Part shown: piece after piece, positions 1 to 54,977 of the stretch
How positions within the stretch are numbered: the first letter of the stretch is position 1
How the letters are laid out: the number at the start of each line of letters is the position of its first letter
NCBI GenBank assembly: GCA_021817565.1
Contig: JAKAUP010000007.1
Span: forward strand, 216,497-271,473
Length of the DNA stretch: 54,977 nt
Direction: 5' to 3'
From: Microcaldota archaeon
GTDB taxonomy: Archaea; Micrarchaeota; Micrarchaeia; Micrarchaeales; Micrarchaeaceae
Position numbers and translations under genes: made by a program
Notes under the pieces: model-generated
The model's database searches: none
The model's input: only the letters and a program-made list of their open reading frames with translations
What the model was told of the DNA's origin: nothing

Positions 1-283
1 GCATTTTTTGTTATTCCAAGGTTCATCAGAAGCTAAAGGCAAGAAATATTTATGAATTATTCGGAAATCTGAGCACATTAAACCAGACAAAGCAATCAAG
101 AAGAAAGGAAAAATGTAAAAAAACGGTCGCTCAAAACAAAGCCTGGATAACGCCAAGCCCTGCAAATCAACCTTTCCCGAAGTAAGGAAAAAGTATAATC
201 CCATTATCTTCAAGGAAATATTGGGTCGGATCAGTTTGCACACAAAGCTTAAATACTATATTAGGAATACTGATTTGGTACAC
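1..283. other. Gene-free left edge
   Basis: No open frame with coding character is visible on either strand. The stretch is AT-rich and contains a TATA-like run near 45-55 (AAATATTTATGAA). It could hold the upstream end of a gene or RNA cut by the window edge, but I see no tRNA fold and no clear hairpin. The only feature I can defend is the promoter at its right end. Confidence 0.4.
247..256 (+). promoter_or_regulatory. TATA box before the winged-helix locus
   Basis: GCTTAAATAC matches the archaeal TATA consensus and lies about 30 nt before the ATG at 284, the spacing expected for leaderless transcription starting at or near that ATG. Transcription would run through the 34-codon frame at 284-388 and on into the winged-helix gene at 410. 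Confidence 0.5.
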
Positions 284-388
284 ATGCAGCAAAGAACCCA
301 TAACCTCTTTTCATGGTTCGTAAAGCATAGCATGTGCTCAATGAAGAATATAATGATCTTGAAATATCTCGGTCAACCCGCCGCATAA
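284..388 (+). CDS. Short ORF upstream of the winged-helix gene (possible interrupted N-terminus)
   Basis: A 34-residue frame starts at an ATG placed at leaderless distance from the TATA box at 247-256 and ends in TAA at 386-388. It is in the same frame as the winged-helix gene at 410; only two stop codons (386-388 and 392-394) and about seven codons separate them. Its end (MKNIMILKYLGQP) resembles the first helix of many winged-helix domains. It may be a genuine leader ORF, or the original N-terminus of the downstream gene cut off by nonsense mutations. Codon content alone cannot decide. Confidence 0.3.
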   Translation: MQQRTHNLFSWFVKHSMCSMKNIMILKYLGQPAA

Positions 389-409
389 AACTAAACTTTT
401 GGTGGTCAT

Positions 410-736
410 GTGGTCGGGTTGGATATTACTAGGGATTATGATGCGTCTGTTGTCTCAGACAGGGATCGGCTTATAATAAGCGAGATAGGTCTTGACAGGA
501 TAGACTCGGCATCATGCTTCGTTGATTACATATCAGACATATACGGGATAGCCAAAAGCACAGCCTGGTACTCGCTCAAGAGGCTGAAAGCATCAGATCT
601 CTTATACTTCCCTGGCAAGAAGGAGGAGAGCGAGCCAGGGCTTTTCCTTACTGGGAAAGGGAAAGTCCTATTGCAAAAGATTACTGGAAAGAGCCAGAAA
701 GCGCTTTACTTAAACATATCTCTGCGTGAAGGATAG
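410..736 (+). CDS. Winged-helix DNA-binding protein
   Basis: This 108-residue protein is probably a transcriptional regulator. Residues about 20-70 give a helix-turn-helix pattern: two short helices, then IYGIAKSTAWYSLKRLKASD, which has the look of a recognition helix (AKSTAWYSLKRLK), followed by a beta wing ending in GLFLTGKGKVLLQKI, the usual close of archaeal winged-helix domains. The start used is GTG at 410 because an in-frame TAA at 392-394 blocks anything earlier; no strong ribosome site precedes it. The stop is followed by a GC-rich stretch with inverted GCGCCCCC/GGGGGCGC halves around 745-765, a likely transcription end shared with the convergent gene. Family and ligand are unknown. 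Confidence 0.6.
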   Translation: MVGLDITRDYDASVVSDRDRLIISEIGLDRIDSASCFVDYISDIYGIAKSTAWYSLKRLKASDLLYFPGKKEESEPGLFLTGKGKVLLQKITGKSQKALYLNISLREG

Positions 737-773
737 GGGAAAGGGGGCGCGTGGATGCGCCCCCAAAATCATT

Positions 774-1514
774 CTAACCTCTTTTTTGCCTCTTAGCTAT
801 ATCGCGCATCATTTTCGACGTCTCGAAAAGGCTATCGAAAGTACCGGCGTCGCTCCATTCCTTCTTTAGGTATGCATACCTCAGCGTCCCATCTTTTATA
901 TAAAGGTTGTTCAGGTCAGTTATCTCTATCTCATTCCTTTTCGATGGCTTAAGCGTCCTTATCTTTTCGAATACAGTGTTGTCGTATATGTAAAGTCCGG
1001 TTACTGCATAGTGACTCTTCGGCCTTTTAGGTTTTTCCTCTATGGCAACAATCTCCTTTCCTCTGAACACGGGCACTCCGAAAGCAGAAGGACTATCAAC
1101 CTTCTTAAGAAAGATCGTCGCTCCTCCCCTAAACTTTCTTACTTCCTCGGAAACGTCATCAAGAATAATGTTGTCGCCCAGATTTAAGATAACATTGTCC
1201 CCGTCTACAAAGTCCTCCGCAATGGAGAGCGCATGCGCAATCCCCTTGGGCTCTTCCTGCACCGTATATTCTATCTTCGCTCCAAACTCCTTTCCAGAAC
1301 CAAGAAGGTTTATGAAGTTGCCGGCGTGCTCTCTGGCCGATACTATTATAATGTTCTCTACCCCGGCGCGTACTAGGTTCTCTATAGGGTAATAAATCAT
1401 CGGTTTGTTGTAAACCGGGAGAAGTATCTTGTTGGTCGCCTTAGTCAGAGGGCTCAATCTGGTTCCCTTTCCGCCGGCAAGTATGACACCCTTAATCCCA
1501 ATCTTCTTCTTCAT
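774..1514 (-). CDS. Sugar-1-phosphate nucleotidyltransferase (RmlA-like)
   Basis: The 246-residue protein condenses a sugar 1-phosphate with an NTP to give a nucleotide sugar, in the cytoplasm. The N-terminus carries the signature GVILAGGKGTRLSPLTKATN followed by KILLPVYNKPMIYYPIE, typical of glucose-1-phosphate thymidylyltransferases. NLGDNII is the metal-binding GDN motif, EEKPKRPKSHYAVTGLYIYD the central sugar-binding region, and EIEITDLNNLYI and WSDAGTFDSL are also RmlA hallmarks. Length matches the short RmlA forms (about 240-290). A TATA-like ATATTTATTC lies about 30 nt upstream of the ATG. It stands alone, about 8 kb from the glycan cluster it could feed. The exact sugar and nucleotide are not determined; dTDP-glucose is the default guess. 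Confidence 0.88.
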   Translation of the reverse strand: MKKKIGIKGVILAGGKGTRLSPLTKATNKILLPVYNKPMIYYPIENLVRAGVENIIIVSAREHAGNFINLLGSGKEFGAKIEYTVQEEPKGIAHALSIAEDFVDGDNVILNLGDNIILDDVSEEVRKFRGGATIFLKKVDSPSAFGVPVFRGKEIVAIEEKPKRPKSHYAVTGLYIYDNTVFEKIRTLKPSKRNEIEITDLNNLYIKDGTLRYAYLKKEWSDAGTFDSLFETSKMMRDIAKRQKRG

Positions 1515-1676
1515 GAAATACCGATTATAGATGCAAGTATATGAATAAATATGGTGCGGTTTGTCGTGAAGGTCATCTAGAACTCAGGATGGGCTGAGCT
1601 TGCACAAAAAGGTTAAAGCGCAAAATAACGACCATGGTAAGGAAATACCGGCATGCGCACGGTCTTGCAGGAAAGG

Positions 1677-1685
1677 TATATAAAA
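1677..1685 (+). promoter_or_regulatory. TATA box before the TPR gene
   Basis: TATATAAAA centred about 27 nt before the ATG at 1708 and about 92 nt before the TPR gene start. The first ATG after the predicted start site opens a 16-codon frame rather than the TPR gene. Confidence 0.5.
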
Positions 1686-1707
1686 ATCAAAAACGAAACA
1701 ATAATAT

Positions 1708-1758
1708 ATGATGGATAGCGCATTCATAATGGCGGAAGAGCCCGAAGGCTTTAGCTAA
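1708..1758 (+). CDS. Possible 16-codon leader ORF
   Basis: The frame MMDSAFIMAEEPEGFS begins at leaderless distance from the TATA box at 1677-1685 and ends 14 nt before the TPR gene ATG. It may be a translated leader that couples to the downstream start, or simply a chance frame in a 5' leader. The GGGCGGTAG just before 1773 could serve as a weak ribosome site for the TPR gene. Confidence 0.25.
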   Translation: MMDSAFIMAEEPEGFS

Positions 1759-1772
1759 GGGCGGTAGATTAT

Positions 1773-2834
1773 ATGGAAAACCATAAAAGCACAGAGCTGC
1801 TCCCTAATTCACTCGCAAAGCAGCAAAAAATGCTGCTCAGGAAAGAGACCAAGGCATCAATAATAACATATCCATCAAAAAGCAGCACTGGCAAACTGGT
1901 GATAGAGTTTGAAGTGAACGGCGTGCCTGTTAAGATAAACGAGATGGACACAGAAACAGCTTTTGCCATAGGCACAAACCTCTTCGAATCCGCTACAAAA
2001 ATAAATCAAAATCCGTCGAAATACAAGAAAAAGGACCTGGATCCGAAAGCGGACATGTTCGTCTATTTAGAAAATGCATATGAAATATTTGATTGCCTTA
2101 CAAAGAGAGAGCCAAACAACCTAAGCGCCCGCATAAATAAGGATCTCATAAATTTCATGATACTAGACGCAAAGCAGAACGATTTACGGGAGATAGACCT
2201 GCTTAACGGCGCTATCGACATATACAAAGAGGGTCTTGAGATAGGCGCAATCGGCATGGCGGAAAAAATAAGGTGGATAGAGCAAAAAGGGACAAAGCTG
2301 CGCATGAGTTCGGAAAAACTATTGGACCACATGCTATTGAAAAACCCCATGGACATGGAGGCAACGCTATTCAAGGCGAAGGTTCGCTATTCTATCGGAG
2401 AACTGGGCGAGGCATTGACCCTATTGGACATAGTCATATCCAATTCTCCGCAGAACATCGAGGCGTTTGAGTTGAAGGCGAATATACTCATGTTCGCCGG
2501 GGATCACGACGGCGCGATGGACGCAGTCAACCGATCGTTGTGTGTGGATCCAAACAACAGCAAAGCATTGATTCAGAAAGGAGACATACTTACTGTGCAG
2601 GGCAAGCTGCACGAAGCGTATAAGGTATTCGTAAGGGCGCAAGAGACTGACGAAGGCACAACCGCGAAGATACGGGTGGCAGACACACTCCTAAAAATAA
2701 GGGAGCGGGGTATGGAAGAAACGCCCGAACATGGCGAAGAAGATGTGGCGGACACGGATGACGTAGAAATGCTATTAACTGATGAGGGGACAATTCCGAC
2801 AGACAGTGGCAAGGGCCACGGAAGGCTAAACTAA
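1773..2834 (+). CDS. TPR-repeat protein of unknown role
   Basis: The 353-residue soluble protein has no signal peptide or membrane segment. Residues about 85-125 and 190-300 contain tandem TPR-type helix pairs; the clearest run is MEATLFKAKVRYSIGELGEA, then NIEAFELKANILMFAGDHDG, then SKALIQKGDILTVQGKLHEA, each with the usual small residues at positions 8 and 20 and a following DP/SP turn. The N-terminal 80 residues look like a separate small beta-rich domain (KLVIEFEVNGVPVKINEMD), and the C-terminal 40 are acidic and disordered. TPR proteins act as protein-protein scaffolds. No partner is evident: the neighbours are the RmlA-like gene and an ankyrin gene on the other strand. Confidence 0.7.
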   Translation: MENHKSTELLPNSLAKQQKMLLRKETKASIITYPSKSSTGKLVIEFEVNGVPVKINEMDTETAFAIGTNLFESATKINQNPSKYKKKDLDPKADMFVYLENAYEIFDCLTKREPNNLSARINKDLINFMILDAKQNDLREIDLLNGAIDIYKEGLEIGAIGMAEKIRWIEQKGTKLRMSSEKLLDHMLLKNPMDMEATLFKAKVRYSIGELGEALTLLDIVISNSPQNIEAFELKANILMFAGDHDGAMDAVNRSLCVDPNNSKALIQKGDILTVQGKLHEAYKVFVRAQETDEGTTAKIRVADTLLKIRERGMEETPEHGEEDVADTDDVEMLLTDEGTIPTDSGKGHGRLN

Positions 2835-2911
2835 CATGTTGGCGCCGGCATGGAGGAACCGAACTACTATTAGATAGCAGTTTTGCCAATCTGTCCAGAG
2901 TCAGTACTTTT

Positions 2912-3025
2912 GTTGCTGCAGAATCAGAGACCCATCTTAATCAAGAGCACATCTTTTCTTCGTCTAACTTAGGCAACATCTCTACCAACGTCTATGCATC
3001 CTTCATTCAAGTAATTCCTAAACAT
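2912..3025 (-). pseudogene. Decayed start of an ankyrin gene
   Basis: On the minus strand the ATG at 3025 opens MFRNYLNE, the exact start of the ankyrin genes near 51-54 kb, but the frame stops after 18 codons at 2969. Beyond the stop, another frame still reads KDVLLIKMG, matching the KVKTLVKIG stretch of the intact genes. The fragment sits one nucleotide after the stop of the ankyrin gene at 3027, the same spacing as in the large array. It is therefore a residue of a second, lost gene copy. Confidence 0.65.
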
Positions 3026-3026
3026 T

Positions 3027-3057
3027 CTAACACCTATCGGCGCTCAAAACATACTCC
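3027..3057 (-). repeat. Ankyrin-gene boundary element, copy 1 (diverged)
   Basis: It contains CTAACACCTATCGGCGCTC followed by an AAAACATACTCC stretch, a diverged copy of the boundary found at every junction of the 50.7-53.7 kb array. On the minus strand it encodes the last residues of the ankyrin protein and its TAG stop, and the next ATG follows one base later. Confidence 0.75.
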
Positions 3058-3734
3058 ATCTTTTTACGAATTTCCCCAAATCCCTTTCTCAGTTTAATCC
3101 GCCCAACCCCTCCTCTCTCTTCAATCCCGCGAATAATCTCCCCTCTTGCCATCTTATTATCTAAGGTAATGCGAAGAAGTTCCGCTATATTTTGATTTCT
3201 CGTTAATTCGCGCGCTGTTTTACCCTCATTATTTTTTAGCTTTATGTCAGCCCCATGCTCCACAAGAACCTTTACAATCCCCTCATGTCCGTTCCGTGCA
3301 GCCCACATCAACGCCGTTCGTCCATCATTACTCTGCAAGTTCACGTTAGCTCCCCGCCCAACAAGAATCTCCACAATCCTCTCATGTCCGTTCACTGCAG
3401 CCATCATCAACGCTGTCCATCCTTCCTTCCCCCTATTATCCACATCAGCCCCATGCTCCACAAGAACTTCCACAATCTCGTCACATCCATTCTCTGCAGC
3501 CCTCATCAACGCCGTCAGTCCATTCTCATTCTTCGATTCCACATCAGCCCCATGCTCAACAAGAAACCCCACAACTTCCATATGTCTATTCGCTGCAGCC
3601 AACATCAACGCCGCCCGTCCATACTTATCCTTCAAGTTCGCATCAGCCCCCATTCTGACCAAGATCTTCACTTTTGTGAGTTTTCCTGCCTTTGCTGCTT
3701 CTATGAGTCTTTCATTCAAGTAATTGCCAAACAC
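3027..3734 (-). CDS. Ankyrin-repeat protein (isolated copy)
   Basis: The protein has 235 residues if it starts at the GTG at 3734, which aligns with the ATG of the other copies (FRNYLNEKL versus here FGNYLNERL); a GTG nine bases earlier is also open. Five ankyrin repeats of 33 residues follow (consensus GWTALMRAAENGxKExVEVLVEHGADV), then a C-terminal cap GKTARELTRNQNIAELLR and a conserved tail of about 45 residues ending YVLSADRC. Ankyrin stacks bind proteins; no signal peptide is seen, so it is probably cytoplasmic. It shares start, tail and junction sequence with the four-gene array at 50.7-53.7 kb and is flanked by decayed copies on both sides. Repeats 2-4 differ more from each other than those of the array, suggesting an older copy. 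Confidence 0.85.
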   Translation of the reverse strand: MFGNYLNERLIEAAKAGKLTKVKILVRMGADANLKDKYGRAALMLAAANRHMEVVGFLVEHGADVESKNENGLTALMRAAENGCDEIVEVLVEHGADVDNRGKEGWTALMMAAVNGHERIVEILVGRGANVNLQSNDGRTALMWAARNGHEGIVKVLVEHGADIKLKNNEGKTARELTRNQNIAELLRITLDNKMARGEIIRGIEERGGVGRIKLRKGFGEIRKKMEYVLSADRC

Positions 3735-3737
3735 ACA

Positions 3738-3801
3738 TAACACCTACTGGCGCACAAACATCCTTTTTTATAAATTTCCAAGAATCCATTTCTCAGTCTA
3801 A
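3738..3801 (-). pseudogene. Decayed tail of an ankyrin gene with boundary element
   Basis: Just before the isolated ankyrin gene, the sequence TAACACCTACTGGCGC and then a degraded match to the tail-coding region (ending TCTCAGTCTAA against TCTCAGTTTAA in the array) can be aligned with the 3' end of the array genes. The reading frame is destroyed. It is what is left of a gene that once preceded the copy at 3027-3734. Confidence 0.65.
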
Positions 3802-3941
3802 ATCTAGTTAGCTGTCCTTTTTGTTCTGTTTTTTAGAATCTATGTTTACCCGCATATACTACAAAATTACACATACTGCGCTACATTCTGCTTATGTGAT
3901 ATATAAACTTTTTATCAGACAAAGCCTACCCACAAAAAGGC

Positions 3942-3949
3942 ATAAATAT
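3942..3949 (+). promoter_or_regulatory. TATA box of the thermopsin-like gene
   Basis: ATAAATAT centred about 28 nt upstream of the ATG at 3973, leaving essentially no leader. A second TATA-like run (GATATATAAAC, about 3898-3908) lies further upstream. Confidence 0.5.
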
Positions 3950-3972
3950 CATAAACGGCTTATCGCAGAAGT

Positions 3973-4911
3973 ATGCATAAGGAAAGGAGGTCAAAAATAG
4001 AGCGCGCAGCGCTCGCAACCATTCCGCTGTTATTCCTAGGCACGCCTCACCTAAGAGGAGTGGCAAACGACGGCTACATAGCGACATCTGAGATAAGCAG
4101 GACAGAAAGGATAACTGGGAGGTTCGAGGCGAGGAGGTTTGAGCCAGAGCTGACGATAAAGGCCAGAGGCATATTCGGGCAGAAGATGCGCGTAAATATC
4201 TCAGACTACGCGGACAGGGCATCATTCCAACTCAACATTTTTGCGAAGGGGATAGAAAATAACGGGGAAGAGAAAAGATATTGGGTGCAGGACATACTAT
4301 TTGTCAATTCAGATAAAGGGAAAACAAGCTATGTTAACGGGTCAGAGGTATTCGGAATCACGCAGCAGAACTCAATCGGGATATTAAATCCGAAATGGAC
4401 GAATGGGTACGGGAAGGTGTATGTCGTAAGGGACGGCAATGTTGTACAGAACAGCACATACATTTACTCAGCTCCTGCGCAGCCTTTGAAAAAAACATGG
4501 GAAGAGCTGCAGGTAAGGGAGAGGCTAGAAAACGGAAAGATGGTGCTTGAATTCAGGGCGGGGGAAGAAGGAAAGACAAAGGAGTTCGACAAGGTAAGTA
4601 TAAGCGCAGAAAGTGGATTCAGCGATGCATACATATATGCGGATGCCAGCCATCCTGCAGAGTTCGGGATAGGCGGTATATCTAAGTTAATAAACCCTCA
4701 AGGAGATATGATAAACTCAAGAATAATTGTATCGGAGCTTGGGAAAACGGAAGTGTATGCGGAGATACTCAGGGGCAGGAATGGCAATGGGGTAAGATAC
4801 GACCCTTATGCAAGGACTACATCCGCAGAGCGATTTGCGAATAACATAGAATTATATCCGGGAAGCGCAGAGGGAGGAAAGGAAGGATTAGTAACTCTCT
4901 ACAGAAGGTGA
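3973..4911 (+). CDS. Probable exported thermopsin-like (peptidase A5-like) protein
   Basis: The 312-residue protein begins with a basic stretch (HKERRSKIER) and a short hydrophobic segment (AALATIPLLFLGTP), a weak signal peptide. Residues about 80-125 (ASFQLNIFAKG, then RYWVQDILFVNSD) match the SLQLN and YWxQN signature region of archaeal thermopsins, acid proteases secreted by thermoacidophiles. The rest is predicted beta-rich. It is shorter than full thermopsin (about 340) and the Asn in YWxQN is Asp here, so activity is uncertain. It is probably co-transcribed with the alpha/beta hydrolase 4 nt downstream. The family assignment rests on these motifs only. Confidence 0.5.
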   Translation: MHKERRSKIERAALATIPLLFLGTPHLRGVANDGYIATSEISRTERITGRFEARRFEPELTIKARGIFGQKMRVNISDYADRASFQLNIFAKGIENNGEEKRYWVQDILFVNSDKGKTSYVNGSEVFGITQQNSIGILNPKWTNGYGKVYVVRDGNVVQNSTYIYSAPAQPLKKTWEELQVRERLENGKMVLEFRAGEEGKTKEFDKVSISAESGFSDAYIYADASHPAEFGIGGISKLINPQGDMINSRIIVSELGKTEVYAEILRGRNGNGVRYDPYARTTSAERFANNIELYPGSAEGGKEGLVTLYRR

Positions 4912-4915
4912 AAGA

Positions 4916-5680
4916 ATGGAACGAAACAAAACAGAGATATTTGAAACGGCTAATATACTTAGGACAGTAATGGACGCTGGAAGCTTTGCGTCGGATCTGG
5001 GGAAGGCGGCAGTGGAAAGGCTGCAGGTTTCTCTCAATCCGCTCAAATACAAGATGGAGTGGAATTATTTCAGGACCTTTGCAAACAGAAGCGGTGTGGT
5101 GATGGTTCCAGGCATTGGAGCAACGCCAAGGCTGGATTTCAAGCTGCTAGAGGAAGGGCTGAACACGGTCCATCATTTTCCAGTTTACCCTGAGATGGGG
5201 TTTAATTTTCTGACGCCTAACGAGGCCGAGAAAAAGATAATGGAGGCTGTAAAGAAAGCCCAAGACAAGTCGGGCGACAAAGCGGTTCTGGCGGGGCACA
5301 GCTATGGGGGCGTGCAGTCAATCATCTTTGCGGGAAGACATCCGGAAGAGCTGAAAGGGCTGATAACGATAGCGACCCCGACAGCTGTCATCGAAGGCAA
5401 AATAGGACTAAATGCATTTATAACCATCCCGTTGATGGGGATAATAAGACGGACCGAGAACGCCGAACAGCTGATCAACGAGTACCTGAATTCTGATGTA
5501 AAGGTTCCCTGGCTATCAGTAAGTGTGCCTGGGGACAAGATAGTTGACCAGAGAGCGTGCCTGGCGAGAGGAAAGATAAGGAAGACAATAGAGGTGGAAG
5601 GAAGCCATGCTGGCATGGGTTCGAACCCAGAGGCTGTGAACCAGATACTCCACTACCTCACGAGGTGGCCTGCACTCTAA
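4916..5680 (+). CDS. Alpha/beta hydrolase
   Basis: The 254-residue protein has the alpha/beta-hydrolase layout: a first strand and turn VVMVPGIGATPR, the nucleophile elbow LAGHSYGGVQ (GxSxG with Ser near residue 129), an acidic residue in SVPGDKIVDQ and a terminal histidine in EGSHAGMG. These would form a Ser-Asp-His triad for cleaving ester, amide or similar bonds. GGTGA just before the start (overlapping the stop of the previous gene) is a plausible ribosome site, so the two genes likely form an operon. There is no clear signal peptide. The natural substrate cannot be told. Confidence 0.8.
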   Translation: MERNKTEIFETANILRTVMDAGSFASDLGKAAVERLQVSLNPLKYKMEWNYFRTFANRSGVVMVPGIGATPRLDFKLLEEGLNTVHHFPVYPEMGFNFLTPNEAEKKIMEAVKKAQDKSGDKAVLAGHSYGGVQSIIFAGRHPEELKGLITIATPTAVIEGKIGLNAFITIPLMGIIRRTENAEQLINEYLNSDVKVPWLSVSVPGDKIVDQRACLARGKIRKTIEVEGSHAGMGSNPEAVNQILHYLTRWPAL

Positions 5681-5693
5681 AGCGTCGCGGTTC

Positions 5694-6860
5694 TCAACCG
5701 CGCTTTCCCATCCTGCGCCCGGAAACCAGTCCTAGCCTCTTAAACATCGTGGAGAAAAAGGAGGGAATGCTCTCATAGCTAAATCCAGACAACGCACCCA
5801 AATCTCTTTTATCCAAGCTAGCGGAAACCTTTCCCTTATCCGATATAAAAGCGGGAATCTTGTCAACAGGGAGCACGGTGCACATCTTCTTTACCTCATC
5901 CGGTATAGGCGTATAATCTGGCAGTATGACGGGCGTGCCAAGCGCTATGCTCTCAAGCACTATTATGCTGAGCCCTTCGCGGTGGCTGGATTGGAGAAGG
6001 AAAGAGGAATCCATGATATAACTGTAAAGTTTACCCTTGCTTACGAACTTCGGTATGAACCTTATGAATCCATACCCCCTTTCTTTCAGTATGCTTTTTA
6101 CCCTTTCAGATTCAGGACCAGAGCCGATCATCAGGCCGCGTACATTGCCGTCAAGCCTGTGGGCTGCAGCAACAATCTCTATCCATTCGTCCATTCCCTT
6201 CTCCTTTATCAGACGCCCATTGAAAAGCACTGTCTTAAGCTTGTTTTTCCCAGTTTTTCTTCTCATTCCAGCAGAGAGTCTTCGCAGATGGGAAAGGTCT
6301 AGGACTGGCGCAAAGATCATTATGGAAGAGTCGTCCACACCTACTGAACGGAGTTTTGATGCGGTAGTGGAGGACACGGCAACATACATGTCGGCCCCAA
6401 GGAGCGCATGCTTCATATACATATAACCCAACCGTCCTTTCAGTTCCCCGAGATACCCCTTCCACTCGTCCAACATCCACACTTCGGCAACATCCACGAC
6501 CAGCCTGCTTCCTTTGGCCCTGCAATACCGCTTAAGCGGAGGAAGATGGAAGTAAGGGAAGGCATTCGCGTAGACCATATCAAACTCATATCCTTTCATG
6601 TACCTTGCAACAGCGCCGCCGAAACGCGCCGCAAGGCCTATGGAGCGCTTTCCATCTTTTGTGTAGAAGCTCGAAGCACTAAGCACGCAAATATAATGTA
6701 TGCCATCTCGTACGAATTCCTTTTTCATACCGGGAAACTGGAGGCAGAAGCAATAGACATCGTGCCTTTTGGCAAGCCTTTTCATTATGCCGTATTCCAT
6801 GGCCTCGACCCCTCCAATATGCCATGGAAAGACAGCATCTGAGACAAACGCAATTATCAT
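5694..6860 (-). CDS. Glycosyltransferase, GT4 family (GT-B fold)
   Basis: This 388-residue GT-B enzyme transfers sugar from a nucleotide sugar to an acceptor. The N-terminus has the acceptor-domain glycine turn FPWHIGGVEAMEYGIMKRLA, and the linker MKHALLGADMYVAVSSTTAS marks the start of the donor domain. KTVLFNGRLIKEKGMDEWIE and the E-x7-E region SSHREGLSIIVLESIALGTP are typical of GT4. It ends 13 nt from the convergent hydrolase gene. A TATA-like AAGATATTTTAAT lies about 28 nt upstream of the ATG. It probably acts on a lipid-linked or surface glycan at the inner membrane face. Confidence 0.88.
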   Translation of the reverse strand: MIIAFVSDAVFPWHIGGVEAMEYGIMKRLAKRHDVYCFCLQFPGMKKEFVRDGIHYICVLSASSFYTKDGKRSIGLAARFGGAVARYMKGYEFDMVYANAFPYFHLPPLKRYCRAKGSRLVVDVAEVWMLDEWKGYLGELKGRLGYMYMKHALLGADMYVAVSSTTASKLRSVGVDDSSIMIFAPVLDLSHLRRLSAGMRRKTGKNKLKTVLFNGRLIKEKGMDEWIEIVAAAHRLDGNVRGLMIGSGPESERVKSILKERGYGFIRFIPKFVSKGKLYSYIMDSSFLLQSSHREGLSIIVLESIALGTPVILPDYTPIPDEVKKMCTVLPVDKIPAFISDKGKVSASLDKRDLGALSGFSYESIPSFFSTMFKRLGLVSGRRMGKRG

Positions 6861-6952
6861 AAGTAAGTCTTGCAGGAAGGATTAAAATATCTTGCAGCAC
6901 CACCCCACGCATTCCAAAAATAGGGAAAAATACCATGGGCGAGTTCAGAAAG

Positions 6953-6961
6953 CTTAAATAT
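6953..6961 (+). promoter_or_regulatory. TATA box deciding the start at 6983
   Basis: CTTAAATAT lies inside the longest possible reading frame (ATG at 6935) and about 26 nt before the next in-frame ATG at 6983. This supports leaderless transcription and moves the start to 6983. Confidence 0.6.
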
Positions 6962-6982
6962 CAAAAAAAAGAAACTATTACT

Positions 6983-8284
6983 ATGGGAGGCGAAGCAATC
7001 ATCGGCAGGTATACGTGGAACACAGCCCCGATGCCAAAAATGATGCGCAGGGAAGAGGAAGCATCCAAAACGGAGACTCCTGAACCAATAAGAAAGGCGT
7101 TCATCGCCGAGTTTTTTGCGGATCCGGGCAAGCAGGCAAAAAGTGAGTCGATTCTAAGTGATTATGAGAAGAAGGTAAAGTGGGCGATCTTTTACATAAG
7201 CAGCCAAATCGGGATGGAAAGGGATGAAAAGAGCGCCAGCACAGGAGTAAACAAAGTGGATGAAAAAAAGCTGTTCGAGGCAGCGAACAGGTTCATGAAT
7301 CACATACTAAGGGCGGAATACAAAGAGAGCTCGGATCTCTCATCACTCTCGCTCGAGAACCGGACAAACTGTTTTTCCTCATCATTGTTCCTATGGGATG
7401 TGTTCAGAAGGATGGGGAAGGAGACGCAGGGTATTCGCACGATTGACCATCTCATCCTGACTGGGGAAAATTATGCGATCGATTCGGTCAGCGAAGAAGC
7501 GGTATACCCGATAAAAATTATAGACAAAAAGTACCGGTTTTATGAGAAAGTCAACCTTGAAATGGACATACCATCAATGTCTTGCGTTAATCTGGGGATA
7601 CGCATTCTTCAACGCAAAGGAACAGACGAAGATGCATACAACAAAGCGAATCTCCTATTCATTGCAGCAGAAAAAAATGTAGCAGGCATGTCCAAATACA
7701 AGTCGGGAATCTGCAAGGCGGAATATCTAAAAAGGCAGGGAAGGGAAGCGGAGGCAAAAGATGTCATAAAGAAATTATTGGAGGAGGAGCCGGACAATCT
7801 AATTCTATGGGCCAGCTTAGTAGCGTACTCCGAGAAAAGTGAGCTGGAGGGGATACTTAAAAAGATAGAGTCAATAAGGTGGGACAAAAGAAGGAAAGAG
7901 GATGCAGAAGTGCTCAAAGCAGACATACACAGGTATATGGGGGAAAACAAAAAGGCATCATGTATTTATATAAAGCTGCTAAGGAGAAACTCAAGAAATT
8001 CAGACGCATTGCTCGGGCTTGGAGACATAGCCGTGATATCAGGGAAAACCAAACTTGCGGTAAAAATTTTGAGGGATGCATACCGTAATGCTCCATACCA
8101 TAACAGTCTCTATTTAGACATAAGGGCAGGTGTTGAAAAAAGAATGGAGGAGATAAGAGATATGCAGAAGCTGAAAGAGGAGAGAAGAGGCAAGATAAAC
8201 AGGGCGGTAAGGCGGGCTATTCAAAGAATAAAAGGAACGGCAGCCCAGCTAATCAAGCATCGAATAAATGTGCAGGCAGAATAG
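6983..8284 (+). CDS. Cys-His-Asp (transglutaminase-like) domain plus TPR-like repeats, paralog A
   Basis: The protein has 433 residues from ATG 6983, chosen because a TATA box lies within the earlier alternative start. The N-terminal 200 residues contain NRTNCFSSSLFLWDVFRRMG, then IRTIDHLILTGENYAIDS. The spacing of Cys, His and Asp matches a transglutaminase/papain-like core (SirB1-like), where these three form a catalytic triad. The C-terminal half (about 230-430) is a series of helix pairs resembling TPRs (AEYLKRQGREAEAKDVIKKL; ALLGLGDIAVISGKTKLAVK), and the last 35 residues are very basic. It lies directly upstream of a paralog with the same plan. No signal peptide. The catalytic role is inferred from motif spacing only. 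Confidence 0.6.
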   Translation: MGGEAIIGRYTWNTAPMPKMMRREEEASKTETPEPIRKAFIAEFFADPGKQAKSESILSDYEKKVKWAIFYISSQIGMERDEKSASTGVNKVDEKKLFEAANRFMNHILRAEYKESSDLSSLSLENRTNCFSSSLFLWDVFRRMGKETQGIRTIDHLILTGENYAIDSVSEEAVYPIKIIDKKYRFYEKVNLEMDIPSMSCVNLGIRILQRKGTDEDAYNKANLLFIAAEKNVAGMSKYKSGICKAEYLKRQGREAEAKDVIKKLLEEEPDNLILWASLVAYSEKSELEGILKKIESIRWDKRRKEDAEVLKADIHRYMGENKKASCIYIKLLRRNSRNSDALLGLGDIAVISGKTKLAVKILRDAYRNAPYHNSLYLDIRAGVEKRMEEIRDMQKLKEERRGKINRAVRRAIQRIKGTAAQLIKHRINVQAE

Positions 8285-8308
8285 CTGTGATTCAAAACAA
8301 GAGAAAAA

Positions 8309-9514
8309 ATGGTGGATATGGAGAAACGGGTGGAAAAGGGGCACGGAAGCGAACAGCTCCATGTAAGCACCGCGCTCAGAACCAGGGAAGCATGGGAAGT
8401 AGAGGGTATGCCGGAATACATCCGGAAAATACTTCTAGCGGAGTTTTTCGCCTTCCCGGAGTATAACCAAAACAGAAAGCACATAGCGGAAACGTACGAA
8501 AACCGCGTAAAGGGGTTCACGGATTACATATGCAATTTTTGGGAGATAAAGGAGGAGGAGAAAGGCGATGCCGAAGCATGGAGGAAGAGGGTAGCGGAGA
8601 TTCCAGAAGAGGCGCTCTTTATGCAGCTATGCACCTTTGTCTATACCGAACTTGAACATGCCAATACATCCAATGTTACTCTATCGCGCTCAGTAATGGA
8701 AAACAAGCAGAACTGCTTTACACTGTCAACCTTTGCATGGGACGTGCTGCACAGAATGGGCAAGGAGACAACCTGTGCCATAACGAGAAACCACGCGTTC
8801 TTGGTCGGAGACGAATATGTATTGGATATCGCAATCGGGGTGTATCCACATCCCCTAATAGATAAGTACTATGGAGAGTACGAAATCGTGCGAAATATGG
8901 AGCGCAACATACCATCAATCGCATCAAGAAATATAGCACTGATATACGGATCACTTACCCCGAATGTGGATCATAGTAAGATGGAAGCGCTTGCCCGCGC
9001 CGCATTGGAAACGTCGCAGGGCATATCAGATTATGTGCCAACATCAATCATGGCGCATGCGCTTCATGAAGAGGGGAATACACACGAGGCAAAGGAAGTG
9101 CTCAAGACATTGCTAAGGAAAGAGCCAGGTAGGCTTGAGGCATGGTACGACCTTTATAAAATCTCCGAAGAAAAGCACGAACTTAAAGAAATATTAAGGA
9201 ACATCGATTCGGTAGGGACTGGGAACCGGAGGGACAGGGAAAACGCAGAGGCGCTTCGGGCGATTACGCTGCTTAAAATGGGACATAAGTTAAGGGCGAA
9301 AAGGGCGTTCAAAAGGCTATGCGAACAGAACGGGAAGAATGCAGATGCATTATTCTGGATGGCTGTCATGGAAAATGGCGCAGGGAGGCAGAACAGAGCG
9401 CAAAAACTGTTAAAAGAGGCGAACAGAGCAGCAGAAGAGTGGGACAGCATATACATAAAAATAGAAGAATACAGCGCAACCCTCATGGAAGAGATATCAA
9501 GGAAGATGCAGTAA
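8309..9514 (+). CDS. Cys-His-Asp (transglutaminase-like) domain plus TPR-like repeats, paralog B
   Basis: This 401-residue paralog of the upstream gene has the same order of parts: an opening segment YIRKILLAEFFAFPEYNQNR parallel to AFIAEFFADPG in paralog A, then NKQNCFTLSTFAWDVLHRMG, NHAFLVGDEYVLDIAIG with Cys, His and Asp in triad order, then TPR-like helices (MAHALHEEGNTHEAKEVLKT; ALFWMAVMENGAGRQNRAQK). The GDEYVLDIA segment is closer to classic transglutaminase cores than in paralog A. The 24-nt spacing to the upstream stop points to one operon. Divergence between the paralogs suggests different partners or substrates. Confidence 0.6.
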   Translation: MVDMEKRVEKGHGSEQLHVSTALRTREAWEVEGMPEYIRKILLAEFFAFPEYNQNRKHIAETYENRVKGFTDYICNFWEIKEEEKGDAEAWRKRVAEIPEEALFMQLCTFVYTELEHANTSNVTLSRSVMENKQNCFTLSTFAWDVLHRMGKETTCAITRNHAFLVGDEYVLDIAIGVYPHPLIDKYYGEYEIVRNMERNIPSIASRNIALIYGSLTPNVDHSKMEALARAALETSQGISDYVPTSIMAHALHEEGNTHEAKEVLKTLLRKEPGRLEAWYDLYKISEEKHELKEILRNIDSVGTGNRRDRENAEALRAITLLKMGHKLRAKRAFKRLCEQNGKNADALFWMAVMENGAGRQNRAQKLLKEANRAAEEWDSIYIKIEEYSATLMEEISRKMQ

Positions 9515-9548
9515 AAGAGGGAGAGACGGGATGACAGCAGCGGTGCAG

Positions 9549-11894
9549 TCAGAAGCGCGCATTCCTGTGCAGGTAACCGAAAACGCCCACAACCAGAGAG
9601 AACAACAGAGCAGCGAAGCTGATAATCCAGGAGTACCAAAGGTAGGTCTGGGGCTTATAATAGAGGGTTAGAGTGTAGTTGCCGGGTTTGTCAACATACC
9701 ATGCGTTTGCGAATCCGTTGACGAGTATGTGGGAGGAGGGAGGGAGTGGGGCACCATTCAGGTAAAGAACCCAGTTAGGGTCGTAGGTTTCCCTGAAGAC
9801 AAGGTAGTAAGGTGTGGTTGCGCCACTTACAAAAACGTCTATCTTGGTTGGGGTTTTTTGGACGAATTTTATAGCAGGCGGAGAAAAGTTCTTTATTGTA
9901 TAAATTTGTACCGTATTGGACGCATTGAAAAGGGATTCGGTCCCATACCAAAGTATGCTGCCTAAAACATTTTGCGAATACACAGAATATTTGCTGATAT
10001 TTATGTTTTCATATCCGATAAGGTTGATTACCTGTTCAGATCCCAGTCCATTTTCCGTAAGTATATCGGACGAGTAGACTAATGGCGCCGCATCTCTATT
10101 CACATAAACGCTTGAATTACCAAATCTTTTAACGAATTCAATACCATTTGAAGCGTTCAGATTCCGGTATATATCAGAAAGATTGTACGGAAGCAATAGA
10201 TGATTCGGTCCAAACGAGGTATTTGCAGTGTCCCCTTGTACGACAATATACCTTATACCAAAAGTCGACAAAGCGGCAGAAATGTTAAATCCTTGGCTGC
10301 GGGTGTTCTGTACGGCGTTAACAGTCAAATAACTATACTGGCCCTGGGAAGGAGGGAAGAAATATTCGTTGTAAGCGGTAAAACCCCCGGTGTATACCGG
10401 CGCACGTATAATCGATGAATATATGTCCGGGGCATCATACCATTTTGACAAATGCCAATCATCATCAGAGGGAAGCGTTGCAACAGCATAGCCGCTTACG
10501 TTCTGGTTTATATAAGAAGCTATATTGATGACGTAAGAAGGGAAATTAGTTATGAAAGGCAATAAATGGTTTGTCCATGGAACCCCATTTGTTGCTATGG
10601 GCAAGAACGTATTAAAATATAAGAACAAAACACAAAATAGCGCAGTCAAAGCAACACAGAAATAAAACAGGTACCTGTTATTATCTCTTGTAATAGAAAA
10701 GAGGTAGGACAACCCAAATCCAAATAAAGCAGCAATTATAAAAAATATTATTTGGTTTGAAGCGCTGCCGTACCTAAAAGCCAAAAAATCAGGCGATATC
10801 CTGTAAAGGTATGAGAATAAGACACCAAATGGCTTATGTATCGTACCGGAGAGCCCAAAAAAAAGCAGAAGAGAAAGCGCGAGTGCAGATATTGCGCCAA
10901 TCTCTATTTTTTTGTCCTTTTTCTGATTCTTTAAAAACATGATTGTTACTAATGAAATAGACAACAAGGCTACAAAAAACGACACAAAATATAGCAAATC
11001 AGGGTATGTCAAAAAACTGAAAGGGAATGCGCTCTCAAAACTTAAAAAAATATTCGAAGCGTAATTTGAAAAATCAAAGGCGGAATTACCTTCAACTAAA
11101 AGCAATTGATTAGATAGTACCCTATTTGATATTAAAACAGTAACAATCTGTGGGAGAACTATCGCATAGCTCAAAATAAGAACCAAAAGCCCAAAGGTAG
11201 CCTGTTTTAGCACAGTCTTTCTATAACTGGACAAAAGAGGCACGAGGAAGAATAAAAGTAACAACAAGGACACCTGAATTATCAATGTGCTACCTACAAA
11301 ATACAACAACGAAGCGACTGCTACAACAGAAAACGAGAAAAGCATAAGATTATTTTTCCCGGAAGCAATAGACTTCTGGAAAAAGTAAAAAACAAGCAAT
11401 GCCGAAGGAAGAATCAAAATTCCAGAATAGGTAGCACCGAAGTCTGAAAAAACCGAAACAAAAATTAAAGAGGCAAAAAAAGAGCCAAGTGCCTTCGAGA
11501 AATCATCTTTCATCGGAGATATTTTATAAATAAAGAAGAACATACCTATACTGCCAATCACTCTCAAAAAGAGCATCTCTGTAATGAGACTATACTTTAT
11601 CGCGTTTACTCCAAATCCCAAGAACGGCAAATAAAAAACAACGGCTAATATCAAACCTATCGGACTATTTGCGCTTTGGCCAATTAATCCAGAATAATTA
11701 TTCTGGCTCCACAAGAAAAAACTAGAATAAACATTACCAATTCCATTATAATAAAAAGAAAGGTCTCCACCAAAAGGGTAAGCGTTTCTGAAGTATAACA
11801 AAGCAGATATGACACTAAATCCCAGAAGCATAAGGACGAGCATTAGAACAGGCATACCTTTTTTCGAAATCTTATCACGGCTAACAAACACCAT
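9549..11894 (-). CDS. GT-C type membrane glycosyltransferase-like protein
   Basis: The protein has 781 residues from ATG 11894; a TTG at 11942 would overlap the divergent gene and is unlikely. About a dozen hydrophobic helices fill residues 15-430, followed by a large extracytoplasmic domain (about 440-750) and a final membrane helix near 760-780. The first outside loop carries GGDLSFYYNGIG, an acidic motif where GT-C enzymes bind metal or lipid-phosphate donor. The closing beta domain (YLVFRETYDPNWVLYLNG; KPGNYTLTLYYKPQ) resembles the C-terminal domain seen in YfhO- and AftD-like proteins. It probably uses a polyprenyl-phosphate sugar on the outer membrane face. It heads the glycan cluster, transcribed divergently from it. 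Confidence 0.65.
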   Translation of the reverse strand: MVFVSRDKISKKGMPVLMLVLMLLGFSVISALLYFRNAYPFGGDLSFYYNGIGNVYSSFFLWSQNNYSGLIGQSANSPIGLILAVVFYLPFLGFGVNAIKYSLITEMLFLRVIGSIGMFFFIYKISPMKDDFSKALGSFFASLIFVSVFSDFGATYSGILILPSALLVFYFFQKSIASGKNNLMLFSFSVVAVASLLYFVGSTLIIQVSLLLLLFFLVPLLSSYRKTVLKQATFGLLVLILSYAIVLPQIVTVLISNRVLSNQLLLVEGNSAFDFSNYASNIFLSFESAFPFSFLTYPDLLYFVSFFVALLSISLVTIMFLKNQKKDKKIEIGAISALALSLLLFFGLSGTIHKPFGVLFSYLYRISPDFLAFRYGSASNQIIFFIIAALFGFGLSYLFSITRDNNRYLFYFCVALTALFCVLFLYFNTFLPIATNGVPWTNHLLPFITNFPSYVINIASYINQNVSGYAVATLPSDDDWHLSKWYDAPDIYSSIIRAPVYTGGFTAYNEYFFPPSQGQYSYLTVNAVQNTRSQGFNISAALSTFGIRYIVVQGDTANTSFGPNHLLLPYNLSDIYRNLNASNGIEFVKRFGNSSVYVNRDAAPLVYSSDILTENGLGSEQVINLIGYENINISKYSVYSQNVLGSILWYGTESLFNASNTVQIYTIKNFSPPAIKFVQKTPTKIDVFVSGATTPYYLVFRETYDPNWVLYLNGAPLPPSSHILVNGFANAWYVDKPGNYTLTLYYKPQTYLWYSWIISFAALLFSLVVGVFGYLHRNARF

Positions 11895-11929
11895 ATAAGG
11901 ATTAAATAGCTGAATATTATTATAAAAGT
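11895..11929. promoter_or_regulatory. Divergent promoter region of the glycan cluster
   Basis: Only 35 bp separate the ATGs at 11894 (minus) and 11930 (plus). The plus strand has GGATTAAATAGC about 25 nt before 11930, and the minus strand has TATAATAATATTC about 25-30 nt before 11894. Both genes would be leaderless, with the two TATA boxes side by side, so the basal factors must compete or act together. Confidence 0.55.
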
Positions 11930-13039
11930 ATGGAAAAGTCAATTCTTGCGGGCATTTTTAAAAAAGTAATAGTAAGAAAAAAAGCAAATATAGATGCATC
12001 AAAACTGAACAGGATACTGGTACTGAGACTAGGGGCAATGGGGGATGTGGTAAGAACGACTCCGATGCTTAGGGAGTTAAGAAGGATGGTGCCGAACGCA
12101 AGGATAGACTATCTGGTAAGCGGGAGGGTAAGCGAGGTACTGGAAGGGAATCCGAATGTGGATAGGATAATAAGGCTGAATGGGCAGATATACGGGCTAT
12201 CCTTCCAGACAATAGCCACATTTTACAGAGCGGCAAGAAGAATAAGGAAGGAAAAATACGACCTTATGATAAACCTGGAACCGCACTATTTCTCACAGTT
12301 TTTCACGCTGATGTGCGGCATACCTATAGTCATAGGGTGGGACAGGGCAGGGGAAGGGTTCGCACTGAACAACAAAGTGGAATATGACGGGAGGAGCAAC
12401 GAGATATACAAGGCATTGGAGACGCTCAAGTTCATAGGAAGGTACAGAAAGAACGCAGACCTGGAGATATACATAGGGAAGAAGGAGAGAGAGTTCGCAC
12501 GAAAGGAGCTGTCAAAGGCAAGAAAGGGAAGGTTAATAGCGATAGCTCCGGGCGCAACAAGGAATCAGAGGGCATCGGAGACAATAAGGAGATGGCCTGA
12601 AGAGAGATATAGGGAACTGTCGGAAAGGCTTGCAAGGATGGGCTACACAATAGTATTCGTGGGAGACAGGCACGACAAGGGTGTAATAAAGAAAGTATCG
12701 GGAAACCTCAAAAAGGGCAGCTACATAGATACATCGGGAAAGACAACCATAAAGGAGATGGCCGCAATAATTGGCATGTGCGACCTATTCATATCTCATG
12801 ACTCGGGACCGATGCACATCGCCGCAGCAGTAAAGACACCAATAATAGCGCTTTTCGGTTCGACAGAACCAAGGAGGGCGGCGCCGCTGACAAAGAATTC
12901 GATAGTGATATACAAGAGAAGAAAAAACGAGCCGCTACAGTATGACATCTACGGAAGGTATATAAACACAGATATGGATTACCTAAAGAGAATATCTGTA
13001 GAAGAGGTAATCTCTCAGGTTAAAAAGCCAAATAGCTAA
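11930..13039 (+). CDS. GT9 glycosyltransferase (heptosyltransferase-like)
   Basis: This 369-residue protein has the features of the GT9 family (ADP-heptose:LPS heptosyltransferases). The N-terminal RILVLRLGAMGDVVRTTPML is the family signature, and it is followed by LRRMVPNARIDYLVSGRVSE. The C-terminal donor half has IAIAPGATRNQR, FVGDRHDKGVIKKV and the diagnostic HDSGPMHIAAAVKTPIIALF with GSTEPRRAAP. Bacterial GT9 enzymes add heptose to lipopolysaccharide. An archaeon has no LPS, so the acceptor here is probably an N-glycan or glycolipid and the donor may be a nucleotide-heptose; gmhA lies 13 kb away. It is the first gene of a plus-strand run of four (spacings 24, 18 and 15 nt). Confidence 0.85.
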   Translation: MEKSILAGIFKKVIVRKKANIDASKLNRILVLRLGAMGDVVRTTPMLRELRRMVPNARIDYLVSGRVSEVLEGNPNVDRIIRLNGQIYGLSFQTIATFYRAARRIRKEKYDLMINLEPHYFSQFFTLMCGIPIVIGWDRAGEGFALNNKVEYDGRSNEIYKALETLKFIGRYRKNADLEIYIGKKEREFARKELSKARKGRLIAIAPGATRNQRASETIRRWPEERYRELSERLARMGYTIVFVGDRHDKGVIKKVSGNLKKGSYIDTSGKTTIKEMAAIIGMCDLFISHDSGPMHIAAAVKTPIIALFGSTEPRRAAPLTKNSIVIYKRRKNEPLQYDIYGRYINTDMDYLKRISVEEVISQVKKPNS

Positions 13040-13063
13040 TCATCTTACCAAAAAGGTCAAGGA

Positions 13064-14125
13064 ATGCGTGTTGCACTTACTGGCATCAAAGGAGATTTCG
13101 TTAAAGGGAGCGGTTCAGGTATAGTCAGATACAATACGGAGCTGTACGATAATCTAATCAGAAGAAAACTGGATGTGGGTATTCTAGAGTTCAGAAACTT
13201 ATTCCAATACACCTTAAAAACCGGGTTAAACGACCTAAGTGGATATGATATAATCCACAACCCTGTAGGTATAAAGGTGACCATACCATTTAGGAAAGGA
13301 AAAGCAAAAATGGTAAATACAGTGCATGATTTAATATTTATAAAAAATCCAGAGCTCTACAACGAAAGAACAAAAGTAAAAGATAGTTTAAGCGTAAGCC
13401 TGAGAAAAAAGCTACTACTGGACTATTCAAAAATCTCAATATGGTCGGACATTAAGTTCTCTGATCATATAATAACTGATGCTGCGCTCGTGAAAAATGA
13501 GTTAGTAGAGATGGGCCTTTCAAGAAATACGGTATCAGTAGTGCCGTTGGGGGTCGATAAACGTTTTATCAAGAAGGCAGCATCAAAGAAAAATAAGATT
13601 TTTACTGTCGGGTATATCGGATCTTTCCAACGCAAGAAAAACGTAGGCTTTGCAATAGAAGCATTCAACAAATTCCAAAAAATATATGCCAAAGGTTCAA
13701 TAATGGAACTTTGGGGAAGCCCGAAATCTCCGGAATATGAATACACAAGATCCCTCGCCGCAAACAATAAAAACATAATATTCAAGGGATTTGCCCCAGA
13801 AGAAATGATTGTACAAACATATGATCGTTTTCACGTAGCTGTATTTCCAATAATCTCAACCGGTTTTGAACTTGAGATACTAGAAGCACAATCCAGAGGC
13901 ATCCCGGTAATAACCTGCAAGGACTCGAAGATACCATCAGAAGTCAGGAAGTACTGCCTAGAATCTAAAAATGCAGAACACGCAGCAGAAATAATTAAAA
14001 ATCTTGCAGAGAATGGATATAACGAAAAGGCAGCAAAAATTGCCATGAGGTATGCACGAACTTTTACTTGGGATAGGACAGCAGAAGAAACTATAAAAGT
14101 GTACAATAAAATAATAGAAGATTAA
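13064..14125 (+). CDS. Glycosyltransferase, GT4-like
   Basis: The 353-residue GT-B protein has the N-terminal glycine-rich turn GSGSGIVRYNTELYDNL and the donor-domain start FTVGYIGSFQRKKNVGFAIE. The C-terminal region has FKGFAPEEMIVQTYDRFHVA and ISTGFELEILEAQSRGIPVI, where the family's E-x7-E is reduced to FELEILEAQSRG. HNPVGIKVTIPF and VNTVHDLIFIKNPELY match other archaeal GT4 enzymes. It is placed between the GT9 gene and the sugar-nucleotide genes. Donor and acceptor are not known. Confidence 0.82.
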   Translation: MRVALTGIKGDFVKGSGSGIVRYNTELYDNLIRRKLDVGILEFRNLFQYTLKTGLNDLSGYDIIHNPVGIKVTIPFRKGKAKMVNTVHDLIFIKNPELYNERTKVKDSLSVSLRKKLLLDYSKISIWSDIKFSDHIITDAALVKNELVEMGLSRNTVSVVPLGVDKRFIKKAASKKNKIFTVGYIGSFQRKKNVGFAIEAFNKFQKIYAKGSIMELWGSPKSPEYEYTRSLAANNKNIIFKGFAPEEMIVQTYDRFHVAVFPIISTGFELEILEAQSRGIPVITCKDSKIPSEVRKYCLESKNAEHAAEIIKNLAENGYNEKAAKIAMRYARTFTWDRTAEETIKVYNKIIED

Positions 14126-14143
14126 ATATCGAGTTGATATAAC

Positions 14144-15076
14144 ATGGAAAAGATACTACTTACTGGTGCGTCAGGGTTTGTCGGACAAGAACTCAGGAAA
14201 AAATTAGAGGGAAAATACGAATTGCACATACTTGAAAGATATGTAACTGGCAGATACGGTCTAGATAAGAATACCCATCTGCATTACGCAAATCTTACTG
14301 ATTACACCGCAGTAAAAAAATTGGTAAGAAGTGTAAGACCTAACTATTGTATACATCTTGCCGCGATAAGTGCAGTAAGCTTCAGCTATGAGAATTACAT
14401 AGAAGTCACAGAGACAGACTACACTGGTACGATAAACTTGGCCGAGACGTGTTATAGAGAAAATCCTGATTTCAAACAATTTATTTTCTCCGGAACATCC
14501 GAAGAATACGGCACTACGCTACGTTCAAAAAATAAAAAATTGAAAGAAGAATCTAAACTGGAGCCGAATTCGCCATACGCTGTTGCAAAGGTCGCTGCAG
14601 ATTACTACTTACAGTATATGGCGAAAGCGTATGATTTTCCTTATACGATAATACGCCCCTTCAATACCTACGGCAGAAAAGATAACGACCATTTTTTCGT
14701 GGAGAGAGTTGTTACACAGATGCTAAAGGGAGGGCCTGTTACTCTGGGTGATCCTAACGCAGTGCGGGACTGGTTATACATAGATGATCATGTCGAAGGT
14801 TACGTTAAGGCAATAAATAACAAGAAGGCAATAGGGGAAACGATACAGTTGTGTACAGGTAAGGGTTATACCACAAAGGAGACAGCAGAAAAAATCGGAA
14901 AGATTATCGGATATAAAGGGGATATAAAATGGGGCGTTACGGCTCAAAGACCTCTTGACGCATATGTACTTATAGGGGACAACAGCAAAGCAAAAAACAT
15001 CCTTGGCTGGTCTCCAAAGTACACTTTTGAAGAAGGTATCAGGAAAACTATAAATTACTGGAAGAGTTCTATTTAA
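14144..15076 (+). CDS. NAD(P)-dependent sugar-nucleotide 4,6-dehydratase/epimerase (SDR)
   Basis: This 310-residue extended SDR binds NAD(P) through TGASGFVGQ and converts a nucleotide sugar. Catalytic SPYAVAK (YxxxK) is preceded by SGTSEEYG: a hydroxyl residue followed by Glu, the arrangement of GDP-mannose 4,6-dehydratase, whereas plain epimerases lack that Glu. RPFNTYG and VRDWLYIDDHVEGYVKA are further family marks. With the His-type DegT enzyme 15 nt downstream it would supply a 4-keto-6-deoxy sugar for 3-deoxygenation. GDP-mannose, CDP-glucose or a GDP-heptose are all possible substrates. An ordinary epimerase remains possible. Confidence 0.75.
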   Translation: MEKILLTGASGFVGQELRKKLEGKYELHILERYVTGRYGLDKNTHLHYANLTDYTAVKKLVRSVRPNYCIHLAAISAVSFSYENYIEVTETDYTGTINLAETCYRENPDFKQFIFSGTSEEYGTTLRSKNKKLKEESKLEPNSPYAVAKVAADYYLQYMAKAYDFPYTIIRPFNTYGRKDNDHFFVERVVTQMLKGGPVTLGDPNAVRDWLYIDDHVEGYVKAINNKKAIGETIQLCTGKGYTTKETAEKIGKIIGYKGDIKWGVTAQRPLDAYVLIGDNSKAKNILGWSPKYTFEEGIRKTINYWKSSI

Positions 15077-15091
15077 GAAGGGAAAGATAAT

Positions 15092-16267
15092 ATGTTCAAG
15101 GTTACTGTTGGGGATTTGAAAATAACAAAGGAAGACATAAAGATGGTCAATAATGTGCTGCATTCCAGTAGGTTATCATATGGTCCTTATTCTAGAGAAT
15201 TCGAAAAGGAGTTTGCAACCATGCACCAATCTAAATTCGGTGTATTCACAAATAGCGGTACAAGCGCCTTGCATATCGCCTTAAGCTCAATAAAGGAGAA
15301 ATACGGGTTTGACGAAGGGGACGAGGTAATTGTCCCAGCCACAACCTTTATTGCCACGTCCAATATTGTGATACACAACAACATGAAACCTGTTTTTGTG
15401 GACGTGAAAGAAAGCAGTTTTAACATAGACCCAGAAAAAATAGAAGAGGCAATAACCGCGAGAACAAAAGCAATAATCCCAGTACACTTACTAGGCCTTC
15501 CTGCAGAGATGGACAAGATAATGAGCATAGCAAAAAAACACAAATTAAGGGTAATAGAAGATTCCGCAGAAACTATGTTTGCCAAATACAAAGGTAAAAG
15601 CGTAGGTTCCTTTGGGGACATAGGCTGTTTTTCCACATATGTTGCACATTACATAGTTACAGGGGTGGGCGGTCTTAATACAACCTCAAATCCAAATCTT
15701 GCTGTTTTGCTGCGCAGTTATGCAAACCACGGGAGAGACTCGATATACATAAACATAGACGATGACAAAACTAAAAACAAGAAAAAATTCCACGAGATAG
15801 TCGAAAGAAGATTCAAATTTGTGCGGTTGGGACATAGTTTCAGAGCTACAGAAATGGAGGCAGCAATAGGGTTATCCCAACTCAAACGCAAAAACAAGAT
15901 AATATCTGCCAGGAAAAGAGTTGCGGGGGTATACAGAAAAGGTCTGTCTGACCTTTCAGAATACCTGCAATTTCAGGAAGCTACCAAAGGAGCAGATAAC
16001 ACCTATATGCTGTTTGGGATATTATTGAAGGATTTGGACAAGAGGGAGTTAGTTAACTACCTGGAAGACAACGGAGTTGAGACAAGGGATTTACTGCCCC
16101 TCATAAACCAACCAGTGTACCAAAAATTATTGAAGATAAAAATGGACAAGTACCCGGTATCTAAAAAACTGATAAAATCAGGTTTCTATATCGGTTGTCA
16201 CCAATATATAACGGACAAACAGGCGGAATACGTTGTGAAGGTGTTCCACAACTTCTTCAAAAGGTAA
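15092..16267 (+). CDS. DegT/DnrJ-fold enzyme with His in place of the PLP lysine (ColD/RfbH-like 3-dehydratase)
   Basis: The 391-residue protein has the DegT/DnrJ/EryC1/StrS fold: FTNSGTSALHIALSSIK, DEVIVPATTFIATSN, AIIPVHLLGLPAEMDKI and the cofactor aspartate in VIEDSAETMFAKYKGK. The place of the Schiff-base lysine (normally SFxxxKxxTTGEGG) reads STYVAHYIVTGVGG, with His186 instead of Lys. Histidine at this site is the hallmark of ColD (His188 in E. coli) and RfbH, which use PMP/PLP as a dehydratase to remove the 3-hydroxyl from a 4-keto-6-deoxy sugar. SYANHGRDSIYIN and LGHSFRATEMEAAIGLSQLK also resemble those enzymes more than plain aminotransferases. No iron-sulfur cysteines are seen, so it is closer to ColD than RfbH. 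Product: perhaps a 3,6-dideoxy sugar. Confidence 0.75.
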   Translation: MFKVTVGDLKITKEDIKMVNNVLHSSRLSYGPYSREFEKEFATMHQSKFGVFTNSGTSALHIALSSIKEKYGFDEGDEVIVPATTFIATSNIVIHNNMKPVFVDVKESSFNIDPEKIEEAITARTKAIIPVHLLGLPAEMDKIMSIAKKHKLRVIEDSAETMFAKYKGKSVGSFGDIGCFSTYVAHYIVTGVGGLNTTSNPNLAVLLRSYANHGRDSIYINIDDDKTKNKKKFHEIVERRFKFVRLGHSFRATEMEAAIGLSQLKRKNKIISARKRVAGVYRKGLSDLSEYLQFQEATKGADNTYMLFGILLKDLDKRELVNYLEDNGVETRDLLPLINQPVYQKLLKIKMDKYPVSKKLIKSGFYIGCHQYITDKQAEYVVKVFHNFFKR

Positions 16268-16379
16268 CCGAACAATATTACTCTCCATCCTGTTCAACGC
16301 AACATTTTTAAGCCTTACCCAAGGATATTATCTAACTTTATTTCTATTCAAGACTTTTTTGTCAAATCAAAAGGGCACA

Positions 16380-19300
16380 ATGATGGGGGTATTATCCAGG
16401 TACGCAGTAGCGTTAACACTGCTCAGCTTACTCTTTCTTACGGGCATCGTAGGAAATGCGCATGCGACAGCTGCAGTAAGTATAACGGTTACGCCTAGTA
16501 ACCACACCATATATGTGGATCAAAACTCGATCGCAAGCTTACCTTACAACGTAATTATGAGTGGGGCAGCAAGCTATGCCCTTTCCGTAACAGCAACTGC
16601 AAACAACAATACAGGTACATCCAATTACTGTGATGCAACATATACTACTTCTTCATCCTCTTACGATGACTTAATTACTATGTCATCAATTGCCGGAGGA
16701 AGCTACACATGCCCCAACAACGGTGGCACCATAAAATTCGGTTTTGATGGCTCCCCGTACAGCATCAGCATAACCGCACAGAACTTATCAGGCGGCGGAT
16801 CAAGCGCCACTTTCAATTCTGTATTCTATATAAACCCCCAATTGTCATACGGTCCACTTATCCTAAACCCATCTATTGTTTATACCGGAGGCCAAGACAC
16901 TGCAGAAACTATGTTGGGTGGTGGTACTGTCCCATTCACAGTCACAGCAACATACGGTTCATCCGCCTCCTGCTCATCAGATACAAACTTCTTTGGGAGC
17001 GCATCTGGCGTGACCTCAAATACTGCATCTGCATCAAACACTGTTCCAACTACACCAGGTACATACTACTTCTGCTCCTCTGTACAGGACAGCTCATATG
17101 ATTCAGCGCAGACAATCTCTAGTGCATTTCCAACAGCTCTTACTGTTGTATCACCCCCAAGCATATCCTTATCATCAAGTATCCCTTCTTCTGCAGATGC
17201 GGGACAACAGATAGGCGCTGGTTTTGCAGTTCATAACGGAATAGGTCCGTTCTATGTAAGTGCTTATGTACCATCTAACAGCACAAATGCGAGCACCGCC
17301 AATGAGGTATCATTACCAAACACATCAGGTTCATTGACATTCAAAGCACCTATCACTGCCGGTACATACACCTACAAGTTGAAAGGCGCGGACCGCCAGA
17401 CAAACAATGGCGGTAGCGGTACCATTTACTCATTCTATTCAAACAATGTGGTAATACAGGTATCCAACGCTCTGGCAAATCCCTTCATGACCCTAAGTTC
17501 AAACGCTGTTGAACAGGGGCAGCCGCTGAGCGGCACTTTCTCCTGGACTGGAGGTACAGCCCCATACGACGTTTCCCTATACCTCTACAACAAGACATCC
17601 AACGCCGTTGTCTCAAATCTAGCATTCAATAGCATACCTGGGAATTCTATCCTTGTTAACATATTCAGATTTGAGGCAAACCCTGGAATCTATTATGTAA
17701 AGGCGGTTGTAACCGACTCGAGCGGTGCAGGTGCAGAGCAGAACAGCACTGTAGCAAACCTTAACGTTACTCCAGGCCCCCAGGTTTTCCAGACGTTCTC
17801 CTCAAACAGTCTTACATATCCCTCCTCCCCGTCAATCACTGTAAACGCGATATCCGGAACAGCGCCATACTCCTTCACGCTCAATGTCTATTCAAGCAAC
17901 GGCGCAACTGTTTACACCAACAGCGGCTCACTCTCAAACAGCCTATCAGCGCTTACATACAACCTGATTACCCTATTCCCTGGCACATACACCTCAAACG
18001 TTGTGCTGACTGACAGCGCAAACCCTGCTGTAACAGTAAACAGCATCGAAAGCTTTGTAATAAACGGAAAGCAGCCAACTCTATCACTTCACGTCCCTTC
18101 AAGCTTCAACTACAGTGCCACAAACGCAACCATAACAGCTTCTGTATTCCCTACTGGTCTAACAGGCAACCTGCTGCTTTCAACCGATGATTCCCCGTAC
18201 GTTCCCGTATCAACAATAAACGGACTTTCAAATACGATCGTTTACAATGCCCCTGCTACAGCAGGAAGCTACTCAATTGAGCTCTCAACAGATGCGAACA
18301 ATATATATGCTGCTGCAACCGATACTGCAAACTACGTTATAAACAAACTGCAGCTCCACCCAACCATATCCATATTACCATCAAACAATATCCTATACAA
18401 CACCACAAACGTAACCATAAACTACAGCATAGCAACATACCCGAATTCTGGATACGGCGCATACCTATATGAGAACAATGCCCTCATCCTGAAACAAACT
18501 GAGCAACCGCTTGTGGTAAACAATTTTAACATAAGCTTATCGAATGGCAAACTTTATGGAGCCGCGACCACACAAAACCAATCCTATGTTTATGTAACCT
18601 CATTTGGAGATAACATCGTATCCGCAATATCGACCCGCAATAACTCGGTCGTGAAACAGATAACTAACGGTCTGTCAGGTCCCATAGGCATAGTAATACC
18701 AAACAACGGTCCTCTTGCTTATGTGGCAAACTATAAAAACGGCACTGTTGCGGTATTGAATCTCTCTTCAGACAGTGTAGTGAAGGATATACCCCTCTCA
18801 AGCAACTCATTAATATTAAGTCAGATAGAGCCGTATTACATAGCTGCATCCCCAAGCGGTTCTGAGGTTTATGTGACCGACTACGGAACAGGGCAGTTGT
18901 CTGTTATAAATACCACAACGGATTCTGTCCAAAATGTAACACTGGGGCTCGGATCTGACCCAATAGCTATAAACACATCCGTAAACGGAAACGAGATATA
19001 TGTCGCAAGCAATAACGGCAATTCCGATTTATACATAATAAAAGCTAATCAGATATACACAAACCCATCCGGGGCAGTCAGTACCATCACCATCCCAGTG
19101 CCCTCTGGTAATTATATAGGATATGAGATGGCAGCGTATGGGAACAATCTCTACATACCCGTATATTCGCCCTCCTACGGCGAGCAATCCCAAAACGTGC
19201 AAGTATACAACACAATTACCGGTAGCTTCAGTTCAATTGATAATACGAACGGCACAACAGCAGTAGCCGTAATGGGTGGGAACCTGTACGAATTATATGA

Positions 19301-22300
19301 AAGGTCGACTCGACTCACCGCAACAAACTTGACAACGGGCAATTTGGTATTCAACAGCACTGGTGAGTATGCATACAACGGAATCTACATTACCCCTGCC
19401 AACGGCAAGCTGTACGTCATCAACTTAGATAATGATATATCGGTAGTTACCTCTAAACTGATTACGGGATTCAACTCAAAAGCGCCGTTAGATTTCAATT
19501 TCAGCTATAGCCTCGAGAAACCAGCAGCGGGGGAATATGGAATAAAGATAGTTCCGTCATTGCCGCAAAATTCCAACTATACAGGATATAACGCATTAGA
19601 TACGCTCACAGTGCGCAAGGGAAAAATAAACATCACTGCATCCACCTTCCCGGGCAACAGCGTATACAACGGCAAAAACTCATCGATAACGTTTAACCTA
19701 TCAGAACTTGGGAAATTCGGGGTAAACGCAACATTAAATTCTGCAGGGATAATCCTCCCGGGTCCAATAAATGCAAATCCTATTTCAGCTGCGGCAAAAT
19801 TAATCTCAGGAGCAATTTACAAAAATAACCTATACGTGCAACCCTACCTTTCAAGCTATCTAATAGAAATCAATACATCATCATTATCTAGCAAAACCAT
19901 AAGCTATCCATCAGGAAGCACTGGTTGGGGCATAGCGATATCCAACAGCACTGGTCTAGCATACATAGTAAACAGCCACAACACGGCAAACGTGATGGTA
20001 ATTGACCTAAATAACGATTTGTTATTGTATAATATAACCTTGCCATCAGGATCAGATCCGTTTTATGATGCGCTAAGCAAAAACCAAAACATTCTGTATG
20101 TTTCCGGATACGGATCAGACTCTGTATACGCAATAAACCTCACAACCAACTCCATAGCGAGCATACCTTTATCTGGGGCATTGCCATACTACCTAACCCC
20201 CTCCCCCAACGGCAAAACATTGTATGTTTCTGGATACTACCAGAATGTATATTTCATAAATACGTCCACAAACACATTATTCAGAACGGTATCAACCACT
20301 CCGTATTATTATGTCGGGCAGGTATCAGTATCTCCAAACAATCAATATATTTATGTGCCTAATTACGAAAACCAGCTCTCATATGTAATCAACGCCTCTA
20401 CAGGCGCGGTTGTAAAAGAAATATCTGGCTACTATCCGTATGTGACTGCAGTATCGGGCAATTACGCATACTTTTTCAACTATTATTATTACGAAGGTGG
20501 CGTGACAATCATGAACACGACCACAAACAAGATAGTACTCGACAACTTTGCCGGAGGCAATGTATACAATAGCGGTTTTGATGGACCTAATTTCGCTGCA
20601 GGCACATCCAATGGGGTATACATATTTGATTCCGCCTCCCCATACATTGTGTCTTTCTCGTCATTATTGCATTCTGCCAATTACTCGCTTCCTGCAGCTC
20701 CGGGAAGTTACACACTCAACTTCACAATACCAAGCGTTTACGCAGATAACTATACATTGAATGTACCTGCCAACATAGTATACACCATTTCAAAGGCAAC
20801 ACCCAACCTGACCCTTACGAGCATACCATCAAGCTTCGTGGAGACCGGGAACGAGATAAATGTCAATTACAGCATATCCTCTCTTCAACCGTTGGCTGGC
20901 ACCCTCACTCTTAATGGAAACATCATAGCCACATACCCTCCCAACTCGCAGAATATAGTAGAGACAGCCACAGTGAACGCGGTATCCCCCGGTTCATATA
21001 CCCTTGAGTTCTCAGCTCCTGGGAACGGAAACTACCTTCCGGCAAACATAATAGACAGTTTCTTCATATCTTCAGCAGCTGCGCACAGCTCGCTCTCATC
21101 AACCACGCCTCCGCAGGTCTATTCCACACAAAACACGACAATAACAGGAACCATAACATCGAACGCTGTCGGGAACCTTTACATGTCAGTCAACGGCGGC
21201 AACTATGTGCTTGTCGGTACAACCGGAAGCGCGTCCAACACCGTCACATACAACGCCCCTGCTGCAGCCGGCGTATACTCATTCAAGTTCTACAACAACC
21301 CAACAACCGCATATGCAGAAGGATTATCATTCCTTAACTACACAATAACAAAAGGCATACCGAGCATGAGCCTGAGCAGCTGCAGCAGCTATGTATATGA
21401 TGGATCATCATGTACAATAAACGCATCCATATCCTCAATAGACGGGCAGATTAACGGGAACCTCTACTACAACGGAGCTCTTGTCGGTACGACAAACAGC
21501 GTAATCTCATACACAGGATCAAACGCTATAGGCAGCTACACGGTCGAGTTTGAGACAGCAGGCAACGGTAACTACATATCAAAGACAGAGGAGTACACAT
21601 ACTCAATTACCTCAAAGAAGAACACCTCCACGGGCAACACCGGGCTTCCAAGCGGTGGAGGCGGTGGTGGCGGAATACCCCCAACAACAGTAACCCCAAC
21701 CACAACAGTCACTACAACCATACCGCAGCATTCCATAGTTACCGGCAGCTCAGACAGGACCTACGTCAGTTCGGGAAGCATATCGGCAGGAAGCAAACTG
21801 AACATAAGTTTCACAAACATGAACGCAGCAATAACATTTACCACAAACTCCAAGAACCAGTCATCAGTAAACTTCAGCGTATCCAACTACACAGCATCCC
21901 TTCCGCCTACACCTGCAGGCCATAGGTTCGTTGAAGGAATAGCAATAAACTTCACATCCGGCGCAAACGTAACAGCAAATGTGACACTCAAGTACAACTG
22001 CTCGCTCGGAAGCTCCGTAGCGCCTTATGTGCTGGAGAACGGAGAAGCGGTTGCGATAAAGGAATACTCGGTAGACAGCAGCTCATGCACACTCAGCTTC
22101 TCCCTGTCTTCAGACCCTGTAGTGTTGGTATACGCGAACCAGACAAACTCATCCCAAACCCCATCAACAACCCCAACAACCGTACCGCCAACTGTGCAGC
22201 CCACATCAGCCCCAACCCAGAAATCCGATACCATCTATCTGGCCATAGGGGTAATAATCCTGGTAGTGGTAATAGGAGGAGTCGCATACTACCTCAGTAC

Positions 22301-22316
22301 GAAGAGAAGAAGGTAA
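16380..22316 (+). CDS. Giant membrane-anchored surface protein with two beta-propellers
   Basis: The protein has 1978 residues from ATG 16380; a TTG seven codons earlier is less likely. It opens with a signal peptide (VALTLLSLLFLTGIVGNAHA). About 700 residues of Ig-like beta domains follow, then a YVTN-type propeller (about 720-1020; AYVANYKNGTVAVLNL, EVYVTDYGTGQLSVIN), an Ig-like stretch, a second propeller (about 1130-1430; TLYVSGYYQNVYFIN, YIYVPNYENQLSYVIN), more Ig-like domains, a Gly run, a Thr/Pro stalk, the C-terminal module shared with the 23.1-25.0 kb protein, another Thr/Pro stalk, a transmembrane helix (IYLAIGVIILVVVIGGVAYY) and KRRR. It is very rich in Asn-x-Ser/Thr sites, so a likely AglB substrate. 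Role: adhesion or cell-cell contact is plausible but unproven. Confidence 0.8.
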   Translation: MMGVLSRYAVALTLLSLLFLTGIVGNAHATAAVSITVTPSNHTIYVDQNSIASLPYNVIMSGAASYALSVTATANNNTGTSNYCDATYTTSSSSYDDLITMSSIAGGSYTCPNNGGTIKFGFDGSPYSISITAQNLSGGGSSATFNSVFYINPQLSYGPLILNPSIVYTGGQDTAETMLGGGTVPFTVTATYGSSASCSSDTNFFGSASGVTSNTASASNTVPTTPGTYYFCSSVQDSSYDSAQTISSAFPTALTVVSPPSISLSSSIPSSADAGQQIGAGFAVHNGIGPFYVSAYVPSNSTNASTANEVSLPNTSGSLTFKAPITAGTYTYKLKGADRQTNNGGSGTIYSFYSNNVVIQVSNALANPFMTLSSNAVEQGQPLSGTFSWTGGTAPYDVSLYLYNKTSNAVVSNLAFNSIPGNSILVNIFRFEANPGIYYVKAVVTDSSGAGAEQNSTVANLNVTPGPQVFQTFSSNSLTYPSSPSITVNAISGTAPYSFTLNVYSSNGATVYTNSGSLSNSLSALTYNLITLFPGTYTSNVVLTDSANPAVTVNSIESFVINGKQPTLSLHVPSSFNYSATNATITASVFPTGLTGNLLLSTDDSPYVPVSTINGLSNTIVYNAPATAGSYSIELSTDANNIYAAATDTANYVINKLQLHPTISILPSNNILYNTTNVTINYSIATYPNSGYGAYLYENNALILKQTEQPLVVNNFNISLSNGKLYGAATTQNQSYVYVTSFGDNIVSAISTRNNSVVKQITNGLSGPIGIVIPNNGPLAYVANYKNGTVAVLNLSSDSVVKDIPLSSNSLILSQIEPYYIAASPSGSEVYVTDYGTGQLSVINTTTDSVQNVTLGLGSDPIAINTSVNGNEIYVASNNGNSDLYIIKANQIYTNPSGAVSTITIPVPSGNYIGYEMAAYGNNLYIPVYSPSYGEQSQNVQVYNTITGSFSSIDNTNGTTAVAVMGGNLYELYERSTRLTATNLTTGNLVFNSTGEYAYNGIYITPANGKLYVINLDNDISVVTSKLITGFNSKAPLDFNFSYSLEKPAAGEYGIKIVPSLPQNSNYTGYNALDTLTVRKGKINITASTFPGNSVYNGKNSSITFNLSELGKFGVNATLNSAGIILPGPINANPISAAAKLISGAIYKNNLYVQPYLSSYLIEINTSSLSSKTISYPSGSTGWGIAISNSTGLAYIVNSHNTANVMVIDLNNDLLLYNITLPSGSDPFYDALSKNQNILYVSGYGSDSVYAINLTTNSIASIPLSGALPYYLTPSPNGKTLYVSGYYQNVYFINTSTNTLFRTVSTTPYYYVGQVSVSPNNQYIYVPNYENQLSYVINASTGAVVKEISGYYPYVTAVSGNYAYFFNYYYYEGGVTIMNTTTNKIVLDNFAGGNVYNSGFDGPNFAAGTSNGVYIFDSASPYIVSFSSLLHSANYSLPAAPGSYTLNFTIPSVYADNYTLNVPANIVYTISKATPNLTLTSIPSSFVETGNEINVNYSISSLQPLAGTLTLNGNIIATYPPNSQNIVETATVNAVSPGSYTLEFSAPGNGNYLPANIIDSFFISSAAAHSSLSSTTPPQVYSTQNTTITGTITSNAVGNLYMSVNGGNYVLVGTTGSASNTVTYNAPAAAGVYSFKFYNNPTTAYAEGLSFLNYTITKGIPSMSLSSCSSYVYDGSSCTINASISSIDGQINGNLYYNGALVGTTNSVISYTGSNAIGSYTVEFETAGNGNYISKTEEYTYSITSKKNTSTGNTGLPSGGGGGGGIPPTTVTPTTTVTTTIPQHSIVTGSSDRTYVSSGSISAGSKLNISFTNMNAAITFTTNSKNQSSVNFSVSNYTASLPPTPAGHRFVEGIAINFTSGANVTANVTLKYNCSLGSSVAPYVLENGEAVAIKEYSVDSSSCTLSFSLSSDPVVLVYANQTNSSQTPSTTPTTVPPTVQPTSAPTQKSDTIYLAIGVIILVVVIGGVAYYLSTKRRR
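22069..22146 (+). repeat. 78-bp tract identical to 24773-24850
   Basis: These 78 nt encode the end of the shared C-terminal module (DSSSCTLSFSLSSDPVVLVY) and are identical base for base to the same region of the second surface gene, while the flanks diverge even at replaceable third positions. This points to recent gene conversion or selection on the DNA. Confidence 0.85.
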
Positions 22317-22377
22317 ACTGGAAGCAGAACATCCGGAAAGCTCAGCGTTCCTTTCTACAACCAGATCATTCAGCCCT

Positions 22378-22462
22378 GCTTGGTTTAGCCCACCAAGCAA
22401 AGCTCTCTCTAAAAGAGCCGAAAGGCACATCCTATCGATTAGATTTAGCCTACTAATCGATA
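22378..22462. terminator. Cluster of three perfect hairpins between convergent genes
   Basis: Three consecutive inverted repeats fill the gap between the giant surface gene and the minus-strand gene: GCTTGGT/ACCAAGC (22378-22398, 7-nt loop), GCTCT/AGAGC (22402-22418) and TATCGATTAG/CTAATCGATA (22433-22462, 10-nt loop). The loops of the first and third share TTTAGCC or a close form. The third stem contains the stop codon of the minus gene. They most likely act as transcription ends or as 3' stability elements for both genes; no T-tract follows on the plus strand. Confidence 0.5.
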
Positions 22463-22803
22463 AGCATTTGGCTGTTCCCGGACTCTATTGTAGCCTTATC
22501 CACCAGCTTCTTTGCTAGAGCGTACCTGAGCCTTGCCTCATCCAGTTCCTCTCTGGAAACTACGTGTCTTCCCCTTCCTCCAAGATCAGCCATGAAGTCC
22601 AACCTTCCGTTCTGGAGGCTCGCCAGTTCTTTCCTGGCTGCATTCATATCCTTTTCAAGCTCATTAATCATCTTTTTATAGCTCTTACTACCTTTAAGCT
22701 GGTCAATCTTTTTAGACTTCTCGCCGAAACTGCAGAACATATTGGCGAATCTGTCTGTCTTCGCCTTATCCGTAACCGCATTTCTTTGTATTTCCATAAC
22801 CAT
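22453..22803 (-). CDS. Small coiled-coil protein, unknown function
   Basis: This 116-residue soluble protein is almost all helix, with a coiled-coil-like charged stretch (YKKMINELEKDMNAARKELA) around residues 42-65 and a second helix SREELDEARLRYALAKKLVD near 82-102. I do not recognise a family. It has its own promoter: ATATATAAATATC on the minus strand, 33-45 nt before the ATG. It could start at either the first or third codon (both Met). It lies alone between two surface-protein genes and its 3' end runs into a strong hairpin. Confidence 0.55.
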   Translation of the reverse strand: MVMEIQRNAVTDKAKTDRFANMFCSFGEKSKKIDQLKGSKSYKKMINELEKDMNAARKELASLQNGRLDFMADLGGRGRHVVSREELDEARLRYALAKKLVDKATIESGNSQMLID

Positions 22804-23060
22804 TACCCATTATACCTTTATGGAGTTTTAGATATTTATATATGTCATAAAAACTTCCACTATTCCATTTTTCTTGCAAGAGGGAAAAGGCAAGAGTTTC
22901 TAGAACATAACAAAGAGAGGATTCAGGGTTAGAAAGAAAAGTCCTTTATCAAAGATAGACAAAATTCCATTTTGGCGATAAAAGTAAGCTTGCTCAGTTG
23001 TGTAAAGTCTTTATAGATATTCCATCATTCATCGGAAAATCAATATCATACCAAAAAATA

Positions 23061-23069
23061 TTTAAATAA
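23061..23069 (+). promoter_or_regulatory. TATA box of the second surface protein
   Basis: TTTAAATAA centred 30 nt before the ATG at 23095, again leaderless. The rest of the 290-bp divergent gap (22804-23094) is AT-rich with no open frame or fold that I can support. Confidence 0.55.
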
Positions 23070-23094
23070 CACCAAAAAAACTTAAACGATTTAT

Positions 23095-25035
23095 ATGGGT
23101 AGTCAAAGAACTGTTTACAAAAGCATATTCGGGATAATCCTTTTTTTCTTTCTTACCGTACACATGGCGGGTGCCGTCTCTGTATTTAATTCAGGTAGCG
23201 TAACACCCTCCTCCCCGACAATAGACTCGGGCCAATCAATCACACTCACAGCAAATCCGTCAGGAGGATCCACCCCATACACATATCAGTGGTACACCGC
23301 AACTGCATCAGGCACATGTTCATCAACTTCAGATACCGCAATAAGCAGCGCGACCGCCAACACATACTCCGCATCTCCAACCTCTACTACATACTATTGC
23401 TACATTGTAACAGACTCGTCATCAGCCACTGCGAATTCCCCGACCGACACAGTATCCGTTAGCCCTGCATTAGGCACACCATCAATAAGCCCATCAACCA
23501 CGCAAACACTGGACAACGGCCAGAGTATAACATTCAGCGCAGCATGGTCGGGAGGCACACCTTCATACACGGCATCCGTATACTCGTCTCCGACAAGCTC
23601 CTGTTCAAGTTCATCAACATTGGTACAGGCACAATCATCATTGAGCGTGACATCTTCATCTTTTAATACACAATTCCCGACTACAACCACATACTACTGC
23701 ATTGTGGTAAAAGACAGCAGTTCAGGTTCACCTGGTCCTGAAACACAAACAAGCGCACCTACTGAGGTTGTTGTCAACCCTCCGCTCTCTGCAGAGCCAC
23801 TATCGCCTTCTTCGTCCTCCATCAAACTATACCAGTCACTTACGGTAAGCGCGCCAGTCATTGGCGGCACTCCTCCATATACATACCAATGGTACAACAA
23901 TACAACTGGCAGCGCAGTCGCAATAACTGGGGCGACATCAAATACCTATACAATAAAAGGCGTTGAAAGGGGAACATTCGATTATTTCGCTTCAATAACT
24001 GACAGCGCAACATCCCCAATCACAGAGAACTCGGCTGTCGGTTCATACACAGTTACCGAATCTGGGGGTTCTGGTGGCGGCAGCGCGCCAACCCAAACAT
24101 TCTACCCATTCACTCTAAGTGACAACATAAATTCCAGCTCAACATCAAACGCACCTGTATTTACTGTCGATACCACTTCTGGGACCTCGACATACTACCA
24201 GAATCAGCTGCCATACACAGTTTCCGCAACCTCTCCATCCTTAAACTTCTCGGTTGCATGTGCACTCTCGGTCCAGAACAGGAGCTACGCATTCCAGAAT
24301 GACGTGTATGGGATAGGCTTCGGGGTACCGTGCGGAACAATATATTCAACGTCTGTTCCAAACATCGAGGCAGTGTACTCGATTGTTGGCGTTCCAAAGA
24401 CGACAAACAAAACATCAATCCCAACAACCATACCTGTGCATCCATCGTTAATCGCTACCGGCAAATCGCAAAGGAATTATTCCGGCTCTGCAGTGGTAAC
24501 CGGAGCGGCGCCATTCAGCATCAACTTTACAAACGAGAGGGCTCTGGTAAAATTCTCCTCATCTTCAAACCAGCCGGTGAACCTTAGATTCAACATATCC
24601 AACTATACCCAGACTCCTCCAACCATAAATAACCACAGGTTCCTAGAAGGCATATCGATAAACTTCACCGGCAACGCCACAGCAAACGTGACGCTCAAGT
24701 ACAACTGTTCATCAACAAACCCGGTTCCATACATACTGGAGAACGGGGTACCAACAGCCATAAAGGTGTTTACGGTAGACAGCAGCTCATGCACACTCAG
24801 CTTCTCCCTGTCTTCAGACCCTGTAGTGTTGGTATACGCGAACCAGACAACCCCTCCAACAAGCATTCCTGCAACAGTCCAACCTACAACTCAACCTACA
24901 ACCCAACCAACGGTCCAACCATCTTCAACACCGCACAGCAGTGGAATTGTATACGTTGCGATAGGGGTCGTGATAGTAATAGTGGTGGTTGGCGCAGTAG
25001 CTGCATCAATAATGGGTAAGAAGAGAAGGAGATAA
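23095..25035 (+). CDS. Membrane-anchored surface protein with Ig-like repeats
   Basis: The 646-residue protein has a signal peptide (SIFGIILFFFLTVHMAGAVS) and three Ig-like repeats of about 95 residues (TYQWYTATASGTCSS, YTASVYSSPTSSC, YTYQWYNNTTGSAV), the usual pattern of archaeal adhesin-type repeats. A spacer and the C-terminal module shared with the giant protein at 16.4 kb follow, then a TQPTTQPT stalk, a transmembrane helix (GIVYVAIGVVIVIVVVGAVA) and KKRRR. Cysteine pairs within the first two repeats may form disulfides. It faces outside, anchored at its C-terminus, and is glycosylation-rich. Function is probably adhesion or envelope structure. Confidence 0.75.
   Translation: MGSQRTVYKSIFGIILFFFLTVHMAGAVSVFNSGSVTPSSPTIDSGQSITLTANPSGGSTPYTYQWYTATASGTCSSTSDTAISSATANTYSASPTSTTYYCYIVTDSSSATANSPTDTVSVSPALGTPSISPSTTQTLDNGQSITFSAAWSGGTPSYTASVYSSPTSSCSSSSTLVQAQSSLSVTSSSFNTQFPTTTTYYCIVVKDSSSGSPGPETQTSAPTEVVVNPPLSAEPLSPSSSSIKLYQSLTVSAPVIGGTPPYTYQWYNNTTGSAVAITGATSNTYTIKGVERGTFDYFASITDSATSPITENSAVGSYTVTESGGSGGGSAPTQTFYPFTLSDNINSSSTSNAPVFTVDTTSGTSTYYQNQLPYTVSATSPSLNFSVACALSVQNRSYAFQNDVYGIGFGVPCGTIYSTSVPNIEAVYSIVGVPKTTNKTSIPTTIPVHPSLIATGKSQRNYSGSAVVTGAAPFSINFTNERALVKFSSSSNQPVNLRFNISNYTQTPPTINNHRFLEGISINFTGNATANVTLKYNCSSTNPVPYILENGVPTAIKVFTVDSSSCTLSFSLSSDPVVLVYANQTTPPTSIPATVQPTTQPTTQPTVQPSSTPHSSGIVYVAIGVVIVIVVVGAVAASIMGKKRRR
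24773..24850 (+). repeat. 78-bp tract identical to 22069-22146
   Basis: Second copy of the identical tract, at the matching position of the shared C-terminal module. Confidence 0.85.
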
Positions 25036-25370
25036 TCTTTCCTTTTTCCCACAACCATTCGCGTGGGCGAGGCACACATCTCCTCCATCGGTTTAGAAGC
25101 ACGAGGGCGTATACAACGAGACGGCAATGGAGATTAGGACTCTCGGCATGCTAATGAACAACAGCGTTTGAATTACAGCGGCATGCACGAGAACATACCC
25201 TGCAATAGCAGGGGAAGCTTCTACCTTTAGTTAAGAGAGGGTGTCACAGATAAAAAGAAGTATCCTTTGTATTGTGGGACAGAGTCAAAAATATAAATGT
25301 CAACTCACTAATCCGTAGGTTGAGATAAGATATATATATCAACCACACTAATTTTACATAAGGTGTTCCG
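25036..25370. other. 335-bp intergenic region, possibly with a decayed mobile-element end
   Basis: The first part has a T-rich stretch and a short hairpin (CCCAC/GTGGG, about 25049-25071) that may end transcription of the surface gene. From about 25070 to 25240 the GC content is higher than in normal spacers here and several short frames read on across stops (for example ending GEASTFS). This could be the worn 3' end of a lost gene, perhaps a TnpB-type one, but I cannot show homology. The last 100 bp is AT-rich promoter DNA. Confidence 0.35.
25331..25365 (+). promoter_or_regulatory. Promoter and ribosome site of the 25.4-26.4 kb operon
   Basis: TATATATAT (25331-25339) lies within an imperfect inverted repeat bounded by GGTTGA and TCAACC. 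AAGGTG (about 25360-25365) precedes the ATG at 25371 by 5 nt. Unlike most neighbours, this transcript appears to have a short leader with a ribosome site. Confidence 0.5.
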
Positions 25371-25847
25371 ATGGACATATACAACACCGTGGTGCGCAAT
25401 CTAAACGACCCTATGAAGGCGGCTGCAGCAGAGGCCGAACTAGAGCGCATTGCCTCTTCGGATCAGTGTACTGTAAACGTAATGAGGATTATCGCCTGCC
25501 ACTCAAGGAATCCAGAGCTTCTCTCCTCGCTTCTGAGGAAAACAGACGATGGATCTACGCTCTACAACCTTGGCAGGAACGCGCATTCAGATCCCTCCAC
25601 AATAGACGCTGTCGCCTCGAATAGCTCGGAACTAGGGAAGTTGGGCGTCGCAAGCAACATTTCCGCCCCTATTGCTTCCCTGGAAAAGGTGGCAAAAAGC
25701 ACAAAGAACACGCGCACTAAGGAGCTTGCGCTCCGCAATATGGACTTGCAGCGCGCTGCGTCTGAGCTGGAACGGGACTGCGCAGCAGCCAGAGCCGGTA
25801 TGGGTTCGTATAAGAGGGGCAACGTTACACCTATTCACGGTGTTTAG
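25371..25847 (+). CDS. Small helical-repeat protein upstream of gmhA
   Basis: The 158-residue soluble protein is helical, with repeating hydrophobic-small patterns (ACHSRNPELLSSLLRKTDD; HSDPSTIDAVASNSSELGKL) that suggest HEAT/ARM-type or variant-leucine-rich repeats of about 25 residues. The C-terminal third is a charged helix. I do not recognise the family. Its stop is immediately followed by the gmhA ATG, so translation is probably coupled and the two may work together. Confidence 0.6.
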   Translation: MDIYNTVVRNLNDPMKAAAAEAELERIASSDQCTVNVMRIIACHSRNPELLSSLLRKTDDGSTLYNLGRNAHSDPSTIDAVASNSSELGKLGVASNISAPIASLEKVAKSTKNTRTKELALRNMDLQRAASELERDCAAARAGMGSYKRGNVTPIHGV

Positions 25848-26420
25848 ATGGACAACAATGAGATCATTTCTTACATAGAAGAAGGGAACGCAGCAAGGAG
25901 CTCGCTTGAGGCAGATAAGGTCTCAAGGGTTGCCAAGGTGATAACGGAAGCACTCCGTTCCGGGAAGAAGGTACTTTGCATGGGCAACGGAGGGAGTGCC
26001 GCAGACTCGCAGCACTTCGTAGCCGAACTGGTTGGTCGCTTTGAAGCTGAGCGCAGAGGTCTACCTGCAGTCGCACTCACAACCGACTCCTCCGTCACAA
26101 CAGCGATATCGAACGATTACTCCTATGAGATGGTATTCGCAAGGCAGGTGGAGGCGCTTGCACAACCTGGCGACGTTGTTGTAGGTATCTCTACAAGCGG
26201 GAACTCCAAGAATGTCGTTGCTGCGCTCGAAACCGCAAAGAGAATCGGGTGCAGGATCGTAACGCTTACCGGGCAGAAAGGAAGGGTTCCTGAGCTAGCA
26301 GACAGCGGATGCAACATAATGGTTTCCAGCAAGCGCACCTCCTTTATACAGGAGGCCCATATCTGCGCTATACACATGATATCAAAGATGGTTGAGGACA
26401 GCTTCTCACCAGGAAAATAA
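25848..26420 (+). CDS. gmhA: Phosphoheptose isomerase (sedoheptulose-7-phosphate isomerase)
   Basis: This 190-residue SIS-domain enzyme turns sedoheptulose 7-phosphate into glycero-manno-heptose 7-phosphate, the first step of nucleotide-heptose synthesis. The family marks are present: LCMGNGGSAADSQHFVAELV (phosphate loop and catalytic Glu), ALTTDSSVTTAISNDYSYE, VVGISTSGNSKNVVAAL (second phosphate loop) and the C-terminal QEAHICAIHMISKMVE carrying the catalytic His. Length equals the bacterial enzyme. Heptose synthesis is well known for bacterial LPS and S-layer glycans and is rarer in archaea, so this gene with the GT9 gene suggests a heptose in the surface glycan. The kinase, phosphatase and nucleotidyltransferase are not evident here, except possibly the RmlA-like gene. 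Confidence 0.92.
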   Translation: MDNNEIISYIEEGNAARSSLEADKVSRVAKVITEALRSGKKVLCMGNGGSAADSQHFVAELVGRFEAERRGLPAVALTTDSSVTTAISNDYSYEMVFARQVEALAQPGDVVVGISTSGNSKNVVAALETAKRIGCRIVTLTGQKGRVPELADSGCNIMVSSKRTSFIQEAHICAIHMISKMVEDSFSPGK

Positions 26421-26489
26421 GAAACAATTGGAAGAAAGGGAAAAAGGGAAGAGAAAGGAGGAAGAAGAAATAAGGAATAAGGCGAGTCA

Positions 26490-28004
26490 GTGGTTTCAAA
26501 AGAGACGGCGAAAAAAGAGATATTGGCAGTGTTGATTGTAGGCGTACTGATGTCTGCGATAGACACAACCATCATCATACTCGCGCTTCCAACCATAGAT
26601 GCAAAACTCCATGCAGGTATCGCCCTATCCATCTGGACCATAATGGCATACATACTTGTGATAACAGTGCTCTCAACGCAGGTTGGTAAGCTTGGGGACA
26701 AGTTCGGAAGAGCAAAGCTGTACAACTACGGGATAGCTATATTCATCATAGGCTCGGCTCTCTGCGGCCTCTCCCCAGATATGCTTGCGCTGATAGGCTT
26801 TAGGGCCCTCCAGGCAGTAGGGGGAGCCCTCATCGGCACATCAAGCGCAGCTGTCGTGTCAGACAACTTTGAGCCGCATGAGCGCGGAAAGGCGTTCGGT
26901 TTCACCGCGCTAGGGTGGAATCTCGGTTCGATAATGGGTATATTCCTCGGGGGACTACTCACAACCATAAACTGGAGGCTTATCTTCCTGATAAACGTCC
27001 CTATAGGTATACTGTTGCTCCCGATCAGCATAAAGAGGCTGAGGGACGCGAAGGAGAAGATAAAGGAGAGGTTCGACCTTCTCGGATCGGTACTGCTGGG
27101 CATAGCGCTCTTCATTCTCACAATCATGGCGGTATACGCGATATACTCAGGATTCGACGCATCAAGCGCGATATTGCTTGCGTTCGCGCTTCTTTTCACA
27201 GCACTCTTCGTCATAAGGGAGAGAAGGATAAGCTTCGGGATCATAGACCTCAAGATATTCAAGAACAGGATATTCACCTTCTCAGTACTATCTAGCATGC
27301 TCCAGTTCACTGCCAGCTTCGCAGTTCTTTTCGTTCTCATACTTTACCTACAGGGAGTGCGCGGTCTTAACCCCTTTACCGCAAGTCTATACCTTTTACC
27401 CGGTTACGTAATAGGCGCGTTCGTAGGTCCGAGGATGGGGAAGCTTTCCGATAAGATAGGATCCAGGATACCTGCGACAACCGGTCTCTTCCTGATATTT
27501 GTGGGATACGTGCTCTACATACTTCTCATCGCCCCCTCCTCACCGCTGTACTACATAGCCCTGATAACAGTGCTTACAGGAATCGGATCAGGCATGTTCT
27601 TCCCATCCAACACGAGCGCAGTCATGGCAAACGCCCCTCGCGACAAATACGGGATGGCCTCCGGTATAAACAGGACGTTGGGCAATGTTGGTATGGTGCT
27701 CAGCTTCGTGATCGCGCTTACCGCAATATCTATATCAATGCCCAGGACAGACGCGCTCTCCATATTTCTCGGTACCAGAATAGGTGGACTTGCCCCTTCC
27801 GTGAAGCTATCGTTTATGGCGGGGCTTCATGCAGCATTCATAGCCTCAGGCGCGATGCTCATAATAGGGATGTTCATGTCAGCCTCAAGGGGCAAGGAGA
27901 ACAGGGAGCAGCTGCGCAGGGAGATCGGGATTGAAAAGGAACTGGAAGCGGAATTCCCAAAAGCAGGGAAAGGTTTAAGAAACCGAACGCCTAAAAGTAA
28001 CTGA
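26490..28004 (+). CDS. MFS multidrug-type exporter (DHA2, EmrB/QacA family)
   Basis: This 504-residue membrane transporter has about 14 helices, the number typical of the DHA2 family of proton-driven drug exporters. The first helix holds the family pattern SAIDTTIIILALPTID, and the loop after helix 2 is motif A, LGDKFGRAK; GFRALQAVGGALIGTSSAAV and GWNLGSIMGIFLGG (motif C region) follow. The start is GTG at 26490, because the first helix begins before the next in-frame ATG. Purine-rich DNA upstream (26430-26480) could serve as a ribosome site. A T-tract just after the stop (28006-28020) is a likely terminator. Substrate unknown. Confidence 0.88.
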   Translation: MVSKETAKKEILAVLIVGVLMSAIDTTIIILALPTIDAKLHAGIALSIWTIMAYILVITVLSTQVGKLGDKFGRAKLYNYGIAIFIIGSALCGLSPDMLALIGFRALQAVGGALIGTSSAAVVSDNFEPHERGKAFGFTALGWNLGSIMGIFLGGLLTTINWRLIFLINVPIGILLLPISIKRLRDAKEKIKERFDLLGSVLLGIALFILTIMAVYAIYSGFDASSAILLAFALLFTALFVIRERRISFGIIDLKIFKNRIFTFSVLSSMLQFTASFAVLFVLILYLQGVRGLNPFTASLYLLPGYVIGAFVGPRMGKLSDKIGSRIPATTGLFLIFVGYVLYILLIAPSSPLYYIALITVLTGIGSGMFFPSNTSAVMANAPRDKYGMASGINRTLGNVGMVLSFVIALTAISISMPRTDALSIFLGTRIGGLAPSVKLSFMAGLHAAFIASGAMLIIGMFMSASRGKENREQLRREIGIEKELEAEFPKAGKGLRNRTPKSN

Positions 28005-28005
28005 C

Positions 28006-28020
28006 TTTTTTTATTTTTTT
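28006..28020 (+). terminator. T-rich transcription end after the MFS gene
   Basis: Two runs of seven T separated by one A directly follow the stop codon, the usual archaeal termination signal. A TATA-like GGTTTAAGAAACC (27972-27984) within the end of the MFS gene may start transcription of the next operon. Confidence 0.45.
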
Positions 28021-28039
28021 AAGCCCAGCAGGAATCAAG

Positions 28040-30010
28040 ATGAAAGACAGAACACACGCGCTTTTGCTGACGTTTACGTTGTTATCTTTAATGATATTCG
28101 CGCACACAGGGAGCGCAAGCACGGTTACCGCCAACGTGTTGGTTTACTGTCCTTTTTCAGTCAAGCTACACCCAGCGCCGCTATACCCGCAGTCAGGCAA
28201 CATTACAGTAAACTACAGCATAAAGAGCACATCCGACTGCGATGCGAATGGACTGACCGGCTCGGCAAAATTCTACAACCCATCGGATCCGTCAAACATG
28301 ATAGTAATCAACATCTCAACATCTTCAACGCCAAACTCCGTAATCAGACAGCTCTCCTTCAACTCATTGCTGCTTGAACCAGGGATAGAGACGGGAAACA
28401 TAAGACTGAGCAACCAAACATTTCTCATGCAAAGCAATTACACTGCAACATTCGAGATCGAAAAGCCAGCCAGCCTCAGCGTCACTTCCCTCTCAGTACC
28501 ATCGATTTATGAGGGGTCTCCGCTATATTTTTACATAAATGTCCTCAACAGTGGTGGATACAGTGCGCAGAACATAACTGCAAGCTGGAGCGTAAAAGGC
28601 CCGCTCAACTACTCCGCGCAGCAGCCCCTTCTCCCCCTTTCGGGGAACACCTCATATGAGAATGTTTCGCTCGAGCACACGGACATGTCTTCCCATCCAG
28701 GCACATACACCCTCTCGCTCTACCTCACATACAACTCGATAGGAATAAGGAAAAAAACGCAGTATTACAATGTTACATATACGATATCACAGCACAGCGG
28801 AAGTGCAGTACCTCTTCCAATCCCGATAATAACTAAAGCGCAGCCCTACTTCAAAGTGGTCTCTGCCCCAACGTACGTACTCACAACATCAAACAGCACA
28901 GTATCGCAGATAGCCATAATGAACCCGAACAATTCAACAGAGAGCCTGAACTTCGAAATACCGAATTCTGATAACTTTGCAAGGCTCTCATTCCGCAACG
29001 CGTCAATAGGCGGGAAGAGCAGCCTTATAGAGCAGCTGTACGTGAACGCGTCAGAGCTCAACGGGAGCGCAGTAATACCGCTCAACATCAGCGCCAGCAT
29101 AGACAACCAGAGCAGCACTCAGCAATACTTCATCATGTACACCAAGGAGGCAAAGAGTCCGACTCATCCTTCCGTATCAATGCAGCTGAGCCTGCTCAAC
29201 GGCACTCAGAGTGCATACGGCACAGTGCAGATAACTGCCCCTCCTAATCTTTCCATAAACAACACATACGTTGAAACATCAATACCAGCAAGGATTGTCG
29301 GGCAGCTCTCGCACATAAACGCAACAGGCCTCCCCAGCACACTGAGTGAGCAGAACGGAAGCGTCAATATCCTGTGGTATGTGCCGTACGTAAGGAACGG
29401 GAGCAGCGTCTCCGCATATTTCTCCATAATAAATCCGCAGGACATACAGGACATCCCATATCTAAACAGCCAGATATTCCAGAGAACCCTCCCTGCGCAG
29501 AGCATACTCAAGCTGATAAGCATATCCTCACCTGTCGCGCATCCAAATACAACAATACCAATAAACGTGAAGGTGCTGTATACAGGCACAGCAACGCAGA
29601 ATGTTCTCTTCCAGCTCCAGTTTCCGCTGAACGTCACTGTCGTCGGTTCATCGCAGGAGATAACCGCATCGCCGGACGAGCTGCTCAACGTCAATTTCTA
29701 CGAGCAGATAGGGAGCTATAACGGGACCATGATAAACATGCTTCAGGCAAGCACCAACGGGTCGGTAATACAGCAGAGCGTGCCTGTTGTGGTGCTAGCG
29801 CAACCCCCAGTTACCACAACAGTCCCTAATGTCGGGCATGCTGCGGTAATTTTCACGCAGCAAAACGCATACCGGACAGTATATATCATAGGCACACTGA
29901 TTATAATAGCAGCAATACTTTCAAGCGCGCAGCTCTCGCTGAGAAGAAGGGCGCAGATTAGGCATAACGAGGAATTGGGAAGGATGAGGGAGAGATTTAA
30001 GAGGAGGTAG
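28040..30010 (+). CDS. Large exported protein, C-terminal membrane anchor (first gene of MinD-associated operon)
   Basis: The 656-residue protein has a signal peptide (LLLTFTLLSLMIFAHTGSAS), a long beta-rich ectodomain and a C-terminal transmembrane helix (VYIIGTLIIIAAILSSAQLS) with a basic cytoplasmic tail. Within the ectodomain, LSVPSIYEGSPLYFYINVLN then SGGYSAQNITASWSVKG is a CARDB/COG1361-type domain, and ISSPVAHPNTTIPINVKVLY is a second one near residue 500. Numerous Asn-x-Ser/Thr sites are present. It may be a scaffold or assembly factor for the surface proteins encoded downstream. Function not established. Confidence 0.65.
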   Translation: MKDRTHALLLTFTLLSLMIFAHTGSASTVTANVLVYCPFSVKLHPAPLYPQSGNITVNYSIKSTSDCDANGLTGSAKFYNPSDPSNMIVINISTSSTPNSVIRQLSFNSLLLEPGIETGNIRLSNQTFLMQSNYTATFEIEKPASLSVTSLSVPSIYEGSPLYFYINVLNSGGYSAQNITASWSVKGPLNYSAQQPLLPLSGNTSYENVSLEHTDMSSHPGTYTLSLYLTYNSIGIRKKTQYYNVTYTISQHSGSAVPLPIPIITKAQPYFKVVSAPTYVLTTSNSTVSQIAIMNPNNSTESLNFEIPNSDNFARLSFRNASIGGKSSLIEQLYVNASELNGSAVIPLNISASIDNQSSTQQYFIMYTKEAKSPTHPSVSMQLSLLNGTQSAYGTVQITAPPNLSINNTYVETSIPARIVGQLSHINATGLPSTLSEQNGSVNILWYVPYVRNGSSVSAYFSIINPQDIQDIPYLNSQIFQRTLPAQSILKLISISSPVAHPNTTIPINVKVLYTGTATQNVLFQLQFPLNVTVVGSSQEITASPDELLNVNFYEQIGSYNGTMINMLQASTNGSVIQQSVPVVVLAQPPVTTTVPNVGHAAVIFTQQNAYRTVYIIGTLIIIAAILSSAQLSLRRRAQIRHNEELGRMRERFKRR

Positions 30011-30039
30011 AAGAGGTAAGAGGAAGTAGAGGAGGTAAG

Positions 30040-30828
30040 ATGAGGATTGTAGGCATAGTTTCTCAGAAGGGAGGCGTTGGGAAGACGACCATTTCAGTCA
30101 ATCTAGCGGTTGAGCTCAAGTCAAGGGGATACGAGACACTGCTTATCGATCTCGATACATCGAATCCTTCGGTTGGCTTCCATGTAGGGATCCAGGAGTC
30201 AACCATTGGGATAAAGCAGTTTCTTGAGGGTCAGAAGGGGCTGACCAGCTACGTAACAGTGCATGCGCCGACAGGCCTGCACATAATACCGGGAACAATC
30301 GATGCATACGATTACGATCTGACGGAACGCGGTGCAAAAAAGATAAAGACAGCGCTCAAGTCGATGGGCTACGACTTTGTGGTGGTGGATACGTCCCCAG
30401 GGCTGGGCTGGAAAGCGGTCGTGGAAGACCTCATAGACGAGGCGCTTATAATAACCACTCCAGACATCTCATCCATGACCAGCGCGATGCGCATAGCAGA
30501 GTATATGGACAGGATAGGCAAGCAGCATTCGATGCTTGTGAACAGGAAGAGGAGGAAGAACTACGAGATAAGCGACCGCATCATATCGGCGCACTATGGG
30601 AAGAACATGCTCGGTACCATAGGCGAGGAGGACAAGGTAATGATAGGGATAGGGGAGCACATTCCGGCAACAATACTCTACAAGAGGTGTGCCTTCTCCA
30701 GCGGCATACACGAACTCGCCAGCTATTATGGGGCAGAGGCAAAGGGGAAAAGGGCGGCAAAACCCGGAAAAGGAAGGATAAGCTCAGCTTTCTCCTCCCT
30801 ATTCGAAAAAAGGGGCAGAAAATGGTAA
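30040..30828 (+). CDS. MinD/ParA-type ATPase
   Basis: The 262-residue P-loop ATPase opens with VSQKGGVGKTTISVNLAVEL (deviant Walker A, KGGVGKTT) and LLIDLDTSNPSVGFHVG (switch I). DFVVVDTSPGLGWKAV is the Walker B/switch II region, and EALIITTPDISSMTSAMRIA is also typical. The last 30 residues are basic with hydrophobic patches (ISSAFSSLFEKRGRKW), which could act as a membrane-targeting tail like that of MinD. A strong purine ribosome site (GAGGTAAG) precedes the start, 29 nt after the surface gene. Such ATPases place complexes in the cell; here it would organise the neighbouring envelope proteins rather than a plasmid, since no ParB or parS is seen. Confidence 0.82.
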   Translation: MRIVGIVSQKGGVGKTTISVNLAVELKSRGYETLLIDLDTSNPSVGFHVGIQESTIGIKQFLEGQKGLTSYVTVHAPTGLHIIPGTIDAYDYDLTERGAKKIKTALKSMGYDFVVVDTSPGLGWKAVVEDLIDEALIITTPDISSMTSAMRIAEYMDRIGKQHSMLVNRKRRKNYEISDRIISAHYGKNMLGTIGEEDKVMIGIGEHIPATILYKRCAFSSGIHELASYYGAEAKGKRAAKPGKGRISSAFSSLFEKRGRKW

Positions 30829-30830
30829 AA

Positions 30831-30839
30831 CTTATAAAC
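30831..30839 (+). promoter_or_regulatory. TATA box of the small secreted protein
   Basis: CTTATAAAC lies just after the MinD-like gene. The predicted start site near 30860 would give a leader of about 30 nt before the ATG at 30890, suggesting the secreted protein has its own transcript. Confidence 0.4.
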
Positions 30840-30889
30840 TGTTGTAATTGATATTAATCCGAAATTCAAGTGGTATTTTAAGTGATAAT

Positions 30890-31393
30890 ATGAACAAGAA
30901 GATAAGATGGGAGATACCCGCAATGCTGGTTCTTTTCGCTGCATTCATCTCAGTGATTGCACTGCACTCCAGTATCGCCTATGCCAACTCCCCCAACCAG
31001 AACGTTAACGCTAATGTGGTAGTTCCATCCACATGCTACCTTGCAGTGACTCCAGTTACAATATCATTCGGATCGCTTCCTCCGGGATCTAACTACGCCA
31101 CAAATGTGCTTGTAACAGGCTCTGACGTCGACGGGAACGCGAACTCATATCTCTATGTGAGCGGTGGAAACTGGATAGCAACAAGCCATTTCGGTGTGTC
31201 GAACACGACATGGAATCCGACTTCGATGGTATCATACGCAGGCAACTCCCTCTCAACAACGCCGACAAACACGCTGATACAGATACCTTTCGGCGCAGGT
31301 ACGTCCAACGTCATATACTTCGGTCTCAACGTGCCGGGAGCAACACCAGCAGGCACATACACACAGACAATAACGCTGTACGCAAGCTGCTGA
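30890..31393 (+). CDS. Small secreted beta protein, candidate surface-fibre subunit
   Basis: The protein has 167 residues from ATG 30890; a TTG 14 codons earlier is less likely. A signal peptide (AMLVLFAAFISVIALHSSIA YA region) is followed by about 135 residues of beta structure that begin VPSTCYLAVTPVTISFGSLP and end GTYTQTITLYASC, with one cysteine at each end that could pair. This shape (conserved FGxLxPG and AGTYTQTITxxxxC) recalls secreted Ig-like subunits such as the spore-coat-U and WxL-type proteins. It has its own TATA box and a strong terminator, as expected of an abundant structural protein. No membrane anchor. Assembly into fibres is inference. Confidence 0.6.
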   Translation: MNKKIRWEIPAMLVLFAAFISVIALHSSIAYANSPNQNVNANVVVPSTCYLAVTPVTISFGSLPPGSNYATNVLVTGSDVDGNANSYLYVSGGNWIATSHFGVSNTTWNPTSMVSYAGNSLSTTPTNTLIQIPFGAGTSNVIYFGLNVPGATPAGTYTQTITLYASC

Positions 31394-31423
31394 GTTTGCG
31401 TACCTGTTTTATTTTTTGCTTTT
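31378..31423 (+). terminator. Hairpin-plus-T-tract terminator
   Basis: A perfect 8-bp stem GTACGCAA/TTGCGTAC (31378-31403, 10-nt loop) overlaps the stop codon and is followed by CTGTTTTATTTTTTGCTTTT. It is an intrinsic-type terminator isolating the small secreted protein's transcript. Confidence 0.7.
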
Positions 31424-31444
31424 CAGATGTATTGATGGTTCGCG

Positions 31445-32173
31445 ATGGATAAAGCGCTCGCAATAGGAATGGTACTTTTGCTTCTGGGATTAGCAGTAGT
31501 TGCACATGCGCAGCTCGGTGAGGTTGCAGGCCCGCTAAGCTTCAACGTGAGCATAGGTTCATCACAAACGCTCAATTACACGATAGTCAATGCGGGCAAT
31601 AATTCCATAAACTTCTACATAAAGGACGCGATAACCAGCACAATAAAAAACGAGACGACCCCAACCATAACCGCATCGCCTATGAACGGCACAATTCTCC
31701 CGCACCAGCAGTACAGCGTGAAGATTGATGTGTCTATGCCGTCTGGCGACAAGCCGGGCCTTCTGTGGCAGGGGACACTGCAGGCTCTCGAATCAACAAA
31801 TGTAACGGCCCCAGGCGGGGCTGTGATACAGACGGGCGTGCTAAAAGGAATTACCGTAATGTCGTCGCAACGCAAAGGCCTGCCACTTTATTATGTCGGA
31901 GCATTTGTTGCCGTAGTGGTTGTAATCGGGGTATCCTCATACATTATATACGGAAGAAGAAGGAAGGGCAGGAAGGGAAGCCAGAGCGCAACAACATTCC
32001 CATCAAAGGAGAGAGGAAACGGAACATACGGAAAGCCCAGCGCCCCCAGCATAAGCGGAAAAGGGAAAAGGAGGAAAAGCGCAAGGAGCAGCAGAACAAG
32101 CAGCAGAACAAGCAGAAGCAAAACAAGGAGGAAGCAGAGCCGCGCATCGAAGAGAAGCGGCAGAAGCAGATAA
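31445..32173 (+). CDS. Membrane-anchored beta protein with very basic cytoplasmic tail
   Basis: The 242-residue protein has a signal peptide (AIGMVLLLLGLAVVAHAQ) and one ectodomain of about 115 residues (SSQTLNYTIVNAGNNSINFY; PHQQYSVKIDVSMPSGDKPG), an Ig-like fold similar to the membrane-anchored partners of WxL proteins or periplasmic fimbrial chaperones. A transmembrane helix (YYVGAFVAVVVVIGVSSYII) and a roughly 80-residue cytoplasmic tail made mostly of Lys, Arg and Ser follow. Such a tail could bind DNA, RNA or the acidic surface of the MinD-like ATPase. It ends 1 nt from the convergent pth2 gene. Confidence 0.65.
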   Translation: MDKALAIGMVLLLLGLAVVAHAQLGEVAGPLSFNVSIGSSQTLNYTIVNAGNNSINFYIKDAITSTIKNETTPTITASPMNGTILPHQQYSVKIDVSMPSGDKPGLLWQGTLQALESTNVTAPGGAVIQTGVLKGITVMSSQRKGLPLYYVGAFVAVVVVIGVSSYIIYGRRRKGRKGSQSATTFPSKERGNGTYGKPSAPSISGKGKRRKSARSSRTSSRTSRSKTRRKQSRASKRSGRSR

Positions 32174-32174
32174 G

Positions 32175-32549
32175 TCAGAGAAGCTTTAACCTGTCTGTTA
32201 TGTCGGAAAACTCCTCGCTCATCCATGGGCCGACGCCCAACGCTGTTTTGGTGCCTGGTGGAAGCTCAGTAAGGCCAGCATCGGTCACAAGCGCGCAAGG
32301 AACCTTCTTGTACTTGAACGCATTGTAGAGCTTTATCAGCGACTCCTCGTTCTCGGTCTTCAGCACTATCTTCTTCTCTCCCTGCTCCAGCCATTTCTTC
32401 GTAATGCTCCTGTCTTCGCGCTCGGCCTCGAAAAAGCTCATCAGCGAGGCGTGCGCCCCTTGGGCAACGCTCTTTCCTTTGCTCATGTTGATGTCGGCCC
32501 TTATTATTATTGCCTGCTTTATCTCTCCTTTGTGAAGCATGTGTAGCAT
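32175..32549 (-). CDS. pth2: Peptidyl-tRNA hydrolase, Pth2 type
   Basis: The 124-residue enzyme frees tRNA from stalled peptidyl-tRNA, in the cytoplasm. Family marks: QAIIIRADINMSKGKSVAQG then AHASLMSFFE, the active-site Lys-Gln-His region of Pth2, then KIVLKTENEESLIKLYNAFK, CALVTDAGLTELPPGTKTAL and the ending GVGPWMSEEFSDITDRLKLL. Length matches the archaeal/eukaryal form, which is unrelated to bacterial Pth. A TATA-like box (ATATAAACC on the minus strand, near 32575-32583) sits about 28 nt before the ATG at 32549; starting at the second Met is also possible. Confidence 0.95.
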   Translation of the reverse strand: MLHMLHKGEIKQAIIIRADINMSKGKSVAQGAHASLMSFFEAEREDRSITKKWLEQGEKKIVLKTENEESLIKLYNAFKYKKVPCALVTDAGLTELPPGTKTALGVGPWMSEEFSDITDRLKLL

Positions 32550-32612
32550 AAGGGATATTCGCTGATTAAGGTTTATATCCTTTGTTGGAGAAATGATTAC
32601 ACGGGCGTTTTG

Positions 32613-33110
32613 ATGTCATTCCTTTTCGATACATTCCTTTACCCGATAATATACATACTGCCGGCGTACATAGCGAACGGCGCTCCAGTCATATTTGGCG
32701 GAGGAAGGCCGCTCGATATGGGGAAGAAGATCAGGAAAAGGCGCATCTTCGGCGACAATAAGACAATAAGGGGTACAGCTTTCATGATGATCGGCGCCAT
32801 AGCTGTCGGTCTTGCAGAATATCCCTCATTCAGCTACATGCTTTACATATCGATACTGATGGGCATAGGCGCTATTGTCGGGGACCTGCTCGGGAGCTTC
32901 ATAAAGAGAAGGATGGACTTCAAGCCGGGGAAGCCATTTCCCATCATGGATCAGTACGGCTTCTTCATCTTTGCTGTTCTGTTCGCATATCCTCTCGGCC
33001 ATCTTCCCGACCTATACGGGATGGTATTCCTGATAGTACTCACCGGCATCATGCACCTCGCCACAAATATGGGCGCATACGGTCTCAAACTCAAGAAGGT
33101 TCCGTGGTAG
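32613..33110 (+). CDS. carS: CDP-archaeol synthase (CarS, DUF46)
   Basis: The 165-residue integral membrane enzyme activates digeranylgeranylglyceryl phosphate with CTP to form CDP-archaeol, the branch point of archaeal phospholipid synthesis. About five helices; motifs ILPAYIANGAPVIFGGGRPL, FGDNKTIRGTAFMMIGA (conserved D-N-K-T-xRG), LLGSFIKRRMDFKPGKPFPI and MDQYGFFIFA match the CarS family. The start is ATG 32613 rather than the TTG one codon before. A TATA-like GTTTATATCC (about 32567-32576) overlaps the pth2 promoter on the other strand. The following gene begins 1 nt after its stop. Confidence 0.93.
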   Translation: MSFLFDTFLYPIIYILPAYIANGAPVIFGGGRPLDMGKKIRKRRIFGDNKTIRGTAFMMIGAIAVGLAEYPSFSYMLYISILMGIGAIVGDLLGSFIKRRMDFKPGKPFPIMDQYGFFIFAVLFAYPLGHLPDLYGMVFLIVLTGIMHLATNMGAYGLKLKKVPW

Positions 33111-33111
33111 C

Positions 33112-33885
33112 ATGGATATTCTCTCAAGAATAAACGGGCTTTTAGGGGAGAGAACCATCAAGGAGATAAGGAGGGAAGGTTCGGTGTTGAGGGTCGTGGA
33201 AAGGGGGAAACATCCAAACCAGATCCGCTCACTCATGTACAACAACACCGTTTTCTCGTCAATCGGAGAATCAGGCATATACACGCACAGCTACTGGGAC
33301 CACTTCATACCGCTTCCTGCGCTCTTCGATAGCCCCAAGGTTTTGGTTCTAGGACTCGGCGGCGGAACAATCCCGTATCAGATAGAGAGCCTTTATCCGA
33401 AGGCTGATGTATCGGTAGTCGAGTTTGACAAGGATATGATAAACATCTCTCGCGCATTCCTAAAAAAGAAGCTGAAGGCAAGGATAATAAACGAGGACGC
33501 CTCCTCATTCCTGAACCGCCGCAGCGAAAAATACCACATCGTCATATCAGACCTTTACATAGACGACTTTACCCCGGACCAGTTCCTCTCAAGGAAGTTT
33601 CTCTCAGACGCGCGCTCTTCCCTTCTCGAATCCGGCGTATTTGCAGCAAACTTCGCGACCTCCGCAAGGATGGCCGGAAAGCTCTCTTCCTTCATATCGG
33701 AAATAGAGGCTGAGTTCGGGAGCTGTGCGCGCATAGTCCCGTTGAGAGTTCCAGGCAACAGCATACTCATAGCTCCGAAGAGCGGGGATGCTGAGCGCAT
33801 TGTAGCGGAGTCGGAGAAAAAAATATTGGGAAACCGCGAAATGGATGAGGTTGCGATCGCATACTCCCGGGCAACCTATGTGTAG
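33112..33885 (+). CDS. Spermidine-synthase-fold protein
   Basis: The 257-residue Rossmann methyltransferase-type protein is related to polyamine aminopropyltransferases. The N-terminal beta region has NNTVFSSIGESG and a YWDHFIPLPALF stretch, as in spermidine synthase. VLVLGLGGGTIPYQIESLYP binds the aminopropyl donor, VVEFDKDMINISRAF contributes the acidic residue that holds its ribose, and VISDLYIDDFTPDQFLS is the gate region. In true spermidine synthases the catalytic Asp is in a DxxDP or DSTDP context; here SDLYIDD keeps an Asp but not the Pro, so the polyamine or another acceptor is uncertain. It is probably co-transcribed with carS. Confidence 0.78.
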   Translation: MDILSRINGLLGERTIKEIRREGSVLRVVERGKHPNQIRSLMYNNTVFSSIGESGIYTHSYWDHFIPLPALFDSPKVLVLGLGGGTIPYQIESLYPKADVSVVEFDKDMINISRAFLKKKLKARIINEDASSFLNRRSEKYHIVISDLYIDDFTPDQFLSRKFLSDARSSLLESGVFAANFATSARMAGKLSSFISEIEAEFGSCARIVPLRVPGNSILIAPKSGDAERIVAESEKKILGNREMDEVAIAYSRATYV

Positions 33886-36267
33886 CTATGTGTAGTTGAG
33901 CTTGAATATGCGCGTATCGGAGTTCTGGTAAACAAGGCTCGCCTTAACGCTCCCGTTCCCATAGCTGCAGCTTGTCGGTCCGCACAGGAAGAGGAACTTC
34001 ACGAAGTTGCTTTCAGCCAGCTTCTCCCCCATCACGTAAGCGCCGGTTATCTGGCTGCGCCCGTTAACTACATAGTAAGAGATGAAGAGGGTTCCGTTGT
34101 AGGGTTTGCTTGCGGTGTAATTGTATTCCTGGTAATATGAGAGGTTCTCGTTGTACAGTATCGTGTGCGCTAGCGGCACATCAATGCTGCGGTTTACCAG
34201 GCTGGAATTGACCGAGAGCGTGTTTCCGACCTTTCCTATGGAGAGTGTCGCGTTGTACGATCCGCTACCCACGAAATAGTACTCGGTTCTGTTCACGTTT
34301 GAACCGTTGAGCAGGCTCGCCCCTTGGAATTGGTAGATCGAGTAGCCGTTTGTGTTGTTCATCCCGGTTTCAAGCAGCAAGCCCCCATACTCGCTCATCC
34401 AGTAGTATCTGGCGACAAGGTATTCGGGCCTATGCGTCTGGTTAAGAAGGTACTGGCTGTCTGGCGTATCGTTGAAGATGAAGTTCGCAAAGCCCTTTAT
34501 CAGCACAGGATTCTGTCCGTTCACGCTGTCAACCGAGCTCTGCCTGTTTGCCCACCCCTCAACAACAGAGCCGTCAGGCCATACCGCAAGCACTGTTGCG
34601 TTGGAAGGGGTATTGTTGCGCAGCCATGTCATGGCTGAGAGGAACTGCGGGTTGATGCCGTCCGCCTGCCCAGAAGAGAGCATTTGGACGTATGCGAATA
34701 TCGCCGAATAAGAGAGTATCAGCGCCAGAATCCCTACGTAAATGTACATGGGCAGCTTTCCCTTTCCGGACTTGAGCACAGAGGCGATAAGCGCAAAAAT
34801 TATGCCAACGAAAAGGGCAGGGAGAATGTCTATGAATACGCCTAAGTTCAATTTACCATAAAGGATGGCTAGGACGCTGATAATCATGTAAGCAGCCACA
34901 GGCACTCCGACCAATAAGAGGCTGTAAAGGTTAGGTTGTCCATACCTCTTCTCAAGTATCTTCCATAGTGCGTATACAGCGTAAGCGGCAAAGAGAGCTA
35001 CAGGCACCGCAAGTATGGAGTTGAAGCGGATTGCATGGGCTTGGAGGTAGCCGGTAAGCAGAAGATAGCTGAGTATGATGAGGAATGGTACGCTCAGCTT
35101 CAGTCTAAGTTTCCCGGATCCCAAAAGCCCTTCCGGCATCAGTTCTGCTGATGCGAAGAGAAAGAGGAATACGCCGAGTATTGCCAAGGGGAGCTGGAAT
35201 CCGAAGCTGCCCCAGATGAATGAGAGCGTGGGAGGCTGCAGCTCCTGTATAGACTCGGTAAGCGTGTTTCCAGCTATCACAAGTCCGCCCCCGCTCGCTA
35301 TGTTGGATATGTAACTTCCTCCTATGGCCAATATCAGTACCGCGCCTATGATTACTATGCCCAGTACGCTTTCAGCCCTCCTGAGAGTGCTGAAGGTAAG
35401 CATTTTGAAACCATCCCTTCTCTTCAGCACAAGTAGGAGCACAGCGTTTCCCAATAGGAGGGGTATGTAGAAGAGGAAGAAGTGAAGGCTCGAGAGCGCT
35501 TCAGGAGCCCTTATGAAGCCTATGTACATCCAGAAGTGCTGTATTAGGTATTCTACTATAATCGCAGCAGACAGAAGCATGTTCTTTTTGAGCAGGCCTA
35601 AATCGGCTATGACGAATGCGTATGCCGCAACCAGTATCGTCGCAGTCATGTAAACAAAGCTCATGAAAGGAGCGCCAGCCCACACCACCGTGCCTATGCC
35701 TATGACTGCAGCACTCGCTATGCCGAAGATCGCAACATCCCTCATCCTTTCCTTCCTGAATGCCTTGGCCAGAAGGATGAGCGAAACTATCATGAAGATG
35801 GTTATGAAACCATCCCCTCTGTAGACAAGCGCACCGGTTCTCGCTATGTCACCGCTTGATACCGCAACCATGAACATCGCAAGCAGTCCAAGCATCCTGC
35901 TCCTGAAGAGGTACATCACAAGGAAGAATGCTCCTATCGCGTCAAGCAGTCCGAAAAGGATGGGGATAAGGCGCATCACCTGCAAGGGAGTAATCGTCTT
36001 TCCGAGGAGGAGGTAGGGTATGATGCTCATATAATAGAGCCCGAGCGGTTCTGCGATGAGGTTGTGCTGCGGAAACCCAGAGAGCGCAGAATACTCCGGC
36101 ACAACGAGCCCGTTGGCAAGCGTCTGCTCTACTATTGTATAATGGAAGAAGCCGTCAGGTTCAAACATTCCCTGGAACTTGAGCAGGCCTGTCCTAAGGT
36201 ATACTCCCAATAGGAGTATGAGAACCACGGCAGCCAAGAAGGCAATCCTATTCCTGTTTATCTCCAT
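33886..36267 (-). CDS. aglB: Oligosaccharyltransferase AglB (STT3 family)
   Basis: The protein has 793 residues from ATG 36267; an upstream Met at 36354 would add an atypical 29-residue extension. It transfers a lipid-linked glycan to Asn of exported proteins on the outer face of the membrane. Thirteen or so helices (about 8-500) are followed by a soluble domain. The first-loop motif FEPDGFFHYTIVEQ matches the DxD-type region, and ESIQELQPP resembles the TIXE motif of external loop 5. The WWDYG signature is replaced by AVWPDGSVVEGWANRQSSVD, keeping W, D and G only. It is divergent from the S-layer gene, its likely main substrate, with about 240 bp between them. Confidence 0.88.
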   Translation of the reverse strand: MEINRNRIAFLAAVVLILLLGVYLRTGLLKFQGMFEPDGFFHYTIVEQTLANGLVVPEYSALSGFPQHNLIAEPLGLYYMSIIPYLLLGKTITPLQVMRLIPILFGLLDAIGAFFLVMYLFRSRMLGLLAMFMVAVSSGDIARTGALVYRGDGFITIFMIVSLILLAKAFRKERMRDVAIFGIASAAVIGIGTVVWAGAPFMSFVYMTATILVAAYAFVIADLGLLKKNMLLSAAIIVEYLIQHFWMYIGFIRAPEALSSLHFFLFYIPLLLGNAVLLLVLKRRDGFKMLTFSTLRRAESVLGIVIIGAVLILAIGGSYISNIASGGGLVIAGNTLTESIQELQPPTLSFIWGSFGFQLPLAILGVFLFLFASAELMPEGLLGSGKLRLKLSVPFLIILSYLLLTGYLQAHAIRFNSILAVPVALFAAYAVYALWKILEKRYGQPNLYSLLLVGVPVAAYMIISVLAILYGKLNLGVFIDILPALFVGIIFALIASVLKSGKGKLPMYIYVGILALILSYSAIFAYVQMLSSGQADGINPQFLSAMTWLRNNTPSNATVLAVWPDGSVVEGWANRQSSVDSVNGQNPVLIKGFANFIFNDTPDSQYLLNQTHRPEYLVARYYWMSEYGGLLLETGMNNTNGYSIYQFQGASLLNGSNVNRTEYYFVGSGSYNATLSIGKVGNTLSVNSSLVNRSIDVPLAHTILYNENLSYYQEYNYTASKPYNGTLFISYYVVNGRSQITGAYVMGEKLAESNFVKFLFLCGPTSCSYGNGSVKASLVYQNSDTRIFKLNYT

Positions 36268-36506
36268 TAAGAAGCACCGACAGGGATTAATGGACAGGAA
36301 GTTTAATAAATGGAACTGTGTCCAAAGAAGGGGTTTTGTAAGGAAAAGGGGCAAAAACAGGAAAAAGTTCGTTAATCAAAGAACTCAACTACCGCAATAG
36401 CAATATATAAATAAAATCTTTTTTATACAATCAAGAAACCTTTAAATACTTATCTTTTACATTTGATTGTAATTTAACAATAAACGTTAAATGCAAAGAT
36501 GGTAGT
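36268..36506. promoter_or_regulatory. Divergent aglB / S-layer promoter region
   Basis: On the plus strand there are two TATA-like boxes, CAATATATAAATAAAA (36401-36416) and CCTTTAAATAC (36439-36449). The second predicts a start near 36472 and a leader of about 35 nt before the S-layer ATG, longer than for most genes here. On the minus strand, TTATTAAAC (about 36302-36310) serves aglB. The double TATA and leader fit strong expression of the S-layer gene. Confidence 0.55.
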
Positions 36507-39449
36507 ATGAATAGACTAAAAGCGAAGAGAATAGCAGCCGTCGTAGGTGGCGCTGCTTTGTTAGGTCTTGGGATCGCGTTCGCAGGTCCTGTAACATTCC
36601 AGAATGTACCAATAATCAACAACGCGGGAGCTCCCGTAGTGCAGGTTGTCATTGGGCACAGTGCACAGCCAAGCGACGGCGTCGCTGCAGCTAGCATCGC
36701 GGCAGCAATAGGAAACCTTGCATACGTCTCAACCCCGGTAACTGCAAGCGTCAATGCGACGCAGGCGGCAAAGGTGCTCGGTGCAACCGTTCCATCCTCA
36801 TCCGTGACGCTCTCAAACGAGCAGGTGTGGTTGAATGAGAGCTCATCAGCATCATTCGGAAGCAACTCATATGGCTTCACTGCGCTGATTGGTTCAGTAT
36901 TCAACAAGGCTATACAGCTTGGTTCACCAATCAACACAAAACAAAACTCAACAAACCAGATATCGCACAACCCTTCATATACATACAACTCTGTATCTAC
37001 ATCGATAAACCCGCAGCCAAGCCCATACGTAGCATACGGCGCTCCATCAGTGAGCAGCGTAACAGCGACATACAACGGAGGCGGACTCTCATTCTCGACA
37101 TTCTCTAACTCCACATACAATGCCGATGATCTGCTGCAGGTAAGCTCAACACAGCTGCCTTCACTGCTCAACAACTACGGAAACAATGGGGAAACAGAGT
37201 ACCTATGGTTGGCCGGATTCCCTGTGTTCAACCAGAACACAAAGGAGTTCAACCTCGCAAGCGCAACAGGCGCATACCAGTTGGTATTCAACAAACCAAT
37301 AACAATGAAGACAAGCACCAACGGCATCAACAACGCTGACATAACCCTGCTTGGCCAGAACTGGACCATACTGACATACACAGCACCAGATAACAACGCC
37401 ACAACAGGTTCAGTACCATCCTCAAGTACGGTCGCTGGCGGTAAGATACAGCTTGCACAGGCACTCACACCTGTCCAGACAGTTTATGTAGGGAAGAGCT
37501 TCCAGTTTGGAAACTTCACAGTTCAGCTTGCTGACCTGGGAAGGGCAAACGCACAAGGACAGAGCCCTGCAATACTGAATATATACTACAATGGAGGCAA
37601 CACGCCGACAAACACAACATCCATATACGCCCCTAACCTGACCAAGTTCAATGTCTCAGGACATTTGCTGTTCCTGAAGGTAAAGAACGTGACCAACGGT
37701 TACACAATACAGTATGCAAAGGTGCAGGCGTACTCGAATGTGTACAACATAACGGGTGGTCAGGTGCTGAACCAGACAAACGACCCAGGATGGGACGCAG
37801 AGCTTCTATGGACAAACAGCTCATCGACCGGTCATCCGAATGCGTTGCAGAGCATAATCTTGGTAAACAACACGGCAACAAGCCTGACTCCAGGACAAAG
37901 CTTCAGCTTCATCCAGAGCCCATCGGCCTACAAGCTCACATTCTTGGGGCAGACACTCGGATCATCCGCATTTGACCCAGTGACAATACAGAGCGAGCAT
38001 CAGGGAAGCGTAACATACGCAAACCTCGGTACCGCAGCTGCACTCTCAGGGGCAAACGCGATAAGCAATGTGACCGAGCCTGCAGAGGAACTGGTAGTGA
38101 CAAGCTCAATACCTGGCGCATTCACAGTAGGATCTGCGCCTGAGAGTTCGACACTCACATATGACCTCGTGCCATATCAGTTCAACTCTACTACAACCAA
38201 CGCTCCATCAACTGCAACAGTGTATGCATACGCAACCGCACCAGCAAACGGCTTGGTAAACGTGAACAGCGATCTACAGGTTACGGTAAGCGGATATGAT
38301 GGAAGCACTCATCTGAACCCATCATTCACCACTAACACGATCGGCACCAACCCAGCCACAGAAACAAATATAGGTAGTGTAGCAAGCGGATTCACAAATG
38401 TTACCTCGATAAAGGTATCAAAGGTGATTCCGGGACTCGTAGTGCGTGTGGTTGAGACCAACTTGGTAGCATCATTGGATGCTAATGCAACAGGCCCAAT
38501 GGTACTGTACGCACCTGCCTCTGGCAAAGTGTACGACCAGGTCACACCAGGCCTAACAGCAACATACAACCAGCACAACGGCCAGCCGACAACAACCTTC
38601 AGCCTAACTCCGACATCGGGCGTAGTATTCAACGGAGGCAAATCCAATGAGTACTTCACATACACAATGGACGAGTTGGCAGTTCCAAGCCAGTCAAGTG
38701 AGGTGGACTCAGTAGCATTCGGTCTGTTCAACAACACAGCCGGAGTCTCATCTGAGCCGCTGTTCATACTGAACGGAACAGTGTCCGGTGCGAAGAACAA
38801 CGTGACATATACGCCAACAGTGGGTGCAGCAATCAACGCAAACCAGAGCTTTGTGACTGAGCGCGGAAGCAAGATCGCCTCAATAGGCCCGCAGCAGATA
38901 ACATTCGACATAGCAAAGAGCGTCGACCAACTACAATTCGTCGTAGCTCCTTCAAGCAGCTCAAGTTCGAATGCTGTCTCATACGCACTGCACGGCCCAT
39001 ACGGCGTAGGACAGGCTACAAACCTGGCGAACGTCTCGATAGGCAAGGTAACAGCGAACGTATCAGTAGCTCCTGGAGCACACTTCACAGTGACTGGAAT
39101 CAGCAACCTGACAGCAACACCATCAGTGAGTAGCGCAGACACACCTGTGTTATTGAAGAACCTGAGCGCAGGATCTCCAAACAACCTGGTAGTGCTTGAC
39201 TCACAGGCAAACGCTGGAAGCACGCTGATACTGGTAGGAAGCGGATATGTGAACTCTCTCAGCGCATCGCTGCAGAGCGCACTCGGCATATCAATAAGCC
39301 CAACCACCCCAGAGGTATTGCAGGCATACGCCGCAAACACCACAAGAGGTGCAAGGATATTGGTCGCAGGGTACCTAGCAAACCAGACAACGGCAGAGGC
39401 AAACTCCTTCATCCAGGACCTGTACAGCTCGGCAGCAAGCAGCAGTTAA
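36507..39449 (+). CDS. S-layer protein
   Basis: The 980-residue protein is probably the main surface-lattice subunit. It has a signal peptide (AAVVGGAALLGLGIAFAGPV), then the N-terminal pattern PVVQVVIGHSAQPSDGVAAA followed by SIAAAIGNLAYVS, which matches the start of methanogen-type S-layer proteins (G-x-P-x-x-x-VVG, then SDxVAAAxIAAxIG). The remainder is beta-rich with many Asn-x-Ser/Thr sequons. There is no clear C-terminal membrane helix; a conserved-looking end ARILVAGYLANQTTAEANSF resembles the other S-layer family end. Few cysteines are present, as usual for acid-exposed proteins. Its codon use and terminator suggest high expression. Neighbouring AglB would glycosylate it. Confidence 0.85.
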   Translation: MNRLKAKRIAAVVGGAALLGLGIAFAGPVTFQNVPIINNAGAPVVQVVIGHSAQPSDGVAAASIAAAIGNLAYVSTPVTASVNATQAAKVLGATVPSSSVTLSNEQVWLNESSSASFGSNSYGFTALIGSVFNKAIQLGSPINTKQNSTNQISHNPSYTYNSVSTSINPQPSPYVAYGAPSVSSVTATYNGGGLSFSTFSNSTYNADDLLQVSSTQLPSLLNNYGNNGETEYLWLAGFPVFNQNTKEFNLASATGAYQLVFNKPITMKTSTNGINNADITLLGQNWTILTYTAPDNNATTGSVPSSSTVAGGKIQLAQALTPVQTVYVGKSFQFGNFTVQLADLGRANAQGQSPAILNIYYNGGNTPTNTTSIYAPNLTKFNVSGHLLFLKVKNVTNGYTIQYAKVQAYSNVYNITGGQVLNQTNDPGWDAELLWTNSSSTGHPNALQSIILVNNTATSLTPGQSFSFIQSPSAYKLTFLGQTLGSSAFDPVTIQSEHQGSVTYANLGTAAALSGANAISNVTEPAEELVVTSSIPGAFTVGSAPESSTLTYDLVPYQFNSTTTNAPSTATVYAYATAPANGLVNVNSDLQVTVSGYDGSTHLNPSFTTNTIGTNPATETNIGSVASGFTNVTSIKVSKVIPGLVVRVVETNLVASLDANATGPMVLYAPASGKVYDQVTPGLTATYNQHNGQPTTTFSLTPTSGVVFNGGKSNEYFTYTMDELAVPSQSSEVDSVAFGLFNNTAGVSSEPLFILNGTVSGAKNNVTYTPTVGAAINANQSFVTERGSKIASIGPQQITFDIAKSVDQLQFVVAPSSSSSSNAVSYALHGPYGVGQATNLANVSIGKVTANVSVAPGAHFTVTGISNLTATPSVSSADTPVLLKNLSAGSPNNLVVLDSQANAGSTLILVGSGYVNSLSASLQSALGISISPTTPEVLQAYAANTTRGARILVAGYLANQTTAEANSFIQDLYSSAASSS

Positions 39450-39476
39450 ATGCTGCTTCCTTTTTTCTTTTTTTCT
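39437..39476 (+). terminator. Intrinsic-type terminator of the S-layer gene
   Basis: A perfect 8-bp stem AAGCAGCA/TGCTGCTT with a 6-nt loop (39437-39458) spans the stop codon and is followed by CC and long T runs. It has the same design as the terminator at 31378-31423: a hairpin overlapping the stop codon. Confidence 0.75.
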
Positions 39477-39567
39477 GATTTTTTCTCTTCCTTTCTTTTA
39501 TAAACTTCAACCGCGTAGCGTAGCTTTGCGCTTCTATCATTCGTAACCGCATCCCACACAATCCAGT

Positions 39568-39583
39568 AAGCTTTTTAAAGCTT
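39568..39583 (+). promoter_or_regulatory. Palindromic TATA box
   Basis: AAGCTTTTTAAAGCTT is a near-perfect inverted repeat with a TTTTTAAA core, about 34 nt before the ATG at 39610. Symmetry may allow bidirectional binding or a regulator site overlapping the TATA box. Confidence 0.5.
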
Positions 39584-39609
39584 AATTCTCTAATAGATGC
39601 GGTGCGACC

Positions 39610-41913
39610 ATGAAAAGTATACTTCCTATCCTAATCTTCGCCTTATTTGCTATCATCATCTCTACAGCCTATTCATCTGTTCCACAACCATCCCTCTCCG
39701 CGCTTTACTCATTTTACGGTATAAAGAACGTGAACCACATATCAAACATAACATATGGCACAGGCACATACACTATAATCTATTTCGACAATGCGAGCAG
39801 CGCGCTTGTTAACACCACCGGATCAAGATACGCGCTCGAAACAGACCCTTCCTCGATATCCAGCATCATTTCAGCATATCTAAAAAAATCCTATTATCCG
39901 AGCAACAGCGTATTCCAGAATCTTTCCGCTGATATGGAAGCATACCGCTCCACAACCTCAGAGCAGCTCAGCCTCTGTCTTTCCTTTACAGGTTTAAGGT
40001 ACACCTCCTGCACACAGCAGAACGGCTGCAGGGCCTGCTATGACACGAACTACTGCACTCAGGAAATAGACGGATTCGGCGCGCAGTTTGCATACGGCAT
40101 AATGAACTTTTCTGAGACGTACACCGCTTTCAACAAGAGCTACAGCAGCTTCCTCAACCTTACCTCTTCGATAAACAGCACAAACTACGGAACTGACGTG
40201 CCTGCACTCTACGCCGCGGCACTGAACGTAAGCTCATCATCTCAGGCAATCCCTGACTCAGACATATTCCCGGTGCAGAACGTATCAACCTCGCAGCTCA
40301 GCTCCTGCCCTTACACATTTAGCTCAACCCCATGGTACTGCGGCGCAAAGTTCATAGGCGGGTTCTGCCCTTCAGTCTGGTTCAACTCAACAAACATGTC
40401 GAAGATATTGAACCAGGTCAGCACGCTTAAATCGCTTCCAGTATACAACGCAACGATATACCAGTACGCCTCGTCAGAGGCGCAGGTTGCGCAGGGCATA
40501 ATCAGCGCATACAACGAGCGCACAAACCTTACCTTGTATGATTCTGCAGACGTATTCCTCAGTCCCCTATACAACTCAACAGTCAAGGAGTCAGATTTCA
40601 TACTGGGAAAGTTCGTATACCCGCCGCTATCAAACTCCCTCGCCTCTCTCGAATCCAAATTCTCATCATTCCAGTCGCTCACATACAACCAGAACGTAAC
40701 AGAGGCAAACGCGGTAATATCATCAATGATAAAGAACACTAGCGAGTTGTATGGCATGGCAGCCTCAATGTACCTGCCGGTATACAACACCTCAAAGCAG
40801 AACAACGCGAAGATAAGCATCATCAAGCTTGATTACCAGCAGGGACATGTTCCCTCTGAGTTAACCACGCTGGAAAGCGCGCAGAACACGATAAACGCAG
40901 AACTCTCAGGAAAGGTGAACGATACCCAGCTCTCCTCAATAAGCGCGAATGCAACCTCTGTCTCATCCAAGCTTTCCGGTATCTCAGCTCCGTTCTCAAT
41001 GGGCGCCTTTGTAAAATCCACTGACTACTGGTTCATCAGCGCGATCTTCAAGGGCTCCGCAAATCCCTCAAGCCCAGCTTACCCTGCAGCAGCAGCTCTT
41101 CTCTCTCTCATAATAGGGCTGATTATCTTCTGTATGCTCTTCATGCTCATCAGGCCTCCAAAGAAGCAGCAGCACATGGAACATATGGCGCACAAGCGCA
41201 AGAAGGGCAGCAAGAACAAGCTTGCGATGCTCGGCATAGCATTCATAGCGCTTGTGTTAATATACCCGTCCATCACATACTACTACGCAGCATCTGCAAA
41301 CAGCTTCATACCATCAAGCTATTTCATATCAAAGGCCGCCTCTTCCAACACGATAGCGGTATACAAGGGCAGCGCGCTCCAGTCATGCATCTCAAACCTT
41401 ACCTCAACATTTTCAAAGTCGGGAAAGCGCGTCCTCTACATAGGTAGCGCATCCTCTTCCTCGACCTACAGTATACTGCAGGTCAACCTGAAGGGCACAG
41501 GCTCGGACAGCTTCTCGCCAAACAACGGCACGACCTCAGTTATGGTGTCATACTCCTCGAATAACGCGACCGGCAGCATTTCAGTATACAACAACGCAGG
41601 CAAGCAGGTATCCGAGTTCATACTCAATGGCGGTTCGTCCGAATCCGGGAACCAGACGGTAAGCGGAAGCGCATCCGGCACATGGAGCGTAAAGTACAAC
41701 ATTTCCTCATCAGCCTCATTCAGCGCAGAAGGCATATCGGCTCCGACATCCCTGCAGGCGAACAGCATAACCATCTCCAATGCGATATCATCATCAATTC
41801 CAACCATATATGCATCCAACCAGACGGTGTACAAGGGCCTTCTTGGGTACGTGATGTACATGAACTCCTCTATGCTAGGCAGCGCTTGTCCTGCGTCATC
41901 GCTCTTCAATTAG
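39610..41913 (+). CDS. Exported protein with two ectodomains and a central membrane hairpin
   Basis: The 767-residue protein starts with a signal peptide or anchor (ILPILIFALFAIIISTAYSS). Residues 20-485 form an ectodomain rich in Ser, Thr and Asn, with a helical-looking body and a cysteine cluster near 118-150 (CLSFTGLRYTSCTQQNGCRA then CYDTNYC). Two transmembrane helices follow (LLSLIIGLIIFCMLFMLI and LAMLGIAFIALVLIYPSITY) around a short basic cytoplasmic loop, then a second ectodomain (about 565-767). I do not recognise a family. The seven clustered cysteines suggest disulfides or metal binding outside the cell. It is followed 13 nt later by another anchored protein, likely one operon. Confidence 0.65.
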   Translation: MKSILPILIFALFAIIISTAYSSVPQPSLSALYSFYGIKNVNHISNITYGTGTYTIIYFDNASSALVNTTGSRYALETDPSSISSIISAYLKKSYYPSNSVFQNLSADMEAYRSTTSEQLSLCLSFTGLRYTSCTQQNGCRACYDTNYCTQEIDGFGAQFAYGIMNFSETYTAFNKSYSSFLNLTSSINSTNYGTDVPALYAAALNVSSSSQAIPDSDIFPVQNVSTSQLSSCPYTFSSTPWYCGAKFIGGFCPSVWFNSTNMSKILNQVSTLKSLPVYNATIYQYASSEAQVAQGIISAYNERTNLTLYDSADVFLSPLYNSTVKESDFILGKFVYPPLSNSLASLESKFSSFQSLTYNQNVTEANAVISSMIKNTSELYGMAASMYLPVYNTSKQNNAKISIIKLDYQQGHVPSELTTLESAQNTINAELSGKVNDTQLSSISANATSVSSKLSGISAPFSMGAFVKSTDYWFISAIFKGSANPSSPAYPAAAALLSLIIGLIIFCMLFMLIRPPKKQQHMEHMAHKRKKGSKNKLAMLGIAFIALVLIYPSITYYYAASANSFIPSSYFISKAASSNTIAVYKGSALQSCISNLTSTFSKSGKRVLYIGSASSSSTYSILQVNLKGTGSDSFSPNNGTTSVMVSYSSNNATGSISVYNNAGKQVSEFILNGGSSESGNQTVSGSASGTWSVKYNISSSASFSAEGISAPTSLQANSITISNAISSSIPTIYASNQTVYKGLLGYVMYMNSSMLGSACPASSLFN

Positions 41914-41926
41914 ACAGGTGTGAATA

Positions 41927-42511
41927 ATGCGCAGCACGCAAAAAAAAGAAGATAAGAAGGAAAAGGCTGGGAAAGAGACAAAGCCACTGGCAGAGCCGGT
42001 CTCAAGGGGAAGGGAGATAGCCGCGGTAGTTGCAGCAGTCCTGATTGTAGCTGTTGTGCTTACCGCATACGTCTACTCCCTCGGTTACTTCCCGATATCA
42101 AAAGCGCCCACCGGCACTATCCAATCTTTCGCACGTGCGCTTAACGCCTCAAACACAGTGCGCATATTCGTAAGCGACCCTAACAGCACCATTTACATAA
42201 ATACCACTTACTGCGCGACAAGCTTCATATACCAGCTTGAGAAGGAGCGCAACATACACAAGCCCCCATCCTCCATCGACTTTTTCGTCGTATCGCCAAA
42301 CCAGAGCTGCACGTACTCGATTGGCCTCCAGAATGCGTCCAACTACACAACAGGCACAGCATCAAAGTGCGATTCGATATCAGCAAAGAGCCCGACAATA
42401 TGGGTCAATTACAGCTCGTCCAATTCAACAAAAGTATACGGAAACAGCCTTTACATCAGCGGCGACAACCGATACCTCTTCGAATGCGCAGGAGCAGCCG
42501 AACTGACTTGA
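41927..42511 (+). CDS. Type II membrane-anchored extracytoplasmic protein
   Basis: The 194-residue protein has a charged cytoplasmic N-terminus (KKEDKKEKAGKETK), one transmembrane helix (EIAAVVAAVLIVAVVLTAYV) near residues 30-50 and an outside domain of about 140 residues with four cysteines (TYCATSFIY, NQSCTYS, ASKCDSIS, LFECAGA) that could form two disulfides. Family unknown. It shares layout with the anchored protein at 45504. Its stop lies 1 nt from the end of the convergent aRF1 gene. Confidence 0.6.
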   Translation: MRSTQKKEDKKEKAGKETKPLAEPVSRGREIAAVVAAVLIVAVVLTAYVYSLGYFPISKAPTGTIQSFARALNASNTVRIFVSDPNSTIYINTTYCATSFIYQLEKERNIHKPPSSIDFFVVSPNQSCTYSIGLQNASNYTTGTASKCDSISAKSPTIWVNYSSSNSTKVYGNSLYISGDNRYLFECAGAAELT

Positions 42512-42512
42512 G

Positions 42513-43724
42513 CTACTTGTACTTGAGCAGTGCGGCTATGCCTCCAAAGCCCAACAGCAACTCCTTCCCATACTCGCTATCCGCGCTTATGAACTGTATC
42601 GCAACACCGCTTCTCTCCGCAATCTCCACAACCTCTTCCACCACGTCCACATCCGAGACTATCTGCAGATAGCCTCCGCAGCTATGCCTTTCCTCCACAA
42701 CGTCTCCCTGCACAACCCTCTCAGCTTCCTGGCCGCATGTGTTGCACTTGTATCTCACTTTGTGTATCTCAGCGTCCTCGCTTATTATAAGCGTCTCCAC
42801 CTTCCCGTTCTCCAATGCGCTTTTCACGTTCTGGTAGCCTGTCGCCACATTCCCGTTCTTCGCAATCTCGCCCTTCATCCTCCCTATCAGCTTCTGCTCC
42901 TTTATCACTTTCTGCTCTGACAAGAGGTCCTTCGCATGGTCAAGCAGTTCCTTTACCCCGACGTTCTCGTCCGTATATCCTGTATCGAAAACGCCCAACA
43001 CCTTTATCTGGTAGTTCAGGTTTTTCGACTTGACGAAGTTCTCCTTTGTCGGGCCGGGCCCTCCGACAATCAACCCGTTTACCTTAAATTCGTACTTCTC
43101 GAACACCGCGTTGACCGCGTCGCCCACGCTCTGGTAATAATGCTCTATGCTGTCCACCCTTATTCTCTCGAACCTTGCCTGGGATTGCCCTCCCTTGTTC
43201 ACCTTCTGGTGCGCAAAGGAATGCACCTTCTTTTCCGTGAAGAATTGCGAACCTTTTAGTATCCCTATAATCGCATCCCTTCCATCCATTATAAGTATAC
43301 CGTACATTCCAGCAGTATCGAAGAGCGCCTCTATCGGGGAGAGAAGGAAGCTGGAATCGCACCTGTATATATTCGCCCTTATCGCTTCCGGAGGCTCTAT
43401 GCTGAAGAGCCGTATGTCCGGCTTGTCCTGCATCTTCGATACATTCCCGCAGAATACCGCTATCCCGTTCTTCGGGGGCTTGTTGTACAGCTTCAGGTAC
43501 TGCACTATCTTCTCTATCGCGTTCTGCACGTTCTGCCTTGTTGTCTTTGATTTTATGTTTCCCGACTGGCTCTTCTCGTCCTTCAACTTGTTTACCTCTT
43601 CCGATATCTGGAAATTTGGAGGCACATATATGCTTATCAGCTCTGTCCCATATCCTCTTATGGACCTCAGCCTCTTCAAGGTCTTTTTCATCTCGTACTC
43701 CTTAATCGTGTCAGACATGCACAT
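42513..43724 (-). CDS. prf1: Peptide chain release factor subunit 1 (aRF1)
   Basis: The 403-residue factor reads all three stop codons and triggers peptide release on the ribosome. It has the stop-codon motif NIKS (SQSGNIKSKTTRQNV, near residue 56), the YxCxxxF motif (YRCDSSFLL, near 125), the catalytic GGQ loop (KGGQSQARFERIR, near 175) and a zinc-type CNTCG in the C-terminal domain. Length is typical for archaea. Its start lies 6 nt after the serS stop, so the two translation genes form an operon. Initiation at the third codon (Met) is equally possible. Confidence 0.96.
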   Translation of the reverse strand: MCMSDTIKEYEMKKTLKRLRSIRGYGTELISIYVPPNFQISEEVNKLKDEKSQSGNIKSKTTRQNVQNAIEKIVQYLKLYNKPPKNGIAVFCGNVSKMQDKPDIRLFSIEPPEAIRANIYRCDSSFLLSPIEALFDTAGMYGILIMDGRDAIIGILKGSQFFTEKKVHSFAHQKVNKGGQSQARFERIRVDSIEHYYQSVGDAVNAVFEKYEFKVNGLIVGGPGPTKENFVKSKNLNYQIKVLGVFDTGYTDENVGVKELLDHAKDLLSEQKVIKEQKLIGRMKGEIAKNGNVATGYQNVKSALENGKVETLIISEDAEIHKVRYKCNTCGQEAERVVQGDVVEERHSCGGYLQIVSDVDVVEEVVEIAERSGVAIQFISADSEYGKELLLGFGGIAALLKYK

Positions 43725-43730
43725 ACGCCA

Positions 43731-45029
43731 TTACGCTTTTCCTATGCTCCTCTTTCCCATGTAGCTTACCAGGGCATCTGGCACGTCTATGCTTCCGTTG
43801 CTATTGGAGTAGTTCTCTATTATCGCAACAAGCATCCTCTCTATCGATACGCCAGTCGCATTCAGCGTATGCACGAACCTTCGCTCTCCCTTGTAGTCAT
43901 ACCTTATATCAAGGCGCATGCTCTGCCAGTCTGTGCAGTTTGAGCATGAGAAGAGCTCCCTATACCTTCCCTGGCTCGGCATGTACCCCTCTATGTCAAA
44001 GGATCTTGCATCCTTCTTGCTCAGGTCGCCTGTGCATATCTCTATTACCCTGTACGGTATGCCCAACTTTTCTATGATCGCCTCAGAGTTTGCGAGCAGT
44101 TCCTCGTGATACCTGTCTGAGTTATTGTCGGATATTACGAACTGTTCCACCTTGTTGAACTGGTGCACCCTGAAGATTCCTTTTGTGTCCTTTCCGTGAG
44201 AACCGGCCTCCCTCCTGAAACTGGGGCTTATGCCTACATATCTGAGTGGCAGCTCCTCATAAGAGAAGGTCCTTCCGGCGTGCATTGCTGCAAGAGGGTG
44301 CTCTGCAGTCGCAATCATAAAGAGCTCGTCCTCCATTTTCTCGTAGTCCTCCCTGCCCCTGCTCTCGGTGGGCTCGGAAGCGGCGTAAAGCATCTCCTCA
44401 AAGTTTTCAAGAGGCACAGTTCCCCTATAGTACCTCCTCCTCATCATATACGGGGGCAGCACAGGCGTGTATCCCTTCTTAGATATCTCATCGATTGCGA
44501 ACCTGCCCAAGGATTGCTCAAGCAGGACAAGATCCCCTTTTAGGTAATAGAAGCGGGATCCTGCAACCTTGGCTGCGCTCTCCACATCAAGCATTCCCAG
44601 CCGTTCGAGTATTGCCTCGTGAGGCTCAGAGTTCTTCTTCCTTATCTCTCCGTGCCTGCTTATCTCTGGGTTGTCCTCATCGCTCTTCCCTTTCGGTACG
44701 TCCTTGTGCATTATGTTCGGCAGAGCCTGCAGCAATCCCTCTACCCTTTCCTCGTTTTCTGGCAATATCTTCTCGATCTCAGCTATCCTTGCCTTCAATT
44801 GTTCAAGGCCTTTGATGATCTCAGCGGCGTCCTTTCCTGCCTTTTTCAGTTCCGATACCTCGATTCCCTTCCTGTTCCTCTCGCTCTGCATTGATTGAAG
44901 GTCCGTAAGCATCCTCCTTCTCTCAGTGTCAAGCTCTAGGAGCTGATCAATCGGGTATTTGCTTTCCCTTCTTGAGAGAGATTCCCTTATCTTATCTATG
45001 TTCTCCCTCACATATTTGGTGGTTATCAT
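43731..45029 (-). CDS. serS: Seryl-tRNA synthetase
   Basis: This 432-residue class II synthetase charges tRNA-Ser. It has the N-terminal long coiled-coil arm that grips the tRNA (about 30-105), then class II motif 2 (SPSFRREAGSHGKDTKGIFR, then VHQFNKVEQF) and motif 3 (LNATGVSIERMLVAIIENYS). It is the common bacterial-type SerRS, not the rare methanogen form. A TATA-like TATATTTATATGG lies about 30 nt upstream of the ATG in the DNA shared with the tRNA-Leu gene. Confidence 0.95.
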   Translation of the reverse strand: MITTKYVRENIDKIRESLSRRESKYPIDQLLELDTERRRMLTDLQSMQSERNRKGIEVSELKKAGKDAAEIIKGLEQLKARIAEIEKILPENEERVEGLLQALPNIMHKDVPKGKSDEDNPEISRHGEIRKKNSEPHEAILERLGMLDVESAAKVAGSRFYYLKGDLVLLEQSLGRFAIDEISKKGYTPVLPPYMMRRRYYRGTVPLENFEEMLYAASEPTESRGREDYEKMEDELFMIATAEHPLAAMHAGRTFSYEELPLRYVGISPSFRREAGSHGKDTKGIFRVHQFNKVEQFVISDNNSDRYHEELLANSEAIIEKLGIPYRVIEICTGDLSKKDARSFDIEGYMPSQGRYRELFSCSNCTDWQSMRLDIRYDYKGERRFVHTLNATGVSIERMLVAIIENYSNSNGSIDVPDALVSYMGKRSIGKA

Positions 45030-45053
45030 AGCTAACTACTCCCGCAAAACCAT

Positions 45054-45080
45054 ATAAATATATACCGCAAGAATAAAATG
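45054..45080. promoter_or_regulatory. Divergent promoter of serS and tRNA-Leu
   Basis: TATA-like sequence on the minus strand (45054-45066) faces serS, and GAATAAAATG (45071-45080) on the plus strand lies 30 nt before the tRNA-Leu gene. Confidence 0.45.
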
Positions 45081-45104
45081 CTTTGTATGGGATAGACGAG
45101 AGAT

Positions 45105-45190
45105 GCAGGGGTAGCAAAGCCTGGCCAAATGCGATGGGCTTAGGACCCATTCCCTTAGCGGGTTCGTGAGTTCGAATCTCACCCCCTGCA
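45105..45190 (+). tRNA. tRNA-Leu (anticodon UAG)
   Basis: The 86-nt cloverleaf has acceptor GCAGGGG/CCCCTGC with discriminator A, anticodon stem ATGGG/CCCAT around loop CTTAGGA (anticodon TAG at 45141-45143), a long variable arm (CCC/GGG) as expected for Leu, and T arm GTGAG/CTCAC with loop TTCGAAT. It reads CUA codons. The 3' CCA is not encoded and no intron is seen. Confidence 0.95.
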
Positions 45191-45503
45191 AATTCGATTC
45201 ACGACGTCAAAGCAGGGTTCGGAAATCCCGAAAGGAAATCTTCAAGGGGCGAAGATTTCGAGGATTTCTCCGAAATCCTCAAGCAGGTTCGCCAGGCACA
45301 GCAATCCCAGTCTACCATGACCTAGATGAGCACTAGAAGATGGGAGCTTTACAGAATACATAGCAGAAAGCCTCTATCTTTCAGATAGGAGAAGATGTCA
45401 GTCGAAGTATCTATATCTGTATAGATTACGAGCTACGGAAGCAGCCATTTCAGAATACACAACATTTATTAAACCCTTCCACAGATAAAATAGAGTTGCT
45501 TTT
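45191..45503. other. 313-bp spacer with structured DNA
   Basis: There is no credible gene. The left third holds a run of hairpins (listed separately) and two copies of AAGCAGG(G)TTCG at about 45210-45221 and 45281-45290. Further right, CTATC/GATAG (about 45373-45389) makes a short hairpin. The last 45 bp contain ACATTTATTAAACCC (about 45462-45476), a TATA-like box for the gene at 45504. Confidence 0.4.
45235..45280. other. Two back-to-back perfect 9-bp hairpins
   Basis: GAAATCTTC/GAAGATTTC (45235-45259, 7-nt loop) and GAGGATTTC/GAAATCCTC (45260-45280, 3-nt loop) touch each other. Both stems share a GAAATC half, and an extra GGAAATCCC lies just upstream. It is a likely structured RNA or a terminator for the tRNA-Leu transcript; function unknown. 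Confidence 0.6.
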
Positions 45504-46373
45504 ATGGCGAAAATTGAAAAGAAAACCGTACCGGTAACAAACACGAAGAAAAGGGGTATAGGTAAAGGAAAGATTCTGCTCGGTATACTCTTCTTGTTCA
45601 TACTCGCAGGCATTTATTTATATTATACCTACGGTGCGCTGCCCATGGCGCTTCTCAGCGCAAAGCAAATCAATGCAACAACTCTCATATCGATATTCAC
45701 ACAAAGAATAGACTCAGTAAAGAACGTAAGACTTAGTTACAGCGGCACGATAACAATAAACCATGCGGATCCTATAATTATGTTCTCTTATAATAAGTCT
45801 GGTAATGCGACCAGGTCAAATTTCAGCCTTTTTTATGTTCATGGATACCCAAACGTCATGGCAAGTGTTTATGTCCCTAACAACAGCACTTCTGGGTCGA
45901 GTTGTGCCTTTTATTCATACCAATTAACCAGTCAAAATCCAAGCAATACGACACTTCTACCATCTGGATGCTATAACACGTCAACCCCATACGCAATATA
46001 CTCACGTATGGTCGGAGAGCTCGTAAACGTCTCGACACTCACCGTCAAGGAAAACACAACCAATGTGCAGCTCATTAATGGACAGCTATACTACTGCGGT
46101 ACAGGCTCTGGTTTTGTTATGGTCAACGGCGCAGCGATGGGTACGACTCTAGGATATTTCCCCGCAACATTTACACTCGGTACATGCCTATCTGCGCAGT
46201 ACGGTATACCGCTTTACATTAGGGTAAATATTACACCTACAAACGTTTCTGCCGCAAACGTTATCTCCGCAAATGTCATCGCCGAAAACCCTAACACCAC
46301 AAACATTACCGCCACAAACAGCGAGACGATGTACTTAAACCTCACAAACACCGCCGCATCGTTCTATAATTAG
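45504..46373 (+). CDS. Membrane-anchored extracytoplasmic protein
   Basis: The 289-residue protein has a basic cytoplasmic N-terminus (NTKKRGIGKGK), one transmembrane helix (ILLGILFLFILAGIYLYYTY, near 24-46) and a large outside domain rich in Asn-x-Ser/Thr, with four cysteines (SSCAFY, SGCYNT, YYCGTG, GTCLSA). The beta-strand pattern KNVRLSYSGTITINHADPII resembles LolA/LppX-like half-barrels, but this is only an impression. It is similar in plan to the protein at 41927. Transcribed alone. Confidence 0.6.
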   Translation: MAKIEKKTVPVTNTKKRGIGKGKILLGILFLFILAGIYLYYTYGALPMALLSAKQINATTLISIFTQRIDSVKNVRLSYSGTITINHADPIIMFSYNKSGNATRSNFSLFYVHGYPNVMASVYVPNNSTSGSSCAFYSYQLTSQNPSNTTLLPSGCYNTSTPYAIYSRMVGELVNVSTLTVKENTTNVQLINGQLYYCGTGSGFVMVNGAAMGTTLGYFPATFTLGTCLSAQYGIPLYIRVNITPTNVSAANVISANVIAENPNTTNITATNSETMYLNLTNTAASFYN

Positions 46374-46479
46374 TACAGCAGGATTGCGCTATTTACATCC
46401 CGCAAAAATCTTTTGGCAGATGAATCATTACATGATGCTTCCAGAGAGAGAGCCCGTCACTTTCAGCGGCGAAGTGATA

Positions 46480-46815
46480 TCACAGCTCTTTTCCATAAAC
46501 CTTTTTTATGCCTCCTTCTATATAATGCGTATTTATCCTGTGTGCCCTTTCAAGGAAATCCGAGATGAATGAGGAAGTGCGGCCATGGTAACATACCAGC
46601 ACATGGTCCTTTAGCAGAGCAAGTTCGTTCCTCTCCTTGTAGAGCAGCTCCTCAGGATCCATCCTCATTATCTTGTTCTTTTCCACATTCAGGATCTTGC
46701 TTATCTTATATATCGGTTCTACGCCAAGCCACACAAAGTGCGCATTCTTCCTGTCAGCTATCATAATGGCTTCCTCTAATCCCAAATTTCTTCTCCTAGG
46801 TTTATCCTCATCCAT
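46480..46815 (-). CDS. Rhodanese-like protein
   Basis: The 111-residue single-domain protein ends with HVLVCYHGRTSSFISDFLER followed by THYIEGGIKKV, the rhodanese active loop (Cys-x-x-Gly-Arg-[Ser/Thr]) and the closing GG motif. The cysteine can carry a persulfide for sulfur transfer. The N-terminal half lacks the usual D-x-R motif, making it shorter than typical single-domain rhodaneses. It diverges from the next gene by about 75 bp. Partner unknown. Confidence 0.65.
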   Translation of the reverse strand: MDEDKPRRRNLGLEEAIMIADRKNAHFVWLGVEPIYKISKILNVEKNKIMRMDPEELLYKERNELALLKDHVLVCYHGRTSSFISDFLERAHRINTHYIEGGIKKVYGKEL

Positions 46816-46856
46816 AATCCCATCTCCATCCTAAGTCCATTACTGAGGGCATGTCA

Positions 46857-46866
46857 GATATAAAAA
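46857..46866 (+). promoter_or_regulatory. TATA box deciding the start at 46890
   Basis: ATATAAAAAG lies inside the longest frame (ATG 46851) and about 28 nt before the in-frame ATG 46890, so transcription probably starts at 46890. Confidence 0.5.
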
Positions 46867-46889
46867 GTTTTCTATATAAAATACGGATT

Positions 46890-47630
46890 ATGGAAGGCCA
46901 TCTTAAGCATATCGACCAGCTCTCAGGCATGATAACCAGAGAGCAGGCAGAGGCCTTATCAAAAGACGAAAACGAGAAAGCGGAGCTCGACGTCAAACGT
47001 ATACTTTCGCTCTCTAGCCCAACAGGACAGATACACAATCTATCGGTATCCGATTCGATATACAGGATTTTTAATCAGACGGTAAGGCACGGCGCAAAGC
47101 GTTCGCAGAAGCACAGGTTAATGGTAATGGGGGCGGAAGGATGCGCAGTGAAGCTTATCCTGAACGGAAAGATATCGGAAGAGGTGGATAGGCAGGGAAT
47201 AATACACGGGGATTCTATAAGAATAACAAACCTTATATTTGACATGGATAGTCAGACGCTGTACAGCACTGTCTTTTCAGAATTGAGACTAAACGAGCGT
47301 GCCTTGCCAGATCCATATAACGAAAACCTATTTGAAGGCAGTATAACTGAGATAATACGCGGAAGCGGTGGCGAGCGGCTTTCCACCGCAGCAGAGCTGA
47401 GAGCCCTCGGCAAAAATGGCATCGAGGCTGAGATACTACTTTCCGGTTCATCCGCAGAGGCCGCGTCATCCGCCTCCAAAGGCGACAGGATAATAATCGA
47501 GTTTTTTGGCGGACGCCCATCGGAAGCTGGAAAATGGATATTCGGAAATTCAGACTCGCGAGTGCTCATTCTGCCCGGTAATACTTCTTTCCGAAGTCGG
47601 AGTACTCCTTCAGTTCCTCGTCAGTTGTAG
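46890..47630 (+). CDS. Possible OB-fold nucleic-acid-binding protein (RPA/SSB-like)
   Basis: The protein has 246 residues from ATG 46890. The N-terminal helical region is followed by two beta segments with OB-fold character: RLMVMGAEGCAVKLILNGKI then GIIHGDSIRITNLIFDMD (about 90-140), and IEAEILLSGSSAEAASSASK then GDRIIIEFFGG (about 190-225). The strand-Gly-strand then GDxIxIxN order is as in RPA-type single-stranded DNA-binding proteins. I do not see zinc cysteines. The last 65 bp overlap the convergent AAA gene, and the final residues (SFRSRSTPSVPRQL) look like poor coding, set by that overlap. Assignment is tentative. Confidence 0.45.
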   Translation: MEGHLKHIDQLSGMITREQAEALSKDENEKAELDVKRILSLSSPTGQIHNLSVSDSIYRIFNQTVRHGAKRSQKHRLMVMGAEGCAVKLILNGKISEEVDRQGIIHGDSIRITNLIFDMDSQTLYSTVFSELRLNERALPDPYNENLFEGSITEIIRGSGGERLSTAAELRALGKNGIEAEILLSGSSAEAASSASKGDRIIIEFFGGRPSEAGKWIFGNSDSRVLILPGNTSFRSRSTPSVPRQL

Positions 47631-50298
47631 CCGGCTTTATCGCCTTTATCGAATCTTCCACCATCTGCTGCGTCACATTCTGGTTCTGTTCCCCATGCAT
47701 CCTGCCCCTCAGCGCCTTCTTTTTTGCGGAGTTGCAGGCAGCATATATCTCTGCGCCAGTGTAACCACCGCTCATATCTGCGAGCTTGTCGAAATTTATG
47801 CTGTCAATCGGCGCGTCTCTGAGGAACCTTATAAACATGAGCTTCCTAGTGGGCCTTTTAGGCAGTCCGACATATATCAGCTTGTCAAACCTTCCTGGCC
47901 TTAGCAGTGCAGGATCTAGCGCGTCCGGGTTGTTTGTAGTCGCTACCACCATGACGCCCGACATCCCGCGCATACCGTCCATCTGCTTAAGGAACTCCGA
48001 TATTATCTCCCTAGATATATCCTTTCCTACCTCCTTCCTGCTTCCCACAAAACCGTCAATCTCGTCTATGAAAAGTATTGCTGGTTTGTTCTCATTCGCC
48101 CTGTAGAAGTACTCCTTTATGATGCCTGGGGCATCCTCAACGCCAGCCCCTAAAACCTCTACGCTATCAAGCTCAATCATTGTAACTCCTTCCACGCTTT
48201 TGCTTATGTTCCTCATCATCATCGTCTTTCCGGTTCCCGGCGGCCCATATATCAATATCCCATTCGTGCCCTTTACGTCATAGCTCTTGGCGAGCTCAGG
48301 CCTTGCCAGCACCTCTATCGAATCCGTAACGGTCTTCTTGAAGTCCTCATAACCCACAATCATATCCATGCTCACTTTAGTAGTCTCGCTTTCAGCCATC
48401 ACATTGTGTAACCTCTCAAAGTCGTTCTTGAACTTCGTATACTCATCTATCTGCACGAGCCTTGTGGATGGTTTTGTGGACTTTATCGCCCTCACAATGT
48501 CGGCGTTTGTTACCTTGAGAAGCGTATGCTTCTCCACCGCCTCCCTCGCTACTGTCTGCGAGGTTGCCTCGCATAGGTTTCTTATGTCCGCAGCGCTGAA
48601 CCTTTCTGATAGATCTGCCAGCTTCTCTATATCAATATCCTTTGTAACGGGCAGTTTTGAGAGATACATCTTGAATATCTTCATTCGTGTGCTTTTGTCT
48701 GGCAGCGGCACATATATCGACCTGTCGAATCTGCCAGACCTTAAGAGAGCAGGGTCAAGCAGGTTCGGCTTGTTCGTAGCCCCCACAACTATAACCCTGT
48801 CTAACTTCTGGAATCCGTCAAGCTCCTCAAGCAGCTGCGTAAGCACGTGCTTATGCACCTCGTCTCCCATGTCCCTCGTAGTGCCAATGGCATCTATCTC
48901 ATCTATGAATAGTATGCAGGGGGAGTTCTTCTTCGCTACTGTAAAAACCTCAGCCAGCTTCTTCTCCGATTCCCCGGAAAAGGCAGATATAAGGTTCGGC
49001 GCGGCTATCCTGTAGAATCCGAAATGTATCTCGTTTGCTAGTGCCCTCATCATCATGGTCTTTCCGTTTCCGGGAGGTCCGAACAGCAATACCCCCTTTA
49101 CCGGCTTTATTCCGTATTTTCTTGATACTCCCTTTTCCTCTATGGGACCTATGATCGAGCGCATCATCTCCTTCTTTACGTCATCATATCCCGCGATGTC
49201 ATCAAAAGTCTCGTTTGTGCCTTCCACCTGAAGGTCCTCAAATGCCTCGCCAAACTTCATTCTTATGTCGCGCTTTTTCACCTCAAGCGCCTTGAACACG
49301 TCGAAATTGTAGAGTTCGAGTATGTATATGCCGATAGGTGCTATAAGGAAGCTGAGCAGCGCTATCTCACCCGTGCCCCTTATCAGGCTCGAAGTCGAGA
49401 CCCCTACAAAGAAGACCGGATACACGATGCCCGCCAGGCTTGCTTTTACCGCCCTATACTTCGACCGTTCCGAGACACCAATATATTCTATCAGGAAAGT
49501 CAAACCCACAACAAGCAGCATCTCTGCAATGTATAAAGGCTGCTGGAGAATCCCGTAGCCCAGGAGTATGAAGATGTTTGATATATTCCCAAGCAGTTTC
49601 TGGCTTAAGAAGACCTTCGCTGCGTTCGAGGTCGCGCCCCCTAGGAGCGATAATGTGGGTCTCGTGCCCCTCACAAGCGTGTAATTAAGAGAACTCCCTA
49701 TTCCGGTCGCGCCAAGCCTGCCCAAGCTCTTCGTTGTGCTGTACAGTATATATGAGTTGTTTTGTATCCCCATGCTGGAGGTAAGCGCAATAATGCTTAG
49801 GAATACGACCACGACAACGATTGCGCTTCTCTTGAAGCCAAGGATGAGGGGGGTCAATATCAGGAATGGTATGAACAGTACTCTCCCCAATGCCGAAAAG
49901 CTGAGTGCTATGAGCGTATAGCCTATGATAAGGCTCCTGTAATGCATATACCCCAATATCATCGCTGCAGTAAAGACAAACGCGTAAACCCAGGCAATTC
50001 CGGGAGATTGGTACATAAGCGGGGGGAAGGTAAGTGCAGCAAGTATGATAAGCCCAAGAAAGGGGTGCTTCATTGAGGCGATGAAGAGAAGTACGATTAG
50101 GACTATGCCTATCAGCCAGGGGTAGTATGGAAGGCCGACAAGCACTGATAAGAAGGCGATTGTTATTATTACGGCATCGATGAAGCGCCAATCCGAGACT
50201 ATACTCTGCAAAGCGTCGTTAAGATTGTAAAGAAGGACAGGAAGGCCGATTGATCTCTGACCCATGCCTGCCGCTTTTCCTGCGCTTTCCCCAGCCAT
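47566..50298 (-). CDS. Membrane-embedded double-AAA ATPase (Cdc48/VAT-like)
   Basis: The 910-residue protein has about 10 transmembrane helices in residues 35-330, in place of the substrate-binding N-domain of Cdc48/VAT. Two AAA+ modules follow: the first with Walker A FGPPGNGKT (near 405), Walker B ILFIDEIDAIG and arginine-finger region LLRSGRFDRSIYVPLPDK, and the second with YGPPGTGKT (near 683), ILFIDEIDGFV and LLRPGRFDKLIYVGLPKR. There is no protease domain and no HExxH, so it is not FtsH. It may pull proteins out of the membrane. A TATA-like TTTATAAATT lies about 30 nt before the ATG. Confidence 0.85.
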   Translation of the reverse strand: MAGESAGKAAGMGQRSIGLPVLLYNLNDALQSIVSDWRFIDAVIITIAFLSVLVGLPYYPWLIGIVLIVLLFIASMKHPFLGLIILAALTFPPLMYQSPGIAWVYAFVFTAAMILGYMHYRSLIIGYTLIALSFSALGRVLFIPFLILTPLILGFKRSAIVVVVVFLSIIALTSSMGIQNNSYILYSTTKSLGRLGATGIGSSLNYTLVRGTRPTLSLLGGATSNAAKVFLSQKLLGNISNIFILLGYGILQQPLYIAEMLLVVGLTFLIEYIGVSERSKYRAVKASLAGIVYPVFFVGVSTSSLIRGTGEIALLSFLIAPIGIYILELYNFDVFKALEVKKRDIRMKFGEAFEDLQVEGTNETFDDIAGYDDVKKEMMRSIIGPIEEKGVSRKYGIKPVKGVLLFGPPGNGKTMMMRALANEIHFGFYRIAAPNLISAFSGESEKKLAEVFTVAKKNSPCILFIDEIDAIGTTRDMGDEVHKHVLTQLLEELDGFQKLDRVIVVGATNKPNLLDPALLRSGRFDRSIYVPLPDKSTRMKIFKMYLSKLPVTKDIDIEKLADLSERFSAADIRNLCEATSQTVAREAVEKHTLLKVTNADIVRAIKSTKPSTRLVQIDEYTKFKNDFERLHNVMAESETTKVSMDMIVGYEDFKKTVTDSIEVLARPELAKSYDVKGTNGILIYGPPGTGKTMMMRNISKSVEGVTMIELDSVEVLGAGVEDAPGIIKEYFYRANENKPAILFIDEIDGFVGSRKEVGKDISREIISEFLKQMDGMRGMSGVMVVATTNNPDALDPALLRPGRFDKLIYVGLPKRPTRKLMFIRFLRDAPIDSINFDKLADMSGGYTGAEIYAACNSAKKKALRGRMHGEQNQNVTQQMVEDSIKAIKPATTDEELKEYSDFGKKYYRAE

Positions 50299-50365
50299 GC
50301 AAACACTCTAATTAATATTGTGCTGATAATTTATAAATCCAGAGTTGGAGGCAACAACTCAGGAA

Positions 50366-50375
50366 AGTATAAATG
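50366..50375 (+). promoter_or_regulatory. TATA box of tRNA-Tyr
   Basis: AGTATAAATG lies about 27 nt before the first base of tRNA-Tyr. Confidence 0.6.
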
Positions 50376-50397
50376 TGTTATCTAAAAAATATCTATG

Positions 50398-50492
50398 CCC
50401 CTTGTAGCTCAATGGTAGAGCGACCGGCTGTAGCCTGATGTTCCTTTTGGGAAGAAACCGGTAGGTTGGGTGTTCAAATCACTCCAAGGGGA
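50398..50492 (+). tRNA. tRNA-Tyr (anticodon GUA) with a 23-nt intron
   Basis: Acceptor CCCCTTG/CAAGGGG with discriminator A (C1-G72, the identity pair of archaeal tRNA-Tyr). D arm GCTC/GAGC, anticodon stem ACCGG/CCGGT with loop CTGTAGA once the intron is removed, anticodon GTA at 50430-50432, T arm GGGTG/CACTC with loop TTCAAAT. The intron lies at the canonical 37/38 site, about 50434-50456; its borders could shift by a base or two. Excision would need the archaeal splicing endonuclease. Confidence 0.93.
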
Positions 50493-50494
50493 AG

Positions 50495-50504
50495 GTTTAA
50501 ATCC
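50495..50504 (+). promoter_or_regulatory. TATA box of tRNA-Asp
   Basis: GTTTAAATCC begins three bases after tRNA-Tyr and about 30 nt before tRNA-Asp, so the two tRNAs can be made from separate transcripts. Confidence 0.55.
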
Positions 50505-50530
50505 CCCAGAACCAATGAGAATAAGAATAT

Positions 50531-50602
50531 GCCTTGGTGGTGTAACGGCTAGCATACAACCCTGTCACGGTTGCGATTCGGGTTCGATTCCCGGCCAAGG
50601 CG
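50531..50602 (+). tRNA. tRNA-Asp (anticodon GUC)
   Basis: 72-nt cloverleaf: acceptor GCCTTGG/CCAAGGC with discriminator G (the Asp identity base), anticodon stem CAACC/GGTTG around CTGTCAC (GTC at 50564-50566), T arm CGGG/CCCG with loop TTCGATT. No intron, CCA not encoded. Confidence 0.95.
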
Positions 50603-50658
50603 TTCCAAATGTGCGTTAAATTTATGGAGAATAAAAGCAGAATTAATTGTCACTACAC

Positions 50659-50688
50659 CTAACACCTACTGGCGCTTAAAACATATCC
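50659..50688 (-). repeat. Ankyrin-gene boundary element, array copy D end
   Basis: CTAACACCTACTGGCGCTTA followed by AAACATATCC; identical to the copies at 51451-51480, 52243-52272 and 53333-53362. This copy closes the array and lies just after the tRNA-Asp gene. Here the ankyrin frame stops inside it (TAA at 50676), because of an upstream frameshift. Confidence 0.9.
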
Positions 50689-51449
50689 CTCCTTTTTATG
50701 AATTCCCCAAATCCCTTTCTCAGTTTAACTCCTCGAACCCCTCCTCTCTCATCAATCTTGCAAATAATCTCCTCCGTTGCAGGTCGAAGAAGTTCCGCTA
50801 TATCCATATATCCCCCCGCTAATTCGCTCGCAGTCTTCCCCTCATTATCCTTTAGCGTTATGTCTGCTCCATGCTCAACAAGAAACTCCACGACACCTTT
50901 ACTTCCATTCATTGCAGCACACATCAACGCTGTCCATCCATCATTATCCTTCAAGTTCACATCAGCCCCATGCTCCACAAGAAACTCCACAACATCTTTT
51001 TGTCCATTCCCTGCAGCACTCATCAACGCCGTCCATCCATCATTTTTCTTCGAGTTCACATCCGCTCCGTGCTCAACAAGAACTCCTACAACATCTTTTC
51101 TTCCATTCCCTGCAGCCACCATCAACGCCGTATATCCATCATTATCCTTAAAGTTCACATCAGCTCCATGCTCCACAAGAACCTCTACAACATCTTTACG
51201 TCCATTCCATGCAGCCCGCATCAACGCCGTATCTCCATTACCATTATTCAAGCTCACATCAGCTCCATGCTCCAAAAGAAACTTCACAACATCTATATGT
51301 TCATGCGTTGCAGCCCAAATCAGAGCCGTCCATCCACCACTATCCTTCGAGTTCACATCAGCACCAATTTTAACCAAGGTCTTCACTTTTTTGAGTTCTC
51401 CTGCCCTTGCTGCTATTCCGAGTTTCTCATTCAAGTAATTCCTAAACAT
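50676..51449 (-). CDS. Ankyrin-repeat protein, array copy D (frameshifted tail)
   Basis: The 257-residue protein starts MFRNYLNEKLGIAARAGELK, followed by six ankyrin repeats (typical unit GWTALMSAAGNGQKDVVEFL then VEHGADVNLKDND), a cap GKTASELAGGYMDIAELLRP and a tail. The tail ends GFGEFIKRRDMF because a base is missing against the other copies (GAATTCAT for GAAATTCAT), which shifts the frame and replaces the usual ending GYVLSASRC. It is the last gene of the VWA-ankyrin run. No signal peptide; a protein-binding role is expected. Confidence 0.85.
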   Translation of the reverse strand: MFRNYLNEKLGIAARAGELKKVKTLVKIGADVNSKDSGGWTALIWAATHEHIDVVKFLLEHGADVSLNNGNGDTALMRAAWNGRKDVVEVLVEHGADVNFKDNDGYTALMVAAGNGRKDVVGVLVEHGADVNSKKNDGWTALMSAAGNGQKDVVEFLVEHGADVNLKDNDGWTALMCAAMNGSKGVVEFLVEHGADITLKDNEGKTASELAGGYMDIAELLRPATEEIICKIDERGGVRGVKLRKGFGEFIKRRDMF

Positions 51450-51450
51450 T

Positions 51451-51480
51451 CTAACACCTACTGGCGCTTAAAACATATCC
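51451..51480 (-). repeat. Ankyrin-gene boundary element, copy C/D junction
   Basis: The identical 30-bp boundary between copies C and D. The usual tail frame is lost here, so the encoded stop of copy C comes earlier than the element's own TAG. Confidence 0.9.
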
Positions 51481-52241
51481 TACTTTTTATGAATCTCCCC
51501 AAATCCCTCTCTCAGTTTAACCCCCCGAATTCCTCCTATCTCATCAATCCTGCGAATAATCTCCTCCGTTGCAGGTCGAAGAAGTTCCGCTATATCCATA
51601 CCTCCCTTCGCTAGTTCGCGCGCAGTTTTCCCCTCATTATCTTTTAGCGTTATGTCTGCTCCATGCTCCACAAGAACCTCCACAACATCTTTACGTCCAT
51701 TCCTTGCAGCCCACATCAACGCCGTATGTCCATCATTATCCTTAAAGTTCACATCAGCCCCATGCTCAACAAGAAACTCCACAATCTTCGGATGTCCCAT
51801 CCCTGCAGCCCGCATCAACGCAGTCCATCCATAACGATTCTTAAAGTTCACATCAACCCCGTGCTCCACAAGAACCCCCACAACATCTTTACGTCCATTC
51901 TCTGCAGCCACCATCAACGCCGTACATTCATCACTATCCTTGAAGTTCACATCAGCCCCATGCTCAACAAGAACTCCCACAACATCTTTACTTCCATTCC
52001 GTACAGTCCACATCAACGCCGTACATCCACGATTACTCTGCAGGTTCACATCAGCCCCATGCTCAACAAGAAACTCCACAATTTCTTTATTTCCATTAAT
52101 TGCAGCCCGCATCAACGCCGTCCATCCATTACTATCCTTCGAGTTCACATCCGCCCCACTTTTAACCAAGGACTCAACATTTGTGAGTTTTCCTTCTTCT
52201 GCTGCTTCTATGAGTTTCTCATTCAAGTAATTCCTAAACAT
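51480..52241 (-). CDS. Ankyrin-repeat protein, array copy C (truncated tail)
   Basis: The 253-residue protein has the same start (MFRNYLNEKL), six ankyrin repeats, cap GKTARELAKGGMDIAELLRP and tail, but it stops at KLREGFGEIHKK: where the other copies read AAAAAGGAGGGATATG, this one has AAAAAGTAGGATATG, giving TAG. The last ten residues present in copy B are thus missing. Copy C starts 1 nt after the stop of copy B. Confidence 0.85.
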   Translation of the reverse strand: MFRNYLNEKLIEAAEEGKLTNVESLVKSGADVNSKDSNGWTALMRAAINGNKEIVEFLVEHGADVNLQSNRGCTALMWTVRNGSKDVVGVLVEHGADVNFKDSDECTALMVAAENGRKDVVGVLVEHGVDVNFKNRYGWTALMRAAGMGHPKIVEFLVEHGADVNFKDNDGHTALMWAARNGRKDVVEVLVEHGADITLKDNEGKTARELAKGGMDIAELLRPATEEIIRRIDEIGGIRGVKLREGFGEIHKK

Positions 52242-52242
52242 C

Positions 52243-52272
52243 CTAACACCTACTGGCGCTTAAAACATATCC
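52243..52272 (-). repeat. Ankyrin-gene boundary element, copy B/C junction
   Basis: Identical 30-bp element encoding the end of copy B (VLSASRC and TAG); the ATG of copy C follows after one base. Confidence 0.9.
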
Positions 52273-53331
52273 CTCCTTTTTATGAATTTTCGCAAATCCC
52301 TCTCTCAGTTTAACCCCCCGAACCCCCCCTCTCTTATCAATCTTGCAAATAATATCCTCCGTTACAGGTTGAAGAAGTTCCGCTATATCCCTATATCTCT
52401 CCGCTAGTTCGCGCACAGTTTTCCCCTCATTATCTTTTAGCGTTATGTCTGCTCCATGCTCCACAAGGAACTTCACAACATCTTTACGTTCATTCCCTGC
52501 AGCCAACATCAACGCAGTCCATCCACAACCATCCTTCAAGTCCACATCAGCCCCATGCTCAACAAGAAACTCCACAACATCTTTATCTCCATTCCTTGCA
52601 GCCACCATCAACGCCGTCCCTCCATTATTATTCTTCAAGTCCACATCAGCCCCATGCTCCACAAGAAACTCAACAACATCTTTACTTCCATTCAATGCAG
52701 CCACCATCAACGCCGTCCCTCCATCATTTTTCTTCGAGTTCACATCCGCTCCGTGCTCAACAAGAACCTCCACAACGTCTTTTCGTCCATTCTCTGCAGC
52801 CAACATCAACGCCGTACATTCATAAATATTCTTAAAGTTCACATCAGCCCCATTCTCCACAAGAAACTCCACAACGTCTTTTCGTCCACTCTCTGCAGCC
52901 CACATCAACGCCGTACATTCAGAACGATTCTTCGAGTCCACATCAGCCCCATTCTCCACAAGAACCTCCACAATATCTTTTCGTCCATCCCCTGCAGCCC
53001 ACATCAACGCCGTACATTCAGAACGATCCTTCAAGTCCACATCAGCCCCATTCTCCACAAGAACCTCCACAATATCTTTTCGTCCATTCCTTGCAGCCCA
53101 CATCAACGCCGTCCATCCATCACTATTCTTCAAGTTCACATCAGCCCCATGCTCCACAAGAACCCCAACAGTCTCCGGATGTCCCACCCGTGCAGCCCAC
53201 ATCAACTCCGTCCATCCAACACTATCCTTCAAGTTCACATCCGCCCCACTTTTAACCAATGTCTTCGCTTTTGTGAGTTCTCCTGCCTTTGCTGCCATTC
53301 TGAGTTTCTTATTCAAGTAATTCCTAAACAT
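52243..53331 (-). CDS. Ankyrin-repeat protein, array copy B (largest)
   Basis: The 362-residue protein has nine full 33-residue ankyrin repeats, more than the others, plus a capping half repeat (GKTVRELAERYRDIAELLQP) and the full conserved tail (GGVRGVKLREGFAKIHKKEG then YVLSASRC). Adjacent repeats 3-5 share unusual ECTALMWAA and VLVENGADVD wording, so they look freshly duplicated within the gene. Variable residues cluster at the beta-turn tips and inner helix positions that contact partners. It is the intact reference for the family and starts one base after the stop of copy A. Confidence 0.88.
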   Translation of the reverse strand: MFRNYLNKKLRMAAKAGELTKAKTLVKSGADVNLKDSVGWTELMWAARVGHPETVGVLVEHGADVNLKNSDGWTALMWAARNGRKDIVEVLVENGADVDLKDRSECTALMWAAGDGRKDIVEVLVENGADVDSKNRSECTALMWAAESGRKDVVEFLVENGADVNFKNIYECTALMLAAENGRKDVVEVLVEHGADVNSKKNDGGTALMVAALNGSKDVVEFLVEHGADVDLKNNNGGTALMVAARNGDKDVVEFLVEHGADVDLKDGCGWTALMLAAGNERKDVVKFLVEHGADITLKDNEGKTVRELAERYRDIAELLQPVTEDIICKIDKRGGVRGVKLREGFAKIHKKEGYVLSASRC

Positions 53332-53332
53332 T

Positions 53333-53362
53333 CTAACACCTACTGGCGCTTAAAACATATCC
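53333..53362 (-). repeat. Ankyrin-gene boundary element, copy A/B junction
   Basis: Identical 30-bp element containing the stop of copy A; the ATG of copy B follows after one base. Confidence 0.9.
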
Positions 53363-53698
53363 CTCCTTTTTATGAATTTTCGCAAATCCCTCTCTCAGTT
53401 TAACCCCCCGAACCCCTCCTCTCCCATCAATCACGCGAATAATACCCTCCTTTACAGGTCGAAGAAGTTCCACTATATCCCTATCTCCCTCCGTTTTTAG
53501 CGTTATGTCTGCTCCATGCTCCACAAGAAACTCCACAACGTCTTTATTTCCATTCCCTGCAGCCACCATCAACGCCGTCCCTCCATCACTATCCTTCAAG
53601 TTCACATCAGCCCCAATTTTAACCAAGGTCTCCGCTTTTGTGAGTTCTCCTGCCTTTGCTGCTATTTCGAGTTTCTCATTCAAGTAATTCCTAAACAT
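53333..53698 (-). CDS. Ankyrin-repeat protein, array copy A (short)
   Basis: The protein has 121 residues from ATG 53698 (a GTG three codons earlier is also open). It keeps the start (MFRNYLNEKLEIAAKAGELT) and the full tail (YVLSASRC) but only about two ankyrin repeats; the cap is also shortened (KTEGDRDIVELLRP). This is what an unequal crossover between repeats would leave. Two repeats are generally too few for a stable stack, so it may fold only with a partner, or be a recombination product without function. First ankyrin gene after the VWA gene, 40 nt away. Confidence 0.8.
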   Translation of the reverse strand: MFRNYLNEKLEIAAKAGELTKAETLVKIGADVNLKDSDGGTALMVAAGNGNKDVVEFLVEHGADITLKTEGDRDIVELLRPVKEGIIRVIDGRGGVRGVKLREGFAKIHKKEGYVLSASRC

Positions 53699-53700
53699 AC

Positions 53701-53730
53701 CTAACACCTACTGGCGCTTGAAACATATCC
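53701..53730 (-). repeat. Ankyrin-gene boundary element, upstream end of the array
   Basis: One-base variant (CGCTTGAAACATATCC) of the 30-bp element, lying between the VWA stop codon and the first ankyrin gene. Its presence here, where no ankyrin gene ends, shows that the first ankyrin gene was once preceded by another copy, or that the element itself was the insertion or duplication joint. Confidence 0.88.
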
Positions 53731-53737
53731 TTCCTTC

Positions 53738-54977
53738 CTACCCTTTCCGCATCAATTGCGCTAGCTCGTTATTAACTATCTTTATAATTTCCTTCTCCAT
53801 TATCCGTCCAGCGTCACTTATATTTGAGACATTGAAATAAGATGTAGACGGCGCAAATATGTTTTGAGCCGTCTGATTCCCATCTCCTATAAATATAGTA
53901 TGTACTGGCATCCCTCGTAGCCTTGCCATAAGTTCCGATAGCTCCTGATTAGTTTCATTTGGACTATCTGGACACCCATCTGTTATTATAAATAACGTAG
54001 TCTTTTTCCAGTCTTCATTGTAAAGTCTTTCAGACATATACTTTAAAGCTGCATGCGTGGGGGTACCGCCAACCGCGTCTAAATTCATCAGATCTTTCCT
54101 ATCAAACCGGAATACATGTGCCTGGGATCTTCCATAAAAACCGAACATCTCCATGCTTATTATGCTGGACCGTGCCACACTGTCATATAAGCTACCAACA
54201 ACATATTTTGTTTTGTCTATCTGATTCTGCATAGAACCAGATAAATCTAAAAGTATCACAATTTTTGATCCAGAATTTCTTTTGTGCTTTAAGTAAGGTC
54301 TTTCAAGTAAACTGCGATCCCCGGTTATTTTAGCATGTATTATGCGTGCGGTATCGATTCTCTCTCCATTGTCCGAATTGCTCCATATCCTAGACGGCTT
54401 ATTCATTCCCCTTTCAAGCTTTTCAAGCGCTGTTCTTATTTTGTGGTTTGGGACTATTCGCGGTCCTCCGTATGGTGTTCCTCCCTCGCCATAACTGGTA
54501 ATTACTATTTCATTAGTTGTGCTACCATCTCTTTTTTGAATATTTTTCAGCTCCGCGGCAGACATCTTTCCCTTATTAAACTCCGCTATGTCTGCCCTGT
54601 TACTCATAATTATATATGGTATTACCTTCTCGAATTCTTTATCAGATATCATTCTTTTAAGCATCTCTGTTATATTCTTACTTCCCTCTTTTATCACATT
54701 GTTTCTGCTTTCGATGTCAGATAAATCTAACTCAGTATCCTCAGTATTTGCTTTACTGCTTCCTTCCCTGTGTTGTCCAGTTGCACTTTCATCTAGCTCA
54801 AGATTCTTTACGGCCTTGTCAAGCATAGACTTTAATCGTTGTGCTATCGTACCAGTACCTCCCTCATCAGTACCAGTACCTTCCTCATCCGTACTAGTAC
54901 CTCCCCCATTCGTACCTGTACCCTCCTCATCCGTACCAGTACCTTCCTCATCCGTACTAGTACCTCCCCCATTCGTA
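53738..54977 (-). CDS. VWA-domain protein with Thr/Gly/Asp/Glu repeat linker (start beyond window)
   Basis: The frame is open to the window edge, so at least 413 residues are present; the ATG at 54826 is internal or an alternative start. The visible N-terminal part is a low-complexity linker built of seven-residue units such as TGTDEEG and TSTDEEG. An acidic helical segment follows, then a VWA domain with a complete MIDAS metal site: DLSGS (DxSxS), GGTPTHAAL (Thr) and ITDGCPD (Asp). The GGTPTxxAL form and an acidic region ahead of the domain recall CobT/CoxE-type VWA proteins that work with MoxR-class AAA ATPases; such a partner may lie just outside the window. It is followed at once by four ankyrin genes. 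Confidence 0.82.
   Translation of the reverse strand, partial: TNGGGTSTDEEGTGTDEEGTGTNGGGTSTDEEGTGTDEGGTGTIAQRLKSMLDKAVKNLELDESATGQHREGSSKANTEDTELDLSDIESRNNVIKEGSKNITEMLKRMISDKEFEKVIPYIIMSNRADIAEFNKGKMSAAELKNIQKRDGSTTNEIVITSYGEGGTPYGGPRIVPNHKIRTALEKLERGMNKPSRIWSNSDNGERIDTARIIHAKITGDRSLLERPYLKHKRNSGSKIVILLDLSGSMQNQIDKTKYVVGSLYDSVARSSIISMEMFGFYGRSQAHVFRFDRKDLMNLDAVGGTPTHAALKYMSERLYNEDWKKTTLFIITDGCPDSPNETNQELSELMARLRGMPVHTIFIGDGNQTAQNIFAPSTSYFNVSNISDAGRIMEKEIIKIVNNELAQLMRKG
54871..54977 (-). repeat. 63-bp tandem repeat in the VWA linker
   Basis: The stretch beginning at 54871 recurs at 54934 with a period of 63 bp, itself three 21-bp subunits, coding for T-[DN]-[EG]-[EG]-G-T-[GS] heptads. It continues past the window edge, so the copy number is unknown. 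Length variation by slippage would change the linker between an unseen N-terminal part and the VWA domain. Confidence 0.85.

Follow-up and report, generated by a model that had tools for sequence, protein, structure and literature searches.

A DegT-family protein with histidine at the PLP-lysine position in a micrarchaeal operon: a predicted sugar-nucleotide C3-dehydratase outside the ColD and RfbH clades

The ColD and E1/SpnQ branches of sugar C3-deoxygenation are known from bacterial O-antigens and antibiotics. ColD, the GDP-4-keto-6-deoxy-D-mannose 3-dehydratase (structures 2gms and 3gr9), has the DegT fold with histidine in place of the PLP-binding lysine and no Fe-S cysteines. E1/RfbH, the CDP-4-keto-6-deoxyglucose 3-dehydratase (3bcx), also has histidine for lysine, here following an alanine, and carries a four-cysteine [2Fe-2S] site. 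Passages of PMC10440746 describe the C3-dehydratases of Campylobacter jejuni HS:5 and HS:11, which serve 3,6-dideoxyheptose formation and work with PLP, glutamate and a 4-keto sugar nucleotide; the product has a mass 16 below that of the 4-keto substrate, with one oxygen from the solvent. The same passages give 62–67% identity to two characterised ColD-type enzymes. The Campylobacter enzymes are therefore presumably members of the ColD clade, unlike the archaeal protein described here, for which similar chemistry is predicted.

The window (the whole stretch of 54,977 nucleotides that was analysed, from a Microcaldota archaeon) contains four head-to-tail genes in the order GT9-GT4-SDR-DegT. Within the run the gaps are 24, 18 and 15 nt; the gap to the following ORF is 91 nt. 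The features are:

11930–13039, + strand: GT9 (heptosyltransferase-like) glycosyltransferase with which the operon begins; exceeds the TIGR02195 cut-off
13064–14125, + strand: GT4 glycosyltransferase, second gene; in relatives, homologues lie beside DegT or SDR310
14144–15076, + strand: extended SDR of 310 aa (SDR310) with TSE...YxxxK, a candidate 4,6-dehydratase from motifs and profile scores; ends 15 nt before the DegT gene
15092–16267, + strand: member of the DegT/DnrJ/EryC1/StrS family in which His186 occupies the PLP-lysine position; predicted C3-dehydratase of an NDP-4-keto-6-deoxysugar, dependent on PMP and glutamate (PF01041, alignments, tree, model)
15647–15649, + strand: His186 codon CAT within the motif FSTYVAHYIVTGVGG (ORF reading, HMMER alignment)
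774–1514, - strand: RmlA-like sugar nucleotidyltransferase, a candidate NDP-sugar supplier; in genome G122 a homologue (55%) is two genes away from an orthologue of SDR310

The GT9 protein is an archaeal one that exceeds the NCBIfam cut-off for lipopolysaccharide heptosyltransferase II. As a separate observation, the window encodes ankyrin-repeat proteins at 3027–3743 and 52243–53331 (-), in an archaeal genome of 0.78 Mb. In another locus, L209, PriL-like and PriX domains lie on a single ORF (3871–4848), a possible fused primase subunit.

The ORF at 15092–16267 is uninterrupted from ATG to TAA and encodes 391 amino acids. PF01041 spans the protein over its full length (329 bits, 4.6e-98), as expected of the DegT/aspartate-aminotransferase fold. 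In HMMER alignments the stretch FSTYVAHYIVTGVGG pairs with FSFFGNKIITTGEGG of GDP-perosamine synthase, which places a lysine opposite His186. Its counterpart in E1 is VSFYPAHHITMGEGG, in which the residue opposite His186 counts to H220; the alignment with E1 is full-length. Together with the CAT codon, these alignments confirm an earlier note on this DNA, which had read the gene as a DegT-family enzyme with histidine at the PLP-lysine position. The note was loose in placing the aminotransferase lysine seven residues before TGxGG, as the residue sits four positions ahead of the T in TGVGG. The residue before His186 is alanine, likewise in E1; it is asparagine in perosamine synthase and serine in ColD, of which a PDB title describes an S187N/H188K design. 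Landmarks of the cofactor site (NSGT at 54–57, E156-D157, S181 and R251) are invariant across ten close-family sequences. Two other positions differ: the Glu of GEGG is replaced by valine (Val192), and Ser249 stands where other DegT enzymes have the conserved asparagine of the dimer loop.

The AlphaFold model of the protein is confident (pLDDT 91). Its best structural match is GDP-perosamine synthase PerA (3bn1; Z 50.2), tied with E1, and the structure and profile searches made with the protein did not favour dehydratases over perosamine synthase. Because of this tie, the fold cannot separate amination from dehydration. This raises the question of whether the DegT protein is still an aminotransferase, in which His186 or another base performs the 1,3-proton shift and the product is a 4-amino-4,6-dideoxysugar of the perosamine type. 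In addition to the structural tie, such a reading can draw on SpnQ, a histidine enzyme that aminates with PLP and glutamate when no reductase is present, according to parts of the review PMC8987622. Thus histidine does not exclude amination. The conservation of the histidine, the alanine that precedes it in place of the asparagine of PerA, and the gene neighbourhoods of relatives all speak against an aminotransferase.

Conservation was assessed first by a whole-protein search over 301 genomes of the phylum, in which the active-site motif played no part. Counting the window protein itself, ten matches exceed 430 bits, and the next ones are all at or below 225 bits. The other nine are 52–71% identical to the window protein. 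All ten keep the histidine, in the motif FS(T/S)YxAHxxVTGVGG, and since they were found without use of the motif, the substitution is not a chance one. G202, the one genus-mate among the matches listed, is without this DegT. An alignment of the ten homologues was then used to scan 84,980 species genomes. This gave 144 relatives, of which the best 80 were kept, so that counts over the resulting 81 loci (80 plus the window) refer to the nearest members only. Histidine is present in 81 of these 81; it should be pointed out that one of the two fetch patterns includes the histidine, so this set is partly selected and only the set of ten is unselected. Of the best 80 loci, 60 are bacterial, 18 are archaeal and 2 are unplaced, and the gene therefore appears to move widely. 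The clade, with the motif FSTYxAHxxxTGVGG and no Fe-S cysteines, is found in DPANN archaea, Elusimicrobiota, Planctomycetota, Gemmatimonadota, Acidobacteriota and others, many of them bacteria, and also in Woesearchaeota, Nanoarchaeota and one Thermoplasmata bin.

Phylogenetically, this TGVGG clade stands apart (support 100/100). The tree includes 24 of its 81 members, hand-picked for spread, and omits L026, L016 and L030 (fused or short frames) as well as all frames of 250 aa or less. ColD-like proteins of the phylum (L020, L028) cluster with ColD (100/96). When the motif columns are excluded, a branch with support 86/89 splits histidine-type from lysine-type rows, and the TGVGG clade lies next to ColD/E1. 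Topology tests, with groups picked after the tree was seen, rejected a tree in which the clade joins perosamine-synthase-like rows and is separated from the other histidine rows (p 0.0072), but did not reject one in which it joins the tandem lysine paralogues of L107 and L121 (p 0.518). A single origin of the histidine across histidine-type enzymes is therefore likely only. The tandem paralogues are of interest in themselves. In L107 (6839–9221) and L121 (2885–5260), both archaeal contigs, a lysine-type DegT gene (LNINKxITTGEGG) lies immediately upstream of the histidine-type gene. The two may be sisters, and their products could even form a mixed dimer.

Identity with either described histidine enzyme was ruled out. 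The window protein scores 259.1 bits with the RfbH model NF011936 (cut-off 423) and belongs to a clade of its own. It has no four-cysteine [2Fe-2S] site: cysteines in the E1 Fe-S region number 0 in the 24 clade members examined, 4 in E1 and 3–5 in RfbH-like rows of the phylum. The window also has neither RfbF nor RfbG. As for ColD, the protein is 27–30% identical to it, lacks the SHHxxxxEGG motif (AHYIVTGVGG, against SHHIATMEGG in ColD) and falls outside the ColD clade. Nor does it have the active-site lysine of a GDP-perosamine synthase. Thus, of the earlier suggestion of a ColD- or RfbH-type dehydratase, the histidine-type DegT, most likely a C3-dehydratase, is retained and the assignment to ColD or RfbH is given up. 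The protein is predicted to belong to a third histidine lineage of sugar C3-dehydratases, whose chemistry in itself would not be new.

The genes that accompany members of the clade bear on the choice between amination and dehydration. Neighbour classes were assigned by best BLAST match to representatives, with thresholds of our own (GMD 250, Fcl 180, RfbF 250 and RfbG 300 bits). NCBIfam cut-offs are exceeded by two of the representatives for GMD, two for RfbF and one for RfbG; the Fcl representatives are below theirs (about 265 of 500), hence the label Fcl-like. Among the 81 loci (the best 80 of 144 relatives and the window), 27 have a GMD-class gene and 25 an Fcl-like gene, with both in 9 and either in 43; RfbF is present in 5. 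Neither GMD nor Fcl-like genes occur in the other 38, where many contigs are short. At least 2.5 kb on each side is available for 52 of the 81, and within that distance there are 13 with GMD, 14 with Fcl-like and 22 with either. GMD-DegT-Fcl runs, overlapping or abutting, are found in L070, L071, L080 and L130. Control loci of the same phylum help to distinguish the candidate enzyme types. Perosamine-synthase-like lysine loci have GMD in 6 of 7 and Fcl in none of the 7. All four RfbH-like loci have RfbF, and none of the four has GMD. Of the two ColD-like loci, L028 has the order DegT-Fcl-GMD; no GMD is present on the other, a contig of 6.9 kb. Seven more lysine-type loci of other subgroups have neither GMD nor Fcl.

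After C3 dehydration a C4-reductase or epimerase-reductase of the Fcl type is required, and amination requires none. The Fcl-like neighbours therefore indicate that the TGVGG clade behaves like ColD, in agreement with its lack of Fe-S cysteines. GMD with Fcl-like neighbours is the arrangement of the GDP-colitose pathway, which makes glutamate/PMP-dependent C3-deoxygenation the best reading. GMD linkage by itself is shared with perosamine synthases and gives the aminotransferase some support; the Fcl-like genes, seen beside the DegT of relatives and at none of the seven perosamine-like controls, do not, and with the invariant histidine they make an aminotransferase improbable.

In five loci (L104, L109, L111, L114 and L120), a gene resembling C-methyltransferases (PF08484/PF08421 in L109) directly follows the histidine-type DegT gene, and another SDR and GMD are often also there. 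C-methylated deoxysugars are possible at these loci.

The proposed C3-dehydratase would need a 4-keto sugar, and SDR310 is the candidate supplier. Its top profile scores are with TIGR04180 and TIGR01181, the LegB and dTDP-glucose 4,6-dehydratase models (156 and 147 bits, below cut-off). Assignments to GMD or RfbG were rejected, with 91.4 bits for the GMD model TIGR01472 (cut-off 415) and 75 bits for the CDP-glucose 4,6-dehydratase model (cut-off 278). The adjacent ‘4,6-dehydratase-like SDR’ of the earlier note is thus a real gene, and the name is a fair one for its sequence; as a label of function it is unproven. Perhaps SDR310 is instead a 4-ketoreductase, similar to RMD or abequose synthase, that acts after DegT, and the assembly lacks the 4,6-dehydratase. 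The GDP-4-keto-6-deoxymannose reductase RMD (2pk3) is among the best PDB matches of SDR310, and an SSEEYG-type motif is common to both. The Thr-(Asp/Ser)-Glu and YxxxK motifs, catalytic in 4,6-dehydratases, take the form TSE and YAVAK in SDR310, and 2pk3, a reductase, has SSEEYG and YGVSK. True RfbG and RfbF genes also lie near the SDR-DegT pair in the relative L051. However, SDR310 scores best on the dehydratase models, and no other dehydratase was found in an assembly that is 97% complete, so that a ketoreductase role appears rather unlikely. A PF01370 search of this genome gives three SDRs, namely SDR310, a GalE-like and an HpnA-like protein; no further SDR and no RmlC were found there, and the window has no GMD, RfbG, RfbF or Fcl-like gene. 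There is accordingly no clear 4-ketoreductase in sight, and SDR310, as the sole dehydratase-like SDR found in the genome, is by elimination likely to provide the 4-keto sugar.

Orthologues of SDR310 (at least 300 bits) are present in 25 of the 301 genomes, where they mostly adjoin GT4 or other genes and are without this DegT; SDR310 alone therefore does not fix the product. SDR310 is found in four of the five genomes with a close DegT homologue (hypergeometric P 1.8e-4 against 25 of 301) and in four of the ten genomes of the whole clade (P 0.0056), with kinship ignored in both values. It directly adjoins DegT in three cases, the window, L051 and L052. In L051 a split transketolase lies next to the pair, as do a cytidylyltransferase and a 4,6-dehydratase for CDP-glucose that both exceed their cut-offs, and the clade may therefore serve CDP-sugars besides GDP-sugars. 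This argument is weak, as the same block is present in L171 with no such DegT nearby. The block itself is conserved in Micrarchaeota in the order RfbF, SDR, N and C halves of the split transketolase, RfbG (L051 2538–6961, L162 7605–12000, L171 7446–11823), and suggests a CDP-sugar branched at C4.

A different substrate, an NDP-heptose, would lead to a 3,6-dideoxyheptose comparable to those of Campylobacter capsules. The operon opens with a heptosyltransferase-like GT9 gene, a GmhA-like isomerase gene lies 9.6 kb downstream (25848–26420; 188 bits, cut-off 209), and the genome has a weak match to RfaE domain II (127 of 181.5 bits). The isomerase and nucleotidyltransferase matches are all under the curated cut-offs, no heptose kinase or phosphatase was identified when a heptose pathway was looked for, and the DegT of relatives is paired with GMD, an enzyme that usually acts on GDP-mannose. 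A heptose substrate is thus improbable. The GmhA-like gene may be noted on its own account as a putative sedoheptulose-7-phosphate isomerase in an archaeon; parts of PMC11461863 show that archaeal heptose enzymes are already in print.

Taken as a C3-dehydratase, the DegT protein is probably a cofactor-dependent enzyme that acts on a sugar nucleotide in the manner of ColD, is supplied by SDR310 and delivers its product to a surface glycan. The steps can be modelled on the review of these enzymes and on the Campylobacter work (parts of PMC8987622 and PMC10440746). PLP and glutamate would give PMP. This would condense with an NDP-4-keto-6-deoxysugar, most likely provided by SDR310 next door, to a ketimine at the 4-keto group. 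His186, in the place of the lysine, would take a proton from the cofactor, and the C3 hydroxyl would leave. Hydrolysis would then release an NDP-4-keto-3,6-dideoxysugar, and glutamate would turn PLP back into PMP, with neither an Fe-S cluster nor an E3 reductase involved. The GT4 and GT9 enzymes of the operon would transfer the product onto a surface glycan. Computation establishes the histidine substitution with its conservation, the separate clade, the lack of Fe-S cysteines, the operon and the GMD/Fcl surroundings of relatives. We infer the reaction, and with it the identity of nucleotide and sugar, a final reductase and the glycan; a 3,6-dideoxy product is plausible. A more far-reaching proposal is that the TGVGG clade is a third C3-dehydratase lineage, possibly with a histidine origin of its own, with valine for the Glu of GEGG and serine for the dimer-loop Asn, which here acts on the product of a dehydratase other than GMD or RfbG and yields a 3-deoxysugar on an archaeal surface. 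Taken as a whole, it is possible but doubtful.

The earlier note had supposed such a sugar to be rare or unreported in archaea. This fails at the level of genes. The active site was read in 50 DegT loci of the phylum, a non-random sample made up of the 30 best-scoring with loci and 20 hand-chosen from the match list of the 301-genome search; 23 have histidine and 27 lysine, which rules out rarity of histidine-type DegT proteins in archaea. RfbH- and ColD-like proteins are among the 23, and 13 lie outside the TGVGG clade. On the chemical side, no report of a 3,6-dideoxy sugar from an archaeon turned up in a literature search of open-licence PMC papers. In the relevant passages, PMC7725333 assigns tyvelose, paratose and abequose to a rare group of monosaccharides, most of which are absent in Archaea, and cautions that few archaeal sequences stand behind its profiles. 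The phylum also has more histidine-type DegT variants, in L199, L200 and L201 (IAHNIQVGEFG, GSHxxTxAGxGG), which belong to neither the ColD nor the E1 subclade.

To our knowledge, the surface sugars of DPANN archaea are hardly known. If the proposed function is correct, it would offer a testable prediction for these organisms, namely a glycan residue that is missing the oxygen at C3. Sugar C3-deoxygenation would also extend beyond the ColD and E1/SpnQ branches to a third branch that can be assayed directly. The TGVGG clade, including the two loci with tandem lysine- and histidine-type genes, would be a natural comparison for the lysine/histidine switch between amination and dehydration.

What the first reader, a model, noticed from the sequence alone, without database searches (positions are those of the whole stretch)
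50659..54977. VWA protein followed by a head-to-tail array of four ankyrin genes
On one strand, a CobT/CoxE-like VWA gene is followed by four ankyrin genes with 1-nt to 40-nt gaps. The genes share start and C-terminal tail but carry about 2, 9, 6 and 6 repeats. Constant ends with a changing repeat core is the pattern of a diversifying binding module, as in polymorphic or conflict systems. I know of no described system with this order of parts. Coupling VWA and ankyrins is inferred from gene order only; the arrangement itself is plain in the sequence.
Basis: partly seen in the sequence, partly recalled or inferred. Interest (0 to 1): 0.78.

Follow-up and report, generated by a model that had tools for sequence, protein, structure and literature searches.

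The report
Chaperone operon with diversifying ankyrin-gene array
In a few tiny archaea (Micrarchaeota), a two-gene molecular machine (a MoxR-type ATPase and a VWA protein with a protease-like motif) is encoded with a growing row of ankyrin "grabber" genes whose ends stay constant while their binding faces change fast, which looks like a protein-level recognition repertoire not described in the papers searched.

Summary
Four head-to-tail ankyrin genes follow a VWA gene (window 50659-54977, minus strand). A 30-bp block present in five copies bounds them like cassettes. The VWA gene is cut by the contig end. A same-genus genome with contiguous flanks and no module supports the join.

The same set recurs in distant members of the family. 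G009 has 38 ankyrin genes around MoxR-VWA, G018 has three, and G103 has the order MoxR-ANK-VWA-ANK-ANK. The VWA family occurs in 5 of 301 Micrarchaeota genomes, and four of those five carry ankyrins beside it. Every VWA protein has an invariant N-terminal HExxH...EDxRxE motif and an intact MIDAS.

In the window's array, the six ankyrin positions randomised in DARPin libraries show pN/pS of about 2.4 (95% interval 1.9-3.6). Other positions show about 0.7. This indicates diversifying selection on the binding face.

Best reading: ankyrins are interchangeable target receptors of a MoxR-VWA machine, analogous to but distinct from the bacterial MoxR-vWA ternary conflict systems. Targets and a defence role are inferred, not shown.

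The parts
53738..54977 (-). 3' part of the VWA gene: acidic linker, VWA domain with MIDAS (DLSGS, GGTPT, ITDG); 5' part with HELAH motif is on contig C4 (L020:13372-14664)
   Evidence: (VWA_CoxE E=1.7e-9, above cut-off)
54848..54977 (-). (DEEGTGT/NGGGTST)n coding tandem repeat at which the assembly broke
   Evidence: same repeat ends C2 and C4
53333..53698 (-). ANK1, N-cap plus about 1-2 ankyrin repeats, constant tail (alternative GTG start at 53707)
52243..53331 (-). ANK2, about 9 ankyrin repeats
51480..52241 (-). ANK3, about 6 ankyrin repeats; AF2 model pLDDT 88.9, ankyrin stack plus short helix and disordered tail
50676..51449 (-). ANK4, about 6 ankyrin repeats; tail end in shifted frame
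50659..50688 (-). 30-bp boundary block copy 5 (end of array)
51451..51480 (-). 30-bp boundary block copy 4, carries Shine-Dalgarno AGGTG of ANK4
52243..52272 (-). 30-bp boundary block copy 3
53333..53362 (-). 30-bp boundary block copy 2
53701..53730 (-). 30-bp boundary block copy 1, between VWA and ANK1 (1 mismatch)
3001..3801 (-). second, decayed array: one ankyrin gene (3027-3743) with the same tail, preceded by an ankyrin tail remnant (3744-3801) and followed by the start of another unit (3001-3026)
50396..50603 (.). juxtaposed ends of an IS element bordering the array (match both flanks of the TnpB gene in G001)

Best explanation
This is a recurrent operon of a MoxR-clade AAA+ ATPase, a large protein with an N-terminal zincin-like HExxH domain and a C-terminal VWA domain, and an expandable array of ankyrin genes. 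The ankyrin proteins are interchangeable target receptors. The repeat face binds a target protein. The flexible, lineage-constant C-terminal tail docks on the VWA/MoxR machine, which remodels or (if the HExxH site is active) cleaves the target. New receptors arise by tandem duplication between constant unit ends and by gain or loss of 33-residue repeats, and then diverge at face residues under positive selection. Shown here: gene content, order, recurrence, variable array size, conserved motifs and diversifying selection on the face. Inferred: docking through the tail, target remodelling or cleavage, and a role against rapidly changing partners such as viruses, mobile elements or host-cell proteins.
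For: MoxR and the N-terminal VWA half were found at the end of contig C4. G001 keeps the two flanks together without the module. The same genes are together in G009, G018 and G103, where an ankyrin gene lies between MoxR and VWA; MoxR-ANK adjacency in G017. HExxH, EDxRxE and MIDAS are invariant in the four aligned VWA proteins, and G000 has HELAH and EDSRIE. In G009, 32 of the junctions between neighbouring genes have exactly 11-bp overlaps, implying translational coupling. Repeat variability peaks on the DARPin face. In the window's array pN/pS is 2.41 [1.92-3.59] at six a priori positions and 0.68 elsewhere; random six-position sets reach this with p=0.001; Fisher p=1e-5. AF2 of ANK3 shows a confident ankyrin stack with a disordered tail. 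VWA/MIDAS domains bind extended peptides and MoxR remodels the bound protein (PMC7159879).
Against: No physical interaction was tested. The face signal in the large G009 array is only about 1.0, that is relaxed or mildly diversifying. The tail is profile-similar among G009, one G018 gene and two G155 genes, but not detectably so to G000 or G103, so a common dock is not shown across lineages. G104 has the VWA but no ankyrin match. The G048 arrays have another constant tail and no MoxR or VWA in the stretches read, so ankyrin arrays can exist without this machine. The N-terminal domain has no Pfam match, and its single-sequence model is unusable.
Confidence: 0.5

Rival explanations
1. The ankyrins are clients, not adaptors: MoxR-VWA is a dedicated folding or maturation chaperone for long, repeat-rich proteins that act elsewhere (for example in the attached host cell, or in an intracellular scaffold).
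For: MoxR-VWA pairs commonly mature specific protein complexes (PMC7159879). The array is large in G009. DPANN archaea are mostly predicted to be host-dependent (PMC12892359 abstract).
Against: The ankyrin ORFs begin directly with a capping ankyrin helix, with no signal-like N-terminus. Ankyrin proteins normally fold unaided. G017 and many other Micrarchaeota have ankyrin genes without this VWA.
Confidence: 0.2
2. Defence or conflict system in the strict sense: the ankyrins sense viral or mobile-element proteins and MoxR-VWA switches a lethal or proteolytic response (an archaeal branch of MoxR-vWA ternary systems).
For: Sporadic distribution, 5 of 301 genomes; presence/absence at a locus with TnpB in the sister genome; TnpB next to the G103 operon; diversifying selection; operational likeness to ternary systems with a variable component.
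Against: No known effector domain; no VMAP, iSTAND or beta-propeller hit above cut-off. PADLOC gives only generic ankyrin and weak AAA hits.
Confidence: 0.2
3. Coincidental or selfish repeat expansion: ankyrin genes amplify by unequal crossing-over wherever they land, and adjacency to MoxR-VWA has no functional meaning.
For: Constant 30-bp blocks and short overlaps favour duplication. Ankyrin genes are common in the order, with matches in 75 of 162 genomes.
Against: Adjacency in four lineages whose VWA proteins share only 33-56% identity; the ankyrin between MoxR and VWA in G103; core positions under purifying selection.
Confidence: 0.07

Closest known systems
[quoted passage not shown] 2020, PMC7159879; Kaur et al. 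2021, PMC8195603)
   Same: MoxR AAA+ and vWA genes as a core pair, plus a third component; variable, diversifying binding or effector modules; sporadic distribution
   Different: Third component is a tandem array of ankyrin genes, not VMAP, iSTAND, FtsH or beta-propeller. The enzymatic-looking domain is N-terminal HExxH rather than a C-terminal effector. Found in unicellular DPANN archaea rather than multicellular bacteria. The word 'ankyrin' is absent from the 2020 paper
CobS-CobT, CbbQ-CbbO, NorQ-NorD, RavA-ViaA and midasin MoxR/VWA pairs
   Same: AAA_5/MoxR-clade ATPase beside a VWA protein; nearest solved relatives of the ATPase are midasin, CbbQ, NorQ and CobS
   Different: No chelatase, Rubisco or respiratory enzyme genes seen beside it; NCBIfam matches far below cut-offs; ankyrin array
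Diversity-generating retroelement systems
   Same: Binding-face hypervariability on a constant scaffold
   Different: No reverse transcriptase (PF00078) in G000, G009, G018 or G103; diversification by duplication and substitution
Ankyrin-based substrate receptors of Cullin ligases (e.g. Fem1) and DARPins
   Same: Ankyrin face supplies target choice, a separate end docks the machine (Fem1) or is constant (DARPin)
   Different: Natural archaeal gene array; machine is MoxR-VWA, not a ubiquitin ligase

Membership tests
MoxR-vWA ternary conflict system | MoxR-clade AAA+ gene in the operon | tested here: met
   AAA_5 hits above cut-off and nearest solved relatives midasin, CbbQ, NorQ, CobS; the helix-2 insert itself was not examined
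MoxR-vWA ternary conflict system | vWA gene adjacent, MIDAS aspartates | tested here: met
MoxR-vWA ternary conflict system | Third component VMAP, iSTAND, FtsH or beta-propeller | tested here: not met
   No such domain in MoxR, VWA or ankyrin proteins. The 910-aa AAA gene beside the G000 array has relatives in four of four genomes tested, including G001 which lacks the module
MoxR-vWA ternary conflict system | Effector domain C-terminal to vWA | tested here: not met
   VWA is the C-terminal domain; HExxH region is N-terminal
Cobaltochelatase CobS-CobT | CobS/CobT equivalog score | tested here: not met
   TIGR01650 36 bits against cut-off 558; TIGR02442 27 against 779
Zinc metallopeptidase (zincin-like) | HExxH plus downstream acidic ligand, conserved | tested here: met
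   HExxH and EDxRxE invariant
Zinc metallopeptidase (zincin-like) | Zincin fold and activity | tested here: inconclusive
   No Pfam match at E<=1; single-sequence AF2 pLDDT 40; activity not testable
Diversity-generating retroelement | Reverse transcriptase | tested here: not met
Polymorphic toxin array | Variable C-terminal toxin after constant N-terminus | tested here: not met
   C-terminus constant, variable part is the internal ankyrin core

The most novel reading that the evidence does not exclude
An archaeal protein-level recognition repertoire: up to 38 co-transcribed ankyrin receptors per genome, generated by cassette duplication and diversifying selection of the binding face, feed targets to one shared MoxR-VWA-metallopeptidase machine. 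It would be an inherited innate-immunity-like or host-interaction system in DPANN archaea.
Probability: 0.3. Interest if true: 0.9.

Novelty: new variant of a known kind. Interest (0 to 1): 0.72.

Why it matters
Ankyrin genes in archaea were reported as rare and of unstudied function (11% of 133 archaeal strains in PMC3932732). Here they form a recurrent operon with a remodelling ATPase and show diversifying selection on the binding face. If the adaptor reading is right, it gives small-genome symbiotic archaea a compact way to keep many recognisers on one machine, extends MoxR-vWA ternary systems beyond multicellular bacteria, and provides natural DARPin-like libraries. It also makes a question testable: what rapidly changing partner drives the selection.

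Tried and rejected
Chance adjacency was rejected because of recurrence in four divergent lineages. DGR-driven diversity was rejected (no RT). Phage or plasmid origin found no support: no VWA relative in IMG/VR, INPHARED phages or PLSDB plasmids. The 910-aa AAA gene 47566-50298 as part of the system was rejected because it has relatives in genomes without the module. One shared tail motif for all lineages was tested with a profile against shuffles and holds only for some tails of G009, G018 and G155. The AF2 model of the HExxH domain was unusable. The genome-contig scan returned only the G009 record.
Full report
What is in the window. On the minus strand a VWA-domain gene (53738-54977, open at the contig end) is followed by four ankyrin genes: 53333-53698, 52243-53331, 51480-52241 and 50676-51449. 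Pfam confirms the VWA domain (VWA_CoxE E=1.7e-9) and ankyrin repeats (E to 4e-85). The genome, G000, is 775 kb in 8 contigs and 97% complete. The window ends exactly at the end of contig C2.

Array anatomy. Each unit runs from MFRNYLN to a tail GGVRGVKLR.GF..I.KK and is closed by the 30-bp block GGATATGTTTTAAGCGCCAGTAGGTGTTAG. There are five copies for four genes, one between VWA and ANK1 and one after ANK4, at 97-100% identity, while the sequence outside the array edges is unrelated. The block carries the likely Shine-Dalgarno sequence (AGGTG) of the next gene. The extension EGYVLSASRC seen in ANK1 and ANK2 is this block read in frame; ANK3 stops before it and ANK4 has shifted frame. So the constant tail proper is the segment ending near HKK. 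A second, decayed array stands at 3001-3801: one gene with a related tail, flanked by the end and the start of further units.

The missing half of the operon. A search of the own genome with the G018 MoxR protein found one gene on contig C4 (L020:11902-13341). It is followed by the 5' part of a VWA-type gene (13372-14664) with HELAH and EDSRIE motifs that runs into the same (DEEGTGT)n repeat that begins the window's VWA fragment. The join is supported by G001 of the same genus. There serS and the 910-aa AAA gene on one side, and the PfkB kinase and P-type ATPase on the other, lie on one contig. Between them are only a TnpB gene and two small paralogues, with no MoxR, VWA or ankyrin genes. The module is therefore an insertion/deletion at a site with IS activity; ends of the same IS flank the array at 50396-50603.

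Recurrence. A profile of the VWA proteins matched 5 of 301 Micrarchaeota genomes, in 4 genera of one family. G009 (Ca. Micrarchaeota YP4.bin88, JAKAWW010000001.1) has a double-AAA MoxR, the VWA, and 38 ankyrin genes over 34 kb, 15 upstream and 23 downstream. Most junctions overlap by exactly 11 bp. G018 has MoxR-VWA and three ankyrin genes. G103 has MoxR-ANK-VWA-ANK-ANK next to a TnpB gene. G104 has the VWA at a contig edge and no ankyrin match in an 87% complete genome. G017 has MoxR next to an ankyrin gene at a contig edge. G018 and G009 VWA are 56% identical, G103 and G104 about 33-34% to G018, and G000 41% to G009 and G018.

Protein features. The ATPase is of the AAA_5/MoxR clade, with midasin, CbbQ, NorQ and CobS as nearest solved relatives. 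VWA proteins keep MIDAS residues and an N-terminal HExxH...EDxRxE motif, with no Pfam match for that domain. A single-sequence model of it is unreliable. ANK3 is modelled as a confident ankyrin stack, a short helix and a disordered C-terminal tail.

Selection on the repeats. Across 163 repeats of G009 and 21 of G000, variability is highest at the positions randomised in DARPin libraries (2, 3, 5, 13, 14, 33; numbering from my own knowledge, six randomised positions per repeat confirmed in PMC9611651), plus 10, 16 and 26. Ankyrin families in general look like this, so codons were compared in nearest-neighbour repeat pairs. In the G000 array the six positions have pN/pS 2.41 (bootstrap 1.92-3.59) against 0.68 at the rest. 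Random sets of six reach this in 0.1% of draws; Fisher p=1e-5, on 28.75 synonymous differences. In G009 the ratio is 1.03 (0.88-1.18) against 0.46. So the face is under positive selection in the window's array and at least unconstrained in G009, while the core is conserved. Caveats are few pairs in G000, gene conversion, and a simple counting method.

Mechanism. The simplest model that uses all parts is a shared MoxR-VWA(-peptidase) machine with interchangeable ankyrin receptors. MIDAS domains of MoxR partners bind extended peptides, and MoxR then remodels the bound protein (PMC7159879). The disordered constant tail is a candidate for that peptide. Tails of one G018 gene and two G155 genes match the G009 tail profile beyond all shuffles. 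Those of G000 and G103 do not, as expected if tails co-diverge with their VWA, but this is not proof. Docking, target remodelling or cleavage, and a conflict role are inference.

Comparison. MoxR-vWA ternary systems share the core pair and the principle of a diversifying third component. They are defined by other third components, and the 2020 paper does not mention ankyrin. A paper search for MoxR, ankyrin, vWA and archaea together gave only the 2021 follow-up, whose ankyrins are animal TRADD-N proteins. A 2025 Micrarchaeota genomics paper mentions neither ankyrin nor MoxR. Subscription papers are mostly not held, so novelty is relative to this library.

Noticed in passing
L044:6136-12453, L045, L046 (genome G048, sister family): Other ankyrin gene arrays in which many genes end in a different constant tail (VxEIIxxLExDlr), with no MoxR or VWA gene in the stretches read: constant-tail ankyrin arrays look like a wider theme in Micrarchaeota.
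   Followed up: partly
L047:7404-9409 (genome G033): Two adjacent ankyrin genes with yet another similar tail (ALxxLkRxIARxxR).
   Followed up: no
L042:6050-8995 (genome G155, same genus as G018): Three ankyrin genes with tails of the G009/G018 type near a contig edge, no VWA or MoxR found in this 71% complete genome.
   Followed up: partly
window 3001-3801: Decayed second ankyrin array about 47 kb from the main one.
   Followed up: yes
window 50396-50603 and L078:10987-12547: IS-end remnant beside the array in G000; complete element with TnpB at the same locus in G001.
   Followed up: partly
L016:6211-8652: G009 MoxR gene is an in-frame tandem duplication with two AAA modules.
   Followed up: no
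L020:11902-13341: G000 MoxR has VIEEL in place of the usual DE Walker B (D to E), which may alter ATPase activity.
   Followed up: no
window 6935-9514: Two adjacent genes of about 400-450 aa that look like tandem paralogues (both contain ...NRTNCFSSSLF/NKQNCFTLSTF... stretches).
   Followed up: no
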